From assembly GCA_020852855.1 (NCBI GenBank), contig JADZAA010000024.1:1-59787 (forward strand): 59,787 nucleotides of DNA, written 5' to 3'. How positions within the stretch are numbered: the first letter of the stretch is position 1; each line of letters starts with the position of its first letter. The notes below the pieces were generated by a model that did not search any database, was not told where the DNA came from, and saw only the letters and a list, made by a program, of their open reading frames with translations. Below are positions 1 to 59,787 of the stretch, piece after piece. A program made the position numbers and the translations under genes. Source of the DNA: Bacteroidota bacterium (lineage in GTDB: Bacteria; Bacteroidota; Ignavibacteria; Kapaibacteriales; UBA961).

Positions 1-99
1 AGGATATTATCCGACCGATTAAGATTGCGCAATATAAATTTTTACAATGAAGTATTAGAAGTTTGTGCAGGTTTATGGAATTATTGTCTAACTAATTGA
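1..99 (+). CDS. C-terminal fragment of a transposase, probably DDE_Tnp_4/IS5-like (5' end outside window)
   Basis: Frame 1 reads RILSDRLRLRNINFYNEVLEVCAGLWNYCLTN*, resembling the conserved tail (FkILSerxRnRxxxF...) of DDE_Tnp_4-type transposases; followed by a terminal-repeat-like sequence at 111-126. Confidence 0.55.
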   Translation, partial: RILSDRLRLRNINFYNEVLEVCAGLWNYCLTN

Positions 100-110
100 T
101 TTACAATGTA

Positions 111-126
111 ACAACTACTCTAATAT
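111..126 (-). repeat. Putative IS terminal inverted repeat (right end of left-edge IS copy)
   Basis: acaactactctaatat; reverse complement atattagagtagttgt matches 15/16 with 59661-59676 atattagagttgttgt at the opposite window edge. Confidence 0.55.
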
Positions 127-130
127 ACTT

Positions 131-3100
131 TTATTTTACGATTACTACACGCAGAGCCGATGTTTTTGTTGGTGTTCGTAAAATTGCCGAATAAATGCCC
201 GAAGCCAGTAGTTCTGTCGGGAGATTTATTTCTCTTGCATAGCCCGACGGTGTTAACATTCCTATATTCCACCGCTCCGAAAACACGATGCGTCCTTGAG
301 AATTTACCAATTCGAGAATGTGGTCGCCAATTTCGACGGAATATGCTTTTACCGTTAAATTTTCGTCGGCCGGAATAGGTGCTGCAACCAAACCGAAAAC
401 ACGAATCTCATCATCGTTCAAAAGTCGTTTGCCGCCTTTTTCGCAAAGAACAAATTGCAAGTGTCCGTTTATCATCGAATCTACTCGCGCAGGCGTTCCT
501 GCCGTCCAATTAAATTGAACCCAGCGCAAAGAATCTTGTTCGATACTGCCGAGTAATGCCACACCGCGTACTTCCGCAATAATACTTTCGGGTTCGGAAG
601 TCGAAAAATTATCACCGACGATACGAATGGTTCTTTGTCGCGTCGCGGAATTTATACTTGTGGTTAAAGTGCCTCCTATTGCAGAAGTAGGCACAAATAA
701 TCGCTCGTCAACGGTAAATTCGGCAAGAAACGAAGCGTTTGTCATAGCAATATTGGCGGGTGTCAAGCGTAGCCGAATAGGAATATGATAATCTATTGCC
801 GACGGATCCACATTTTTATCTGTCGGCAGAATTACGGTAGAGCGCAAAGTAGGTTTGCCTATTCCGGTTACGGTAATTTTGCGAATATCGTCGCATGGCG
901 ACGACTGCAACAGTTGCAGCGTATCAATGAAATCGCCGGCAGTCTGCGGAATAAATTCTATTGTCATTGTAACCGTTTCGCCGGGTGCAATAGTTGTGGG
1001 GCGCGGTCGCGGCGGGTCAAGCGTAGCCGTAAATATTCCGCCTTTAGCCCACTGAACGCGGTCAATAGTAATCGGACGGCTGCTTATATTGGTAATGGTC
1101 AATCGTTGTTGAGCTGAAGTCAGCATTTCAACTATGCCGAATACAACGTTGCCGGGCGCGGCAAGCAGAGGCGTTTCACGTTCGCCGCGTAATCGCGTCA
1201 GAAAATCGCGTGTGGTGCCGTTAAGCAAAGCTTTGGTTGTAATCTCGGCCGATTTTATGCCGTCGGTGGAATTGGCCGGATTAAACATTACGTAGCGTAT
1301 AAAACGCTCGGTTGAATTAAGAATAACGGGAAAACTGACGGGTGCGGTAAAAGTAAAGTCTGCCGCATCGGGGCCGGTTATTTGCATATCGAGGATTTGC
1401 AGTGGTGCTAATCCTGAATTTGCAAATACAACTGAATCGAGGGCAGTTTCACAAGAAGCAATTTTACCGAAATCAAGCATATTACCGAAGGACAGAGTAG
1501 CCTCCACAGCGGTAATTTCTATAATTACATTTTGCGTATCTGGACAAGGCTGTGCAAAAATAATTCGTGCCGTATCACGAATTATTCCTCCTTGATTTGC
1601 CGTCATTTTTACATTAAAACTCACAATATCATTAGGATTCATTAAAATTGTTTGCGGTGTTACAGTGGAACGCGACGATAATACCGAAACAATTGAAACG
1701 GGTATTGTGCCTAAGTTTTCTACGGGGAAACTTATATCCACAGATTGCGGAACAGGAATAATGCCGCCACTGATAATATTTTGCGGAAGTTTAATTTGCG
1801 GTGTTTCTTTGCGTCCGGAAATGGGCAAATCTATTCGCGGCTGTGTTAAATCGTCGGTCGGAATAGTCAGAATGGCCGTATTAAGTCCTGCTGTACCGAG
1901 AGGTGCATTAAATCGTATTATATATTGCACGGAATCGCCCTGATGAAGCACATAAGGGGTTGCAGGTTGCTTGATTATTGAAAAAGCGGAATAATTCTGC
2001 CCGGTAATAATCGCTTGTTCGGTCAAAGTTGCATCGGCCGCGCCGTAATTTTTTAATGTAACGGAATCATCTTTAAAATCACATTGGGAAGTATTGCCGA
2101 AAATAAATGACGGTGCAGATGTACGTAAATCCGAACTAATTCCTTGCCCCGCAAAAAGTAGTCGTGCAGTATCGGGGCAAGTATTGGCTAATGTAAGCGA
2201 GCGTATCTCCAGAAATGCTGTGTCAAAATTTTCATTTGTCGGCGTATATTCCACTTGAATTTTTACAGTTCCGCCGGGCGGAATAATCGGCGAAGCCGGC
2301 TGAACCGATATTATGCGGAACGGTGCGGGCAAAGCGGGCGGAAAGTTGGAAAGTTCAGCAGGAGCATTTCCTGTATTTTTTAATTCTACTTCCAGCGTTT
2401 TGGTTGTTCCTACACGAGTTCTCGAAAATTGCCCCGTTCCCGTAAATTCCAATTGTGTTTCTATGCCTTCGCCAATAAGAACAAGCGTATCGGCAAAATC
2501 ACATTCGTCGAGAACAACAATCATTCGTGCTGTCATTTTACCGCGCGAACGTGCCGTAAATCCTATTGCAAGGTCAATATCCTCGCCTGCGTCGGCTATT
2601 GTTGCTCCGCTGAAAGCCGCGTCGAAATGCGCTCTGTCCGTTAGATTCAGCATTGCTGCCGCGATTCTTTTTGAAGAGCGATTCTGAAGCGTGGCTGATG
2701 TATATGATGATTCCCCCAAACACAATTTACCGAAGTCAATGGTATCAATAACTACGGAGTTTGTACGATTAAGAAATTGTGTAAATAAGGTATCGCGAGA
2801 AGACAGAAACTCTATTGACCAAGGGCTTTTTCCTTTTTCGGGGTCATTATTGTTAAGAATTAGCGAATCGGAGAATGTAAGCAGATTTGTTCCTAACGGC
2901 GGTTGAAATTTCACTATTATATTTCCGGCTGATTGCGGAGCAATTTTCATCGGGAAAGCCGGCGATATAACTGAGAATCCTTGATTACCTTTTTTCCAGA
3001 TAGGAGGGTCTATTATTAAATCTGCGGCACCGTCGTTTTTCACTTGCAGAGTATCGAATGAAGATGCACCCGGGCAAATAACACGCGATAAAATTCGGCT

Positions 3101-4945
3101 TCGCTGCGAGGCAATTATAGGCTGGTCGGCAATAATAATAATATTTGCGGCCGATTGCGACATAACAACATCCGGCTCCATTAAATACGGCCGAGAATCG
3201 GGATTCGTAATTCTTTGCGCTCCAACAATATAGTAACGCGAATCTCTGAAAATTCGAGGGTCATTCAAGTCTATAGGTAAAAACCAGGTATTTTGATAGC
3301 CAGCTATTGTACTATCTACAATTGTCCAAGGTCCAAATTCTGGTTTTATGAATATAATCACGGGCAGTCCGTTGCCGCTGCCGCGTAGTGTAAATACTCT
3401 TTTTACAACAGATTGTGTATCTGTGGTCGGACCTTGGAATAAAGAGCCGTCAATATTTGTCGAAGTTGGGGGTTGCATTACCGGGCAGTCGTAACGGAAG
3501 CGCCCGTGCCCGCCGCGAGGTGCGGTGTTTGCCGGTGTAGAATATCCTCCGCCGCGTACATCGGAACTCCATGCCGCTATATTCAGTTTTGCCTGCAAAC
3601 CTATATGCCCACCCGCACCGCTTCCGCCTCGTGTTCCTTGGTCTTCGCCTAAACCGCCGACAGATGAGAAATTAACGTTTAAAACAGCGCGTGCGGCAAC
3701 TCTTATTGCACCGCCGCCGCCACCGCCGCCACCGGCACAACCGCCGGTGACCTCTTGCGGATTACCGCTTGCGCCGCCCGAACCGCCTGCAATGGGAACT
3801 ACGCATTTATTGCCGTGCATTTTTCCGCCGTTACTGCGTGTAGGGCTGTCGCCATCTGTTCCGTAGCCGCCTGCGCCGCCTTGTTCGCTTTGGCTTTGTC
3901 CCGTCCCGCCGCCATAGCCGCCGGTTATCGTATTGGAATTGGAACCGTTCCAGCCCGTTCCCGATAATCCGAACGGGTGTCCCGTTCCGCCGCCGGCACT
4001 TTCCACTGTATTCGGTTGCGCTTCGCCGCCCGGAACACCGTTCAGAGAAAGTCCTCCTATATCTTGACTTGCAAGGTTCCTGCCGCTTCCCGCGCCGGAA
4101 AATTTATATACATTGTCACGGTCAAAAAGCGGTGGAACCCCTTTATTGTTGCGCCCGCCGCGTGCGCCGCCTGTATAACCGTCACCGCCATTGCTGCCGT
4201 CTGCGCCACCGCCGACTAAAGTCGCATCGCAAGAACGGCCGGCCCCGCCGCCACCGCCAGGTCCGCCATTCATGCCATTGCCGTTAGTTTGAACGGTTGT
4301 CCCCCCCGGACTTTGTATTACGCCTTGTGCTAACAGAATAAACGGCAAATATCCCTGATTGCCGGGAGTAGACGGGTCGCAATCGGCTGTATTTACGGTG
4401 TAAGTTCCCGGAGCCAGCACCATACTGTCAACAAGCATAGCACCGCGCCGCGAACGCTTGCCCAGAGAGCCCGCGCCCAATACTCGCTCGGGGTTACCGG
4501 TTTTATCGCCGAAGCGAAACGGTCTGACTATGTAGAAAGTATCTATATTCGACCGTACTCCATTGACCGTAACTTCGATTGGAATACGAAATTCAGGAGA
4601 AAGGCGCTCCCAATCGTCGGAATTCGGAGGAAAAGGCAATGTAGGACGCACGAAAATATGCGTTGAAATTAATTTACCATTCCAACTGATAATTAGTGGC
4701 CCGATAATGACTTTCGACGAGTCAGCGGGATTGACCAAGCGCAACCTGACCGCATCGCCCGGATTGTTCAGCGAAATACCGTCGGGGCCAAAAGTTCCGT
4801 CGGCATTATACGGTGCATAAACCTCCAAATACGTATTCATATTCGGAGTGCCTATATCGGGCAAAATATAGGAAACGGTCGGTTGTGCGAAAGCGATTAT
4901 ATAACCGAACGTTAAAGCGGTGAAAAGCGAAAGAAAGCATTTCAT
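131..4945 (-). CDS. Large secreted choice-of-anchor-D-type repeat protein with T9SS type A-like C-terminal sorting domain
   Basis: Start refined to ATG at 4945 (MKCFLSLFTALTFGYIIAFAQ, signal-peptide-like); Gly-rich low-complexity segment; repeated DFGxxxxCExxxdsVxlxNxGxxxL modules; C-term LVNSQGRIVFSE...GIYSAILRTPTKTSALRVVIVK. Confidence 0.8.
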   Translation of the reverse strand: MKCFLSLFTALTFGYIIAFAQPTVSYILPDIGTPNMNTYLEVYAPYNADGTFGPDGISLNNPGDAVRLRLVNPADSSKVIIGPLIISWNGKLISTHIFVRPTLPFPPNSDDWERLSPEFRIPIEVTVNGVRSNIDTFYIVRPFRFGDKTGNPERVLGAGSLGKRSRRGAMLVDSMVLAPGTYTVNTADCDPSTPGNQGYLPFILLAQGVIQSPGGTTVQTNGNGMNGGPGGGGGAGRSCDATLVGGGADGSNGGDGYTGGARGGRNNKGVPPLFDRDNVYKFSGAGSGRNLASQDIGGLSLNGVPGGEAQPNTVESAGGGTGHPFGLSGTGWNGSNSNTITGGYGGGTGQSQSEQGGAGGYGTDGDSPTRSNGGKMHGNKCVVPIAGGSGGASGNPQEVTGGCAGGGGGGGGAIRVAARAVLNVNFSSVGGLGEDQGTRGGSGAGGHIGLQAKLNIAAWSSDVRGGGYSTPANTAPRGGHGRFRYDCPVMQPPTSTNIDGSLFQGPTTDTQSVVKRVFTLRGSGNGLPVIIFIKPEFGPWTIVDSTIAGYQNTWFLPIDLNDPRIFRDSRYYIVGAQRITNPDSRPYLMEPDVVMSQSAANIIIIADQPIIASQRSRILSRVICPGASSFDTLQVKNDGAADLIIDPPIWKKGNQGFSVISPAFPMKIAPQSAGNIIVKFQPPLGTNLLTFSDSLILNNNDPEKGKSPWSIEFLSSRDTLFTQFLNRTNSVVIDTIDFGKLCLGESSYTSATLQNRSSKRIAAAMLNLTDRAHFDAAFSGATIADAGEDIDLAIGFTARSRGKMTARMIVVLDECDFADTLVLIGEGIETQLEFTGTGQFSRTRVGTTKTLEVELKNTGNAPAELSNFPPALPAPFRIISVQPASPIIPPGGTVKIQVEYTPTNENFDTAFLEIRSLTLANTCPDTARLLFAGQGISSDLRTSAPSFIFGNTSQCDFKDDSVTLKNYGAADATLTEQAIITGQNYSAFSIIKQPATPYVLHQGDSVQYIIRFNAPLGTAGLNTAILTIPTDDLTQPRIDLPISGRKETPQIKLPQNIISGGIIPVPQSVDISFPVENLGTIPVSIVSVLSSRSTVTPQTILMNPNDIVSFNVKMTANQGGIIRDTARIIFAQPCPDTQNVIIEITAVEATLSFGNMLDFGKIASCETALDSVVFANSGLAPLQILDMQITGPDAADFTFTAPVSFPVILNSTERFIRYVMFNPANSTDGIKSAEITTKALLNGTTRDFLTRLRGERETPLLAAPGNVVFGIVEMLTSAQQRLTITNISSRPITIDRVQWAKGGIFTATLDPPRPRPTTIAPGETVTMTIEFIPQTAGDFIDTLQLLQSSPCDDIRKITVTGIGKPTLRSTVILPTDKNVDPSAIDYHIPIRLRLTPANIAMTNASFLAEFTVDERLFVPTSAIGGTLTTSINSATRQRTIRIVGDNFSTSEPESIIAEVRGVALLGSIEQDSLRWVQFNWTAGTPARVDSMINGHLQFVLCEKGGKRLLNDDEIRVFGLVAAPIPADENLTVKAYSVEIGDHILELVNSQGRIVFSERWNIGMLTPSGYAREINLPTELLASGIYSAILRTPTKTSALRVVIVK

Positions 4946-5139
4946 GGTTTTGTCCGAAAAATTAAGGCATATCGCTTTGACGAAAGAAAAAACTGCCGCA
5001 AAGATAGACAAAATTACCGGCGTTTTATTTCATTTGTAAACAATGCAAATAAAGCAGTACGCAAAGAGCAGGCAAAGTTAAAAAGCAGGCGAAAAAACGA
5101 TGCAGGAACAGATTCTGTTTTTCAACGGAAAAAGCGGAT

Positions 5140-8004
5140 TCAATGCGCCTCGTCCCAATTTGCTCCAACGCCGATTTCCACAACAAGAGGAATATCGCCA
5201 AGCGGATACGCAGATTCCATCTGTTCTTTGACCAATGTGCGCATATCGTCAAGTTCGTCGCTGTAGGTTTCGAATACCAATTCGTCGTGAATTTGCAAAA
5301 CCATAAGCGACCTCATACGCGCCTTTTTCATTGCCGCCCTTACGTTTATCATTGCAATTTTCATCATATCGGCGGCAGCACCCTGTATGGGCATATTTAT
5401 GGCGGCGCGCTCTGCTGCTTGTCGTAATGTTTGATTTCGGCTCGTAATTAAAGGAAAATACTTGCGTCGGCCAAGTAAAGTTCGCGCATATCCCTTCTCT
5501 CGCGCCGTCGCCAAAGTTTCGTCCATGTAGCGGCGAATACCAACATATTTTGTAAAGTATTGCTCTATAATCAGCCTCGCTTCGTCGCGCGGAATACCCA
5601 GTTGCTGGGCAAGCCCGAAAACCCCTTGTCCGTACATTATTCCGAAATTAACGGTTTTTGCTATACGCCTTTGCTGTGCATCCACTTTGTCGAGTTCCAC
5701 TCCGAACAAAGTAGCCGCCGTAGCCGCGTGTATATCTTTTCCATGCCGAAAAGCGTCTGTCAATGCCGCGTCGCCGGCCATAGCCGCCATTATGCGAAGT
5801 TCAATTTGGGAGTAATCCGCCGACATCAAAACCGCATTAGGCAAGTGCGCCGCAAATGCTCGCCGAATAGAGCGCCCTATTTCGGTTCGGACGGGTATAT
5901 TTTGTAAATTTGGCGATGATGAAGAAAGCCGTCCCGTTCCTGCGGCCGTCTGATTGAACGTTGTATGAATTCGCCCCGTCCGCAAATTGACCATTCGCGG
6001 CAATGCATCAACATAAGTAGACTGTAATTTCTGAAACTGACGGTATTCGAGTATCATTCCTGCCACAGGAAAATCGGGCGCAAGTTTTGAAAGTGCCGAA
6101 ACATCGGTACTATAGCCCGATTTTGTCTTTTTTTGCATCGGGAGCATCATCTTTTCAAATAAAATTTCCCCGACTTGCTTTGGTGAATCTATATTAAATT
6201 CTACTCCCGTTTCACGATATATATTGCTTCGAAGCAGCCGAGTTTCATTTTGGATTTTCAATGAAATTGTTTCAAGTGCAGAAACGTCTATTGCAACACC
6301 GTTAAATTCCATTTCAGCAAGAACTTCTACCAGCGGAAATTCAATGCGCCGCGCTATTTCGGCTACGTTTTCTTCATCTATTTTTTTGTTGAGGATATGA
6401 TAAAGTTTCAGAGTAACGTCTGCATCTTCGGCGGCATATTCCGTGATTTTATCGAGAGGCACATCGAGCATCGAGCCTTGTTTTTTTTCGCCTATGAGCG
6501 CGGTAATCGGTATTGTTTTGTAATTCATCCAACGTTCCGCAAGTGCGTCCATATTATGCGGCATATCGGGATTTATCGCATAATCAGCCAGCATCGTGTC
6601 GAAAGCGACGGGCGCAACGCGAATATTATGGCGAAGTAAAATCAAAGCGTCAAATTTCAAATTCTGACCGATTTTGGGTAAATTTGGTCGTTCTAACAAT
6701 TCTTTCAATTCAGGCGCAATATCGAACCATTGCAACCGATCGGCCGAATATCCGGTTTTCGGCTCGGCAAAAAGCGAGTTTTGCTCTTTGTCTTCCTCGT
6801 TATCGGGTTCGTCTGTATAAGGCTCTGTCGCCACAAAAAATGCGCGTTCTTCCCTTGCGCAAAGAGCAACGCCCACGATACCGCAATTCATGGCATCGAG
6901 CGAGGTTGTTTCCAAATCCACGGAAAGAACGTCGGCCGCGGTAAGTTCGCGTATCATATCTCGGAATCCGCCAAACGAATTAACGAGAATATATTCGTGC
7001 GGAACTTCCTTGACCGTCAATGATTGCAACTGTGCACCGCTGTGCGCCGGCGTTGCATTTTCCTTGTTGCCGACAACACTTGTTCCAGATGTGTTTTTTT
7101 CGGTAGCCTGCGATTTTTCAGGGAAAAACTCCGCTATTTTTTTGTTCCATTTGTTCCGCAGCGTATTAAAATTCATTTTTACAAAAAAAGCATCTATCGG
7201 CACCGAACCGTCGGGACTCCAAAGGCAATCGCCCATTTCAATATCGTACGGAACTTCGCTGTGAATTGTAACAAGCTCTTTCGAGAGGAAAGCCATCGGG
7301 CGATTTTCTTCGAGTTTTTTCCGCGTTGTTCCATTTGGTATTTCCTCTATTCGTTCATAGATTTTTTCTAAAGAGCCGAATTGCAAAATCAACGGAATTG
7401 CAGTTTTTTCGCCTATACCTTTAACGCCCGGCACATTGTCGGAGGAGTCGCCTGTAAGTGCAAGTACATCAACAACTTGTTCGGGTAGTACGCCGAATTT
7501 TTCTTTTACTGAATTTGTATCGTACAGGTCATATTCGCCCGAATCTCTGCTTGGCCGCAGGATTTTAACACGCTCATTAACCAATTGAAAATAATCTTTA
7601 TCGGACGTAATGCAATATGCCTCCGCGCCTTGTTCGGCGGTTTTTCGGGCAAGAGTTCCCACAATATCGTCTGCTTCGTAGCCGGACATTTCTATGCGGC
7701 GTATTCCAATTGCATCAATAAACTCTTTGATACGAAGCAGTTGCGGCGCAAGGTCTTCGGGAAATGCTTGTCGGTTAGCCTTGTAATCTACGTATTTTTC
7801 ATGACGAAACGTAGGCCCTTTCGAATCAAAAACAGCAACGATATATTTAGGTTTTTCTCGTTCTAAAAGCGAGGTTATCATATTTGCAAAGCCAAATACG
7901 GCACTTGTTGGCTCGCCCGTAGCCGTTTTAAGCCCCATACGATTCAAGGCATGATAGGCTCGAAAAACTAACCCCATTGCATCAATCAAATATAAGCGTT
8001 CCAT
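5140..8004 (-). CDS. polA: DNA polymerase I (5'-3' exo, 3'-5' exo and polymerase domains)
   Basis: YLIDAMGLVFRAYHA, exo motif DLETTSLD, YAAEDADVT, polymerase motifs DYSQIELRIMA and RRIAKTVNFGIMYG, QIHDELVFE. Confidence 0.97.
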   Translation of the reverse strand: MERLYLIDAMGLVFRAYHALNRMGLKTATGEPTSAVFGFANMITSLLEREKPKYIVAVFDSKGPTFRHEKYVDYKANRQAFPEDLAPQLLRIKEFIDAIGIRRIEMSGYEADDIVGTLARKTAEQGAEAYCITSDKDYFQLVNERVKILRPSRDSGEYDLYDTNSVKEKFGVLPEQVVDVLALTGDSSDNVPGVKGIGEKTAIPLILQFGSLEKIYERIEEIPNGTTRKKLEENRPMAFLSKELVTIHSEVPYDIEMGDCLWSPDGSVPIDAFFVKMNFNTLRNKWNKKIAEFFPEKSQATEKNTSGTSVVGNKENATPAHSGAQLQSLTVKEVPHEYILVNSFGGFRDMIRELTAADVLSVDLETTSLDAMNCGIVGVALCAREERAFFVATEPYTDEPDNEEDKEQNSLFAEPKTGYSADRLQWFDIAPELKELLERPNLPKIGQNLKFDALILLRHNIRVAPVAFDTMLADYAINPDMPHNMDALAERWMNYKTIPITALIGEKKQGSMLDVPLDKITEYAAEDADVTLKLYHILNKKIDEENVAEIARRIEFPLVEVLAEMEFNGVAIDVSALETISLKIQNETRLLRSNIYRETGVEFNIDSPKQVGEILFEKMMLPMQKKTKSGYSTDVSALSKLAPDFPVAGMILEYRQFQKLQSTYVDALPRMVNLRTGRIHTTFNQTAAGTGRLSSSSPNLQNIPVRTEIGRSIRRAFAAHLPNAVLMSADYSQIELRIMAAMAGDAALTDAFRHGKDIHAATAATLFGVELDKVDAQQRRIAKTVNFGIMYGQGVFGLAQQLGIPRDEARLIIEQYFTKYVGIRRYMDETLATAREKGYARTLLGRRKYFPLITSRNQTLRQAAERAAINMPIQGAAADMMKIAMINVRAAMKKARMRSLMVLQIHDELVFETYSDELDDMRTLVKEQMESAYPLGDIPLVVEIGVGANWDEAH

Positions 8005-8298
8005 CTGAAGTCGGAAAAAATGAAAGAAATCTCCGGCAAAATTCCGTAAAACTTGTCGTTTACCGCCTTTTTACAGTCGGCAAAGCAAGTTTTTTATCTC
8101 GAAAATAGGAGCAAAACAAGAATTTAGAGATTAAAGTCCGCGTTTTGTCTTGGGAATTAAGGCAATTAGCGATTGCGGTGCACAAACGATAAGATTTGCT
8201 TGATTTTTGCGTGTTTCATCTTTTGGCGGACAAACGTCCGTACAATAGAAAAACGTATTTTTGCGCTGTGAATCCGTGATATTTATTGCCGCTGTGAT

Positions 8299-11280
8299 AT
8301 GACAACTGCAAAATCGCTTCTATTCTCGAGATGTTTCCGCTCGCTTGGTCGCACGGCGGCGGTATTTGCCTTTGTTTTCATAGCGTTTTTTGACGCGGCT
8401 GCGGCGCAAAATTCCGCAAGTCCGGCAAATTGGTTATTTCCCAATTGCAATATGGAGGCCACGCGGTTTCAGCCTTGGGCATCATTGCCTCAATCTGTGG
8501 ATTCAATGGTATTAAAATGGTCTACCGTAGAAATTTCCGGCGATATTCAGCCGCTTATTGGAAATATCAAAAATAATCCAAAGCTACGCCCTCAATATCT
8601 TTGGGCGCCGAACGAGATAGCCGCCGTCGTAAAAGAACATTTGATTATTATTGACGGCTCGGGCAAACTGCTTACCAAAACGCCTCTGACCAATGCACCT
8701 CTTGTTCGCGGTGTATCAATGATGTTCGATACAAATGCCGTAGAGCCTTTGGCGGCTACAACTGCACCTGTAGTTTTGGGATTGGAAACTACGGAAACAG
8801 AAAACTCAAAAGACTCCCTGATTTTTGCATATATGGCAGGCTACTTGCCAAATCGCGACAGTGCCGTTATTATTCGGCGACTAAGCGTAAATGTAGGAGC
8901 ATACGCGCCTAATTTGTTCGGCGGAGTAACGCCCGTTTTGGGGCGAAGCGACGGCGGGCAGGCAATAGTATACGCTACGGTGAATATGTCGAAACCGACT
9001 ATTTCGGCAGGCGGCCCGATTACCCCGTTCTTTCGCGGAATAGCACAATTTAACACGGGAACCATTTTTACCATATTTCCGCTGCCCGACGTAAAAGACC
9101 GGCAAGACGACAGAATTACCCTTGGTCCCGAAGTCGGGCTTTTTCCGCCGTCGGTAGTTTCGGCGGGCGGTACGCTTCGTATGATGCCGTCGGTATTTCC
9201 GTCGGAAGGTATTGCCGAGAATATATCAAATCCCGTTACGACTTCCACTTTTGCGGATTTACCCTATTTAATGTCGTTCAATGTTAATACTCCTACAATT
9301 AGCGAAGGTTTTGCATCGGTAGATTTATTGGGTTTAATGGATGATTCCCATCATCGGTCGCTGATACGTCCGTATTATATGCGATTGAATGATGCCGGCG
9401 CAGGCGGAGTGGACAATTTGTATATTCTTATGGCTGAAGGCTATCGCGGTACGGACAGTTCGCGCGGCGTAGCACGGTTGCACCTTTATCGAGCAGACGG
9501 ACAGCCCATTTCAATTCCGGACGACGCAAATATTCCGTCTTATATAGGCGAGAAGAACCATTATTGGTCGGTTGCGGCGGGCAATTTGGACGGAATACCT
9601 GCAAATGAACTATTGCCTTATTATCCCAATAATCCGGGTAACGAGATAATAGTTTCGCAAAGCTCCAAAGAATTTGCCTATCCGGGCAGTAAAATCTCCG
9701 TATTACGCTGGCAAAGCGGCGCAAGGGTTGAAAAAATAACCAAACCCGGTACATATCTTTTTCCTTTCGACACAATTTGCACGCAACAAATGAACGGCTG
9801 GATAGCGGCCGTTGCCGATATTGACGGTGCGGCCGACGGCAAACACGAAATTTTTGTGGCTGACCGCTCAAAACTTTCAATACTGCAAATGCGCGATTAT
9901 CAGGACCCGCGTTTGCGCTTAGGGCGGCCGTTCGACACTTTGCGCGTATTTTCATTCGGCGATGAAATAATAACGGGTGCGGCAGTTGTAGATCTTGAGG
10001 GCGATGGCGGACTCGATATAATCGTAACTACACAAGAGCGTTCATATTGCTTCGGCAATCTTCCGCTTGGTTCACTCGCAGTGGAAATACCCAAAATTCA
10101 GCAAACGCCGCCACAGGAATATTGTCCGGGTGATTCGGTTACGGTACGCTGGCAGAATGCCCTAAAAGGTCAGGATAAAGTCCATATTTTATTCCGTCGC
10201 TATCTAAATGATACTACGCCGCTTACAACGACAGATACACTTCGGAGAAATTATCTGAATTCAGCCGATACAATGGAATTCCGATTTTATGCGGATACGT
10301 CGTTGTTCGGGCGCGAAGGGCGTATTATAGTGCAGGGTGCCAATAGCCGCGACATTCGCGATTCTTCGGCTTATATCAGATTTCCACGGCCGAAAATCGT
10401 CATAACAGGTCCGCCAAGCGATTCGGCTGTTCATCCGGGATATACAGTTGCATTGCGCGGCGCGGCATCATGCCTTGATTCGCTTTGGATGGAATATTAC
10501 AACGGAGCAGTCTGGACGCGGCTTGATTCCATGTCGGGCGGCGGTGCCACTTTTTCGTTTCCTGCCGTTTTACCGTGCCTTCCTATATTTCGTACCGACA
10601 GTACAGACTTGGATACGGCTATTTCGTTGCGTATTATCGGGCGCGATACGGCGTTGAATTATCGCGACACAAGCATTGCATATTCGATAAAATACACGCC
10701 CGCACCGCTTGCCGCCACAATATCGCCGCCGCCGCTTGTTGCTTGTCCGGCACGCGATATTGCTTGGGATATTGCTTCCGTTCCGATTTCGCTTTTATGC
10801 GATACGGTTATTGTGGCGGTTTCCATTGACACGGGACGTTCGTTTCGCATAGTGGATAGAGTTCCGTCGGCCGTTGTTCCTTATGAATGGGACCCGCCCG
10901 CCAATCTTCGCGACTCTATGGCTATTCTTAGATTGACTTGCGCCGGCGGATGCGTTCGCAGCGACACTTTAATTCGCAATATTAAAACGCCGTACATCAG
11001 TATTATCGCACCCAACCCTTTTTCGCCGCCAACCGAAATTGCACAGGTTATATATTCTGTACCGAAACAGACCGCTGTAACAATTCGCGTTTACGACCAA
11101 TCCAATCGGCTTGTGCGCGAAATTATTTCGGGAGAAACGCGGTTACCCGGTATAGCCTATTGCGACCATTGGGACGGAACTTCGGAGTTTGGCATTGTAG
11201 CGAACGGCACGTATTATCTAAGCGTGGAGCCGGCCGGTATAGAGCGCGAGGTTTATCCGGTTTTTGTAAAAAAACAGTAA
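8299..11280 (+). CDS. Secreted FG-GAP/VCBS-like protein with FlgD-like/T9SS-type C-terminus
   Basis: N-terminal signal-like segment; calcium-loop-like DIDGAADGKHEIFVAD and DLEGDGGLDIIVTTQE; C-term NPFSPPTEIAQVIYSVPKQTAVTIRVYDQSNRLVREI...GTYYLSVE. Confidence 0.7.
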   Translation: MTTAKSLLFSRCFRSLGRTAAVFAFVFIAFFDAAAAQNSASPANWLFPNCNMEATRFQPWASLPQSVDSMVLKWSTVEISGDIQPLIGNIKNNPKLRPQYLWAPNEIAAVVKEHLIIIDGSGKLLTKTPLTNAPLVRGVSMMFDTNAVEPLAATTAPVVLGLETTETENSKDSLIFAYMAGYLPNRDSAVIIRRLSVNVGAYAPNLFGGVTPVLGRSDGGQAIVYATVNMSKPTISAGGPITPFFRGIAQFNTGTIFTIFPLPDVKDRQDDRITLGPEVGLFPPSVVSAGGTLRMMPSVFPSEGIAENISNPVTTSTFADLPYLMSFNVNTPTISEGFASVDLLGLMDDSHHRSLIRPYYMRLNDAGAGGVDNLYILMAEGYRGTDSSRGVARLHLYRADGQPISIPDDANIPSYIGEKNHYWSVAAGNLDGIPANELLPYYPNNPGNEIIVSQSSKEFAYPGSKISVLRWQSGARVEKITKPGTYLFPFDTICTQQMNGWIAAVADIDGAADGKHEIFVADRSKLSILQMRDYQDPRLRLGRPFDTLRVFSFGDEIITGAAVVDLEGDGGLDIIVTTQERSYCFGNLPLGSLAVEIPKIQQTPPQEYCPGDSVTVRWQNALKGQDKVHILFRRYLNDTTPLTTTDTLRRNYLNSADTMEFRFYADTSLFGREGRIIVQGANSRDIRDSSAYIRFPRPKIVITGPPSDSAVHPGYTVALRGAASCLDSLWMEYYNGAVWTRLDSMSGGGATFSFPAVLPCLPIFRTDSTDLDTAISLRIIGRDTALNYRDTSIAYSIKYTPAPLAATISPPPLVACPARDIAWDIASVPISLLCDTVIVAVSIDTGRSFRIVDRVPSAVVPYEWDPPANLRDSMAILRLTCAGGCVRSDTLIRNIKTPYISIIAPNPFSPPTEIAQVIYSVPKQTAVTIRVYDQSNRLVREIISGETRLPGIAYCDHWDGTSEFGIVANGTYYLSVEPAGIEREVYPVFVKKQ

Positions 11281-11322
11281 ATTCGGCACGTAAAAATTTC
11301 GTATAATTTCCGCAGGCTTTGC

Positions 11323-12648
11323 TTATTTATCGGCAAATCGCCGAAATAGGCAGGCATCGCCGTAGCTGAGAAAGCGATAATCTTTGTCTTTCAAGGCTTC
11401 GCCGTACACTTCGCGCCAGAAATTGCAGCCGAGAAATGCCGCAACAAGCAACAGCAATGTACTGCCCGGCTGATGGAAATTTGTTATCAGACCGTCTGCC
11501 GTTCCGAAACGATAGCCCGGCGCTATCAATAGTGAAGTAGAGCCGCGCAGTTCGCTTAGATTATTGGAAATTGCCCAATTTATGACTGTATTTAAGGCTT
11601 CGCTTGCCGACGGATAATTATCGCGGCGTTCATACGGAGTCCATTGCTCTACGCAAAACTCCGTACCTTCCGTATCAACTCTGTTCTCGAGTATTCCTAC
11701 GCCGAACCAATAAAGCGATTCCATTGCGCGAAGTGATGTAGTGCCTACGCATATTACCGGCAAATTATTATTAAAATGTGCGGTAATTCTTTGAAGTTCG
11801 GCAAGCGAAATGCCGATTTTTTCGGAATGCATGACGATATCGCCTATCAGCTCCGTTTCAATCGGCTTGAATGTGCCAAGTCCTACGGCTAATATCAATT
11901 CTGCGCGGGCAATTCCGCGAGCTTCTGTTTGGGCAAGAATTTCAGGTGTAAAATGAAGTCCGGCCGTAGGCGCGGCCGCCGAGCCCGGCGAACGTGCATA
12001 GACGGTTTGATATCGTACTGCATCCGAAGCATCTGCGCGACGCTTTATGTAGGGAGGAAGCGGCATATTTCCCGCACGTTCGATTAACTCGCCAAAAGTA
12101 ATGTCTGATGGTTGCCAACTGAACTCTATAATAGCCTCTTGAGAAAACTTTTCACAAATTTTCGCGGTAAACGAGCAACCGTTTGCATCTCCGGCAAGTA
12201 TCATATCGGCAGTCAAATTGCGTCCGCCGAGCATACATTTCCAACGGCTTAAGGCATATTGTGCCAGGTTATCTTCGGCAGAATGTTTATTGTCCGGCTC
12301 GAGCAACAAAATTTCCACCGCTCCGCCGGTTGGCTTTCGTGCTTCAAGTCGTGCGGTTATTACTTTTGTAACATTAGTTATAATCATGCTTTGCGCCGGC
12401 AGCAGCGCGGGCAGATCTGAAAAACTGTGATGAGAAATAGAGCGAGAGGTCGAGCAAGCTGCAAGAAGTCGGCTTTGGTCGCGTTGTTCGGCCGGGCGCA
12501 CTGCTATGCGCTCCGGCGGTAAATTATATGTAAAATCCTTGGCGTACAAAGAGGTAACGGTATAGCAGCTCGCCGTTTGCGGCTTTATGACTGTGTGCAT
12601 ATTAAATGTAATGTGTTGCGGTGCGGAAATTCGGTATTTTTGCGACAT
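11323..12648 (-). CDS. queA: S-adenosylmethionine:tRNA ribosyltransferase-isomerase
   Basis: DFTYNLPPERIAVRPAEQRDQSRLL, GSAAAPTAGLHFT, GTFKPIETE, TNFHQPGSTLLLLVAAFLG; start refined from the ORF-track start (12810), which overlaps the divergent gene. Confidence 0.92.
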   Translation of the reverse strand: MSQKYRISAPQHITFNMHTVIKPQTASCYTVTSLYAKDFTYNLPPERIAVRPAEQRDQSRLLAACSTSRSISHHSFSDLPALLPAQSMIITNVTKVITARLEARKPTGGAVEILLLEPDNKHSAEDNLAQYALSRWKCMLGGRNLTADMILAGDANGCSFTAKICEKFSQEAIIEFSWQPSDITFGELIERAGNMPLPPYIKRRADASDAVRYQTVYARSPGSAAAPTAGLHFTPEILAQTEARGIARAELILAVGLGTFKPIETELIGDIVMHSEKIGISLAELQRITAHFNNNLPVICVGTTSLRAMESLYWFGVGILENRVDTEGTEFCVEQWTPYERRDNYPSASEALNTVINWAISNNLSELRGSTSLLIAPGYRFGTADGLITNFHQPGSTLLLLVAAFLGCNFWREVYGEALKDKDYRFLSYGDACLFRRFADK

Positions 12649-12684
12649 AAAATTCATTTGTAAATTACAAACTAAACATACGGG

Positions 12685-13236
12685 ATGCAAATCGAATTTA
12701 TCGACGGGCATATTTGCATACGTCCATATACAAATTCCGACGCGATTTTGCTGTACGAGGCAGCGCGGGAATGTTTGCCCGACGGCGTAGAGTGGATGCC
12801 GTGGGTACATACGGAATATTCGCTTGACGAATCGCGCGGGTGGATTGCAACGAGTATTGAAAAATGGGCAAACGGAACCGAGTATAATTTTGCCGTAATT
12901 TCGGCTGCAACCGGGGAATATTTGGGCGGAGTCGGATTAAATCGCATTGATGCGGAATACAATATTGCCAATCTCGGTTATTGGGTCAGAAAAAGTGTGC
13001 GTGGGCGGGGAATTGCGATTGCGGCGGCACGCCTTGCGGCCGAGTTCGGATTTAATCATCTTGATATGAGCAGAATCGAAATTGTTGTGGCAGTACATAA
13101 TACGGCGAGCTGTCGCACTGCGGAAAAATCAGGTGCATTGCGCGAAGGAATATTGCGTAATCGGCTGAAGACAGGGGGCAAACGTTACGATGCAGTTATG
13201 CATTCTTTTACGCCGCCGGATTTCGGCAGAGTCTGA
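12685..13236 (+). CDS. GNAT-family N-acetyltransferase (RimJ/RimL-like)
   Basis: GGVGLNRIDAEYNIANLGYWVRKSVRGRGIAIAAARLAAEFGFNHLDMSRIEIVVAVHNTASCRTAEKSGALREG. Confidence 0.9.
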   Translation: MQIEFIDGHICIRPYTNSDAILLYEAARECLPDGVEWMPWVHTEYSLDESRGWIATSIEKWANGTEYNFAVISAATGEYLGGVGLNRIDAEYNIANLGYWVRKSVRGRGIAIAAARLAAEFGFNHLDMSRIEIVVAVHNTASCRTAEKSGALREGILRNRLKTGGKRYDAVMHSFTPPDFGRV

Positions 13237-13302
13237 AAGAGCGATGCAAGCACTTGCGATATAAGATAAATAAGTAAAATTAAAATTGGGTGCGCTTGCC
13301 GT

Positions 13303-13635
13303 ATGTTTTGGGGGCTTCGGCGCAAAAAAGTTTGGCAGTCTTTCGATAAATCCGTAATTTTGCAAACTATTACTACGCTTTTTCTTGCCGTGAAGACAGA
13401 ACCGTGCGAGAAAGATACGAAAACGCAGAGTTCGGTTTATCGCGAGCTTGCTCCGTATCTTTCGTTAGGTTATCAACTTGTAGCACCCGCAGGGCTTTTG
13501 GGAGCGGTAGGCTGGTGGATTGACGGCAAGTACGGTACGCGCCCATTATGGCTTGCGATTGGCTTGGGATTTGGTTGCATAGTCGGACTAACGACTATAA
13601 TTCGTACCGTAATGCAGTCCGACAAAAAAAGATAA
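13303..13635 (+). CDS. AtpZ/AtpI-family F0F1-ATPase-associated membrane protein (start possibly the GTG near 13390)
   Basis: YLSLGYQLVAPAGLLGAVGWWIDGKYGTRPLWLAIGLGFGCIVGLTTIIR; directly upstream of atpB. Confidence 0.75.
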   Translation: MFWGLRRKKVWQSFDKSVILQTITTLFLAVKTEPCEKDTKTQSSVYRELAPYLSLGYQLVAPAGLLGAVGWWIDGKYGTRPLWLAIGLGFGCIVGLTTIIRTVMQSDKKR

Positions 13636-13648
13636 ATATCGGAGCGCA

Positions 13649-13978
13649 ATGGATTTACAATCCTCGGCTTGGCTTTCGGCGGCGGTTGCGGCCGCATTTT
13701 GCTTAGTTAATGTTCTTATAGGATATTCGATTGCGCGCCATGCGATTTCCAAGCCTTGGGAAACTTTTGCAGGGTTGATTATCGGCGGAATGGGCGGACG
13801 TGTGGCATTGTTGGGGGCGGCCGTCTGGTATTTTATGACGAAAATCGGTGTCCATACGCTTGGATTTACTATGACGCTCGGCATAGGCAGTTTTATCCTT
13901 ATCTTTGTGGAAATCATATATTTCCATCATCTTGCAGGAAAAATTCCGCATAAAAGTGAGAAAATTAAGACGCTATAA
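13649..13978 (+). CDS. Small membrane protein, ATP synthase subunit I-like
   Basis: About 4 hydrophobic segments (WLSAAVAAAFCLVNVLIGYSIA...GGRVALLGAAVWYFM), position between AtpZ-like gene and atpB. Confidence 0.5.
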   Translation: MDLQSSAWLSAAVAAAFCLVNVLIGYSIARHAISKPWETFAGLIIGGMGGRVALLGAAVWYFMTKIGVHTLGFTMTLGIGSFILIFVEIIYFHHLAGKIPHKSEKIKTL

Positions 13979-14000
13979 AATTCGATTTTTTAAGTAACGA

Positions 14001-15062
14001 ATGAATAACGACAGTACGACTACGCATACCGCCGTTGCTACGACGCATACGCAAGACCCGCATCTTGCGGAGCTTGAGCAAAAAGAAAGTGTTTTTACCA
14101 AGATTTTTAACACAAATCTTGGTGACCATCATGGCTTATACGTTTTCGATTATCATGTCGCCGACTTGCCGTATATCTTTTACGATAAAGAAACCGGCTT
14201 GCAGATTTATACGTCGGAACACTCGCTCGAAGCGGCCGGAGCCTATGAGCTTCATCACGGGCATCCGATCGTCAAAGCGCGATATGAAACGCAACTTCAC
14301 ACGGGAAAGACATCGAAAGAAGCACTTAAGGTTGCAAAGCCTGCGCTTGATTTGTCGGTTACTAATTTAGTAGCTTATCAGTGGTTCGGAATTTTACTTC
14401 TTAGCTTAGGCTTTTTCCTTGCGGCGCGGAAATATAAACGTAATCCGATGAAGCCGCCTTCCGGCTTGCAAAATTTACTTGAAGTTTTGATACAATTCGT
14501 GCGCGACGATATTGTACGCCCGAATATGCCGAGTGTTAAAATAGCCGACGGGTTGACAGGCTATTTTGTGGCATTGTTCTCGTTTATTCTGATACTGAAT
14601 ATACTCGGACTGCTTCCGGGCGGGCATCCGGCGGCCGGTGCAGTCGGTACTACTGCCGCGCTCGCAATAACCGCTTTTCTTGTCATAAATATAACTGCAT
14701 TTCGCGTAGCAGGCGTAAAAGCATGGTTTTCGCATTTATTGGGCGGTGCGCCTTGGTGGCTTGCACCTATTATGGTGCCAATAGAAATAGTCGGGTTGTT
14801 TAGCAAGCCTTTCGCCCTTATGGTGCGCTTGTTCGCCAATATGAGCGCGGGACACATTGTTATTTTTTCGCTGGTCGGACTGATTTTCTTCTTTGAAACT
14901 CTGTTGGTTGCACCCGTATCGGTAGGATTCGTGGTGTTTATCTATTTTCTTGAAACATTGGTAGCATTGTTGCAGGCCTTTATTTTTACGATACTTACAG
15001 CCGTATTTGCAGGGCTTGCCATAGGTGACCACGGACATGACGACCATGCCGCAGCGCATTGA
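14001..15062 (+). CDS. atpB: F0F1 ATP synthase subunit A (His-rich N-terminal extension)
   Basis: KPFALMVRLFANMSAGHIVIFSLVGLIF with conserved Arg; NLLEVLIQFVRDDIVRPNM. Confidence 0.95.
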   Translation: MNNDSTTTHTAVATTHTQDPHLAELEQKESVFTKIFNTNLGDHHGLYVFDYHVADLPYIFYDKETGLQIYTSEHSLEAAGAYELHHGHPIVKARYETQLHTGKTSKEALKVAKPALDLSVTNLVAYQWFGILLLSLGFFLAARKYKRNPMKPPSGLQNLLEVLIQFVRDDIVRPNMPSVKIADGLTGYFVALFSFILILNILGLLPGGHPAAGAVGTTAALAITAFLVINITAFRVAGVKAWFSHLLGGAPWWLAPIMVPIEIVGLFSKPFALMVRLFANMSAGHIVIFSLVGLIFFFETLLVAPVSVGFVVFIYFLETLVALLQAFIFTILTAVFAGLAIGDHGHDDHAAAH

Positions 15063-15171
15063 CGGCGTTCGTACACTTTAGCATTGCAGAGTTTATCTCT
15101 CGGAAACGAAAGCAAAAATCACACAATAAGTTTCATTTTTGTATTTATCACAATCTCTCAGGATTAGTCGC

Positions 15172-15399
15172 ATGGAACCTCAAGGACTTGCATGGTTAGC
15201 CGCCGGTTTGGGCGTAGGCATTACGGTGTTTGGCGTAGGAACGGGCATCGGTCCGCTTGTAGCTGCCGCTTTGGAGGCAGGCGCACGCCAGCCGGAAACC
15301 GCTAAAGACGCACGCACTACAATGATTATCGGTGCTGCTCTGATAGAAGGCGTGGCTCTGTTTGCAATGGTTATCTGCATACTCTTGGCTACGCATTAA
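15172..15399 (+). CDS. atpE: F0F1 ATP synthase subunit C
   Basis: Start refined to 15172; MEPQGLAWLAAGLGVGITVFGVGTGIGPLVAAALEAGARQPE...GAALIEGVALFAMVICILL. Confidence 0.95.
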   Translation: MEPQGLAWLAAGLGVGITVFGVGTGIGPLVAAALEAGARQPETAKDARTTMIIGAALIEGVALFAMVICILLATH

Positions 15400-15534
15400 A
15401 AATGATCAGCCGGAGCGCAGACGTTAAATAGCGTTAAAAATCGCCGGCGCGGACTTCTTTTGCTTCGCGCCGGCTCATTTACGCAAAATTTTACGTAACT
15501 CGTTCAAAAAATATAATATAAGTGCTACGACGAT

Positions 15535-16029
15535 ATGGAAAATCTACTTCAGATATCGCCCGGTCTAATGATTTGGACGCTGATAAATTTCGGCGTTTTC
15601 TTTTTTATTTTCGGCAAATTCGGTTTTAAGCCTATGATTGCGGCGCTTAAATCTCGCGAGGATGCGATAGCCGCATCAATAGCAGAAGCCGAAGCGCAGA
15701 ACGCGGAAGCAAAACGACTTTTCGAAGAGAATCGCCGAAGAATCGCCGACGCTCAAAATGAAATAGCCGCCATGGTCAAAGAAGGCAAGGAACGCGCCGA
15801 GCGCCATATACACGCCGCACAAGAAGAAGCCGAACGCCTGAAAAAAGCCAAAGTGGAAGAATCTTTGCGCCAAATTGCGCAGGAGAAAGACGCGGCACTG
15901 GCCTCGTTGCGCGGCGAGGTTGCTTCTCTTGTAATCGAGGCTACATCGAAAATCCTTGGTGCAAAGATAGACGCGGAGCAGAACCGTGCGTTGATAGAAA
16001 CCTATATATCGCAAATTTCAAAGAATTAA
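15535..16029 (+). CDS. atpF: F0F1 ATP synthase subunit B
   Basis: N-terminal TM then long Ala/Glu-rich helix (IAASIAEAEAQNAEAKRLFEENRRRI), atp cluster position. Confidence 0.93.
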   Translation: MENLLQISPGLMIWTLINFGVFFFIFGKFGFKPMIAALKSREDAIAASIAEAEAQNAEAKRLFEENRRRIADAQNEIAAMVKEGKERAERHIHAAQEEAERLKKAKVEESLRQIAQEKDAALASLRGEVASLVIEATSKILGAKIDAEQNRALIETYISQISKN

Positions 16030-16063
16030 CGCACCTTTATCCTCTTAATAGACGCATTTACGC

Positions 16064-16630
16064 ATGGTCAACTCTCGCATTATCAAACGCTACGCGCTCG
16101 CACTGATGAAGTCGGCCGACGACGTTTCAGTAGAGCAAATTTACGGCGACCTCGCAAAAGTTTCGAGCATTATAGGTGCGTCGAAAGACCTGAAAGTTCT
16201 TCTTCGCAGCCCCGCCATCGAATACCGCAAAAAGCAGGCGATATTTCAGGAAATATTCAAGCCGATTATTTCGGCGGCTACGCTCGATTTCATAATGCTT
16301 TTGCTGGAAAAAAAACGCGAGATTATGTTCAAGGAAATAATTGCCGCATTCAAGCAATTATATAATGAGCGGCATAATATACAAACTACGCATATCACGT
16401 CCGCCGCACCGCTTGACAATGCATTGCAAAATCAAATTGCAGCCGCAGTTGAAGCGAAAATAAACAAGAAAATTGATGCTGTCTTTACGGTTAATCCTAA
16501 TCTTAAGGGCGGAATAATCATTACGATAGGCGATATAACCTATGACGGGAGCGTGCGCCGACAGCTCGAACTTCTCTATAAGCAGATGACAGGCAAAGAT
16601 ATGCCCGAAAATGTAAGAAGTGCTATATAG
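16064..16630 (+). CDS. atpH: F0F1 ATP synthase subunit delta
   Basis: MVNSRIIKRYALALMKSADD...NPNLKGGIIITIGDITYDGSVRRQLELL. Confidence 0.93.
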   Translation: MVNSRIIKRYALALMKSADDVSVEQIYGDLAKVSSIIGASKDLKVLLRSPAIEYRKKQAIFQEIFKPIISAATLDFIMLLLEKKREIMFKEIIAAFKQLYNERHNIQTTHITSAAPLDNALQNQIAAAVEAKINKKIDAVFTVNPNLKGGIIITIGDITYDGSVRRQLELLYKQMTGKDMPENVRSAI

Positions 16631-16822
16631 AACTGACGCGATACAAAGAATTTATCTTGAAATCGGAAGCGATGATACGCAAAGCGTTGCAAAGATAATT
16701 TCACGCAAAGCAAATTGTCCGGTCAGCAAAGAAATAATACCGCAAAAACAGCGGTGCAATAGTTTTTAACGCTCACACAGCAAAATAACGAAAATCTCTT
16801 ACGACTATACTGAGGAACTACA

Positions 16823-18382
16823 ATGGCAGACGTGCGCCCGGAAGAAATTTCCACTATTTTACGGCGACAGCTATCCGGTTACGAAAAAGATGTTGATATT
16901 TACGAGGTCGGAACCGTTTTGCAAGTAGGCGACGGGGTTGCCCGCGTTTACGGGCTTAGCAAAGTTATGGCCTCCGAGCTTGTGGAATTTCCCAACGGCG
17001 TTGTGGGCATGGTGCTGAACCTGGAAGAAGACAACGTGGGCGTGATTCTGTTTGGCGACGACCGTCTTGTGAAAGAAGGCTATACGGTGCGTCGCACGGG
17101 GCGCATAGCCTCCGTTCCCGTAGGCGAGGAATTGCTCGGGCGCGTGGTAAACCCTCTGGGAATACCGATTGACGGAAAAGGTGCTATAAGCACAGCGCAG
17201 ACATTTCCTATCGAACGCAAAGCTCTTGGCGTTATAGAGCGCCAACCTGTGAAAGAGCCGTTGCAAACAGGTATAAAAGCAATTGACGCGCTTATTCCCA
17301 TCGGGCGCGGCCAGCGCGAACTTATTATCGGCGACCGCCAAACCGGAAAAACGGTTGTTGCACTCGATACCATTATCAATCAAAAATTCACTCATACCGA
17401 AGAAGCGCGTCGGCAAGGCGTTAATCCCGTATATTGCATCTATGTTGCAATAGGCCAGAAAGGCTCGACGGTTGCCAACGTGGTTTCCACATTGGAAGAG
17501 CATGGCGCAATGGACTATACAATTATCGTTGCCGCAAATGCTTCCGACCCTGCCCCTTTGCAATTTATCGCTCCGTATTGCGGTGCATCTATGGGCGAAT
17601 TTTTCCGCGATTCAGGCCGCCACGCCCTTGTAATCTACGACGATTTGTCGAAACAAGCGGCAGCCTATCGTCAGGTTTCATTGTTGTTGCGCCGTCCGCC
17701 TGGACGCGAAGCCTATCCAGGCGATATTTTCTATTTGCACAGCCGCTTGCTTGAGCGCGCAGCCAAACTTTCTGACGATTTGGGCGGTGGGTCAATGACT
17801 GCATTGCCCGTTATCGAAACGCAACAAGGCGACGTTGCGGCTTATATTCCCACGAACGTTATCTCGATTACCGACGGGCAGATTTACCTTGAGCCTAATC
17901 TGTTTAACGCAGGTATCCGTCCGGCTTTGAACGTGGGTATTTCGGTGTCGCGCGTAGGTGGAAATGCGCAAATCAAAGCTATGAAAAAAGTAGCGGGGCC
18001 GCTTAAACTCGAACTCGCAATGTTCCGCGCACTCGAAGCATTCGCAAAATTCGGGTCCGACCTCGACAAAGATACATTGCAGAAACTTAATCGCGGACAA
18101 AGACTTTCCGAGATATTGAAGCAATTGCAATATTCGCCCGTTCCCGTCGAGCGTCAAGTTGCGCTTATGTATGCGGCAACAACGGGTGCTTTGGACGATG
18201 TTCCCGTGGAATATGTCGGCAGATTCGAGCAGGAATTTACCGAATACATGGAAACGCACCGCAAGGACGTTCTCGATATGATTGCTGCCAAAAAAGAGCT
18301 TTCAAAAGAGGTTTCTGCCGGACTTGACGATGCTATAAATAATTTTATGGCACGCTTCAAAGCGATTTTGCCTAAGAAATAA
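16823..18382 (+). CDS. atpA: F0F1 ATP synthase subunit alpha
   Basis: P-loop [71 protein letters not shown]. Confidence 0.98.
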
Positions 18383-18411
18383 TCCCGAATAATCATTGTT
18401 TTTTTCGTATC

Positions 18412-19377
18412 ATGATTGTTTTAACCGGCGGTGCAGGATTTATCGGAAGCTGTTTCTTGAAAACGCTTAACGACGAAGGATTTTACGACGTAATCATCGT
18501 AGATACACTCGGTTCGGACTTGAAGTGGAAAAATCTTTTGGGAAAACGCTATCGCGAAATTATGTCGCCGCAGCGTTTCCGAGAGCAATGTCTTGGCGAT
18601 AAACTCGACCGCGCCGTTGATACTATTGTGCATTTGGGTGCTTGTTCTACCACGACAGAGCGCGACGCAGATTTTCTTTACGACAATAACACGCGATACA
18701 GCATAGACATAGCAACATCCGCAAGCCATAATTCTATACGAATGATATATGCAAGCAGTGCGGCCGTTTATGGGCTCGGCGAGCAGGGCTATGCCGATTG
18801 GCTTGGTGTTACGCTTCGTCCGCTGAATATGTACGGCTACTCGAAATTGCTGTTCGACGTATGGACGCGCAAAAACGGATTGGACGGTGAATATACAGGC
18901 TTGCGATATTTTAACGTGTATGGCCCGAACGAATATCATAAGGGCGATATGGCAAGCATGATTTATAAAGCGTTTGGACAAATTAGCGGGCGCGGTGCTT
19001 TGCGGCTGTTCCGTTCAACTACGTCGGATTATCCTGACGGCGGCCAAATGCGCGACTTTATTTACGTTAAAGACGTATGCCGCGTAATGTGGAAAATATT
19101 CGAGAACAAGGACATCCGCGGCATATATAATTTAGGAACGGGTGCGCCGCGAACTTGGAATGACCTTGCGGCGGCAACATTTTCGGCTATGGGGCGCAAC
19201 CCGAATATAGAATACGCGGATATGCCCGATTCCTTGCGCGGGCAATATCAAAATCATACTTGCGCCGATATGACTACGCTGGCCTCTGTATTACCCGGAA
19301 TACGCTATACATCGCTTGAAGAAGGTGTGTACGACTACATTACGGGCTATCTCGCAACAGAAAATATCTACTTTTAA
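18412..19377 (+). CDS. hldD: ADP-L-glycero-D-manno-heptose-6-epimerase
   Basis: Rossmann GGAGFIGS; LGACSTTTERD; RYFNVYGPNEYHKGDMASM; MRDFIYVKDV; SLRGQYQNHTCAD. Confidence 0.9.
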   Translation: MIVLTGGAGFIGSCFLKTLNDEGFYDVIIVDTLGSDLKWKNLLGKRYREIMSPQRFREQCLGDKLDRAVDTIVHLGACSTTTERDADFLYDNNTRYSIDIATSASHNSIRMIYASSAAVYGLGEQGYADWLGVTLRPLNMYGYSKLLFDVWTRKNGLDGEYTGLRYFNVYGPNEYHKGDMASMIYKAFGQISGRGALRLFRSTTSDYPDGGQMRDFIYVKDVCRVMWKIFENKDIRGIYNLGTGAPRTWNDLAAATFSAMGRNPNIEYADMPDSLRGQYQNHTCADMTTLASVLPGIRYTSLEEGVYDYITGYLATENIYF

Positions 19378-19395
19378 GCAGGAGAACGACGCCTC

Positions 19396-20298
19396 ATGGC
19401 AACGTTACGCGATTTGCGCCAACGCATCGGCGCCATTAAAAATACCGAAAAAATTACAGCGGCAATGCGTGTGGTGGCCTCCACAAAATTACGCCGCGCA
19501 CAGCAGGCTATTCTTGCCGCTCGTCCTTATACTTTGAAAATTCAGGAAATTCTGGGTAATCTTTCGGCAGCCAAAGAAGAAGAATACTTTCATCCTTTGC
19601 TTCGCAAGCCCAAAGAAATAAAGAATGTTGCAGTTCTTGTCATAACGTCCGATCGCGGATTGTGCGGCAGTTTCAACTCGAACCTGCTGAAAAACGCTAT
19701 GTATCATATTACACAGAAGTTGCCGTCCGAACATAAAAACATGAATGTTTCGACGATAGCCGTAGGCAAACGTGCGGTAGCGTTCTTTGCAAAAGCAAAC
19801 GTGAATTTAATACGGCAATATCCGGATATTTTTGCCAAACTTGATTTTTCTACGGCCGAAGATATCGCCACGCTTGTAGCCGACGGCTTCACAGATGAAA
19901 AATTCGACCGCGTAGAAATTATCTTCAACGAATTTAAGTCTATTATACGGCAAGAAGTTAAACTGACAAATCTATTGCCGATAGAGCCCGTTCTTACGCC
20001 GCAGGCACAAAAAGCAGCCTCGTTGCACCCCGAGCGCACCATAGACTATATTTTCGAGCCTACAAAAGGCGATATTATGGATGTGTTACTGCCAAAATAT
20101 CTGAAAATTCAGGTATGGCGCGCATTGCTTGAATCCAATGCTGCCGAGCAGGCCGCACGTATGATGGCAATGGAAACCGCAAGTAAAAATGCCAAAGACC
20201 TAATCAATAATCTTACGCTTTCCTATAATAAAGCACGGCAAGCGGCTATTACCAAAGAAATGCTTGAAATTGTGGGCGGTGCGGAAGCACTAAAATAA
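19396..20298 (+). CDS. atpG: F0F1 ATP synthase subunit gamma
   Basis: MATLRDLRQRIGAIKNTEKITAAMRVVASTKLRRAQ...SDRGLCGSFNSN...NLTLSYNKARQAAITKEMLEIVGGAEAL. Confidence 0.97.
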   Translation: MATLRDLRQRIGAIKNTEKITAAMRVVASTKLRRAQQAILAARPYTLKIQEILGNLSAAKEEEYFHPLLRKPKEIKNVAVLVITSDRGLCGSFNSNLLKNAMYHITQKLPSEHKNMNVSTIAVGKRAVAFFAKANVNLIRQYPDIFAKLDFSTAEDIATLVADGFTDEKFDRVEIIFNEFKSIIRQEVKLTNLLPIEPVLTPQAQKAASLHPERTIDYIFEPTKGDIMDVLLPKYLKIQVWRALLESNAAEQAARMMAMETASKNAKDLINNLTLSYNKARQAAITKEMLEIVGGAEALK

Positions 20299-20495
20299 TA
20301 GCATCTTTTTGCAAGATATTTTTTATTGGTCGTCCGTCATCTAAGGGCTGTTTGCTTTATTGTAGACAGCCGCTTTATTTTGGTGCCGTATGGTTTTTTC
20401 ATTTAACCTATCATATTCCGCTATTGGCAAGAATTTTATAATTCTCCGTTTATTTCCGCCGGCTGATTTATCGCATCCTGAAAAATACGTAAGTT

Positions 20496-21671
20496 TCAGC
20501 ACACCGTACCGGCTGCAAATCCCGACGACCATGCCCATTGAAAATTATATCCGCCAAGCCAACCTGTTACGTCAACTGCCTCGCCGATAAAATACAAACC
20601 TTTCACCGCACGACATTCCATTGTTTTTGATGATAATTCACGAGTGTCCACGCCGCCTGCCGTTACCTCTGCTTTATCGAATCCGGCGCGGCTTTCCGGT
20701 GCAATTTTCCATTGTGTAACAGTGCTGTAAAGCTTCAGTCGTGAGGCGGCCGAAAGCGACGCAACATTACCTTTAAATTCGGTACGTTCGCAGAAAAGTT
20801 CGGACAAACGCTTGGGAATATATCCAGCAAGTGCATTTTTTATATCGAATTTGGAGATTTCTCGCTCGTTCAAAAATCCGTTTTCCGCAATATCCGGCAA
20901 TAAATTCAGCCTTATGCTTTCGCCGTCGTGCCAATACGATGAAATTTGCAGAATCGCGGGGCCGCTTAGTCCGCGATGAGTAAATAATACGCTTTCGCGG
21001 AACGAAGCGCGAGCATTAGAAACTACGGCTTCGGCTGAAACACCGGAAAGCATTGCAAAATCTTGTTCGCTTGCGCCAAACAGCAACGGCGTAAGCGCAG
21101 GGCGCGGTTCAACTGTTTTGAGCCCGAATTGCAGTGCAATGCGATAGGCAAAATCGGTAGCACCCATTGCCGGAATGGACATTCCGCCTGTGGCGATTAT
21201 CAGCGATTCACAGGAAAAATCATTGTTAAAGGCGGAACAAATATAGCGTTCGCCCTTTTTTTCTATTTTTTGAATATTGCTGTTTGTGCGAATTTCCACA
21301 TTGGCAATTTTACATTCATCGGTCAGCATCTTCACGATTTGTTTTGCACTTCCATTGCAGAATAATTGCCCTGATTTTTTTTCATGATAAGCGATATTAT
21401 GGCGTTCTGCCAAACGAATAAAATCGGCCGGTGTATATCGTGCCAGCGCGGAAATGCAAAAATGAGTATTCTCGGAAATGTAATTTTTGGGCGATGCACC
21501 GATATTGGTGAAATTACAACGCCCGCCACCGGAAATCAAAATTTTTTTGCCTAATTTTTCAGAGTGTTCGATAATGAGAACTCGCCGCCCGCGTTTGCCG
21601 GCAGTCGCTGCACAAAAAAGCCCGGCCGCGCCTCCGCCAATAACTATTACGTCAAATTTATGTTCGGACAT
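20496..21671 (-). CDS. NAD(P)/FAD-dependent oxidoreductase, HI0933/YhiN/BaiN-like flavoprotein
   Basis: VIVIGGGAAGLFCAATAGKRGRRVLIIEHSEKLGKKILISGGGRCNFTN; GLYFIGEAVDVTGWLGGYNFQWAWSSGFAAG. Confidence 0.93.
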   Translation of the reverse strand: MSEHKFDVIVIGGGAAGLFCAATAGKRGRRVLIIEHSEKLGKKILISGGGRCNFTNIGASPKNYISENTHFCISALARYTPADFIRLAERHNIAYHEKKSGQLFCNGSAKQIVKMLTDECKIANVEIRTNSNIQKIEKKGERYICSAFNNDFSCESLIIATGGMSIPAMGATDFAYRIALQFGLKTVEPRPALTPLLFGASEQDFAMLSGVSAEAVVSNARASFRESVLFTHRGLSGPAILQISSYWHDGESIRLNLLPDIAENGFLNEREISKFDIKNALAGYIPKRLSELFCERTEFKGNVASLSAASRLKLYSTVTQWKIAPESRAGFDKAEVTAGGVDTRELSSKTMECRAVKGLYFIGEAVDVTGWLGGYNFQWAWSSGFAAGTVC

Positions 21672-21981
21672 TTAATTTATTTTCTTGGCAGTCTTTGAAA
21701 AATGCAAAATTAAAGCAAAAAAATATATTTTGCCCCGATTTACGGAAATAATAATTATCTATTTATGCAGTAAGAATTTATGGCGTTTTTTATAATGCCG
21801 ACTTATGCTTTGATTTGCCGACAAATACACGCTTTTTCGTATCTTTGCCTTTGTGCTGTATGCTTATGGTTGCGAGGCATCATGTTTCTCCGATTCGTGA
21901 TAATCTTTGGTCGTATTATTGCTCTATGGGGTGCCAACACTGATTTTTATTTATCTAAACCGTTGCGCTTGAATGCCGAAT

Positions 21982-22734
21982 TCAAGGGGTTCTAAATAAT
22001 TCGATTGTGTAATCGAGCAATTCTTCGTTCCCGTATTTTCCGTGTCCGGGTACAACTACTCTGACTTGCGGGTATTCCTTTTTTACTTTTTCAACCGTAG
22101 CCGCCCAATCATTAACATTCGCATCATTCAGATATCCTTTATTTGCGTTCATTTCCTTTATTAAGCAACCTCCGAACATTACATTTTCACTCGGAAAATA
22201 CCCTACAATATTATCTTTCGTATGTCCTTCTCCAAAGAACTTTGCTGTTATTTCCCGATTACCGACATTCAGGATTAACGAGTCTTTAAAACTGTTTTCG
22301 GGTACTGTAAAATTGCTTTTTTTCGCAAGTTCAATTGTCTTAAAATACGAATATGACGGTATACCTTTATCGTGGAATGCTTTAAGTCCACCCAAACAAT
22401 CAGGATGATAATGCGTCGGTATAATTGCATTTATCTTGCAATGCAGTATATTTTCAACCCATTGTATCAGTTCTTCGGCACTTTTATCGTCTGCCGGTGT
22501 GTCAAAAATAATTACTTCGTTATCGTTACGTACAATAAGACCATTTCCCGGAACTACTCCATAATCTTTGGTATGCAGGAATGAAGTATGTTCAAATGCG
22601 TTTTCAGATACTTGAGCTATTATCAAATCATCGGTTTGGTACAGAGTATTTACCGATTCTGTCTTTTTAATTACGTTGCAACTTGAAAGTGTCAGTAAAA
22701 GCAGCGGTACAATGATATTGTATGAGTTTTTCAT
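21982..22734 (-). CDS. Subclass B1-like metallo-beta-lactamase, predicted lipoprotein
   Basis: Lipobox-like LTLSSC after signal segment; THYHPDCLGG (HxHxD), GEGHTKDNIVGYFP, MFGGCLIKEMNANKGYLNDANVNDW, VVPGHGK. Confidence 0.85.
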   Translation of the reverse strand: MKNSYNIIVPLLLLTLSSCNVIKKTESVNTLYQTDDLIIAQVSENAFEHTSFLHTKDYGVVPGNGLIVRNDNEVIIFDTPADDKSAEELIQWVENILHCKINAIIPTHYHPDCLGGLKAFHDKGIPSYSYFKTIELAKKSNFTVPENSFKDSLILNVGNREITAKFFGEGHTKDNIVGYFPSENVMFGGCLIKEMNANKGYLNDANVNDWAATVEKVKKEYPQVRVVVPGHGKYGNEELLDYTIELFRTP

Positions 22735-22769
22735 TTTGAGTTACAAGTTCGTTCACAGTTTTTGCCAAA

Positions 22770-22808
22770 CGAGCCGTTTTCCGTCATTACAAGACGAAAA
22801 ACGGCTCG
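22770..22808 (-). terminator. Strong hairpin, probable terminator between kgd-like gene and the metallo-beta-lactamase gene
   Basis: cgagccgttttccgtc / attacaa loop / gacgaaaaacggctcg: 16-bp stem with one mismatch. Confidence 0.65.
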
Positions 22809-22866
22809 GTATCAAAGATGGCTTATTGTTTTTATTTCAACTGCCGGCCTAAGCCTGCAATTAAGT

Positions 22867-25800
22867 TTATGCCGAGAAAGCGGTGTGCAGAAATGCCACT
22901 TTCTCTTGTTCGTGTTTTTTGATATGTCCTGCGGCCGGGCTTGCGCTTTCCTTGCGGCCAACGTACATAAATCGTTGATTTACCATAAGCAATGGCTGTA
23001 GTCGCGGCATAATGAATGACCACGCGCCCATATTTTTCGGCTCTTCCTGCACCCAGAAAATATCGCGTGCATTAGAGTATTTGGCGAGTATTTCCGCAGC
23101 AAGCCTTTCATGGAACGGATAGAGTTGCTCCACGCGGATAACAGCCACATTCGAAGCACCGAGCTTGGCACGTTCTGCTGCAAGGTCGAAATACACATTG
23201 CCGGAACAGAACAGCAACCGGTCTATTTTACTTGGTTCGGCTATCGAGACATCGTCGAGAATTTCGCTGAATGACGGCGCGTCTACAAATTCCGACAGCA
23301 CAGAAATCGGCTTGCGCAAATAGCCTTTCGGCGACATTATCACAAGCGGTTTGCGATACGGCGCAAGCACTTGGCGGCGCAGGGCGTGGTAGTATTGCGC
23401 AGGAGTTGTGAAATAGCACACAAACATATTGTCTTCGGCACAAAGTTGCAGAAAACGCTCTAATCTTGCGGACGAATGTTCTGGCCCCTGCCCTTCGTAG
23501 CTGTGCGGCAGAAGCATGGTCAGGTTCGACAGCGTATTCCATTTCTCTTCACCGCTCGATATGAATTGGTCTATAACGACTTGCGCCCCGTTCACAAAAT
23601 CGCCGAACTGTGCTTCCCACAGCGTAAGCCCTTCCAAGTTAATTGTGCTGTAACCGTATTCATAGCCCAGAACCGCTTCTTCCGACAGAGGGCTGTTGTA
23701 AATATGAAACGGTGCTTGCGTGTCCGATAATTTATTGAGCAGAACTAAGGTTTCCTCATTTTGATAATCGCGTAACACGGCATGGCGATGGCTGAAAGTT
23801 CCGCGCCCGCAATCTTGTCCGGTCATACGCACGGTTTTGCCTTCGAGCAACAAAGTTCCGAAAGCCAAAGCCTCGCCCATAGCCCAATCTATGGCGGGAG
23901 TTTGCGAGTCAAGCATAACGCTTCGGCGATGCAATACATCAACTACTTTAGGGTTCGGGTGGAATCCTTCGGGCAGCGTAGAAATTTTTGCGGCCACCAT
24001 ACGCAACGTTTCGGCGGAAACGGCAGTGTGAACAGGCGTAAAAATAGTGGAATCGTCGTTGATGCGGTAATGCGTCTTTGCGTCTTCTATTTCACGGTCG
24101 CTGAATGCCTCGTTAAGTTCATCGCGGAATTCTTTGCCGAGTCCGTCGAGTTCTTCGGCAGTAGCTATTTTTTCCTCGATGAGTTGTTGGCGATATTTCA
24201 GGCGCACAGGAGTCATAGCGCGAATTTTCTTGTAAAGCAAGGGCTGTGTATAGCTTGGCTCGTCGGCCTCGTTATGCCCGTATTTTCGATAGCATAATAA
24301 ATCAACGACCACATCATCGCCAAAAACTTGCCTATATTCAAATGCGAACATGGCGCAGGCGCGAACAGCCTCGGGGTCGTCGCCGTTTACGTGCAAAATA
24401 GGCACTTGCAACATTTTTGCGATTCCGGTTGCATACGGCGTAGAGCGTGCGTCGTCGGGCAAAGTAGTAAAGCCTATTTGATTGTTGATTACAATATGAA
24501 TTGTGCCGCCGGTTTTATAGCCTTCCAATCGCGCCATATTCAAAGTTTCGGCCACCACGCCTTGACCGGCAAAAGCGGCATCGCCATGCACCAAAATCGG
24601 CAGATTTTTCGATTCCGAAGCATCGCCCTGCGCATCGTTCATCGCGCGCGCAATTCCTTCCACTACGGGATTTACGGCTTCCAAATGGCTTGGATTAGGG
24701 GCAAGTTCAACCTTAATTTTATCGTGCAATCGCGAAACGAATACTCCGCGAACGCCCAAATGATATTTCACGTCGCCCGAACCTTGGAACGATTCGTTGC
24801 CGAAATTCCCTTCAAATTCGTCGAAAATCTTCTCGTAAGGCTTGTTCAGAATATTCGCGAGAACGTTCAGCCGTCCGCGGTGCGCCATACCCAAAGTAAC
24901 ACCGTTTAATTTTGCGGCAGCGGCCAATTCAAGAGTTTTTTCGAGAAAAGTAATGGTAGTTTCGCCGCCTTCGACAGAAAAGCGCTTGCTGCCGATATAT
25001 TTGGTGTGCAAATACTGTTCAAACGCCTCTGCCTCAAGCAAATGGCGATATGTGTGTATTTTCTCCTCGCGCGAAAGCTGTACTTTAAAACGATTCGGCT
25101 CGATTTTGTTCAGTATCCATTGCCGTTTTTCAGGCTCTAAAATATGAGCATATTCAATGCCGATTTTTCCGCAATATACATCGCGCAACATATCAATTAT
25201 ATCGCGCAATGTAGCACGTTTTACGCCTCCTATGCCGCCGGTGTCGAATTCGCGGTCTAAATCCCAAATAGTAAAACCATAGCTTGCCGGGTCAAGTTCG
25301 GGGAAATGCCATGATTGCAAACCGAGCGGATTAACGTCGGCAATCATGTGTCCGCGAACACGGTAGGCGTGAATCAACTGCGCCACAAGTGCTTCTTTGT
25401 CAAGCTTGCCAAACTCATCTTGCGAGCCGAACGGGTCAAGCCGTTTGTCGGCTGCCCAGCGTGCTGGGTCGAAATGTATCTGTAATTGGGCAAAAATTTG
25501 GTCGTAGAATTTTTCTTCGCCAAGAATCATTTTGTGAATATAAGCCAGAAATTCGCCGGATTCTGCGCCCTGAATAATGCGATGGTCGTAAGTGCTTGTT
25601 ACCGCAACTACTTTGCTGATAGCCAGCGTGGAAAGTATTCCGGGCATTACGGCCTGAAATTCGGCCGGATATTCTATCGCACCTATCGCCATGATAAGCC
25701 CTTGGCCTTCCATCAGGCGAGGCACGGAGGTTACGGTGCCTATTGTGCCTGGATTTGTAAGGCTTACGCTGGCACCGGTCAGTTCGTCTACTGTCAATTT

Positions 25801-26532
25801 CCCCGTGCGGGCGCGTGCTATCAAGTCGTCATAGGCGATGCAAAATTCGGAGAACGTCAATGTTTGCGCGTTTTTTATCGAGGGAACGACCAACATACGC
25901 GAGCCGTCTTTGCGAGTAGTATCAACGGCAAGTCCGATATTTATACTTTCGCGGCGAACGCGGGCGGGCTGCCCGTTTACCATTGCGAAAGTGTCGTTCA
26001 GGTTCGGATATTTTACCAATGCGCGGGTTATAGCCCAAGCAAAAATATGCGTATAACTTATTTTCGGACGGCGGCAACTTGCAAGAAATTTATTTATTAA
26101 GCGGCGGTTTTCTTCCAACGCTTTAACCGGTATTACGCGAAATGAAGTCGCAGTCGGAACGGTTAAGCTTTGCATCATGTTTGTCGCAATTTTAGCGGTA
26201 ATGCCGCTCATTTGCTCTACCGTATCCGTCGCCGCAGGAATATAGGCCGGAACGGGTGCAGACGATTGCTTGCTCGCTGTTTCGGTTTTTGAGATGCCGG
26301 GCGGCGCAATGGGCGCAATCGGTTGCGGCACGACGCGCTCGGGATTCGCTGCTTGCACGGCATGTTCCGCAACGGGCGGCGCAATAGGCGCACGCTGAGC
26401 TGCGGCCGAACCGTTGCCCGCAAAAGGATTGTTTACGGAGAAATAAGCTCGCCAATCGGCAGGAACAGAGTCGGGGTCGCGCAGAAAGTCGCCGTAGAGT
26501 TCTTCGATATACGCGCTGTTGAGCGTAACCAT
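22867..26532 (-). CDS. kgd: Multifunctional 2-oxoglutarate dehydrogenase: E2 succinyltransferase catalytic domain fused to E1 (Kgd/OdhA-type)
   Basis: N-term AYIEELYGDFLRDPDSVPADWRAYF, E2 catalytic DHRIIQGAESGEFL, E1 motifs GMAHRGRLNVLANIL, HGDAAFAGQGVVAETLNMARL, FWVQEEPKNMGAW; no lipoyl domain seen. Confidence 0.93.
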   Translation of the reverse strand: MVTLNSAYIEELYGDFLRDPDSVPADWRAYFSVNNPFAGNGSAAAQRAPIAPPVAEHAVQAANPERVVPQPIAPIAPPGISKTETASKQSSAPVPAYIPAATDTVEQMSGITAKIATNMMQSLTVPTATSFRVIPVKALEENRRLINKFLASCRRPKISYTHIFAWAITRALVKYPNLNDTFAMVNGQPARVRRESINIGLAVDTTRKDGSRMLVVPSIKNAQTLTFSEFCIAYDDLIARARTGKLTVDELTGASVSLTNPGTIGTVTSVPRLMEGQGLIMAIGAIEYPAEFQAVMPGILSTLAISKVVAVTSTYDHRIIQGAESGEFLAYIHKMILGEEKFYDQIFAQLQIHFDPARWAADKRLDPFGSQDEFGKLDKEALVAQLIHAYRVRGHMIADVNPLGLQSWHFPELDPASYGFTIWDLDREFDTGGIGGVKRATLRDIIDMLRDVYCGKIGIEYAHILEPEKRQWILNKIEPNRFKVQLSREEKIHTYRHLLEAEAFEQYLHTKYIGSKRFSVEGGETTITFLEKTLELAAAAKLNGVTLGMAHRGRLNVLANILNKPYEKIFDEFEGNFGNESFQGSGDVKYHLGVRGVFVSRLHDKIKVELAPNPSHLEAVNPVVEGIARAMNDAQGDASESKNLPILVHGDAAFAGQGVVAETLNMARLEGYKTGGTIHIVINNQIGFTTLPDDARSTPYATGIAKMLQVPILHVNGDDPEAVRACAMFAFEYRQVFGDDVVVDLLCYRKYGHNEADEPSYTQPLLYKKIRAMTPVRLKYRQQLIEEKIATAEELDGLGKEFRDELNEAFSDREIEDAKTHYRINDDSTIFTPVHTAVSAETLRMVAAKISTLPEGFHPNPKVVDVLHRRSVMLDSQTPAIDWAMGEALAFGTLLLEGKTVRMTGQDCGRGTFSHRHAVLRDYQNEETLVLLNKLSDTQAPFHIYNSPLSEEAVLGYEYGYSTINLEGLTLWEAQFGDFVNGAQVVIDQFISSGEEKWNTLSNLTMLLPHSYEGQGPEHSSARLERFLQLCAEDNMFVCYFTTPAQYYHALRRQVLAPYRKPLVIMSPKGYLRKPISVLSEFVDAPSFSEILDDVSIAEPSKIDRLLFCSGNVYFDLAAERAKLGASNVAVIRVEQLYPFHERLAAEILAKYSNARDIFWVQEEPKNMGAWSFIMPRLQPLLMVNQRFMYVGRKESASPAAGHIKKHEQEKVAFLHTAFSA

Positions 26533-26629
26533 TAGGCATTACCAATAGATGATACAAGTTTGTATGCAAAATTACGAGAAATTTATGCCAAAACCTGCAT
26601 TGCCGGAATTGGCGGTGATTTTCTGGCGT

Positions 26630-27037
26630 TTAATTGTCTTTAGCGCCTTCGGTTACCCAAGTTTTCATACCGCGCTTTTGCGATGCGTAGATACGGTCTT
26701 GGAATGAATACGAATGAGGCAGTTTCTCTTCGATAATAAGAATTAACCTGCTTTGGTCGGGCTTTCCGGCTAATATCAGTCCGGGCGACTCGTAAAATGA
26801 AGAATATGACGTAAGGCGTATTCCGGCTGCCGGTAAATCGTCGCCATGGCAACCCGAATAAGCACATGCCAAACCTAAAAACGGGCGTACTTGTTTGCTG
26901 TAGCTGACCGCCGAATCGGGAAAAACAATGTCCTGCGGATTACTTGCCAGCGAATTACCGCAAGAATTTACAGCTGCGGCCAACAGCAACACAGCCGTTG
27001 CTTTCAACAAAAGCGCACTAATAGCTTTCATCATCAT
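26630..27037 (-). CDS. Lipoprotein with c-type-cytochrome-like CX4CH motif
   Basis: [12 protein letters not shown] lipobox-like; [29 protein letters not shown]...[20 protein letters not shown]. Confidence 0.65.
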
Positions 27038-27920
27038 TCGGGAAATTGCGCAAGCGTACATCGTCGGCATAGCGTTTTGCGGCATCGGTTACTCGGCCAT
27101 ACAAAGAATCGTACAGTCTCACGAAGCGCGGCCGGAAATCAACGCTGAGGCCAAGCATATCGGCATAGACCAATATCTGACCGTCGCATCTTGCACCCGC
27201 GCCTATGCCGATTGTGGGAATTTCTACCGAGGCGGTTACGCGTGCGGCTAATTCAGCCGGAATTTTCTCCAATACAATGGCGAACGCGCCGGCTTCTTCA
27301 AGCAATTTAGCATCGGCCAATATATTTTCGGCTTCGTTCGTTTCCTTTCCACGCACACGGTAAGTGCCGAATTGGTAAATACTTTGCGGTGTAAGTCCCA
27401 AATGCCCCATTACGGGGATACCGGCTTCTGTCATGCGCCCTACAGCATCGGCAACACGCTTGCCGCCCTCGATTTTTACCGCACCCGCGCCGGCTTCTTT
27501 CATGAGTCGCCCCGCATTGCGAAATGCCTCTTCAGGCGAAACCTGATAACTCATAAACGGCATATCCGCCACTACAAGGGCGCGACGTACACCTCTGTTC
27601 ACGGCGCGAGTGTGATAAATAATATCGTCGAGAGTAACGGGAATAGTGGTTTCGTGGCCTTGCACAACGTTGCCCAGCGAATCGCCCACGAGTATAACAT
27701 CAATGCCGGCATCGTCAAAAATTCGGGCTATCAGCGCATCGTAAGCCGTCAAAGCCGCAATAGGCTGACCTTTACGCTTCATTTTACCGAGTTGATTGGT
27801 GGTTACACGCCTTATTGGTGCGGAATGAGCGTGAATTTCACTATCGGATAAAGGCTGCTCTTCCATAGTCGCCTGCGCATTTCTCAAAAGATTACTAAAT
27901 TTTCCGCAAAGATACGACAA
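27018..27920 (-). CDS. panB: 3-methyl-2-oxobutanoate hydroxymethyltransferase (start possibly 27866)
   Basis: [79 protein letters not shown]. Confidence 0.96.
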
Positions 27921-28087
27921 CCCGAACTAATCAGCCTAAACGCAACACGCCTGTAAAGCGAACTTTACGATAAAATGAATATATTAAGCCGTTTCATCTT
28001 TTCAGTCGCATAAATTACCCTAAAAAAAGAAGTAAATCCGTCTAAGCACCGCATCGGGCGGCAAGCCGACAATATGCAGCATAGCAA

Positions 28088-28582
28088 TTGAATTATAGCA
28101 ACAAAAAAAATCTCGCAATAATAGGAACTATCGTTTTCCTTGCCGTAGCCACCATAAATATTCGGGCGGCCGACGATATTCCGACATCCGGTATTACGGC
28201 CGGCGTTCTGCACGGCAATTATTTATATGCCGAGGCGGGCTATTCCTACGGTGCGAAAATCCACTGGCCTAAAACTTCGCTTATTAAAGGGTACGGGGTT
28301 TTTACTCTGGGAGCAGAAACCGGCAGACCGGACGGACGTTTCGTAATAGCACCCAAAATTACTTTTACAATGAATTTATTTGTTTCGTTCGGTGCAAGTG
28401 TTATCTATTACACGGACTTCAATATTGGTGCTTTACGTTTTAGACCGGAAATCGGCGTTGGAATGTTCGGAGTGAGATTAGTCTACGGGCGCAATCTGAC
28501 TATGGCCAATTATGAATTTCCGGGACTGAATACGAATAATTTTATGTTTGCCGTCTATTTACCCGTTTTCGACGCTAAATAA
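28088..28582 (+). CDS. Small secreted/outer-membrane-like protein of unknown function (TTG start)
   Basis: Signal-like IIGTIVFLAVATINIRAAD, alternating hydrophobic strands; open frame in an otherwise unassigned interval. Confidence 0.5.
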   Translation: MNYSNKKNLAIIGTIVFLAVATINIRAADDIPTSGITAGVLHGNYLYAEAGYSYGAKIHWPKTSLIKGYGVFTLGAETGRPDGRFVIAPKITFTMNLFVSFGASVIYYTDFNIGALRFRPEIGVGMFGVRLVYGRNLTMANYEFPGLNTNNFMFAVYLPVFDAK

Positions 28583-28612
28583 CGGGTATAAAATAATTTA
28601 ACGCTGAACTGC

Positions 28613-30064
28613 ATGAGCGGAAAACTGCGAACGCTTGCCTCCGATACTTTGATTTACGGACTTGCCACGATTGTCGGGCGGTTTTTAACTTTTCTTTTAA
28701 CGCCTCTTTACACCAATTTTCTGCCTTCGAAAGAAGAATTCGGGGCGGTTGCCTATCTTTACTCAATTCTCGGATTTGTCAATATACTTTACGGTTTCGG
28801 TGCGGATTCCGCATTTCTGCGTTTTTTTTCTCCCGACGATGAACGACGCTCGCGCATGGTGTTCACTATGTCGTTCGGAATAACGGCTACTGCAGGCATT
28901 CTCGGCACAATGTTGTGTTTTGCTTTTGCAAGTCCTGTTTCGGAAGTGTTGTTTGCCCGTACCGATTACGCACCTTTAATTCGCATAGCCTCGCTGATGC
29001 CGTTTTTCGATGCTGTTGTTATCGTACCTTACGCTTACCTGCGAATGAAGCGTCGCGCACGCCGTTTCGCACTTTTGAAACTGGCCGCAATTATTGTGAA
29101 CGTAGCAGCAAATTGGTTTTTTCTGGTAAAATTACATCAAGGAATTACGGGTGTAGTATGGGCGGGGACGCTTGCTTCGGCAATAGCGGCTACGATGATT
29201 ATCTCCGAATTACTACAAAATTTACGTCCGCATTTTGATAAAAAATTATTCGGCGAGATGTTGCGATTTTCATTGCCCACCATTCCGTCGTCTTTCTCTT
29301 CGATGATGCTGCAAGTAGCCGACCGTCCTATAATGATGATGTTGGCCGGCGGTGCCGCCGTAGGAATGTATCAGGCCAACTATCGTTTGGGTATACCGAT
29401 GATGCTTGCGGTTTTGGTATTTGAATATGCTTGGAAGCCATTTTATTTAAGTCATCGTAACGATGCAGACATAGGTTCTTTGCTTTCCCGTGCTTTGGTA
29501 TATTTTTCGGCCGTTTGCGGTGCGATTTTTTTAGCCGGTTCTTTACTCATCGAATTTATAGTTCAAATTCCTTTTCCGGGCGGAAAACTTATCAATCCTG
29601 CTTATTGGAGCGGTCTCGGAATAGTCCCGATAGTACTTGCCGGATATTATTTCAACGGTGTATTCACTCATCTTTCGGCAGCTTTTCACATTACAAAGCG
29701 TACAGGCTACCTGCCCATGGCCACGGCGGCGGCGGCGGCGGCCAATATAGCTTTAAACTTTATTTTAATTCCCGTTTTCGGTATTGCCGGAGGTGCCTGG
29801 GCTACTTTCGGCGCATACTTGCTGAGTGCAATAACAGCCAAATACTATGCAAAAAAAATCTATCCCGTGCGCTATGATTGGAAGCGCGTAGTGCTTATAG
29901 CGACGATAACTATTATACTGTATATTGCGGGCTTGTGGACGCATAATCTTTGGTTGCGATTGGGAGTTATCGCTGTTTATGTGCCGTTGCTGATTGTATT
30001 CGGTATCTTATCTCGGCAAACATTTGCCGCTTTTGCAACTAAATTCTTAAGGCGTAAAAAGTAG
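28613..30064 (+). CDS. Oligosaccharide flippase / polysaccharide biosynthesis membrane protein (MOP superfamily)
   Basis: LRTLASDTLIYGLATIVGRFLTFLLTPLYTNFLPSKEEFGAVAYLYS; about 12-14 TM pattern. Confidence 0.9.
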   Translation: MSGKLRTLASDTLIYGLATIVGRFLTFLLTPLYTNFLPSKEEFGAVAYLYSILGFVNILYGFGADSAFLRFFSPDDERRSRMVFTMSFGITATAGILGTMLCFAFASPVSEVLFARTDYAPLIRIASLMPFFDAVVIVPYAYLRMKRRARRFALLKLAAIIVNVAANWFFLVKLHQGITGVVWAGTLASAIAATMIISELLQNLRPHFDKKLFGEMLRFSLPTIPSSFSSMMLQVADRPIMMMLAGGAAVGMYQANYRLGIPMMLAVLVFEYAWKPFYLSHRNDADIGSLLSRALVYFSAVCGAIFLAGSLLIEFIVQIPFPGGKLINPAYWSGLGIVPIVLAGYYFNGVFTHLSAAFHITKRTGYLPMATAAAAAANIALNFILIPVFGIAGGAWATFGAYLLSAITAKYYAKKIYPVRYDWKRVVLIATITIILYIAGLWTHNLWLRLGVIAVYVPLLIVFGILSRQTFAAFATKFLRRKK

Positions 30065-30157
30065 TTTGCATGGGGGGAGCGGCGTATATTTGTTTTTGCA
30101 CCATTCGGGAGTTCGCATAAACAAGGCGGCGGCGGATTCTTAATTTAACAAGCCGTA

Positions 30158-32230
30158 TCATTCTGCGGCTTCGGTTTGTCGTGAGGCGCGTGCTACAAGC
30201 ATTTCGGCTATCGCGCATAGCAATGCAGCAACTATGCAGGCTTTCCATAGCTCGGAACCTACTCGCGCACGGGCTACGCTTTCGGCTACGGTTGCCGTTT
30301 CCGATATTATTTCTATCGGAGTTTTTTCTGAAACAAAAGAGCTTGTCAAACTCTGCAACTCTGATTTTGCCGCAAACGATAAATTACCTTCGCTTGCAGG
30401 CGGATTGGCCGCAAGAGCGGCCGTCGGCTTACCGTCTTGCGCATAAATGCGATAAACGCCTTGTTGTTCGGCAGAAATCTCGACAACTGTGCCGCCGGGC
30501 AATACTGCCGCTTTACGGAAAGACTCAACTCCCGACGGGTCAACTATTTTGTAAGACTCGCCTCCAGAATAATGTTGCGGTAACGGAATATTTACCCGTT
30601 CGCCTACGGTAACTTGCCTGCTGAAAGATTCGCGTATTGCCGTGTATGATATTGCACGTACAACAATCGCCGGAAATATTCCTGTCAATGGAAAATTGCC
30701 CCACGAAACTTCCGGTGAAACTGCGCAAGTAAGCAAACGGCCGCTACCCAAACGCTGTTCGGCAAGAAATGCTCCTCCGTTCATTGAAATTAAAGATTGT
30801 CCGCCGATAACAGGCATTGCTTTCAGTATGTCGGGCGATTCTGCCGGACGGTTGGCTTCGGTAGAACCTTTGAATACCCCTTCGAATAGCGGATGCAATT
30901 TGTCTATAGAAATAAATTGCGCCGGTTGCGTCAGTGCAAAATTTTGGAGTTCGCCTCCGGAAAGTCCGAATGTTGAATAAACAGCCGTATTGTTTTCATT
31001 GGCGAATATCAATGCGCCGCCGCCGCCGCGAACGAAGCCGTCAATGCGCGAAGCATCGGAAGCCGTTATTTCGCAATTTGTTATTATTACATCATAATTT
31101 TGCAGCGCAGTGCCGCCAAGGGCTGCGGGCGGAAATTTTTCGATTTCGGCCGTAACATTTTGAGTTGCAAGAAGAAGCGACAAAAAACGCGAGTGTGATT
31201 CGTCGCCGAATAAAGCCACACGTGGTTTATCGGCTATGATAAATCCGAAAAACCGCTTATTATCCGGCTCAAGAGCATCATTTTCAATCTCTATCGCCGC
31301 TTGTATAATTCCCGACTTATGAGGCGCGGCGGCTAAAGCGACTGCACGAGATTCGCCGGCAGGAATATCGGTCGTGCGTTGTGCGGCACGTTGCCCGTCG
31401 AAAGTTAATCCGACTGCAACTCCTTTTGCGTCGCGCTTGCCGGAATTTCGTATAATTGCTTCAACCTCAACGGGTTTGCCGAGAGCAAAGAATCGGCTGA
31501 TAACATTCGCCGAATCCACGGTCAAATTTATATCGGCTATTTCCGAACTGCCGACAGGAACAACAAAGACAGCGGCGGCATTATCCAACGACCGCAAAGA
31601 ATCGCCTTGTTTGCGAACGAAAATATTGCGTTGCGCATCGGTTATAACATACACTTCTTTATTAAGATTAGCCGATGATTGCAGAATTTTTTGAGATGTT
31701 CGCAATCCGTCCTCTAACGAAGCCGGTGCATATCCAATCTTTAAACCTTCAATTTCGTTACGCAACATCTGGAAATTTCGCGAAAATGTTGTCTTTCGCT
31801 CGGACGATGTGCCGGCAAGCGTAACTACGGCCGCCTCGTCGCCGTCTTTTAGTGCAGATAAAACCGATAGTGCGGCAGTTTTTGCTTGTTTCAAACGATT
31901 GCCGCCGCCGTCGGAAGCATCCATACTGAAGGAATTATCCAATAAAATTACCACACTTGATTTTATATGCGTTCCAAGCGCAGGCAATGCGGTTTTTACC
32001 GTAGGGCGTGCAAAAGCAAGCACTGCAAATATCACAATCAACATTCGCAGAATAAGAAGAATAATGCGCTTCAGCTTAAGACGGCGTATCTTTGTTTTTT
32101 GCAATTCTTTCAGGAAACGCAAGGTGCTGAATTCCGTAACGCGCAGTTTCCGTAAATTCAACAAATGCAACAAAAGCGGTATGGATGCAGCCGCAAGTCC
32201 TAAAAGAACCAATGGATTGAGAAAGGTCAT
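30158..32230 (-). CDS. BatA/VWA domain-containing membrane protein
   Basis: MTFLNPLVLLGLAAASIPLLLHLLNLRKLRVTEFSTLRFLKELQKTKIRRLKLKRIILLILRMLIV; VVILLDNSFSMDASDGGG MIDAS-like. Confidence 0.9.
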   Translation of the reverse strand: MTFLNPLVLLGLAAASIPLLLHLLNLRKLRVTEFSTLRFLKELQKTKIRRLKLKRIILLILRMLIVIFAVLAFARPTVKTALPALGTHIKSSVVILLDNSFSMDASDGGGNRLKQAKTAALSVLSALKDGDEAAVVTLAGTSSERKTTFSRNFQMLRNEIEGLKIGYAPASLEDGLRTSQKILQSSANLNKEVYVITDAQRNIFVRKQGDSLRSLDNAAAVFVVPVGSSEIADINLTVDSANVISRFFALGKPVEVEAIIRNSGKRDAKGVAVGLTFDGQRAAQRTTDIPAGESRAVALAAAPHKSGIIQAAIEIENDALEPDNKRFFGFIIADKPRVALFGDESHSRFLSLLLATQNVTAEIEKFPPAALGGTALQNYDVIITNCEITASDASRIDGFVRGGGGALIFANENNTAVYSTFGLSGGELQNFALTQPAQFISIDKLHPLFEGVFKGSTEANRPAESPDILKAMPVIGGQSLISMNGGAFLAEQRLGSGRLLTCAVSPEVSWGNFPLTGIFPAIVVRAISYTAIRESFSRQVTVGERVNIPLPQHYSGGESYKIVDPSGVESFRKAAVLPGGTVVEISAEQQGVYRIYAQDGKPTAALAANPPASEGNLSFAAKSELQSLTSSFVSEKTPIEIISETATVAESVARARVGSELWKACIVAALLCAIAEMLVARASRQTEAAE

Positions 32231-32318
32231 GATTTATTTGAGCGCGTCCGTTTTCTGTGTTTGTATTTTGGTGTTTTGTTGATGTTTTTTATTAGAGAAA
32301 GACAATTAGAAATATCCG

Positions 32319-33149
32319 CTAATTTAAGATTGCCAATTTTGCGGTTGCCGCATAGAGAATTATCGAGCTTGCAGCCGCCACGTTAAGCGAGTGAACCGAC
32401 GGCGTAACCGGAATTGCCGTAACTGCATTGCATATAGCCAGCGTTTCGGCAGATATGCCCTTGTCTTCGCTGCCGAAAAGAATCAAAGTTCTTTCTTTCC
32501 ATGCTATGGCATCGGGCGGAACTGCATTTTCTAAGGTTTCCGCAGCAATAATCTGCGGTACTCTTTCTGTAGATATTTTTGTCAAAGCATCCGGAAACGA
32601 TTCCACGCGGCATATATGCAACAGAAGAGTTGCACCCATAGATACACGCATTGCTCGCCGCAAGTAAGGGCTGCAAGTCGCTTCGTCAATAATTAAAGAA
32701 CGGAAGCCCAATCCCGCGCAATTTCTGGCTATTATGCCGACATTTTCGGGATTTATCACGCCGCAAAGCCCTATAGCCGGAAACTCTATTTTGTCGAACG
32801 GTACAAAAGCAGGACGAACGCCAACAGCCATTACGCCCGAATGATGGCGGAATCCGGTTATATTTTCCATTACTTCGGCACTGGCCGCAAGCAATGTGCC
32901 TTCGGGTAAATTTCTCGCCGCTATCTGTTCGCCGTATAATTCGTAAAATTCCGGCAAAGCGAATATAGAACGAATTCCGGCCGTACTGCGCAACAATGTT
33001 TCAACTACTCTTTTACCGTCGGCTATAAAAGTGGCATCGCTGTTATGGCTATCTGCATTGCGCAATGTCATAACGCGATACGGAGCAATCCTCGCGTCGT
33101 AAATATCTGTAATTTCGGTTAAATAAAATCCATTCGGAGTTTTATTCAT
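32319..33149 (-). CDS. TrmH/SpoU-family RNA 2'-O-methyltransferase
   Basis: GVINPENVGIIARNCAGLGFRSLIIDEATCSPYLRRAMRVSMG; LILFGSEDKGIS; IPVTPSVHSLNVAAASSIILY. Confidence 0.92.
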   Translation of the reverse strand: MNKTPNGFYLTEITDIYDARIAPYRVMTLRNADSHNSDATFIADGKRVVETLLRSTAGIRSIFALPEFYELYGEQIAARNLPEGTLLAASAEVMENITGFRHHSGVMAVGVRPAFVPFDKIEFPAIGLCGVINPENVGIIARNCAGLGFRSLIIDEATCSPYLRRAMRVSMGATLLLHICRVESFPDALTKISTERVPQIIAAETLENAVPPDAIAWKERTLILFGSEDKGISAETLAICNAVTAIPVTPSVHSLNVAAASSIILYAATAKLAILN

Positions 33150-33217
33150 TCTGATAATTTCGTAATCGATTTCTTGATTTTGTGTGTCAAATTAAAAGTA
33201 CAGCCGATTTTATTTTC

Positions 33218-33874
33218 CTATTTAAGCCGCGTTCCGTCCGCTTTTATATATCGGAAGCGATAATATCCTAATTCGGTTTTCGTATTAGGTTGCTCGGGGG
33301 CATCTTTGTAAATACTCAGAAACTGCACCTTGTAGTATTTATTGCTTCGCGAGCGCAATACGACGGTTTTATTAGGCTTAAATGTGCAGGCGTGATTTGG
33401 CGGCCCTGAATAGATAAAAATCGTATTGGGATATTGTAAAGTTTTGAATGCACGTCCGGCGGAAGAAGTATCGTCGCTAAGGAACAAGGATTCCTGCGGA
33501 ACTACGCTTAATTGGTCAAAAATACTGTCTATAATTGCGACTTTTGTTTTTCCGTTTGGATTTACCGTGCCGGAATTGAAATAAATTGGTCCGGTATTCA
33601 AAAACACATTAATAAAGTTACCAATACCGGAAGCAGTTGTATCATAAGGTAAATACCTTAATTTAACGTCCCAAATATCTGTATTGCTCTGCGAAGCGGG
33701 AATAATTGAATCAAGGTCAAATGAATAGTAAAGCCAACCATCTAAGGAATCCGGTTGTATATTAACTTTTAGAATTGGTGTTAGTGTTGTTGGGGGTTGT
33801 GTCGAAGTTGGTTCTTCCGAGCAAGCGGAAAGAAGCAATACACAAATCAATGCAGTTGAAACGTAGTATTTCAT
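33218..33874 (-). CDS. HmuY-like lipoprotein
   Basis: LLLSACSEE lipobox; SNTDIWDVKLRY; LRSRSNKYYKVQFLSIYKDA...GYYRFRYIKADGTRLK resembles HmuY-family C-terminal strands. Confidence 0.65.
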   Translation of the reverse strand: MKYYVSTALICVLLLSACSEEPTSTQPPTTLTPILKVNIQPDSLDGWLYYSFDLDSIIPASQSNTDIWDVKLRYLPYDTTASGIGNFINVFLNTGPIYFNSGTVNPNGKTKVAIIDSIFDQLSVVPQESLFLSDDTSSAGRAFKTLQYPNTIFIYSGPPNHACTFKPNKTVVLRSRSNKYYKVQFLSIYKDAPEQPNTKTELGYYRFRYIKADGTRLK

Positions 33875-34035
33875 AGAGTTAAGATATTGTTTTTTAAGAA
33901 ATTAACGACAAAGAGCCAATCATGCGGCAAATTCGTTCCGACATGACGAACAGCCGAAAAAACAATTTGTAGTATACCGTAAAAACGTTGTAATATAGGG
34001 TAAAGTCGCGGAATCCTAAAAATATATCTCGAAAA

Positions 34036-34611
34036 TTATTGATTGGCTGTGATTCTGTTTTTCCGAAGCCCTCTGAAAAAAACAAAAAAAGCATATACGT
34101 ACAATGTCGAGCCTATAATAATCATCAGTTGTCCGGTCTGCCTTTGCTGCTCGATGGTGAAAGCACTGCACAGCAATAAATCGAAAACAAGCAGTACGCC
34201 GCCCGATGCCGTAATCATGGCGGCCGTCATGCCGAGAAATATAATCTTAATTTCAAGAATCGCGTTTCTTAATGCCGGAACCACAAAAAATCCGGCCGTG
34301 AGCATATTTATATGCATTACTCTGTTAAACGATGTATCTATGACCGATAAATCAACAGAGCGAGGCAACATCCAGAAAATCAAAGACGACATAATAAACA
34401 CAAGAGTCGCTATTCTCCAAGGAGCATCTAAGGTGAGTTTTTTGGAGAAGCGGTGACCGGCAATAATGCCTAAGCCGAACATGGCAGGCAACTGTAATAT
34501 TTGGTGCCGCGGCATAGTTTCCGATAACCATTCGTTTAACGGAAAAGAAATTAGTGCGGCCGCTCCCAAAATTAATGAAAGCGTAATTATATCGTTTGAT
34601 TTTTTAAGCAC
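34036..34611 (-). CDS. Small multi-TM protein, orf1 of the NOR/SenC cluster
   Basis: About 6 TM segments; conserved-looking SETMPRHQILQLPAMFGLGIIAGH; overlaps the end of the SCO1-like gene. Confidence 0.55.
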   Translation of the reverse strand: MLKKSNDIITLSLILGAAALISFPLNEWLSETMPRHQILQLPAMFGLGIIAGHRFSKKLTLDAPWRIATLVFIMSSLIFWMLPRSVDLSVIDTSFNRVMHINMLTAGFFVVPALRNAILEIKIIFLGMTAAMITASGGVLLVFDLLLCSAFTIEQQRQTGQLMIIIGSTLYVYAFFVFFRGLRKNRITANQ

Positions 34612-35216
34612 GCGGTTATTTGTTCAACGATGGATTTGTCCGATTCTCGGGCGGGGTCAAAAACTCTGACTATCTTATTGTCCGGTGCGATAAGGAACAA
34701 GTAAACGGAATGATTTGTTATGTTGGTAGCCGGATTAGTGTATTTCCATATTCCTGCGTTGTGAAGAAAGCGGTCGAATCTTTCTTGGTCGGATTGGTAC
34801 GGCAAAGCAAAAGACCAACCGCTTATATCTTTGCCGAAATGCTCGCGATAGCTTCTGATTTTTCTTATATCGTCGTTTTTTAAATCAAAACTCAAAGTTA
34901 CAAACTCTAATCGCGAATATGCAACAGAAGAGTCGAAAGAGTGATAAATATTTTCCAGCCTGTTGTTAACTTTATGACATACAGAGGGGCAGTCCAGATA
35001 TACGAAATTAAGCAGTATGTATTTGCCTTTATCTTTTAAGCTAAAGGTATTGCCGTTATGGTCAATCATTTGCAAATCGGGAAATGCTCTCGGAATCTCG
35101 CCGGCTGTATCGAGCGTGTACGAAAAAACCGTAAAAGACGAGAATCCGAGAGTCCATTTCCATAGTATTGCCGAACAAATTGCCAAAGCAATTACAGGCA
35201 CAAGGATTTTTTTCAT
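34587..35216 (-). CDS. SCO1/SenC-family copper chaperone
   Basis: LKDKGKYILLNFVYLDCPSVCHKVNNRLENIY (CPSVC), VTLSFDLKNDDIRKIRSYREHFG, NHSVYLFLIAPDNKIVRVFDP. Confidence 0.9.
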   Translation of the reverse strand: MKKILVPVIALAICSAILWKWTLGFSSFTVFSYTLDTAGEIPRAFPDLQMIDHNGNTFSLKDKGKYILLNFVYLDCPSVCHKVNNRLENIYHSFDSSVAYSRLEFVTLSFDLKNDDIRKIRSYREHFGKDISGWSFALPYQSDQERFDRFLHNAGIWKYTNPATNITNHSVYLFLIAPDNKIVRVFDPARESDKSIVEQITACLKNQTI

Positions 35217-35272
35217 TTCCGCTTGCTTTTCGTATATCAGAACTGTCCGTATCCGTTCAATATATGCGATAA

Positions 35273-36748
35273 TTACAAAGTTTCTCTTTTGTCCGCGCCA
35301 AGTCTGAAAATTATCGAGGCGTACATTGTAAGCAGGCCTACAAGAATCAATACTATAAATATTGCTGCAATATATGCAAGTAAAGCTCCTGTGTCATGAG
35401 TAGATGCTATCGGGCTGGACGCATAGTCCGCATATCTTCTCGGTATGCTGTTCAAACCGCCCATATAGAACATTGACAGAAATCCGGCAGAGCCGGTAAT
35501 GAATAACCAAAGGCCGATTTTCGCAGGTTTATTTCTTTCCTGCTCTGCTTTGGAATGGGTTATGTAGAATAAAAATCCAAGAATGAACAATACAACTCCG
35601 CACAGCATATATGTATGGAAGTGTGCCGGCACCCACATGGTGTTATGCAATATTTTGTTGACTGCAATAGCCGAATCAACTACGGCGGCAAATCCTCCGA
35701 TTGCCCAGCCTGCAACGCCTAACAAAAAGGCTGTCGGAATAATCCCCCACTTGGTTTTAGAATGATAGAATTGGGCAATGATGCCGAACATGGTAATTGC
35801 CGATGCCGGAACGGAGCTCGAAAACGACGCGATTTGCCCAAAATAATTAAATATCATAGGCTGTGCAAAATCCATATACAAGTGGTGGAAATATGCGAAC
35901 AAAATGAAGAAGAACGTACAGTTCCACGAGTACACCAACACTTTGTTTGTTTTCCATTCACGCCCCGTAAATTCGGGCAAAAGCTCATATACCCAGCCGA
36001 GACAGCAATATAAGGTTATATTAACTAAAGTATGCCCGAAGAAGAACACGTAATTTTTAAGAAGCAACGGGTCAAACGATAGCGACGGTTCAAAATATTT
36101 CAGAAGCAGAAGAAGCAGGAATACTGCACCTATTAAAAACGACATTACGCCGGCTATCAGGCTTATTGTAGTTATCATCGCTATGGGCGGAACTTCGCGT
36201 TTGACCTCTTTTTTCCCCAGATATTGCCAACCGAGTAAATTAAACGCTCCGTCGTATTCCTTTGCCAGGGCAGAAACTATATGCGAGCTGCCTATTATCC
36301 AAGCAACTCCAAGAATAATCAGCGATATAATAGCCATTCCGTTCGACCATTCTTCCCAACTTGTGCCCACAAAAGGCAGAGGATACAGAAGATACCAGCC
36401 CGGTGCGTAATTTCCTATTAAAGTGGCAACAGTCAGGCCAATAACGCCTGCCAGCGTAAGAGCGAAAACAAAATAGCCCATTCCAAGACTGAGTTTTGTA
36501 TATCGTGTGCCGATTAAATACCATAATCCGGCAAAAGACATACTGAATAATACGCCGGCCATACCCAAGCCGTGCAAAGTCATTATAGCATAAAAAGTAG
36601 TTGGTTGCATTGCTATAATTTCGCCTTGATTAAGGCGCATCAACAAGCCTAACGCAATCAACACGGGAAATAAGACAAGGAATGTGATGCTCCAAGCAAC
36701 AACGAATTTTCTTTGTCCTTTTTGCTCTTCAAAACTTAACTGTATCAT
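35273..36748 (-). CDS. norS: Heme-copper oxidoreductase subunit I, putative sNOR-type nitric oxide reductase
   Basis: LHGLGMAGVLF, FFFGHTLVNITLYCCLGWVYELLPEF, LFAYFHHLYMDFAQP, MWVPAHFHTYMLCGVV; His ligands retained, Tyr of GHPxVY replaced by Asn. Confidence 0.75.
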   Translation of the reverse strand: MIQLSFEEQKGQRKFVVAWSITFLVLFPVLIALGLLMRLNQGEIIAMQPTTFYAIMTLHGLGMAGVLFSMSFAGLWYLIGTRYTKLSLGMGYFVFALTLAGVIGLTVATLIGNYAPGWYLLYPLPFVGTSWEEWSNGMAIISLIILGVAWIIGSSHIVSALAKEYDGAFNLLGWQYLGKKEVKREVPPIAMITTISLIAGVMSFLIGAVFLLLLLLKYFEPSLSFDPLLLKNYVFFFGHTLVNITLYCCLGWVYELLPEFTGREWKTNKVLVYSWNCTFFFILFAYFHHLYMDFAQPMIFNYFGQIASFSSSVPASAITMFGIIAQFYHSKTKWGIIPTAFLLGVAGWAIGGFAAVVDSAIAVNKILHNTMWVPAHFHTYMLCGVVLFILGFLFYITHSKAEQERNKPAKIGLWLFITGSAGFLSMFYMGGLNSIPRRYADYASSPIASTHDTGALLAYIAAIFIVLILVGLLTMYASIIFRLGADKRETL

Positions 36749-36883
36749 AAATTTATTTTTGGTTTTATTGTTTGAGAAATTAAAAAAACAGACCTAAATA
36801 CCTTTGGTAAACGGTTACGCATATAGAAGCAATTTAACACTAAAGCACCGAATTGCCGCTACGAACAGCCCCGCATTAATATA

Positions 36884-37465
36884 TTATTCCACGTGAATCG
36901 TAGCGAACATTCCGGCGTGCAATAAGCCGCAATATTCCAAGCAGAATACGTGATAATCACCCTTTTCGGCAAATGTATAATTAAGTCTGTTTTTATATTC
37001 CGGCATAGCCTGAGTTTGAGCGAGCAGAACTCCCTTGGCGTCGTATATTGCAAAGTTGTGATTTACGTCTTGTGAAGTTACCACAAATTGTATTTGCTTG
37101 TTTACGGGAACAGAAATGTCAGGCGTGCCTTCAAGCATATCGGGCTTAACGTTAGGTTCACCGTCCGTCATTTTCCATGCCCACTGCATAGCTACTACGG
37201 TAATGGTTCTATCGGGCTTATCGTGGAATTGCGGATACGGCAATAAACGCAGAGTAAACAACAAGGATATCACAACGCACGATATTAATCCTATCATATA
37301 TCTGCCGCGTATTTTATACACCTTATTTTTTGCGGACGTTTTATCCTCGTCCACCGATGAAGTAGTCATCAAAAAGACTACGACGGAAATTACAAGTGCG
37401 GTTGCTATCAAAGAAATAATGGCAGCCGTTGATTGTATGGTAAGAAATGTTGTTGATTGTAGCAT
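36884..37465 (-). CDS. norY: Heme-copper oxidoreductase subunit II with CuA site
   Basis: Start refined to 37465 (MLQSTTFLT); TM hairpin; VVAMQWAWKM; SQDVNHNFAIYD; CuA motif FCLEYCGLLHAGM. Confidence 0.85.
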   Translation of the reverse strand: MLQSTTFLTIQSTAAIISLIATALVISVVVFLMTTSSVDEDKTSAKNKVYKIRGRYMIGLISCVVISLLFTLRLLPYPQFHDKPDRTITVVAMQWAWKMTDGEPNVKPDMLEGTPDISVPVNKQIQFVVTSQDVNHNFAIYDAKGVLLAQTQAMPEYKNRLNYTFAEKGDYHVFCLEYCGLLHAGMFATIHVE

Positions 37466-37778
37466 AACGTTTATGGAATTGTTTAGAAATAAATCTGCGT
37501 TGCCGCATTTACATTCAAGATTGCAGGAAATAATAAAGAGCGGTTTTGCAAAAATCCTGTTATAGTAGCGCATACGTGCGCCTATGCCCAATTATCTCCA
37601 CGTAGTGCAAAGTATGGGATAAAAACAGCGAGTAATGTTTGGTTGGGGCGTGTGTAGCCATTTGTCGCACTTTAAAAAGAGCAACAAAACTTACTAATGA
37701 AGCGTTTTATTTATCAAAATAGGTGCGCAAACGCCCATTGCCGTCATGCAAAAAGTACGGCGATATGTGCCAAGCGTT

Positions 37779-38171
37779 TTACTTGTCCGGGTCTATACCC
37801 GATTTAAGCCAATCTACACCTACTTTTTCCCAGGCGGGAACTGAAGAAGCATCAATATATCGTTCCCATTGATATATCCCCGTTTCTTGGGCGATGCGTT
37901 TGAATTGCATTTTAGTTACCGAGCTGGCAAGAATAACCGCAGAACGTGTCATGCCTTTTTGCTTATATAATTTTTGGCCTTCCTGCATATATTGCTGTGC
38001 ATCGGCCGGCAAAGGCTTTAGCGTTCTCATATCAACAAAAATATGAAATCCGCTGCTTGTCGTCAACAACGCTTTTTTACTGTCTTCTACCCATTTTTTC
38101 ATCTCTTCGGCGTTGATGAAATCGGCAAATGTCAGTTTAAAGCCGTAGCCCGTTTTTTCTATTTTATACAT
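37779..38171 (-). CDS. STAS/SpoIIAA-like small protein
   Basis: Short alpha/beta protein, GFHIFVDMRTLKPLPADAQQYMQEGQKLYKQKGMTRSAVILASSVTKMQFKRIA. Confidence 0.5.
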   Translation of the reverse strand: MYKIEKTGYGFKLTFADFINAEEMKKWVEDSKKALLTTSSGFHIFVDMRTLKPLPADAQQYMQEGQKLYKQKGMTRSAVILASSVTKMQFKRIAQETGIYQWERYIDASSVPAWEKVGVDWLKSGIDPDK

Positions 38172-38576
38172 GGCTTTTTACAAAAATAATTGAACAAAAC
38201 CGACATAAAGCAATATGTTATTGCGTCAAGTATATGGCGGATTGAACATTGGTTGCAAAAATATGAAAAAAAATAAATTTATGAACATAACGGCCGTACT
38301 TAAAGAATCTTACAACTGTTCGCAGTCGTGTATTTGAGAATATCGGACCTGTCCGATTGCAGGATACCCTATCGAACAAGCGTTGTTTTCCGAAAAAACA
38401 CCGAAAAAAACAAAGTGCGTAATTTATGTTAAAACTTGATATAAAAGACAAAGTTACGCAGTTCGTCTATTTATTCGGGAAAGCGGGTAAAGGTAAAAAT
38501 GCTCAATCAGCAACCTTTTCTCTCAATAAAAAAATGCTATGCATATCAAAAAAATGTTCGGAAAATAAAAACAGCC

Positions 38577-39413
38577 ATGAAACCGACAGTTGCGATGATT
38601 ACTGCCGCTTTTGTTTTGAGTGCGTGTTCGAGCACGAGGCATATAGCCGAAAAGACAGAGCCGCAAAAAGAAAAAGACACGACGTACACGCAGATAAATC
38701 TGCCTTTATCGTCGCCTGTAGCAACGTTGCTTGCTGCTATAGAAGTGCGAAAATCGGCACTTTCCGTGCTTGATATAACTGCAGCAGTAAACGCTACTAT
38801 AAACGGAACGGCCGCGCCGCCGGCCAACTGCACAATGACTATATGCCGCGACGATTCGCTTGCCATGACGTTTCGCGCTTTTGGAATATCGGTGGGCAAA
38901 CTATACGCCCGTAGCGATTATTTTCTGTTTTTCGATGCTTTTAATAATCGCGCTCTAGAAGGTGCGCCTAATGCCGCAAATATTGCCCGAGCCATTAATG
39001 TACCGCTTTCTTATCAAGATTTTGCGCGTCTGTTGCGCGGCGAGCCGCCCGGTGATATTGCGCTTTTTGCACCTTCTGCCGACGGCGGCGATATGCAATC
39101 ATCGTCCAAGTCTGTGCTTTTCCAAAGGAAAACACCCGGAAACGGTATAGAATACGCGCTGTTTTCCATTGAGCGTCAAGCACTTGTGCAGTATCAACGT
39201 AAAGCGGCGGACGGCACGATACAAATCAATGCACGATACGAGGATTTTATCGAAGCCGATAAAATTCAGGTGGCGAAAAAAGTGGCGATAACTGTTCCGG
39301 CGCAAAATTCAACGGTTGCGTTCAGTGCGTCGGATATTACGGTTAATTCTTCGGAGAAAAAGCGTCTTTCGTTTTCGGTTCCTTCGTCCGTTCCGCGCTC
39401 TCGATTAGAATAG
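38577..39413 (+). CDS. DUF4292-like lipoprotein
   Basis: Start refined to ATG 38577; AFVLSACSST lipobox; LolA-like strand pattern. Confidence 0.65.
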   Translation: MKPTVAMITAAFVLSACSSTRHIAEKTEPQKEKDTTYTQINLPLSSPVATLLAAIEVRKSALSVLDITAAVNATINGTAAPPANCTMTICRDDSLAMTFRAFGISVGKLYARSDYFLFFDAFNNRALEGAPNAANIARAINVPLSYQDFARLLRGEPPGDIALFAPSADGGDMQSSSKSVLFQRKTPGNGIEYALFSIERQALVQYQRKAADGTIQINARYEDFIEADKIQVAKKVAITVPAQNSTVAFSASDITVNSSEKKRLSFSVPSSVPRSRLE

Positions 39414-39421
39414 CGGATAAT

Positions 39422-40366
39422 TTAAGCGCGCGGGTGGAACGCACGGTGAACCTCGCGTATGTACTCACGGTCAATATGCGTATAGATTTGCGTAGTTGCA
39501 ATATCGGAGTGGCCAAGCATTTCCTGCACCGCACGCAAATCAGCACCGCCCTCAAGCAGGTGAGTGGCGAAGGAATGGCGAAACGTGTGCGGATGAACAT
39601 TTTGGGGCAATCCTGCTTTATGCGCCGCAGATGATACAATATTCCATACTGCCATGCGCGTTAAACCACGCCCGCGCTGATTTAAAAACAACTTGCCTTC
39701 AGTTTCCGCACCCGATTTCATAAATAAGGGACGAACATCGCGACTGTAACGGTCTAACCACTCCAAAGCGGAACGTCCGACTGGAACTATGCGCTCTTTG
39801 GAGCCTTTGCCGAATACGCGGATAATTTCTACATCGGGCAATATGTCGCGTCTGCATAAATTGCACAATTCCGATACCCGCAAGCCGCAAGCGTACAAAG
39901 TTTCAAGTATTGCACGGTCGCGCACGCCGGCCGGATTTTTTACGTCGGGCTGTTCAAGTAAAAGCGATATTTCATCGGCAGAAAGCACGTCGGGAAGCTC
40001 GCGACCGGATTTGGGCAGTTCCAGCGTTTCCGTAGGGTCGTATTTTGCACCTTCGGTCTGCAAATAGCCGTAAAAAGTCCGTAATGAACTGAGAGCTCGC
40101 GCCCGACTTGCAACACTAAGCCCGCAATCGGCCAAAAACAGCAGAAAATCGGTTGCGTCGGCTACGTCTGCCTCCGTTTGCGAGGTTTTTCCTCGACCGG
40201 CTAAAAACTCGGAGAATCTTCGTATCTCCAATTTATACGCCGACAATGTATTATCGCTTAATCCGCGCTCGAGGGCAAGGTAACGCCCAAACCCTCGTAT
40301 ATTTCGCACCATTGCAACCGAAAGTTCTACATCTGTTTGCGATTTACCGCCGTCCGTGTCATTCAT
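39422..40366 (-). CDS. xerD: Tyrosine recombinase XerC/XerD
   Basis: LRVSELCNL, VFGKGSKERIVPVG, HPHTFRHSFATHLLEGGADLRAVQEMLGHSDIATTQIYTHID. Confidence 0.92.
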   Translation of the reverse strand: MNDTDGGKSQTDVELSVAMVRNIRGFGRYLALERGLSDNTLSAYKLEIRRFSEFLAGRGKTSQTEADVADATDFLLFLADCGLSVASRARALSSLRTFYGYLQTEGAKYDPTETLELPKSGRELPDVLSADEISLLLEQPDVKNPAGVRDRAILETLYACGLRVSELCNLCRRDILPDVEIIRVFGKGSKERIVPVGRSALEWLDRYSRDVRPLFMKSGAETEGKLFLNQRGRGLTRMAVWNIVSSAAHKAGLPQNVHPHTFRHSFATHLLEGGADLRAVQEMLGHSDIATTQIYTHIDREYIREVHRAFHPRA

Positions 40367-40369
40367 AAT

Positions 40370-40687
40370 TTACACTATCCATTTCAGAAGCCCGCCCATA
40401 AGGTTTGCCGTTTTGAAACCTTCCCGACCAAGTAACATACACGCTTGTCCGCTTCGATTTCCGCTACGGCAGTAAATTATTATTTCGCGGTCGCGAAAAG
40501 GCTCAATCTCGCTGATTCGTTGCTGCAATTCTTCGAGCGGTATATTCAAAGAATCGCCCTCAATATGAAAATTGTTGCGCTCGTCGGAAAGGCGCACATC
40601 AAGAATAACCAAGTCTTCGTTATTTGTCATACGCCGTTTCAGTTCGGTCGCCGAGATTGAAACTATGGGTGAGAATGTCATAATCAA
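40370..40687 (-). CDS. Rhodanese-like domain protein
   Basis: LVILDVRLSDERNNFHIEGDSLNIPLEEL...IIYCRSGNRSGQACMLLGREGFKTANLMGGLLKW. Confidence 0.92.
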   Translation of the reverse strand: MIMTFSPIVSISATELKRRMTNNEDLVILDVRLSDERNNFHIEGDSLNIPLEELQQRISEIEPFRDREIIIYCRSGNRSGQACMLLGREGFKTANLMGGLLKWIV

Positions 40688-40959
40688 TCCTTAAAAAATC
40701 AAGAATGAATTTCCGAACAAATTGTTCGCGCTTTTTGCAAAAATATCAAAAATCGAGGCAAAGGCTATGCTGCCGCCAGGTACATATCCGTTTGAAATGT
40801 ATGCGCTAAACAAGTTGCCGAAAAAGAACGGGGATTAACCCGTAATGCGCACCGATCAAACATTTGCCGTATTCAGTGCAAAAAACCTATGGCGGACAGT
40901 TGTTCGCAATTTCGTTGATATTATATGCGGGAAACTTTGTATTTTTGCGGCGCATCTAC

Positions 40960-41044
40960 GCAGGAGTGGCGGAATTGGCAGACGCGCTGGACTCAAAATC
41001 CAGTGTCCCTTAAAGACGTGTGGGTTCGAGTCCCACCTTCTGCA
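40960..41044 (+). tRNA. tRNA-Leu (anticodon CAA), CCA not encoded
   Basis: Acceptor gcaggag/cttctgc, anticodon stem ctgga-ctCAAaa-tccag, long variable arm, T-arm gtgggttcgagtcccac. Confidence 0.95.
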
Positions 41045-41053
41045 CCTAACGAC

Positions 41054-41089
41054 AGGTCGCATACACATAGAGTATGAGGCCTTTTTTTA
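41054..41089 (+). terminator. Rho-independent terminator after tRNA-Leu
   Basis: aggtcgcatac-acataga-gtatgaggcct followed by T-tract; 11-position stem with one G.A mismatch and one G.T pair. Confidence 0.85.
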
Positions 41090-41271
41090 TTAAATAAAAT
41101 CCCATCTAAATTCAATTCCGAATATAGCGGCAATATCGGTTTCTCTTTATATCCTAACAGTTACAAAGATTACAAAAAACGTGTTTTTTACGTCCTTTTA
41201 TCCAATAAAATCACGATTTTTTCATCGTAATACAATCATTTGTCTTATATCTTTCTCTTTGGAGTTTTTTT

Positions 41272-41934
41272 ATGAAGTATTTTCTGAGAATTGCCGCCGT
41301 AACAACTTTTCTTGCTGTTGCGGTATATGGTATGCAAGCGCAGAAAAAAGGTGCCAAGCCCGCACCGTCCAAATCGTCCAATCCGCAATACATTATTTCT
41401 GCATCGCAAAACGGAAAATCGCTTGGCGATATTACAATCGAGCTTTTTCCTGATGCCGCCCCTAAACATTGCGCAAATTTCGACTCGCTTGTCAGCATAG
41501 GATTCTATGACCACACCGCGTTCCACCGCGTTATTCCGGGGTTTATGATACAAGGCGGCGACCCGAACAGCCGTGGCGGAAATCCCGACACTTGGGGCTA
41601 CGGCGACCCGTCGCTAAAGCGCGTTCCGGCAGAATTCAGCAAAACGCTCTCGCATACTCGCGGCATTATTTCCGCTGCTCGTTCAAACGACCCGAACAGT
41701 GCCACTTCACAATTTTTTATATGTGTGGCAGACCCCACATTCCTCGACGGGCAGTATAGTATTTTCGGCAAAGTATTGAGTGGTATGGAAGTAGCCGATA
41801 AAATTGCGGCCGCGCCTCGCGGTGCAAACGACCGTCCGAACGATAAAATCGAAATGATTGTTAAAAGGGTAACGCTAGCCGGTGCCAAATCTAAACAACC
41901 CGTTAATACAAAAAATCCTGCTAAAAAGAAATGA
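41272..41934 (+). CDS. Periplasmic cyclophilin-type peptidyl-prolyl isomerase
   Basis: Signal peptide; FHRVIPGFMIQGGDPNSRGGN; SQFFICVADPTFLDGQYSIFGKVLSGM. Confidence 0.93.
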   Translation: MKYFLRIAAVTTFLAVAVYGMQAQKKGAKPAPSKSSNPQYIISASQNGKSLGDITIELFPDAAPKHCANFDSLVSIGFYDHTAFHRVIPGFMIQGGDPNSRGGNPDTWGYGDPSLKRVPAEFSKTLSHTRGIISAARSNDPNSATSQFFICVADPTFLDGQYSIFGKVLSGMEVADKIAAAPRGANDRPNDKIEMIVKRVTLAGAKSKQPVNTKNPAKKK

Positions 41935-42575
41935 ACTTAATAAAAGCTTTTACTGCCCTCGGAACTTGCTTGGCAGCACTTTTAAGCGGTACTTTCGGAC
42001 TATTTGCACAAAGCGTCGTTTCTGCTGCGGGCGACCCCGTCATTACACATAAGTTTATCGTCAAAACCTCTATGGGCGAAATACTGCTTGGGCTTTACGG
42101 TAAAGACGCTCCTAAAACTACCGAAAATTTCAAGATGTTGGCAACTGCCGGCTATTACGACAGTATTCTCGTGCATCGCGTAGCACCCGATTTTGTGATA
42201 CAGGCGGGCGACCCGCAAACACGAGATACGGCTCTTCGCTCACGATGGGGGCGCGGCGGAAAAAGTGCATGGGGCGGAAAATTTGAAGATGAACTGAATC
42301 CCGAAACCCCGAGTTATAGAAGCGGATACCAAGAGGGAACTCTCGCCATGGCAAATTCAGGTCCGAACACCAATGGCAGTCAATTCTTTATTTGCCTTGA
42401 AGATACGGATTTACCTAAAAAATACACGATTTTCGGGCGTGTTCTGAGCGGCATGAAAAATGTACATACGATAGGCGAAACAGAATTGCTGCCTAATACG
42501 AGTATTCCTGCTAATCCCGTAATAATTTATTCGATTAGAGAGACGGTTGAGCCGTCGGCCGATTCAGGAAAATAA
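41931..42575 (+). CDS. Second cyclophilin-type peptidyl-prolyl isomerase (4-nt overlap with upstream gene)
   Basis: Signal-like N-term; VHRVAPDFVIQAGDPQTRD; GTLAMANSGPNTNGSQFFICLEDTDLPKKYTIFGRVLSGM. Confidence 0.93.
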   Translation: MNLIKAFTALGTCLAALLSGTFGLFAQSVVSAAGDPVITHKFIVKTSMGEILLGLYGKDAPKTTENFKMLATAGYYDSILVHRVAPDFVIQAGDPQTRDTALRSRWGRGGKSAWGGKFEDELNPETPSYRSGYQEGTLAMANSGPNTNGSQFFICLEDTDLPKKYTIFGRVLSGMKNVHTIGETELLPNTSIPANPVIIYSIRETVEPSADSGK

Positions 42576-42623
42576 CTTCGTGCAATAGTACTTTCCGTAT
42601 TGCAAATATATAGAACTGAGTTT

Positions 42624-43307
42624 ATGCCTGCAAAATCGCCGTTGCCGCCCGATGTCGCGCTTATCCGACGCAAAGTCAAAAGAGCACGTATTGAAATCGA
42701 GCGCGGCGGCGATATTCGGCTGATAGCTCCTATTCGATATTCCGACAGTCAAATACGCGAATTGTACTATGCAAAGATTCGCTGGATAGAAAAAACACGA
42801 CAAAAATTAGCCGCCCGAGAGCGTCGCTTAACCGAAAAACCTGCAAACCAACTTCTTTTTTTAGGCCAGAATTTCGATGTAATAGTCGACAGAAATCTTG
42901 CCGGTCTTGCCATAGATTACGTTTCTCGCGTAATTAGAACTTGCGAAGATGTTTTATCGGACACTGCACGCCGCGAGCGGTGGTATAAGCACGAAGCCGA
43001 AGTAATTATATGCGGAAATGTACGGCGTATTGCCGCTAAGCATGGGTTCTCATACGGTAAAATTACTATACGCTCGCAGAAATCAAGATGGGGAAGTTGC
43101 TCGTCGAACGGAAACCTGTCGTTTAACTGGCGTTTGGTTATGGCACCGCCGTCAATAGCGGAATATCTTGTGTGTCATGAATTAACCCACACGGTTCACC
43201 ACAATCACAGTACTGAATTTTGGCGATTGGTAGCGCATATTTGTCCCGATTACTCAATCGCAGAAAGTTGGCTTCGTGAAAACGAAGCGATATTGTTGGA
43301 TATGTGA
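42624..43307 (+). CDS. YgjP/M48-like metal-dependent hydrolase
   Basis: SQKSRWGSCSSNGNLSFNWRLVMAPPSIAEYLVCHELTHTVHHNHSTEFW. Confidence 0.9.
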   Translation: MPAKSPLPPDVALIRRKVKRARIEIERGGDIRLIAPIRYSDSQIRELYYAKIRWIEKTRQKLAARERRLTEKPANQLLFLGQNFDVIVDRNLAGLAIDYVSRVIRTCEDVLSDTARRERWYKHEAEVIICGNVRRIAAKHGFSYGKITIRSQKSRWGSCSSNGNLSFNWRLVMAPPSIAEYLVCHELTHTVHHNHSTEFWRLVAHICPDYSIAESWLRENEAILLDM

Positions 43308-43335
43308 AGTGTATCTTTAGAAGCGGACTTCGCCT

Positions 43336-46300
43336 TTACGCAGACTTTTTATGCTCTGAAAATTTGGCGGCAACAACCCGCGAAACACCCTCTTCCTCTT
43401 GTGTTACGCCGTAGAGAATATCGGCAGATTCCATTGTTTTCTTATTGTGAGTAACAACTAAAAACTGCGTGTTTTCGCTGAATTTGCGAATAAGTTGCAG
43501 ATATCGTTCGATATTTGCGTCGTCGAGCGGCGCGTCTACCTCGTCGAGAATGCAAAACGGGCTTGGTTTAACCAAATATATCGCGAATAGAAGTGCAATT
43601 GCTGTCAGTGTTTTTTCTCCGGCGGAAAGCAATTCTATGGATTGCGGACGCTTACCGGCCGGTTTTGCGGTGATTCCTATATCGGCTTCGAGAGGGTCGC
43701 CATCGGCTAAACGTATACTCGCCTCCGCATACTCGCCAAACAGCAACCCGAAAAGTTCGCTGAAATTCCGTGCCACCGTATCGAACGTATCATTAAAGTG
43801 CCGTTGCGCCGTAGTATTTATCTCGGCAATGGTTTCGTCAAGTGTTTGTTTTGATTGTCGTAAATCGTCCGATTGGGCCCTCAAGAACACAAGGCGTTCA
43901 TTTTCTTGGCTAAACTCTTCTATTGCAAGGAAGTTCACATTGCCGAGAGATGCAAGTTTCCGTTTTAGCCGTGCAAGTTCTTGTCGCATTTCCGGTGTGG
44001 GCGGTTCGCCGTCGGTCGGCGCGGCCAAGTCTTCGGCGGTCATCCTAAGATTTTCGACGGCATTAGCTTGCAAGGCTTCAATACGGTTACGAAATTCGGC
44101 AAGTCTAAGCTCGCGTTCATGAGCAATGGTCGTCAAGCGGTCGTGCTGTTCGCGTTGCTCGCGTATTTCCTGCGCTACGGTCTGATATTCTGCGCGGCGT
44201 ATCTCCAATCGTTTGTTCAAGCCGTCTTTTGTTTCGCGAATGGAGTTGCGCTGGTCGCGCAACAAATCGGCCTCCTCACTCGCGCTTCTTGCCAATCTGA
44301 CAGCTGCTTCAAATTGTTCGTCAAGTGATTGAATTTCGGTGCTGCGTTGTGTTTCGTTGCGTTGTTCGGCTGATATTTGCTCGTTCGTTCGCATTATTTC
44401 CCGCCGAAGTGCGTCGCGTTCGGCGTTCGTGCGGATTAAGTTTATATGAGCCAGCTGCATTTCCTGTTCGGCAACAGCAAGAGTTTGCTCGGCGGTGCGT
44501 ATTGCGCCGGAGGTTTGCTCGGAAATTTCTTCTTGCCCTACGGAATATTCGCGCAATGTTTCAAATTCTTTCCCGTAAGCGGTTGCCTCGGATTCGGCTG
44601 CGGCTGTATCGGTACGGACTCGCTCTGTCTGTGCGGTAAAATTTGCCAATGACCGTTCTAATGCGTCTGTTTGAAAGCGAAGTTGCGTTCCTTGCTGTTC
44701 AAAATTATTTTTTTCGGCTTCGGCTCGTCGAACATTTGCTGCAAATTGCGGTATATTTACGCCGGAAAGTTCGGTATTTATTGCGGCTATTTCTTGCTCG
44801 GATGTGGCAATATCGGCTTTAAGCGCATCTATTTTACCGCGCAACTTGGCTGTTTGCTCGCGTTTGCCAACGCGCATTCCTTCCGTTTTGGCGGTGGAAC
44901 CGCCACGTACAACGCCGTTTGCTCTTGCTATTTCACCGCTAAGACTTATAGCCGCATCAGCTTTCCCCGAACTTATTGCGGCGAATGCATCATCGAGAGT
45001 TTCTACTACGGCGGCGCGTCCGAGCAGACCGCGCAGTGCATATCGTGCATCGTCATCGCAACGAACCAATTCACTTGCCCAGCCGAAACTTCCGTCGGGC
45101 GGCGCGGGCGGTGCGGGTATCGGCCGTATTGCATCACGACAAATAAATGTTGATTTTCCCTTGCCCGAAGAGCGAAGGGTTGCGCAACCCGCCAAAGCAT
45201 CGGCGCGCGTCTGGACCATAAAGCAACCTCCGGCTTCGCCGAGTGCGGACTCTATTGCAACGCGAAATTTCTCTTCGGCAGCCACAAGTTCGGCCAGCAG
45301 AGATTTTTCTCCTACAGGTTGCCAAGAGTTTGATTTCATAAGGAATTGCGAGCTTTCGGCCGTGTCTATCAAGCCGCCTAAAAAATCGAACGATGCTTTG
45401 GCATGAGCCAGTTCGCTTCGCAATTCGCCTATACGGTTTTGCGTTCGCTCTTTGCCGGCACGTAAAGCCGCGGCACGGTCTTCCGCCGTTTTGAGTGCTT
45501 CTTCGGCGGCGGCAACCGATGCCGTAAATTCTTCTCGTCGCGCCTCGTGTACCATGCGTTTATTTTTGATTTCGTCGTATTGCACGGCTACGCGTTCTGT
45601 ATCGGCAACAATTTCCTCGATGCGCCGTCGCAACCCTGCCACGCGCTCGGCGGCTCTCTCATGCTTTGCCCGTGCATTAGACGCAGCGGTGCGTTCGGTA
45701 GCGGCACGACGTTCGGCGGCACGGAATGTATCGCGCAGGCGGTTTACTTCGGCGGCGGCGGCATTGCGGGTATCGCGGCGAACAGAATACAGATTCTCGA
45801 CATTCGCGCTGTGTTCTTGGGACTCGCCAAGTTTTGCAGTTATTGCAGCAAGATTTTCCTTCAACCGCGCATTTCGTTCCACAGATTCTTCTGCTTCCGC
45901 GGCAAGCCGCAACCGTTCGCGTTCTATTGCCGATTTTCGCTCGGCCGCCACGGCCGCTTGTTGCGAGAATTGTCCTATGCCGCGATTAAGTTCTTGCTCG
46001 CGGCGATTTATCTGCTCTAAATTTACACGGGCTTCTTCTTGTTCCGCTTCCGTTTTCTGCAAACGTGTTTCGGCTTCGAGTGTAACGTCGCGCAATTTGG
46101 ATTTTTGCTTTTGCAACAATGCGAATTCGCGTTCTGTTTCGCTTGCCGCCGCCGCCGCCGCCGCATATTCCCAATGAACAAGCAAACGCTCCAAAATCTG
46201 TGATTTTTCTTCTACATCTTTGTATTGTCGTGCTTTTTCCGCTTGCCTGCCAAGTGAATTTACATTTTTTTGCACTTCGGCTATAATATCTTCCACACGG

Positions 46301-46866
46301 GCAATATCCTCGTTGACTACATTCAATTTTCTCTGCGCTTCGCGGCGGCGCGTTTTGTATTTGGTAATTCCGGCGGCTTCCTCGAACAATCTGCGCCGCT
46401 CGTCTGTTCGGTCGCTAAGAATTGACTCGACCATTTTCAATTCAATCACCGAATAAGCATCGGCACCCATTCCGGTATCCATGAACAATTCGGCTATATC
46501 GCGCAGTCGGCATTGCGTATTATTGAGCAAATACTGACTTTCGCCGTTACGGAACAGACGGCGTTTTATAGTTATTTCGGAAAATTCGAGAGGCAGTATC
46601 TGTTTGTTATTTAATACTGTTATAGCAACTTCGGCCATGCCGAGCGGCTTGCGCGAGCGTGTACCGTTAAAAATAACGTTTTCCATAACGTCGGAACGCA
46701 ATACACCCGCTTTTTGTTCGCCGAGTGCCCAGCGAATAGCGTCCACTATATTCGTCTTGCCGCAACCGTTCGGGCCTACTACCGCAGTCAGCCCGTCGGT
46801 AAAATATAATTCAGTTTTTATCGGAAAAGATTTGAATCCGACTATTTCAACTTTGGATAAATACAC
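43336..46866 (-). CDS. smc: Chromosome segregation protein SMC (GTG start)
   Basis: VEIVGFKSFPIKTELYFTDGLTAVVGPNGCGKTNIVDAIRWALGEQ; coiled coils and hinge; IELLSAGEKTLTAIALLFAIYLVKPSPFCILDEVDAPLDDANIERY. Confidence 0.97.
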   Translation of the reverse strand: MYLSKVEIVGFKSFPIKTELYFTDGLTAVVGPNGCGKTNIVDAIRWALGEQKAGVLRSDVMENVIFNGTRSRKPLGMAEVAITVLNNKQILPLEFSEITIKRRLFRNGESQYLLNNTQCRLRDIAELFMDTGMGADAYSVIELKMVESILSDRTDERRRLFEEAAGITKYKTRRREAQRKLNVVNEDIARVEDIIAEVQKNVNSLGRQAEKARQYKDVEEKSQILERLLVHWEYAAAAAAASETEREFALLQKQKSKLRDVTLEAETRLQKTEAEQEEARVNLEQINRREQELNRGIGQFSQQAAVAAERKSAIERERLRLAAEAEESVERNARLKENLAAITAKLGESQEHSANVENLYSVRRDTRNAAAAEVNRLRDTFRAAERRAATERTAASNARAKHERAAERVAGLRRRIEEIVADTERVAVQYDEIKNKRMVHEARREEFTASVAAAEEALKTAEDRAAALRAGKERTQNRIGELRSELAHAKASFDFLGGLIDTAESSQFLMKSNSWQPVGEKSLLAELVAAEEKFRVAIESALGEAGGCFMVQTRADALAGCATLRSSGKGKSTFICRDAIRPIPAPPAPPDGSFGWASELVRCDDDARYALRGLLGRAAVVETLDDAFAAISSGKADAAISLSGEIARANGVVRGGSTAKTEGMRVGKREQTAKLRGKIDALKADIATSEQEIAAINTELSGVNIPQFAANVRRAEAEKNNFEQQGTQLRFQTDALERSLANFTAQTERVRTDTAAAESEATAYGKEFETLREYSVGQEEISEQTSGAIRTAEQTLAVAEQEMQLAHINLIRTNAERDALRREIMRTNEQISAEQRNETQRSTEIQSLDEQFEAAVRLARSASEEADLLRDQRNSIRETKDGLNKRLEIRRAEYQTVAQEIREQREQHDRLTTIAHERELRLAEFRNRIEALQANAVENLRMTAEDLAAPTDGEPPTPEMRQELARLKRKLASLGNVNFLAIEEFSQENERLVFLRAQSDDLRQSKQTLDETIAEINTTAQRHFNDTFDTVARNFSELFGLLFGEYAEASIRLADGDPLEADIGITAKPAGKRPQSIELLSAGEKTLTAIALLFAIYLVKPSPFCILDEVDAPLDDANIERYLQLIRKFSENTQFLVVTHNKKTMESADILYGVTQEEEGVSRVVAAKFSEHKKSA

Positions 46867-46970
46867 GGAATTTTGCTCCGGCGTTTGTGTGCGCGTTTTT
46901 TATGGACGCACAAAAGGCTGAAATGTAAAAAATAATTACTCTGCTTGAAGTTTCCCTTGTTTTCGGGTAT

Positions 46971-47978
46971 TTATTTATTGTTTCTCCGCTTACGATATAA
47001 TTGCACCGCTCTTTGATGGTCGGCGTAATTTTTGGAAAAAGTATGCCCTCCGGAGCCGTCGCCTTGCGCCACAAAGAACAGATAATCGTTTCTTTCCGGA
47101 TAAACGGCCGCTTCAACGGCAGCCTTGCCGGGCGAATTTATCGGACCGGGCGGCAATCCGGCAAAGCGATAAGTATTATACGGATTTTCCGTTTCCAAGT
47201 CCTTGTATGTCAATCGCTTTTTATTGCCGACAGCAAATTGAACCGTAGGGTCGGCCTCCAATTTCATGCTTTTTTGCAGACGGTTGTAATATAAGCCTGC
47301 AACACGCTTTTTTTCATCGTTCAGCGGCGTTTCGGCCTCGATAATGGAAGCCATTGTAAGAATTTCAGCGCGTGTCTTTTTTTGCTCCGATGCGGCATCG
47401 GCGTATTCTTGCCACACTTTTTCTTGTGTGTCAAGCAAGCGGTCGAGAACGGCGGCCGCACGCTGTTTCCAGAAAAAATTATATGTGTCGGGCATTAAAT
47501 ATCCTTCTACGGATTTTCCCGATATGCCCCGCGCTTTCAAAAGAGAATCAGATGTTGCAAGCCGCATAAATTCCGCCGAATCAAGCCCTATCTGACGCGC
47601 AGAAACAGAGGCAAAATCTTGTAGCATAATTCCTTCGGGATATACAACATTCACGGTTACGGTTTGCTTTCCCCAAAACAGCGACATAAGCAAGTCCCAA
47701 TGCGTAGCAGTCGGCGAGAAGCGATAATACCCGGCAATTATTTTTCTTTTGGTAACAATCGAATATATTTTCGCACTTTGTTGAAAAATTATCGAATAGG
47801 ATACCGCATTGTTTTTTCGCAGAATTTTCATCGCAACGGGAAGTGTGGCACCATTTGGAATTTCTATATCTATTATGCCGGGCAACGGCAATTTCTGTCG
47901 TAAATACCAAGCCTCTCCCAACGTTGCAAGCACGAGAATAAATGATATGAACAAGAATAATTTTCTCGCCGATTTCAT
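46971..47978 (-). CDS. mltG: Endolytic murein transglycosylase MltG
   Basis: EGYLMPDTYNFFW, LTMASIIEAET, YYNRLQKSMKLEADPTVQFAVG, PYNTYRFAGLPPGPINSPGKAAVEAAVYP. Confidence 0.95.
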   Translation of the reverse strand: MKSARKLFLFISFILVLATLGEAWYLRQKLPLPGIIDIEIPNGATLPVAMKILRKNNAVSYSIIFQQSAKIYSIVTKRKIIAGYYRFSPTATHWDLLMSLFWGKQTVTVNVVYPEGIMLQDFASVSARQIGLDSAEFMRLATSDSLLKARGISGKSVEGYLMPDTYNFFWKQRAAAVLDRLLDTQEKVWQEYADAASEQKKTRAEILTMASIIEAETPLNDEKKRVAGLYYNRLQKSMKLEADPTVQFAVGNKKRLTYKDLETENPYNTYRFAGLPPGPINSPGKAAVEAAVYPERNDYLFFVAQGDGSGGHTFSKNYADHQRAVQLYRKRRNNK

Positions 47979-48051
47979 GGTTGCAGTTCGTAAGATTGTA
48001 TTATTCAGCCCGTTTGAATTCTACGCAATTATCTGAGAATATAAAGGTATA

Positions 48052-50001
48052 TCAGTTGTTGGCAATAGACTCCAGCGATTCGTTTATTGCCGTCCATTCG
48101 TCTAAATCGGCATCTAATTTTCTTTTTTCTTTTTCGTATTCGAGTAATAAATCCGATGAATTTCCCGAAGAATAGAAATCGGGCTTCGACATTATGTTTT
48201 CAAGTTCGGCTACACGCTTTTCATATTCGGCAATTTCGTATTCGAGTTCCGTGCCCCGCCGCTCCAAACGCCTGCGCTCGCGTTCAATGCGCTTTCGCTC
48301 TTCACGGTCGGGCGGCACATTTGCTTTCCGATCACTTTCGGCGGCAGGTTTTGCTTGCAGGCTTTGCCTTGATTTTTCCAATTGTTGCAAATTTTCCAAT
48401 TGTCGCAAGCGGAGAAATTCATAGATATCGCCGGGCGTTTCTCGGATTTTTCCGCCGCGAAATTCATATACTTTACTCGTTAATCCCTGCAAAAACTCAC
48501 GGTCGTGCGACACCACCACAAGCGAGCCGTCGTAGTTCAGCAGAGCGCGTTTCAGCACGTCTTTTGCCCGCATATCCAAGTGATTTGTCGGCTCGTCCAA
48601 AATTAGAAGATTTGACGGTTGCAGAAGCAGCTTTGCCAATGCAAGGCGCGATTTTTCGCCGCCCGACAGAATTTTCACTTTTTTGTAAACGTCGTCGCCG
48701 CTGAACAAAAACGCACCCAAAAGCGAACGAATACGAGTGCGCATATCGCCGGTTGCGGCATTGTCTATTATCTCGAAAACGGTTGAGTTTCCGTCCAATG
48801 ATTCGGCCTGATGCTGCGCATAATAACCTATGACGACATTATGGCCTATCACAAGTTGTCCGTCGTAGATTTCGGTGCCGGCCAGTATTTTGGAGAACGT
48901 GGTTTTTCCTTCGCCGTTTTTGCCTACGAAGGCGGCACGGTCGCCGCGCCCCAGCTCAAAATCAATGCCGTGCAATACTGTTTTATCTCCGTATTTTTTG
49001 TACAGATTCTCGGCTTGGGCAACTATTAAGCCTGAGCGCGGTGCGGGCGGAAATGAAAATGCAATTGCCGCCAAGTCTTCTTCTTCCGGCTCGATTCTAT
49101 CAATTTTATCCAGCATCTTCACTCGCGACTGAACACGCGAGGCAAGCGAAGCCTTGTAGCGAAAACGCTCGATAAACTCTTCTGTTCTCTCTATTTCGCG
49201 TTGCTGATTTTTATAGGCCGCGAGATTCATGGCGCGTCGTTCGGCGCGCATTTCCACGTATCGCGAATATGAAGCCGAATAATCTTCTATCGTACCTCGT
49301 GTAATTTCAATGGTTCGATTGGTAACGGCATCAAGGAAAGCGCGGTCGTGCGATACCAATATCACGGCACCGTCGTAGTTTCTCAGAAATTGCTCCAACC
49401 ACTGAATCGAATCTATGTCGAGATGATTCGTAGGCTCGTCAAGCAGAACGCAGTCGGGCTTGGCAAGCAGAATTTTGGCTAATTCTATGCGCATTTGCCA
49501 GCCGCCGGAGAACTCGTCGGTCAGGCGCGAAAGGTCGTCGGACGCAAAGCCTAAACCTTGCAATATACGCTCTACGTCGGCATGAAGTGTCAAGCCGCCG
49601 CGCCGCGTAAACTCTTCGTTGAAATCGGAAATATCATGCACAATTCGCAGGTATTCCTCCGATTCGTAGTCGTCGCGCTGTCCGAGTTCGTCGGAAAGTT
49701 CGTGAATTGACTGCTCAAGCCGCAAAATATCTTCGAACACACTAAGAGTTTCGTCGTATACCGTTCTGCCCGAACCTGTTGCGCCGTCTTGCGGCAAATA
49801 GCCTATTCGATAAGAATTAGGCGTTATTATCGCACCGCTTTCGGGCTGTATCTCGCGGGCTATGATTTTCAGCAATGTGGATTTCCCCGCGCCGTTTTTT
49901 CCCACCAAGCCGATACGGTCGCGTATGCCCACTACGAACGAACATTCGTCGAAAAGATATTTGCCGCCGTAATGCAGCGAAAGTTGCGATACTGTTATCA
50001 T
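48052..50001 (-). CDS. ABC-F family ATP-binding protein
   Basis: Start refined to 50001 (MITVSQLSLHYGGKYLF); two Walker A (GLVGKNGAGKSTLL, AFVGKNGEGKTTFS), two LDEPTNHLD motifs. Confidence 0.95.
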   Translation of the reverse strand: MITVSQLSLHYGGKYLFDECSFVVGIRDRIGLVGKNGAGKSTLLKIIAREIQPESGAIITPNSYRIGYLPQDGATGSGRTVYDETLSVFEDILRLEQSIHELSDELGQRDDYESEEYLRIVHDISDFNEEFTRRGGLTLHADVERILQGLGFASDDLSRLTDEFSGGWQMRIELAKILLAKPDCVLLDEPTNHLDIDSIQWLEQFLRNYDGAVILVSHDRAFLDAVTNRTIEITRGTIEDYSASYSRYVEMRAERRAMNLAAYKNQQREIERTEEFIERFRYKASLASRVQSRVKMLDKIDRIEPEEEDLAAIAFSFPPAPRSGLIVAQAENLYKKYGDKTVLHGIDFELGRGDRAAFVGKNGEGKTTFSKILAGTEIYDGQLVIGHNVVIGYYAQHQAESLDGNSTVFEIIDNAATGDMRTRIRSLLGAFLFSGDDVYKKVKILSGGEKSRLALAKLLLQPSNLLILDEPTNHLDMRAKDVLKRALLNYDGSLVVVSHDREFLQGLTSKVYEFRGGKIRETPGDIYEFLRLRQLENLQQLEKSRQSLQAKPAAESDRKANVPPDREERKRIERERRRLERRGTELEYEIAEYEKRVAELENIMSKPDFYSSGNSSDLLLEYEKEKRKLDADLDEWTAINESLESIANN

Positions 50002-50012
50002 AGCGGCAAAAA

Positions 50013-50540
50013 TTAGTTGAAAATAGTCATCGAAGCGGCTTCGAACACTTGTACGCGGCGGTCGCCGCCGAAGTTTCCGCTTTTGTCGTTGCGCAAGCGT
50101 TTCTGTCCGCAATTATCCTCGCCGAGCAAACAAAAGTCGTGATTATCGCCGGCCTCCGTGTCAAATTTTTGTACGTCGGAGGCATTAAAAATTCTATCAA
50201 TCATACGTCCTTCGAGTACTACGGATTTTCCTGCGCAGTCGAGCGGTGCGGCAAAGGCCGAGCTGCGGAACATAACGCCTACGGTTTTTTTGCCGTCGGA
50301 CACAGCTATCCAGCAACCTTCGTTTTTGCATACGGCGCGTATAGTTCCCGCAAGTTGAATCGTTCTCTCGAAATACTGCGGCTGCAAAGCCTCGCTTGTA
50401 GAAACAGGCCGTTCGTAGACAGTAGGTTTTGCGCCGTAATGTGCGTTGCCTTTGCCGCAACCGTAAATTATGACGGCAACCAAAGCAGGCAATATGGCGG
50501 CAATTATGCGTAAATTGTTATTTCCGGCGTAGAAACTCAT
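50013..50540 (-). CDS. DUF4920-like protein
   Basis: FERTIQLAGTIRAVCKNEGCWIAVSDGKKTVGVMFRSSAF; start refined to 50540. Confidence 0.7.
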   Translation of the reverse strand: MSFYAGNNNLRIIAAILPALVAVIIYGCGKGNAHYGAKPTVYERPVSTSEALQPQYFERTIQLAGTIRAVCKNEGCWIAVSDGKKTVGVMFRSSAFAAPLDCAGKSVVLEGRMIDRIFNASDVQKFDTEAGDNHDFCLLGEDNCGQKRLRNDKSGNFGGDRRVQVFEAASMTIFN

Positions 50541-50737
50541 GTAAAACGAAGTAATTTTAATTACAAAAACCGTCAAAAATCCGATTTTTTGACGAGAAGG
50601 GCAAATTTTCGGACAAAAACGGATATATGTATCGGCAATATGAGGCAATATACACGGCTTGTTTCTGTTTCCGGAATAAAAAAATCGGTTTCCGTATCTT
50701 TGCGCGTATTTATCAACCGAACCGAGTAATTCTGCCG

Positions 50738-52045
50738 ATGAAAACCGTACTGGTTATAGCCTATTATTTTCCTCCTTCCGGCGGGCCTGGCGTTCAACGT
50801 GTGCTTAAACATACTCAGTATTTGTCGGAATTCGGCTGGCGGCCTGTGGTGCTGACGGTTGAAAACGGCGAATTTCCTGCTCGTGACGAATCGCTTCTGG
50901 CAAAAATTCCCGCAGATGTTCCCGTGTACCGTTCGCATATTTACGAGCCTTACGATATTTATCGCGCAATAACGGGTAAAAGTAAAGGAACGCCTATTGA
51001 CGTGAATAATTTGAAAAAAGACAATCAACGCCGCACGTTCAAAGAATCGCTGGCCGAATTTATTCGTGCCACCATATTTATTCCCGATGCGCGCATAGGC
51101 TGGTTGCCCGCCGCCGTTAAAGCCGGTAAGGAACTGATACGCAAATATAATGTGTCGGTAATTTATTCATCGTCTCCGCCTTACACTTGCTCGCTTATCG
51201 GCCGCGCTTTGCAGTGCCGTTCCGGTTTGCCTTGGGTTGCGGGCTTTCGCGATCCATGGACGGGTTTCCTGACAACGCCGAAACGCTGGTTTTTGCCGTC
51301 TGCCATAGACCGCAGACTTGAACGCTCGGTGTTTCGTCGTGCCGATGCCATTGAATGTGCTTGGCAGGGCATTGCGGCCGACGCTTTGCGCAAATATCCC
51401 GATTTGCCGCCGGAAAAATTTCATTATGTTCCGAACGGATTCGATTCCAACGATTTCCCTGCTATTCGCACCGAACGCAACGACGTTTTTACGCTGACTT
51501 ATGCCGGTTCGATGTATGGCAGGCGCAACCCGTCTTTATTGTTCGAGGCTATAGAGAAGTTGCTGGCCGCCGGAAAAATAACCGTTGCCGATTTTCGGCT
51601 TAGATTTGTAGGCCGTTTCGGCGACGAAGTTAAAGAAATGTTCGAAAAAGCATCGTTTCGCCGCAGTATAGAGATTATCCCGTATTTGCCGCACGAGGAA
51701 AGCGTAAAGGCACTTATGTCGTCCGATGCTTTGCTGTTGATTGTGGACGAAGCGAAAGAAAGCGCGGAAATAGTTCCGGGTAAAGTATTTGAATATATCG
51801 GCGTAAAAAAGCCTGTTCTGGCTGTTGCGCCGATTGACGGAGCCGTGGCCGGGATATTACGCGAAACGAAATGCGGAATTGCAGTAGAACAAGGCGACGC
51901 GGAGGGCTGCGCCCGTGCATTTCTCGGCTTTTTGCACGGCTCGTCGGATTTTGCACCGAATGTAGAGGCGGTTAAGCATTACGAACGCCGTGAGGCGGCC
52001 AAAAAATTAGCAGATATTCTAAATGCAATCGTAGCGGCGAAGTAG
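50738..52045 (+). CDS. Glycosyltransferase family 4-like
   Basis: Start refined to 50738; MKTVLVIAYYFPPSGGPGVQRVLKHTQYLSEFGWRPVVLTV; TYAGSMYGRRNPSLLFEAI. Confidence 0.9.
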   Translation: MKTVLVIAYYFPPSGGPGVQRVLKHTQYLSEFGWRPVVLTVENGEFPARDESLLAKIPADVPVYRSHIYEPYDIYRAITGKSKGTPIDVNNLKKDNQRRTFKESLAEFIRATIFIPDARIGWLPAAVKAGKELIRKYNVSVIYSSSPPYTCSLIGRALQCRSGLPWVAGFRDPWTGFLTTPKRWFLPSAIDRRLERSVFRRADAIECAWQGIAADALRKYPDLPPEKFHYVPNGFDSNDFPAIRTERNDVFTLTYAGSMYGRRNPSLLFEAIEKLLAAGKITVADFRLRFVGRFGDEVKEMFEKASFRRSIEIIPYLPHEESVKALMSSDALLLIVDEAKESAEIVPGKVFEYIGVKKPVLAVAPIDGAVAGILRETKCGIAVEQGDAEGCARAFLGFLHGSSDFAPNVEAVKHYERREAAKKLADILNAIVAAK

Positions 52046-52078
52046 AAAGTTTCAAATTGCCAAGTTGATAGAGTTGTT

Positions 52079-52810
52079 ATGTCGTTATTTGCTTCGGCAC
52101 TTTCATTCATGCGCGGGTCGGCGGCAACAATAGCCGAACTTGCCGCTCCCAAGCAATGCCTGATGTGCGGCACGTCTTTGGCCGAGCGAACCCATCGTAT
52201 CTCTACGGCCTGCAACGCATGTATGGCAGCTTTGCCGCCGCCGCCTTCGCCCGACGAGATATTTGTACGTTTGGCAAAGAATTTCGCACGTGACGAATTG
52301 GCCGTAAGTCGCTGTTTCAGTTTGACGGTTTACGACGAAACCTTGCCTTTTTCGCGTATGATTCGCTCGTTAAAATACGAGCAAATTGCGTCAATAGGCT
52401 TAGAATTCGGGCGTGAAACAGGCGAAACTATGCGCCATCTCGGAATAATGGAGGCCGAAGCTATTGTTCCCGTGCCTATACACCACGCACGGCGGCGCGA
52501 GCGGACTTACAATCAATCCGAATTGATAGGGCGCGGAATTGCGGAGAAAACCGGAGTTCCTTTTTTAATGCATGCCTTAATGCGCCGGCGCTATACTACT
52601 ACGCAAACGCGCTTGAACGCCGAGCAGCGTCATTCTAATCTTTCGGGAGCATTTACCGCCGGCCGCGACAGCAATCTCGTTCACGATAAAGTTGTGCTTT
52701 TAACCGATGATGTGCTTACAACCGGATCCACGATAAATGCTTGCGCTACGGCTTTGCTGAGTGCAGGGGCGCGGCGCGTAGATGTGGCGGTAATAGCCGC
52801 AGCAAATTGA
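52079..52810 (+). CDS. ComF family phosphoribosyltransferase
   Basis: CLMCGTSL...CNACM zinc-finger-like; PVPIHHARRRERTYNQSELIGRGIAEKTG; VVLLTDDVLTTGSTINACATALLSAGA. Confidence 0.94.
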   Translation: MSLFASALSFMRGSAATIAELAAPKQCLMCGTSLAERTHRISTACNACMAALPPPPSPDEIFVRLAKNFARDELAVSRCFSLTVYDETLPFSRMIRSLKYEQIASIGLEFGRETGETMRHLGIMEAEAIVPVPIHHARRRERTYNQSELIGRGIAEKTGVPFLMHALMRRRYTTTQTRLNAEQRHSNLSGAFTAGRDSNLVHDKVVLLTDDVLTTGSTINACATALLSAGARRVDVAVIAAAN

Positions 52811-52849
52811 ATAAACACTTTTATTTTCCGGATAATTTTTGCAGATTTT

Positions 52850-54721
52850 ATGCGATTATTAATTCTTTCTCTAAGCATGATAGGCGTATTGGCAGTAGTG
52901 CAACCTCTGGCGGCACAAAAATCACCCGATTTTGCTAAATCGCCGTCTATATTCTCGATAGATTTGCGCAATACTGAAAACGACCGCATAGCCGTTTCCG
53001 TCGTGCCGCCCGCTTCTCTCCCGCAGAAAGACACCGTAATCTACGTTATGCCGGCAATCGTGCCCGGCACATATTCGCGTTATGATTTCGGACGTTTTAT
53101 AACGGACATTCGCGCTGTTGCCGACGACGGAAGCGAGCTGCCCGTGAAACATCGCTCCGTAAATGAGATAGCCGTGGCGCAAACCGCCGGCCGCCGTCTG
53201 AAAAAATTGGAGTATAAAGTAAACGACTCGTTCGACGACGACGGTAAGCCGGTGATTTTTCAGCCATGCGGTACAAATTTTCAGAAAGACACGAATTATT
53301 TGTTGAATTTTCCGGGCGTGTGCGGATATTTCGACGGATTAAAACTTATGCCTATTATTCTTGAAATTGATAAGCCAGAATATTTGTTTGCCGCCACATC
53401 GCTTCAAGTCCGTAGCCGTACAGCCGAGCGCGACGTGTTCGGAACCGCCTCATACGACGAACTCGCGGATAATCCCGTAATGTATTCGCGCCCCGATACC
53501 GTAGTTTATCGTGAAGGAAATGCAGTTATTACCGTGGCCGTATATTCGGCAAACGGAAAAGTCAATGCGGCGCAAGTTGCCGAATATTTACGCCCGCTGA
53601 CCGGTGCAACGCATCGCTTTTTAGGTAAAATGCCGGTTGACCGCTACTCTTTTATTATGTATTTCGCCGACCCGAGCCGCAGCGACATTGTGCGCAATAT
53701 AACGGGAACGGGCGCGCTTGAACATTCCTATTGTTCGGTATATTTCTTTACTGAGCCGCGCAACGTCGAGGCATTGGAAAACACGATTCAGCATGTTGCG
53801 GCGCATGAATTTTTGCATATTCTTGTGCCGTTGCATCTGCATAGCCGCGAAATAGATGATTTTGATTTTCTCAATCCAAAAATGTCGGCACATCTATGGC
53901 TATACGAAGGCGTAACCGAGTATTTCGCCAATTTATCGTTGTTGAAAGGCGGACTTATTACGCCTGATGACTTCCGAACAATTATACGGCAGAAATTGTC
54001 CATGTCGGCCATGATGTCGCCTAAGCCGTTTTCTATGACCGAGTTCAGCCGTAATGTGCTGACCGAAGAAAATCAGAGATTGTATCCGATAATCTATGCC
54101 AAAGGTGCCGTTTCCGGATTTTTGCTTGATATTCTGCTGAACGAATCCACGCAAGGAAAGCTTTCACTATTGGGGCTAACGCAACGACTTGCTACCGAAT
54201 ACGGACCGAGCAAGCCTTTTGAGGACAAAGAATTATTTGAAATTATCGGAAAAATATCGCCCTCGGCCGAGCAGTATTTGAGGCGTTATGCCGATAGTGC
54301 GAACGCATTGCCGTTAGGGGAAGTATTCGATAAAATAGGCTGGGAATATTCGGAATCGCAAAACATTACCACTTATTCGTTCGGAACGCTGAAATTTAAA
54401 CCTAATCCGGACACGACGGCTCTCGACGTTACGTTCAGTTTTTCCGATAATAAACTGAAACTCGAAGACGGCGATGAAATCATCTCGGTGAACGGACAAA
54501 AAATAAAGCCGGAATCTTACAAGAATTTAATGGATTTGCTGACAAACCCGGCGACGGGAAATACAATAACTACGGAGGTTGAACGCGGTGGGCATAAACT
54601 GGCGTTAGACGGTACACCCACGGCTAAAGAGCAAAAAAAATATCATGTTTTAACAGCAAAGCAGGACGTAACCGAAAAACAGGCAAATTTGTTGCGATGG
54701 GTACTGGAAGAAACCCGATAG
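52850..54721 (+). CDS. M61-family peptidase with C-terminal PDZ-like domain
   Basis: HVAAHEFLHILVPLHLHSREI...LWLYEGVTEYFANL; C-term LEDGDEIISVNGQKI. Confidence 0.88.
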   Translation: MRLLILSLSMIGVLAVVQPLAAQKSPDFAKSPSIFSIDLRNTENDRIAVSVVPPASLPQKDTVIYVMPAIVPGTYSRYDFGRFITDIRAVADDGSELPVKHRSVNEIAVAQTAGRRLKKLEYKVNDSFDDDGKPVIFQPCGTNFQKDTNYLLNFPGVCGYFDGLKLMPIILEIDKPEYLFAATSLQVRSRTAERDVFGTASYDELADNPVMYSRPDTVVYREGNAVITVAVYSANGKVNAAQVAEYLRPLTGATHRFLGKMPVDRYSFIMYFADPSRSDIVRNITGTGALEHSYCSVYFFTEPRNVEALENTIQHVAAHEFLHILVPLHLHSREIDDFDFLNPKMSAHLWLYEGVTEYFANLSLLKGGLITPDDFRTIIRQKLSMSAMMSPKPFSMTEFSRNVLTEENQRLYPIIYAKGAVSGFLLDILLNESTQGKLSLLGLTQRLATEYGPSKPFEDKELFEIIGKISPSAEQYLRRYADSANALPLGEVFDKIGWEYSESQNITTYSFGTLKFKPNPDTTALDVTFSFSDNKLKLEDGDEIISVNGQKIKPESYKNLMDLLTNPATGNTITTEVERGGHKLALDGTPTAKEQKKYHVLTAKQDVTEKQANLLRWVLEETR

Positions 54722-54812
54722 CCGATACAGGGGCGGCGGTCGTCGTTATTCGTTTAGCGTTGCCGAGCGAGTTGTGATGCTGTTGATGTATCATCGCTCT
54801 TATTTATACCGG

Positions 54813-55306
54813 TTACGAATTGTTTTGCAATTTTCGAATATGGAAGTTCAGAGTCGGCAGGGCGGCTGACTCGTCTTTACAGCGCGATATGTTCTCGAAA
54901 AAGGAGAGTACCGCTTTGCGAAGCCCCTCCTTTTTGCGATAAAACACAGTGTTTATTGTTTTCTTGCGCATAAATTTCCATAAACGCTCGATTATATTTA
55001 AGTTCGGAGAATAAGCAGGCAAATATATCGGCTCTGTTTTTATGCCGCTTATCCAATCGGTAAGTGCTATGTTACGATAATATCGGGCATTATCCGATAT
55101 TTTTCCAAACCCAAAAAACGATAACGCTCGACATAACGATATACCTTGCCGGAATCTACGCCTAAATAATCCGCTATTTTATCTGTCGGCACAGATTTAT
55201 CCAATATCAGTAAAATTGTTGTCTTCACATATTCCGTCCGGCTTCCAGCATTACGTCGGAAGATTTCTAATTACCGCCGTTCGCTATCTGAAAGCGTAAA
55301 ATTCAT
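54813..55306 (-). pseudogene. Degenerate IS630-family transposase (premature stop plus internal deletion)
   Basis: Minus strand from 55306: MNFTLSDSERR*LEIFRRNAGSRTEYVKTTILLILDKSVPTDKIADYLGVDSGKVYRYVERYRFLG..., then a frame change into PAYSPNLNIIERLWKFMRKKTINTVFYRKKEGLRKAVLSFFENI (DDE C-term); central DDE core absent. Confidence 0.8.
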
Positions 55307-55379
55307 AAAACAGATCCACGCATTTCAGTCGAAATCATTGCAATCTTTTTCGGTTTGAATATAAATACACACTTACCGC

Positions 55380-56058
55380 CTAAGTTTTGCATTGCAAGTC
55401 TGAAACCGCCTTTTCAATTTGTGTGAAAAAATTGTCCGCCGAAAGTTTATCGTTCATTAGTTTTGCAAAGTCTTTTCCAAATGTTTTTGTCAAATTTATT
55501 GGTGTAACTGAATACGTTTTTTCGTCTATGTTTACCAAAAAAAATACACAATTCGTTTGGTCTGTGTGCCTATGGCGTGTCATAAATGAGTTTCAAATAT
55601 TTTGTAATGTCTTTTTCGCCGATAATTTCAATTTTGTCAGGAATATTTGAGTTGTTTTTCTTGTAATATGGCGTTTCGTAACGCATTATGATAATGTGAG
55701 CATACGGAATTTGATTTGCCTGAATATTAGCCGTTTCACCCATCATATTTTCAAAACAGTTGTTAGCATTTTGTTTGTAGTTACTTGTGATAAACTTAAT
55801 TCCCAAGCAAAAAACCGGCTTTTTACCTTTGAAAACTGCTATATCGATGTCTTTCGGGTAGTATTTTCCTTTAACGGTTGCTTCTTTTGAGTTTTTACCC
55901 ATAAAGTAAATTTCATATTTACTTCCCCAAATTTTCTGCAAAGTTGTAGAAATATAGTTATGAAGCGGAATGAGTTTTTGTGTGCTTATTGCTCCAAATT
56001 CCTTGTATTTTTGGAAAGAACTTTTTACTGCTTTCAGCAAATCTTTTTCGTTGTACAT
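55380..56058 (-). pseudogene. Probable type II restriction endonuclease, apparently frameshifted near 55573
   Basis: Two abutting frames: MYNEKDLLKAVKSSFQKYKEFG...KDIDIAVFKGKKPVFCLGIKFITSNYKQNANNCFENMMGETANIQ...YLKLIYDTP* and HRHTDQTNCVFFLVNIDEKTYSVTPINLTKTFGKDFAKLM; directly downstream of an N6-adenine MTase. Confidence 0.6.
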
Positions 56059-56060
56059 TG

Positions 56061-57557
56061 TCAAAATAGCGTTAATGGATTTTTCGCTTTAATTTTGTAT
56101 TCCTTTATTTGCTTGGAAGTAATTGATTTGTAGTCCCCTGAAAAATCTTTTCCCGTCAGGCGAATATATTTGTAGAATTCTTCGGATTTCAGTGTTTCCT
56201 CAATGATTTTCCATTCTGAAAACGGATTATTTTTGATAATGAACAGTCCCGAATACATTAAAACGTCTTTTGGAACTTTGTAAAATTCAACAGAATCGTT
56301 TATAAGAGTGCTCAGCACAATCTTTTCATTGTGAATAGTTTGTACACCTTGGCTTCTGCCGTATTCGTACCACAAAGCACCTTTGTCCAAATCTCGGCTT
56401 TCTAATTCGGCTCTGTTGCTCAAAAAATAAGCGTAACAATTAGGGTAATTTTCTTTCAACTTTTCCTCTGAAATAACCGTGTAACGGTTATTTACTTGCT
56501 CATAAGGAAAAATTATTTTTTCAGCTTCGTTGATAATTCCTTTGAAACGTGAGCCTTTTATGACTTGTTTCAGTATGTTTTTTTCAATTAAAACGCCATT
56601 AAACAAAGTTAGATTTTCGTCAAATTCTTCGGTTGCACCAATGAAAATTTTGTCTCGCAATGTGGCAAAACCATACTGAACGTCAAAAAAATCTTTTACA
56701 ATAGCGTTTTTGCCCGTTTCCAATTTTTTTAAAAATTCTTCATTCTCGGAATTTGAGAAAGACCAATCTTTGTCGCTCAAATCGTCAAAATTTATGTTGT
56801 TTACGAATGCAATTTTCTCATTGTCAAGTTCGTAATACTGAAATTGTTTTTTGCTGTAATTTTTCTGAAAAACGGAAATTGCCATGTAAGTCGAAAAGCC
56901 GTTAAAAACTTTATTGGCTTTAAAATCAACTAGATTTTTTACGATTTTTTCCTGTTTTAAATGTTGTCTGAATTTTTTGTAAGACGAATTGTGCAAATAA
57001 CTGTTTGGTGTAATAAAACCTGAAATTCCGTTGTTTTTCAACGTGACAAGTCCCAATTCAAAGAACGATAAATAAATATCAATCGTTCCTTCCGAAAACT
57101 GAAATTCATTTTTTAGTAAGTTCCGAGTTCCAACGTCAAGGTTGTGTATGCGTATGTAGGGCGGATTTCCGACAACAAAGTCAAAAAATGAATTGTAATT
57201 TTTATAAAAATAAAGCGTGTTTTCATTGAAAATTTTCCACTCAATTTTTATATCTAACTTATTCTCCGTGATTTTATTTAGATTTTGAATACATTTTTGA
57301 TATTCGGTTGGGTCGAGTTCAACACCATAAATGTAAGTTTCTAAACCTTGTTTTATTTGTTTAGTTGTCTGTTTCTGTTCTCGTGCAAAAGCAATGTAGC
57401 GATTTGCAATTTCTTTCAAGAATGCACCGTCTCCACACGCAGGTTCAAAGATGAATTTGTCCAAAATATCGGCGGAATTGTAGCCAACGAAATTTAAAAT
57501 TTCGCTTACAATCCAATCAGGCGTAAAAACCTGTCCCAATGTTTTGTGTTTTGACAT
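56061..57557 (-). CDS. N6-adenine DNA methyltransferase, Eco57I/TaqI-like
   Basis: LGQVFTPDWIVSEIL; motif I FEPACGDGAFLKEI; motif IV VGNPPYIRIHNLD; C-terminal target-recognition-like region. Confidence 0.92.
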   Translation of the reverse strand: MSKHKTLGQVFTPDWIVSEILNFVGYNSADILDKFIFEPACGDGAFLKEIANRYIAFAREQKQTTKQIKQGLETYIYGVELDPTEYQKCIQNLNKITENKLDIKIEWKIFNENTLYFYKNYNSFFDFVVGNPPYIRIHNLDVGTRNLLKNEFQFSEGTIDIYLSFFELGLVTLKNNGISGFITPNSYLHNSSYKKFRQHLKQEKIVKNLVDFKANKVFNGFSTYMAISVFQKNYSKKQFQYYELDNEKIAFVNNINFDDLSDKDWSFSNSENEEFLKKLETGKNAIVKDFFDVQYGFATLRDKIFIGATEEFDENLTLFNGVLIEKNILKQVIKGSRFKGIINEAEKIIFPYEQVNNRYTVISEEKLKENYPNCYAYFLSNRAELESRDLDKGALWYEYGRSQGVQTIHNEKIVLSTLINDSVEFYKVPKDVLMYSGLFIIKNNPFSEWKIIEETLKSEEFYKYIRLTGKDFSGDYKSITSKQIKEYKIKAKNPLTLF

Positions 57558-57801
57558 TTTTCTGTTTCTCTATTTTCGCAAAGATAAAGATATTTTGTCT
57601 GCACTTTCAAAAGTGGTTGTCAATGCTATTAATTTTTTTCAGTTGAGTTCGTGCGGTCAAACAGCATTGCTCGTAACGGTTTCGGGCTTTGCGTTCGGGC
57701 GGGATTCGGAACTCAATACTGTAACCAGCACTGAACTTAAATAGAAGCACAAATATCCAAGTTTGCACGTCAGCCTGCCTGATGCAAAACATTACCGTAT
57801 T

Positions 57802-59352
57802 TTATTGTTGGAATAATGGCAGGAACTCTTCTTCATATTTAATTATTTTCTTGATTTTGCCCGGTTGAGCCCAATTCATTGTTCCTTCCATTTTTAATGA
57901 AAGAAGATAATTTTCTATTTGTTTGTCTGACAATTCCGCTTGTATTCTTTGGGCTTCTGTTAATGTTCTAACAGGAATAAATGCTTGTAACGATTGGTTT
58001 GCTTGCCAAAAACCTTCAAATACTGTCGGATTAAAACTTTTCTTGCCGTATGCTTCCCAAACTACCTTGTATGGAAAGAAATTGTATTCGCCGGCCCCTA
58101 ACAATGCCCACCAATGTCCGCGGTTCAGCATTACATTCAGCAATACTCCTTTTCTTCCTTGTAAAATTTCCTTGTTTGATTCAAGGTAAGAACCAAGCTT
58201 CGGAAACTGCTGAATTTGTTGCCATTCTAATGGTTTGCCGTTGCTGTTGTATGGTAAAAGAACCCACTTTGAAGGCGTTGGTAATTTCTCCTTGAACTCT
58301 TTTGACGTAATAAGAGGAAAAATGAATTTCTTTGGTAAAATGATATTGTTTTTGCTCTTATTAGAAACACCAACCATATCTTCATTCACTTCAATCAAGT
58401 CATCAAAGAAATAAACATCATTAGCTCCACAAGTATTAATGCCTTGTCGTGGGCTTGATTCTTTCTTTATTATGACTGGCTTAATGCTATCAAAATTATC
58501 TCCTTCATCATTAGATATAATACTCAATGGGTCGGTCTCGTGAAACATCGGTTTTGCAACGTAGCAATTCCAAGTTCCACCTTCATTTCGGTAATATGGG
58601 ATAGGAAAAATTGGTTTTTTATCTCTGATAAAATGGCTTAGTCCATAGCGTGTTGCAATACCGCCAAACACATCTTCATTATTAAAATCAAAAATAGCAT
58701 CAATACTATATTTCACCTCACCGATGCTGTAAGTTCTAAAATTTCTATTAGCTCCGTCATTTAAAAATAATGAAAGTGGCATAAATATCATTGCTTCGCC
58801 GTCTTGCTTCAAAAAATCTTTAATTGCTATTTGTATAATCAGTGCCGCTATATCTATTCTGCTTCCTCCCAACAAAAGGTTCTGACTGTTTCCAACTAAA
58901 TCAAATTTGAAAAAATAACTCTTTATCTGTTCTTTATAGCTGTCGGGCAAGTCCACGAAGTTTTGCCAAGGCGGATTCCCAAATATTATGTTGTATTTTT
59001 TTGGTGTAAGACGCAAAAAATCTTCATTCGTGAAGTTTTTGGACATATCCAAACCATACTTTTCATTGAACTTACATATCGCTTTATTGAAGTAAACAGT
59101 ATTTAATTCATTGCCAAATAGATTATTAGTTGGAAGATTATCAATGGTAAGCCCTTTTGATAAACCAAAAGTAATTAAGGACTCAAGCAGGTTTCCTTCT
59201 CCCATTGTTGGGTCAAAGATTGAAGCACCATTTAGCCACTTGGTAAATAGATCGAATTTGTCAATGGCAAATTCACCCCATTTGATGGGAGTGAAAACAT
59301 CACCAATTTGTAAATCCTTATCTGATAAATCGAAAGTTTTGATATCCACCAT
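57802..59352 (-). CDS. Second N6-adenine DNA methyltransferase
   Basis: QIGDVFTPIKWGEFAIDKF; motif I IFDPTMGEGNLLESL; motif IV IIFGNPPWQNF. Confidence 0.88.
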   Translation of the reverse strand: MVDIKTFDLSDKDLQIGDVFTPIKWGEFAIDKFDLFTKWLNGASIFDPTMGEGNLLESLITFGLSKGLTIDNLPTNNLFGNELNTVYFNKAICKFNEKYGLDMSKNFTNEDFLRLTPKKYNIIFGNPPWQNFVDLPDSYKEQIKSYFFKFDLVGNSQNLLLGGSRIDIAALIIQIAIKDFLKQDGEAMIFMPLSLFLNDGANRNFRTYSIGEVKYSIDAIFDFNNEDVFGGIATRYGLSHFIRDKKPIFPIPYYRNEGGTWNCYVAKPMFHETDPLSIISNDEGDNFDSIKPVIIKKESSPRQGINTCGANDVYFFDDLIEVNEDMVGVSNKSKNNIILPKKFIFPLITSKEFKEKLPTPSKWVLLPYNSNGKPLEWQQIQQFPKLGSYLESNKEILQGRKGVLLNVMLNRGHWWALLGAGEYNFFPYKVVWEAYGKKSFNPTVFEGFWQANQSLQAFIPVRTLTEAQRIQAELSDKQIENYLLSLKMEGTMNWAQPGKIKKIIKYEEEFLPLFQQ

Positions 59353-59662
59353 TCTTAAATTGTTCTATTGATTTTATTCTTTTTTCCGCATCAGATTTTA
59401 CTCGCTTGTAGTGAGTTATTGCAAGACCGCAAAAAATGTCGAAGAAGTCATTGTAAGACCTATTCCAGTTAATTTCATCCCAAACTTGATTTATCGTGTA
59501 GTTTAGTCTTACTTGTCCTGTCCCCAAATTCTCAATACGATAGGTGTTTTCTGGAAGGCAATGAAAAGGAGCTACACGAATGTATTCAATGTCTCTACTA
59601 CTGTTTTTTATCAGTGTTTCTATTTGAAGTTCAATTTTTTCTGAGATTTTCTCGTAGTTCAT
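59318..59662 (-). CDS. Hypothetical protein, possibly truncated by adjacent IS
   Basis: 114-aa ORF overlapping the MTase start by about 35 nt; its first ATG lies exactly at the putative IS end (59660-59662). Confidence 0.5.
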   Translation of the reverse strand: MNYEKISEKIELQIETLIKNSSRDIEYIRVAPFHCLPENTYRIENLGTGQVRLNYTINQVWDEINWNRSYNDFFDIFCGLAITHYKRVKSDAEKRIKSIEQFKNGGYQNFRFIR

Positions 59663-59676
59663 ATTAGAGTTGTTGT
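59661..59676 (+). repeat. Putative IS terminal inverted repeat (left end of right-edge IS copy)
   Basis: atattagagttgttgt; 15/16 match to the reverse complement of 111-126. Confidence 0.55.
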
Positions 59677-59738
59677 AGCGTCTTAAAATTATTTATTTTA
59701 GCAGAGAATTAAATGTCAATCACAATATAATCAATACA

Positions 59739-59787
59739 ATGAAAATCGGCGTATCAGACTTGACGACAGACCGTAAGTGGCGCTCTG
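59739..59787 (+). CDS. N-terminal fragment of a transposase, probably same IS family as at the left edge (3' end outside window)
   Basis: ATG at 59739 reads MKIGVSDLTTDRKWRS..., resembling N-termini of Tnp4-type transposases; 63 nt downstream of the putative terminal repeat. Confidence 0.5.
   Translation, partial: MKIGVSDLTTDRKWRS

Follow-up and report, generated by a model that had tools for sequence, protein, structure and literature searches.

A four-gene block in the window (the whole 59,787-nt stretch of DNA analyzed here) most likely represents an operon of the sNOR type (norS-norY-senC-orf1), the product of which would convert 2 NO to N2O, a reading to which we assign a probability of roughly 0.8. 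Its membership in the sNOR group is supported by phylogeny, gene order, and active-site residues. The group is already known, albeit poorly characterized, and the window adds a copy from an uncultured Kapabacteria-like bacterium. Whether sNOR acts on NO or on O2 is a question in the field; the residue pattern across phyla, together with the NO-stress genes adjoining some of the relatives, argues for NO and points to testable candidates, among them the compact subunit I of the Bacteroidota-rich subclade and orf1 as a candidate CuB assembly factor. Because standard annotation assigns such loci to cytochrome oxidases, the part that uncultured Bacteroidota play in NO and N2O turnover can be mistaken. 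In KEGG, bNOR and sNOR alike go under the label of cytochrome c oxidase (PMC11388526), and NCBIfam offers no fitting model for the locus, the best matches, CtaD and CoxB, being far under cut-off (subunit II scores 83.6 bits against CoxB TIGR02866, under the cut-off of that model).

Gene calls and catalytic residues

The initial annotation had proposed a minus-strand block encoding subunit II, subunit I, a SCO/SenC protein, and orf1, and the corresponding open reading frames were recovered (Table 1); the last two genes, said to overlap, share 25 bp (34587-34611). Subunit II consists of two N-terminal TM helices, visible in the sequence as two hydrophobic segments, followed by a CuA cupredoxin domain. 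In line with the proposed CuA site, the C...C...H..M pattern is present in the window protein and in 89/89 examined subunit II matches, and the remaining CuA His lies in DVNHNF, upstream of the motif CLEYCGLLHAGM. Most of the clade's SCO homologues carry the CxxxC motif. Downstream, orf1 is followed by a gene (33218-33874 of the window) for a putative lipoprotein that matches HmuY weakly, below the cut-off (E 1.7e-4).

Table 1. Features of the sNOR-type locus, in window coordinates
Feature	Coordinates	Strand	Details and basis
Subunit II (NorS-type)	36884..37465	-	193 aa from ATG; COX2 PF00116 1e-9
CuA ligand motif CLEYCGLLHAGM (C...C...H..M) in subunit II	36908..36943	-	sequence
Subunit I (NorY-type), heme-copper catalytic	35273..36748	-	491 aa; COX1 PF00115 4e-54
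Helix VI GH..VN: CuB ligand His239 and Asn243 replacing the cross-linking Tyr	36020..36034	-	alignment
Helix VII CuB ligands His288-His289, without Tyr at -6	35882..35887	-	alignment
Helix X HFH, high-spin and low-spin heme ligands	35615..35623	-	alignment
SCO1/SenC copper chaperone, CPSVC motif	34587..35216	-	209 aa; PF02630 7e-13
orf1, six-helix membrane protein	34036..34611	-	191 aa, GTG start

The catalytic residues were compared in an alignment of 116 subunit I sequences (89 sNOR-like, 17 A-type, 9 B-type, and one Thermus plasmid protein). All six heme/CuB histidines are kept in the window protein, as had been claimed; among the sNOR-like rows, His239 and His288 are each present in 88/89 and His289 in 89/89, and H376, F377, and H378 are invariant. 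In the alignment to solved aa3 oxidases, GHTLVN pairs residue for residue with GHPEVY. The claimed Tyr-to-Asn replacement in helix VI extends well beyond the window copy, with Asn243 in 88/89 homologues from many phyla (Thr in one degenerate copy) versus Tyr in 26/26 aligned A/B-type oxidases, and thus is not a matter of chance. Asn is also the residue assigned to sNOR at the helix VI Tyr site (PMC8756737 Table A4); the aligned Thermus plasmid protein has Gln at position 243, the published eNOR residue (PMC8756737). Tyr247, Tyr254, and Tyr380 are invariant in sNOR-like subunit I, a point that weighs against the NO reductase reading; Tyr254 is common to the B-type oxidases.

The Tyr of C-family oxidases is supplied by helix VII, and in two CcoN sequences it lies six residues ahead of the His-His pair. 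At this position, checked as an alternative source of a cross-linkable Tyr, the sNOR-like rows have V/I/L in 88/89 and a gap in one, and never Tyr. The column that we take to be equivalent to ba3 Tyr244 is hydrophobic in all sNOR-like rows and Tyr in the B-type rows. Other residues of the window protein are B-like (D293, Y254, T319, N369, and W372), and Y254 and T/S319 are kept in the sNOR-like rows, in a group for which the absence of a proton channel is predicted. The AlphaFold model of subunit I (pLDDT 86.5, pTM 0.90) has A- and B-type heme-copper oxidases alike as its closest folds, with TM scores (query) of 0.75-0.83 at ~20% identity.

The strongest competing explanation is that the enzyme reduces O2 with high affinity in spite of the missing helix VI Tyr, NO reduction being a side reaction. 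It draws on CuA and CuB-type ligands as in oxidases, on a B-type-like center, and on the 2.7- to 10.8-fold upregulation of the sNOR genes of N. europaea under O2 limitation, for which a high-affinity oxidase was proposed (PMC6967387). We consider it unlikely, given that the Tyr of every aligned A/B-type oxidase occurs in no homologue of the window clade and that the C-family Tyr position is empty as well. Loss of the Tyr correlates with NO reduction, which falls short of proof.

Some relatives carry altered subunit I genes. The sNOR of Ca. Parvibacillus calidus (L046:7989-9479) reads FFGRTLVN, with the CuB ligand His239 replaced by Arg (codon CGC); a sequencing error may account for this, or the enzyme may be inactive. 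In the order-mate G018, the gene (L011:1456-2892) is broken by one in-frame TAG.

Phylogenetic placement and known counterparts

In three trees, assembled without named Nitrosomonas NorY, bNOR, gNOR, and nNOR sequences, the window subunit I falls into a fully supported clade without any Tyr-bearing oxidase, so that the placement among O2-reducing oxidases that had been checked for was not observed. As for the B-family origin suggested in the initial annotation, sNOR forms its own clade, and an AU test (p = 0.50) neither favored nor excluded a grouping with the B-type oxidases. The ammonia-oxidizer anchor was obtained by seeking AMO genes in 399 genomes from the order of a Burkholderiales relative, of which 12 were positive; eight AMO-positive genomes were searched with the sNOR profile, and two carry sNOR. 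These two and Ruegeria pomeroyi, listed under its former genus name, Silicibacter, among published sNOR (PMC8756737), group with the window in a clade with 100/100 support. All three have the order II-I-SCO-orf1, as in the window, which bears out the norSY-senC-orf1 gene content claimed in the initial annotation and matches the norS-norY-senC-orf1 order published for Nitrosomonas (PMC4940428). The sNOR of Nitrosomonas/Nitrosospira and R. pomeroyi also share the Asn and the CuA subunit II with the window, although in Ruegeria the operon is followed by a formate/nitrite transporter and in the window it is not. The window subunit I is ~33-35% identical to the ammonia-oxidizer and Ruegeria sequences and up to 70% identical to those of Bacteroidota MAGs. 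Its place is in a Bacteroidota-rich sNOR subclade, patchily distributed and sister to the ammonia-oxidizer branch, rather than in that branch itself.

Among described systems, the 'type II qCuANOR' of B. azotoformans/Geobacillus (cbaB2-cbaA2-senC2-cbaC2), compared by description alone, has the same gene order as the window, a subunit I of ~490 aa, a subunit II with two TM helices, and Asn in place of Tyr (PMC3475470). The bNOR/CuANOR type I of B. azotoformans resembles the window in its CuA feeding, Asn for Tyr, SenC linkage, and a multi-helix protein (PMC3475470), and the purified CuA-NOR of this bacterium, with its Tyr-to-Asn replacement, reduces NO, as shown biochemically (PMC3475470). That the window encodes an enzyme of this type rather than sNOR is nevertheless very improbable: the type I subunit I is longer, at ~568 aa with 13 helices (PMC3475470), compared to 491 aa in the window; a single TM helix is present in the type I subunit II, which is accompanied by an additional 46-aa peptide, whereas the window protein has two TM segments; and the window groups with the AMO-bearing genomes, in a tree without a bNOR sequence. 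Thermus ba3 and B-type O2 reductases share with the window the fold, the six His, CuA, and several B-like residues, but possess the Tyr, and the window-type subunit I lies outside their clade.

The sNOR-type subunit I was detected in 10/61 genomes searched and in 1/14 of the host's family (the other 13 were without it), and the window sequence is nested in the tree among Chitinophagales/Saprospiraceae copies. This patchy occurrence, combined with the tree, suggests that the window sNOR was acquired by horizontal transfer. A decaying or non-functional acquired copy, which the patchiness, the nested position, and the lower GC content of the locus (41.5% vs 45.4% for the window) could indicate, is just as improbable as the bNOR assignment, with all four frames open, every ligand kept, and an unremarkable GC content (13th percentile within the window).

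Gene neighborhoods and copper assembly

Besides the ammonia-oxidizer branch, the trees contain two large groups that differ in operon content. In the subclade of the window, SCO and orf1 accompany 43/45 loci; in the other, they were found in 0/43 loci at the score used, with a few weak SCO matches and some short contigs. In 11 copies from the sister subclade (L083, L085, L093, L098, L102, L103, L104, L107, L109, L110, and L116), an N-terminal cytochrome c domain with CxxCH precedes the CuA domain of subunit II (confirmed by Pfam in 3/3 tested), a fusion that supports cytochrome c as the electron donor. No SCO or orf1 was detected in these fused operons at the score used.

Genes adjoining at least five loci, as descriptive counts over sNOR loci alone, scored without a matched oxidase-locus control, encode Rrf2 regulators, DUF2249/ScdA_N/hemerythrin or DUF1858-DUF2249 proteins, FeS assembly proteins, and formate/nitrite transporters; most of the Rrf2 regulators near sNOR have three Cys (13 loci). 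For instance, the relative with 70% identity (L037) is followed by genes for a DUF2249-ScdA_N-hemerythrin protein, a DUF1858-DUF2249 protein, a three-Cys Rrf2 regulator, and an FeS-assembly protein. The presence of ScdA/RIC, DUF2249, and Cys-motif Rrf2 genes, that is, NO-stress genes, beside some of the relatives argues for NO reduction and weighs against the O2 reductase explanation. No NO-stress gene directly adjoins the operon of the window itself.

In Pfam, the window orf1 matches DUF1404 (3e-5) and Caa3_CtaG (1.5e-4) under the cut-offs, and its homologues match these families at E<=0.01 in 16/31 and 12/31 cases, respectively. The AlphaFold model (pLDDT 96) comprises six long helices, and a fold search with it returned no significant solved relative. 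Met33 and Cys148 are invariant among the homologues, and Met81 is almost so. The resemblance to DUF1404/Caa3_CtaG suggests that orf1 is a candidate CuB assembly factor, with a presumed role in copper delivery. A match of orf1 to a CRISPR model (E = 0.06) was discarded as chance.

Sphingobacteriales bacterium 39-19 encodes an sNOR-like subunit I (L062:7863-9440) with Asn243 replaced by Thr, His288 by Gln, and Asp293 by Asn. The heme ligands are kept, CuA is intact, and this is the sole sNOR-type copy found in the genome. No SCO or orf1 was detected beside it; their joint absence with that of the CuB ligand His288, in this single MAG, fits a link of orf1/SCO to copper loading.

Proposed mechanism and role in the host

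In the mechanism that we envisage, electrons from reduced cytochrome c, or from a different periplasmic donor, would enter at CuA of subunit II, from where they would reach the low-spin heme of subunit I and then the heme/CuB center, which presumably couples 2 NO to N2O; the substrate and the rates are extrapolated. With Asn243 in place of the cross-linked Tyr, O2 splitting would lose an additional source of an electron and a proton, one that the two-electron NO reaction could do without. Since the active site thus lacks the Tyr needed for O2 reduction, the enzyme most likely converts toxic NO to N2O. Copper for both CuA and CuB may be supplied by SCO and orf1. We found in the literature consulted no purified sNOR and no direct demonstration of NO reductase activity for the reference sNOR enzymes.

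The host genome (2.8 Mb, 99% complete) carries three COX1-family genes, encoding an aa3-type oxidase, the sNOR of the window, and a qNOR. The last of these is full-length (L003:1354-3729, contig 27; best match 3ayf, E 7e-159), so that two kinds of NO reductase stand side by side in this genome. The aa3-type oxidase already present is a further point against sNOR serving as an O2 reductase, and the qNOR already present implies that sNOR could serve another purpose.

It is possible, at well under even odds, that the subclade of the window is mainly a stand-alone NO scavenger of N2O reducers without NirK/NirS, with orf1 a dedicated CtaG-like CuB loader traveling with SCO, and with the sister subclade lacking the pair and partly fused to cytochrome c.

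The host encodes both NosZ and ScdA_N; neither NirK nor NirS was found in the genome, and NrfA was represented by a below cut-off match alone. Given NosZ and qNOR without NirK/NirS, the sNOR of the window would most likely remove external NO and pass N2O to NosZ. The gene set fits the 'terminator' class (nosZ without nir), which is common in Bacteroidota (PMC12569097).

Loss of the Tyr is also seen in the eNOR-like Thermus plasmid proteins (L123 and L124), which, like the window protein, have an adjoining subunit II gene, but carry Gln rather than Asn and branch with the B-type oxidases. In these Thermus thermophilus proteins (L124:3252-4937 and L123:3126-5000), Lys takes the place of the second His of HFH, and genes for an Rrf2 regulator and for a protein with DUF542 lie alongside; this may be an NO reductase in which the ligand of the low-spin heme has changed.
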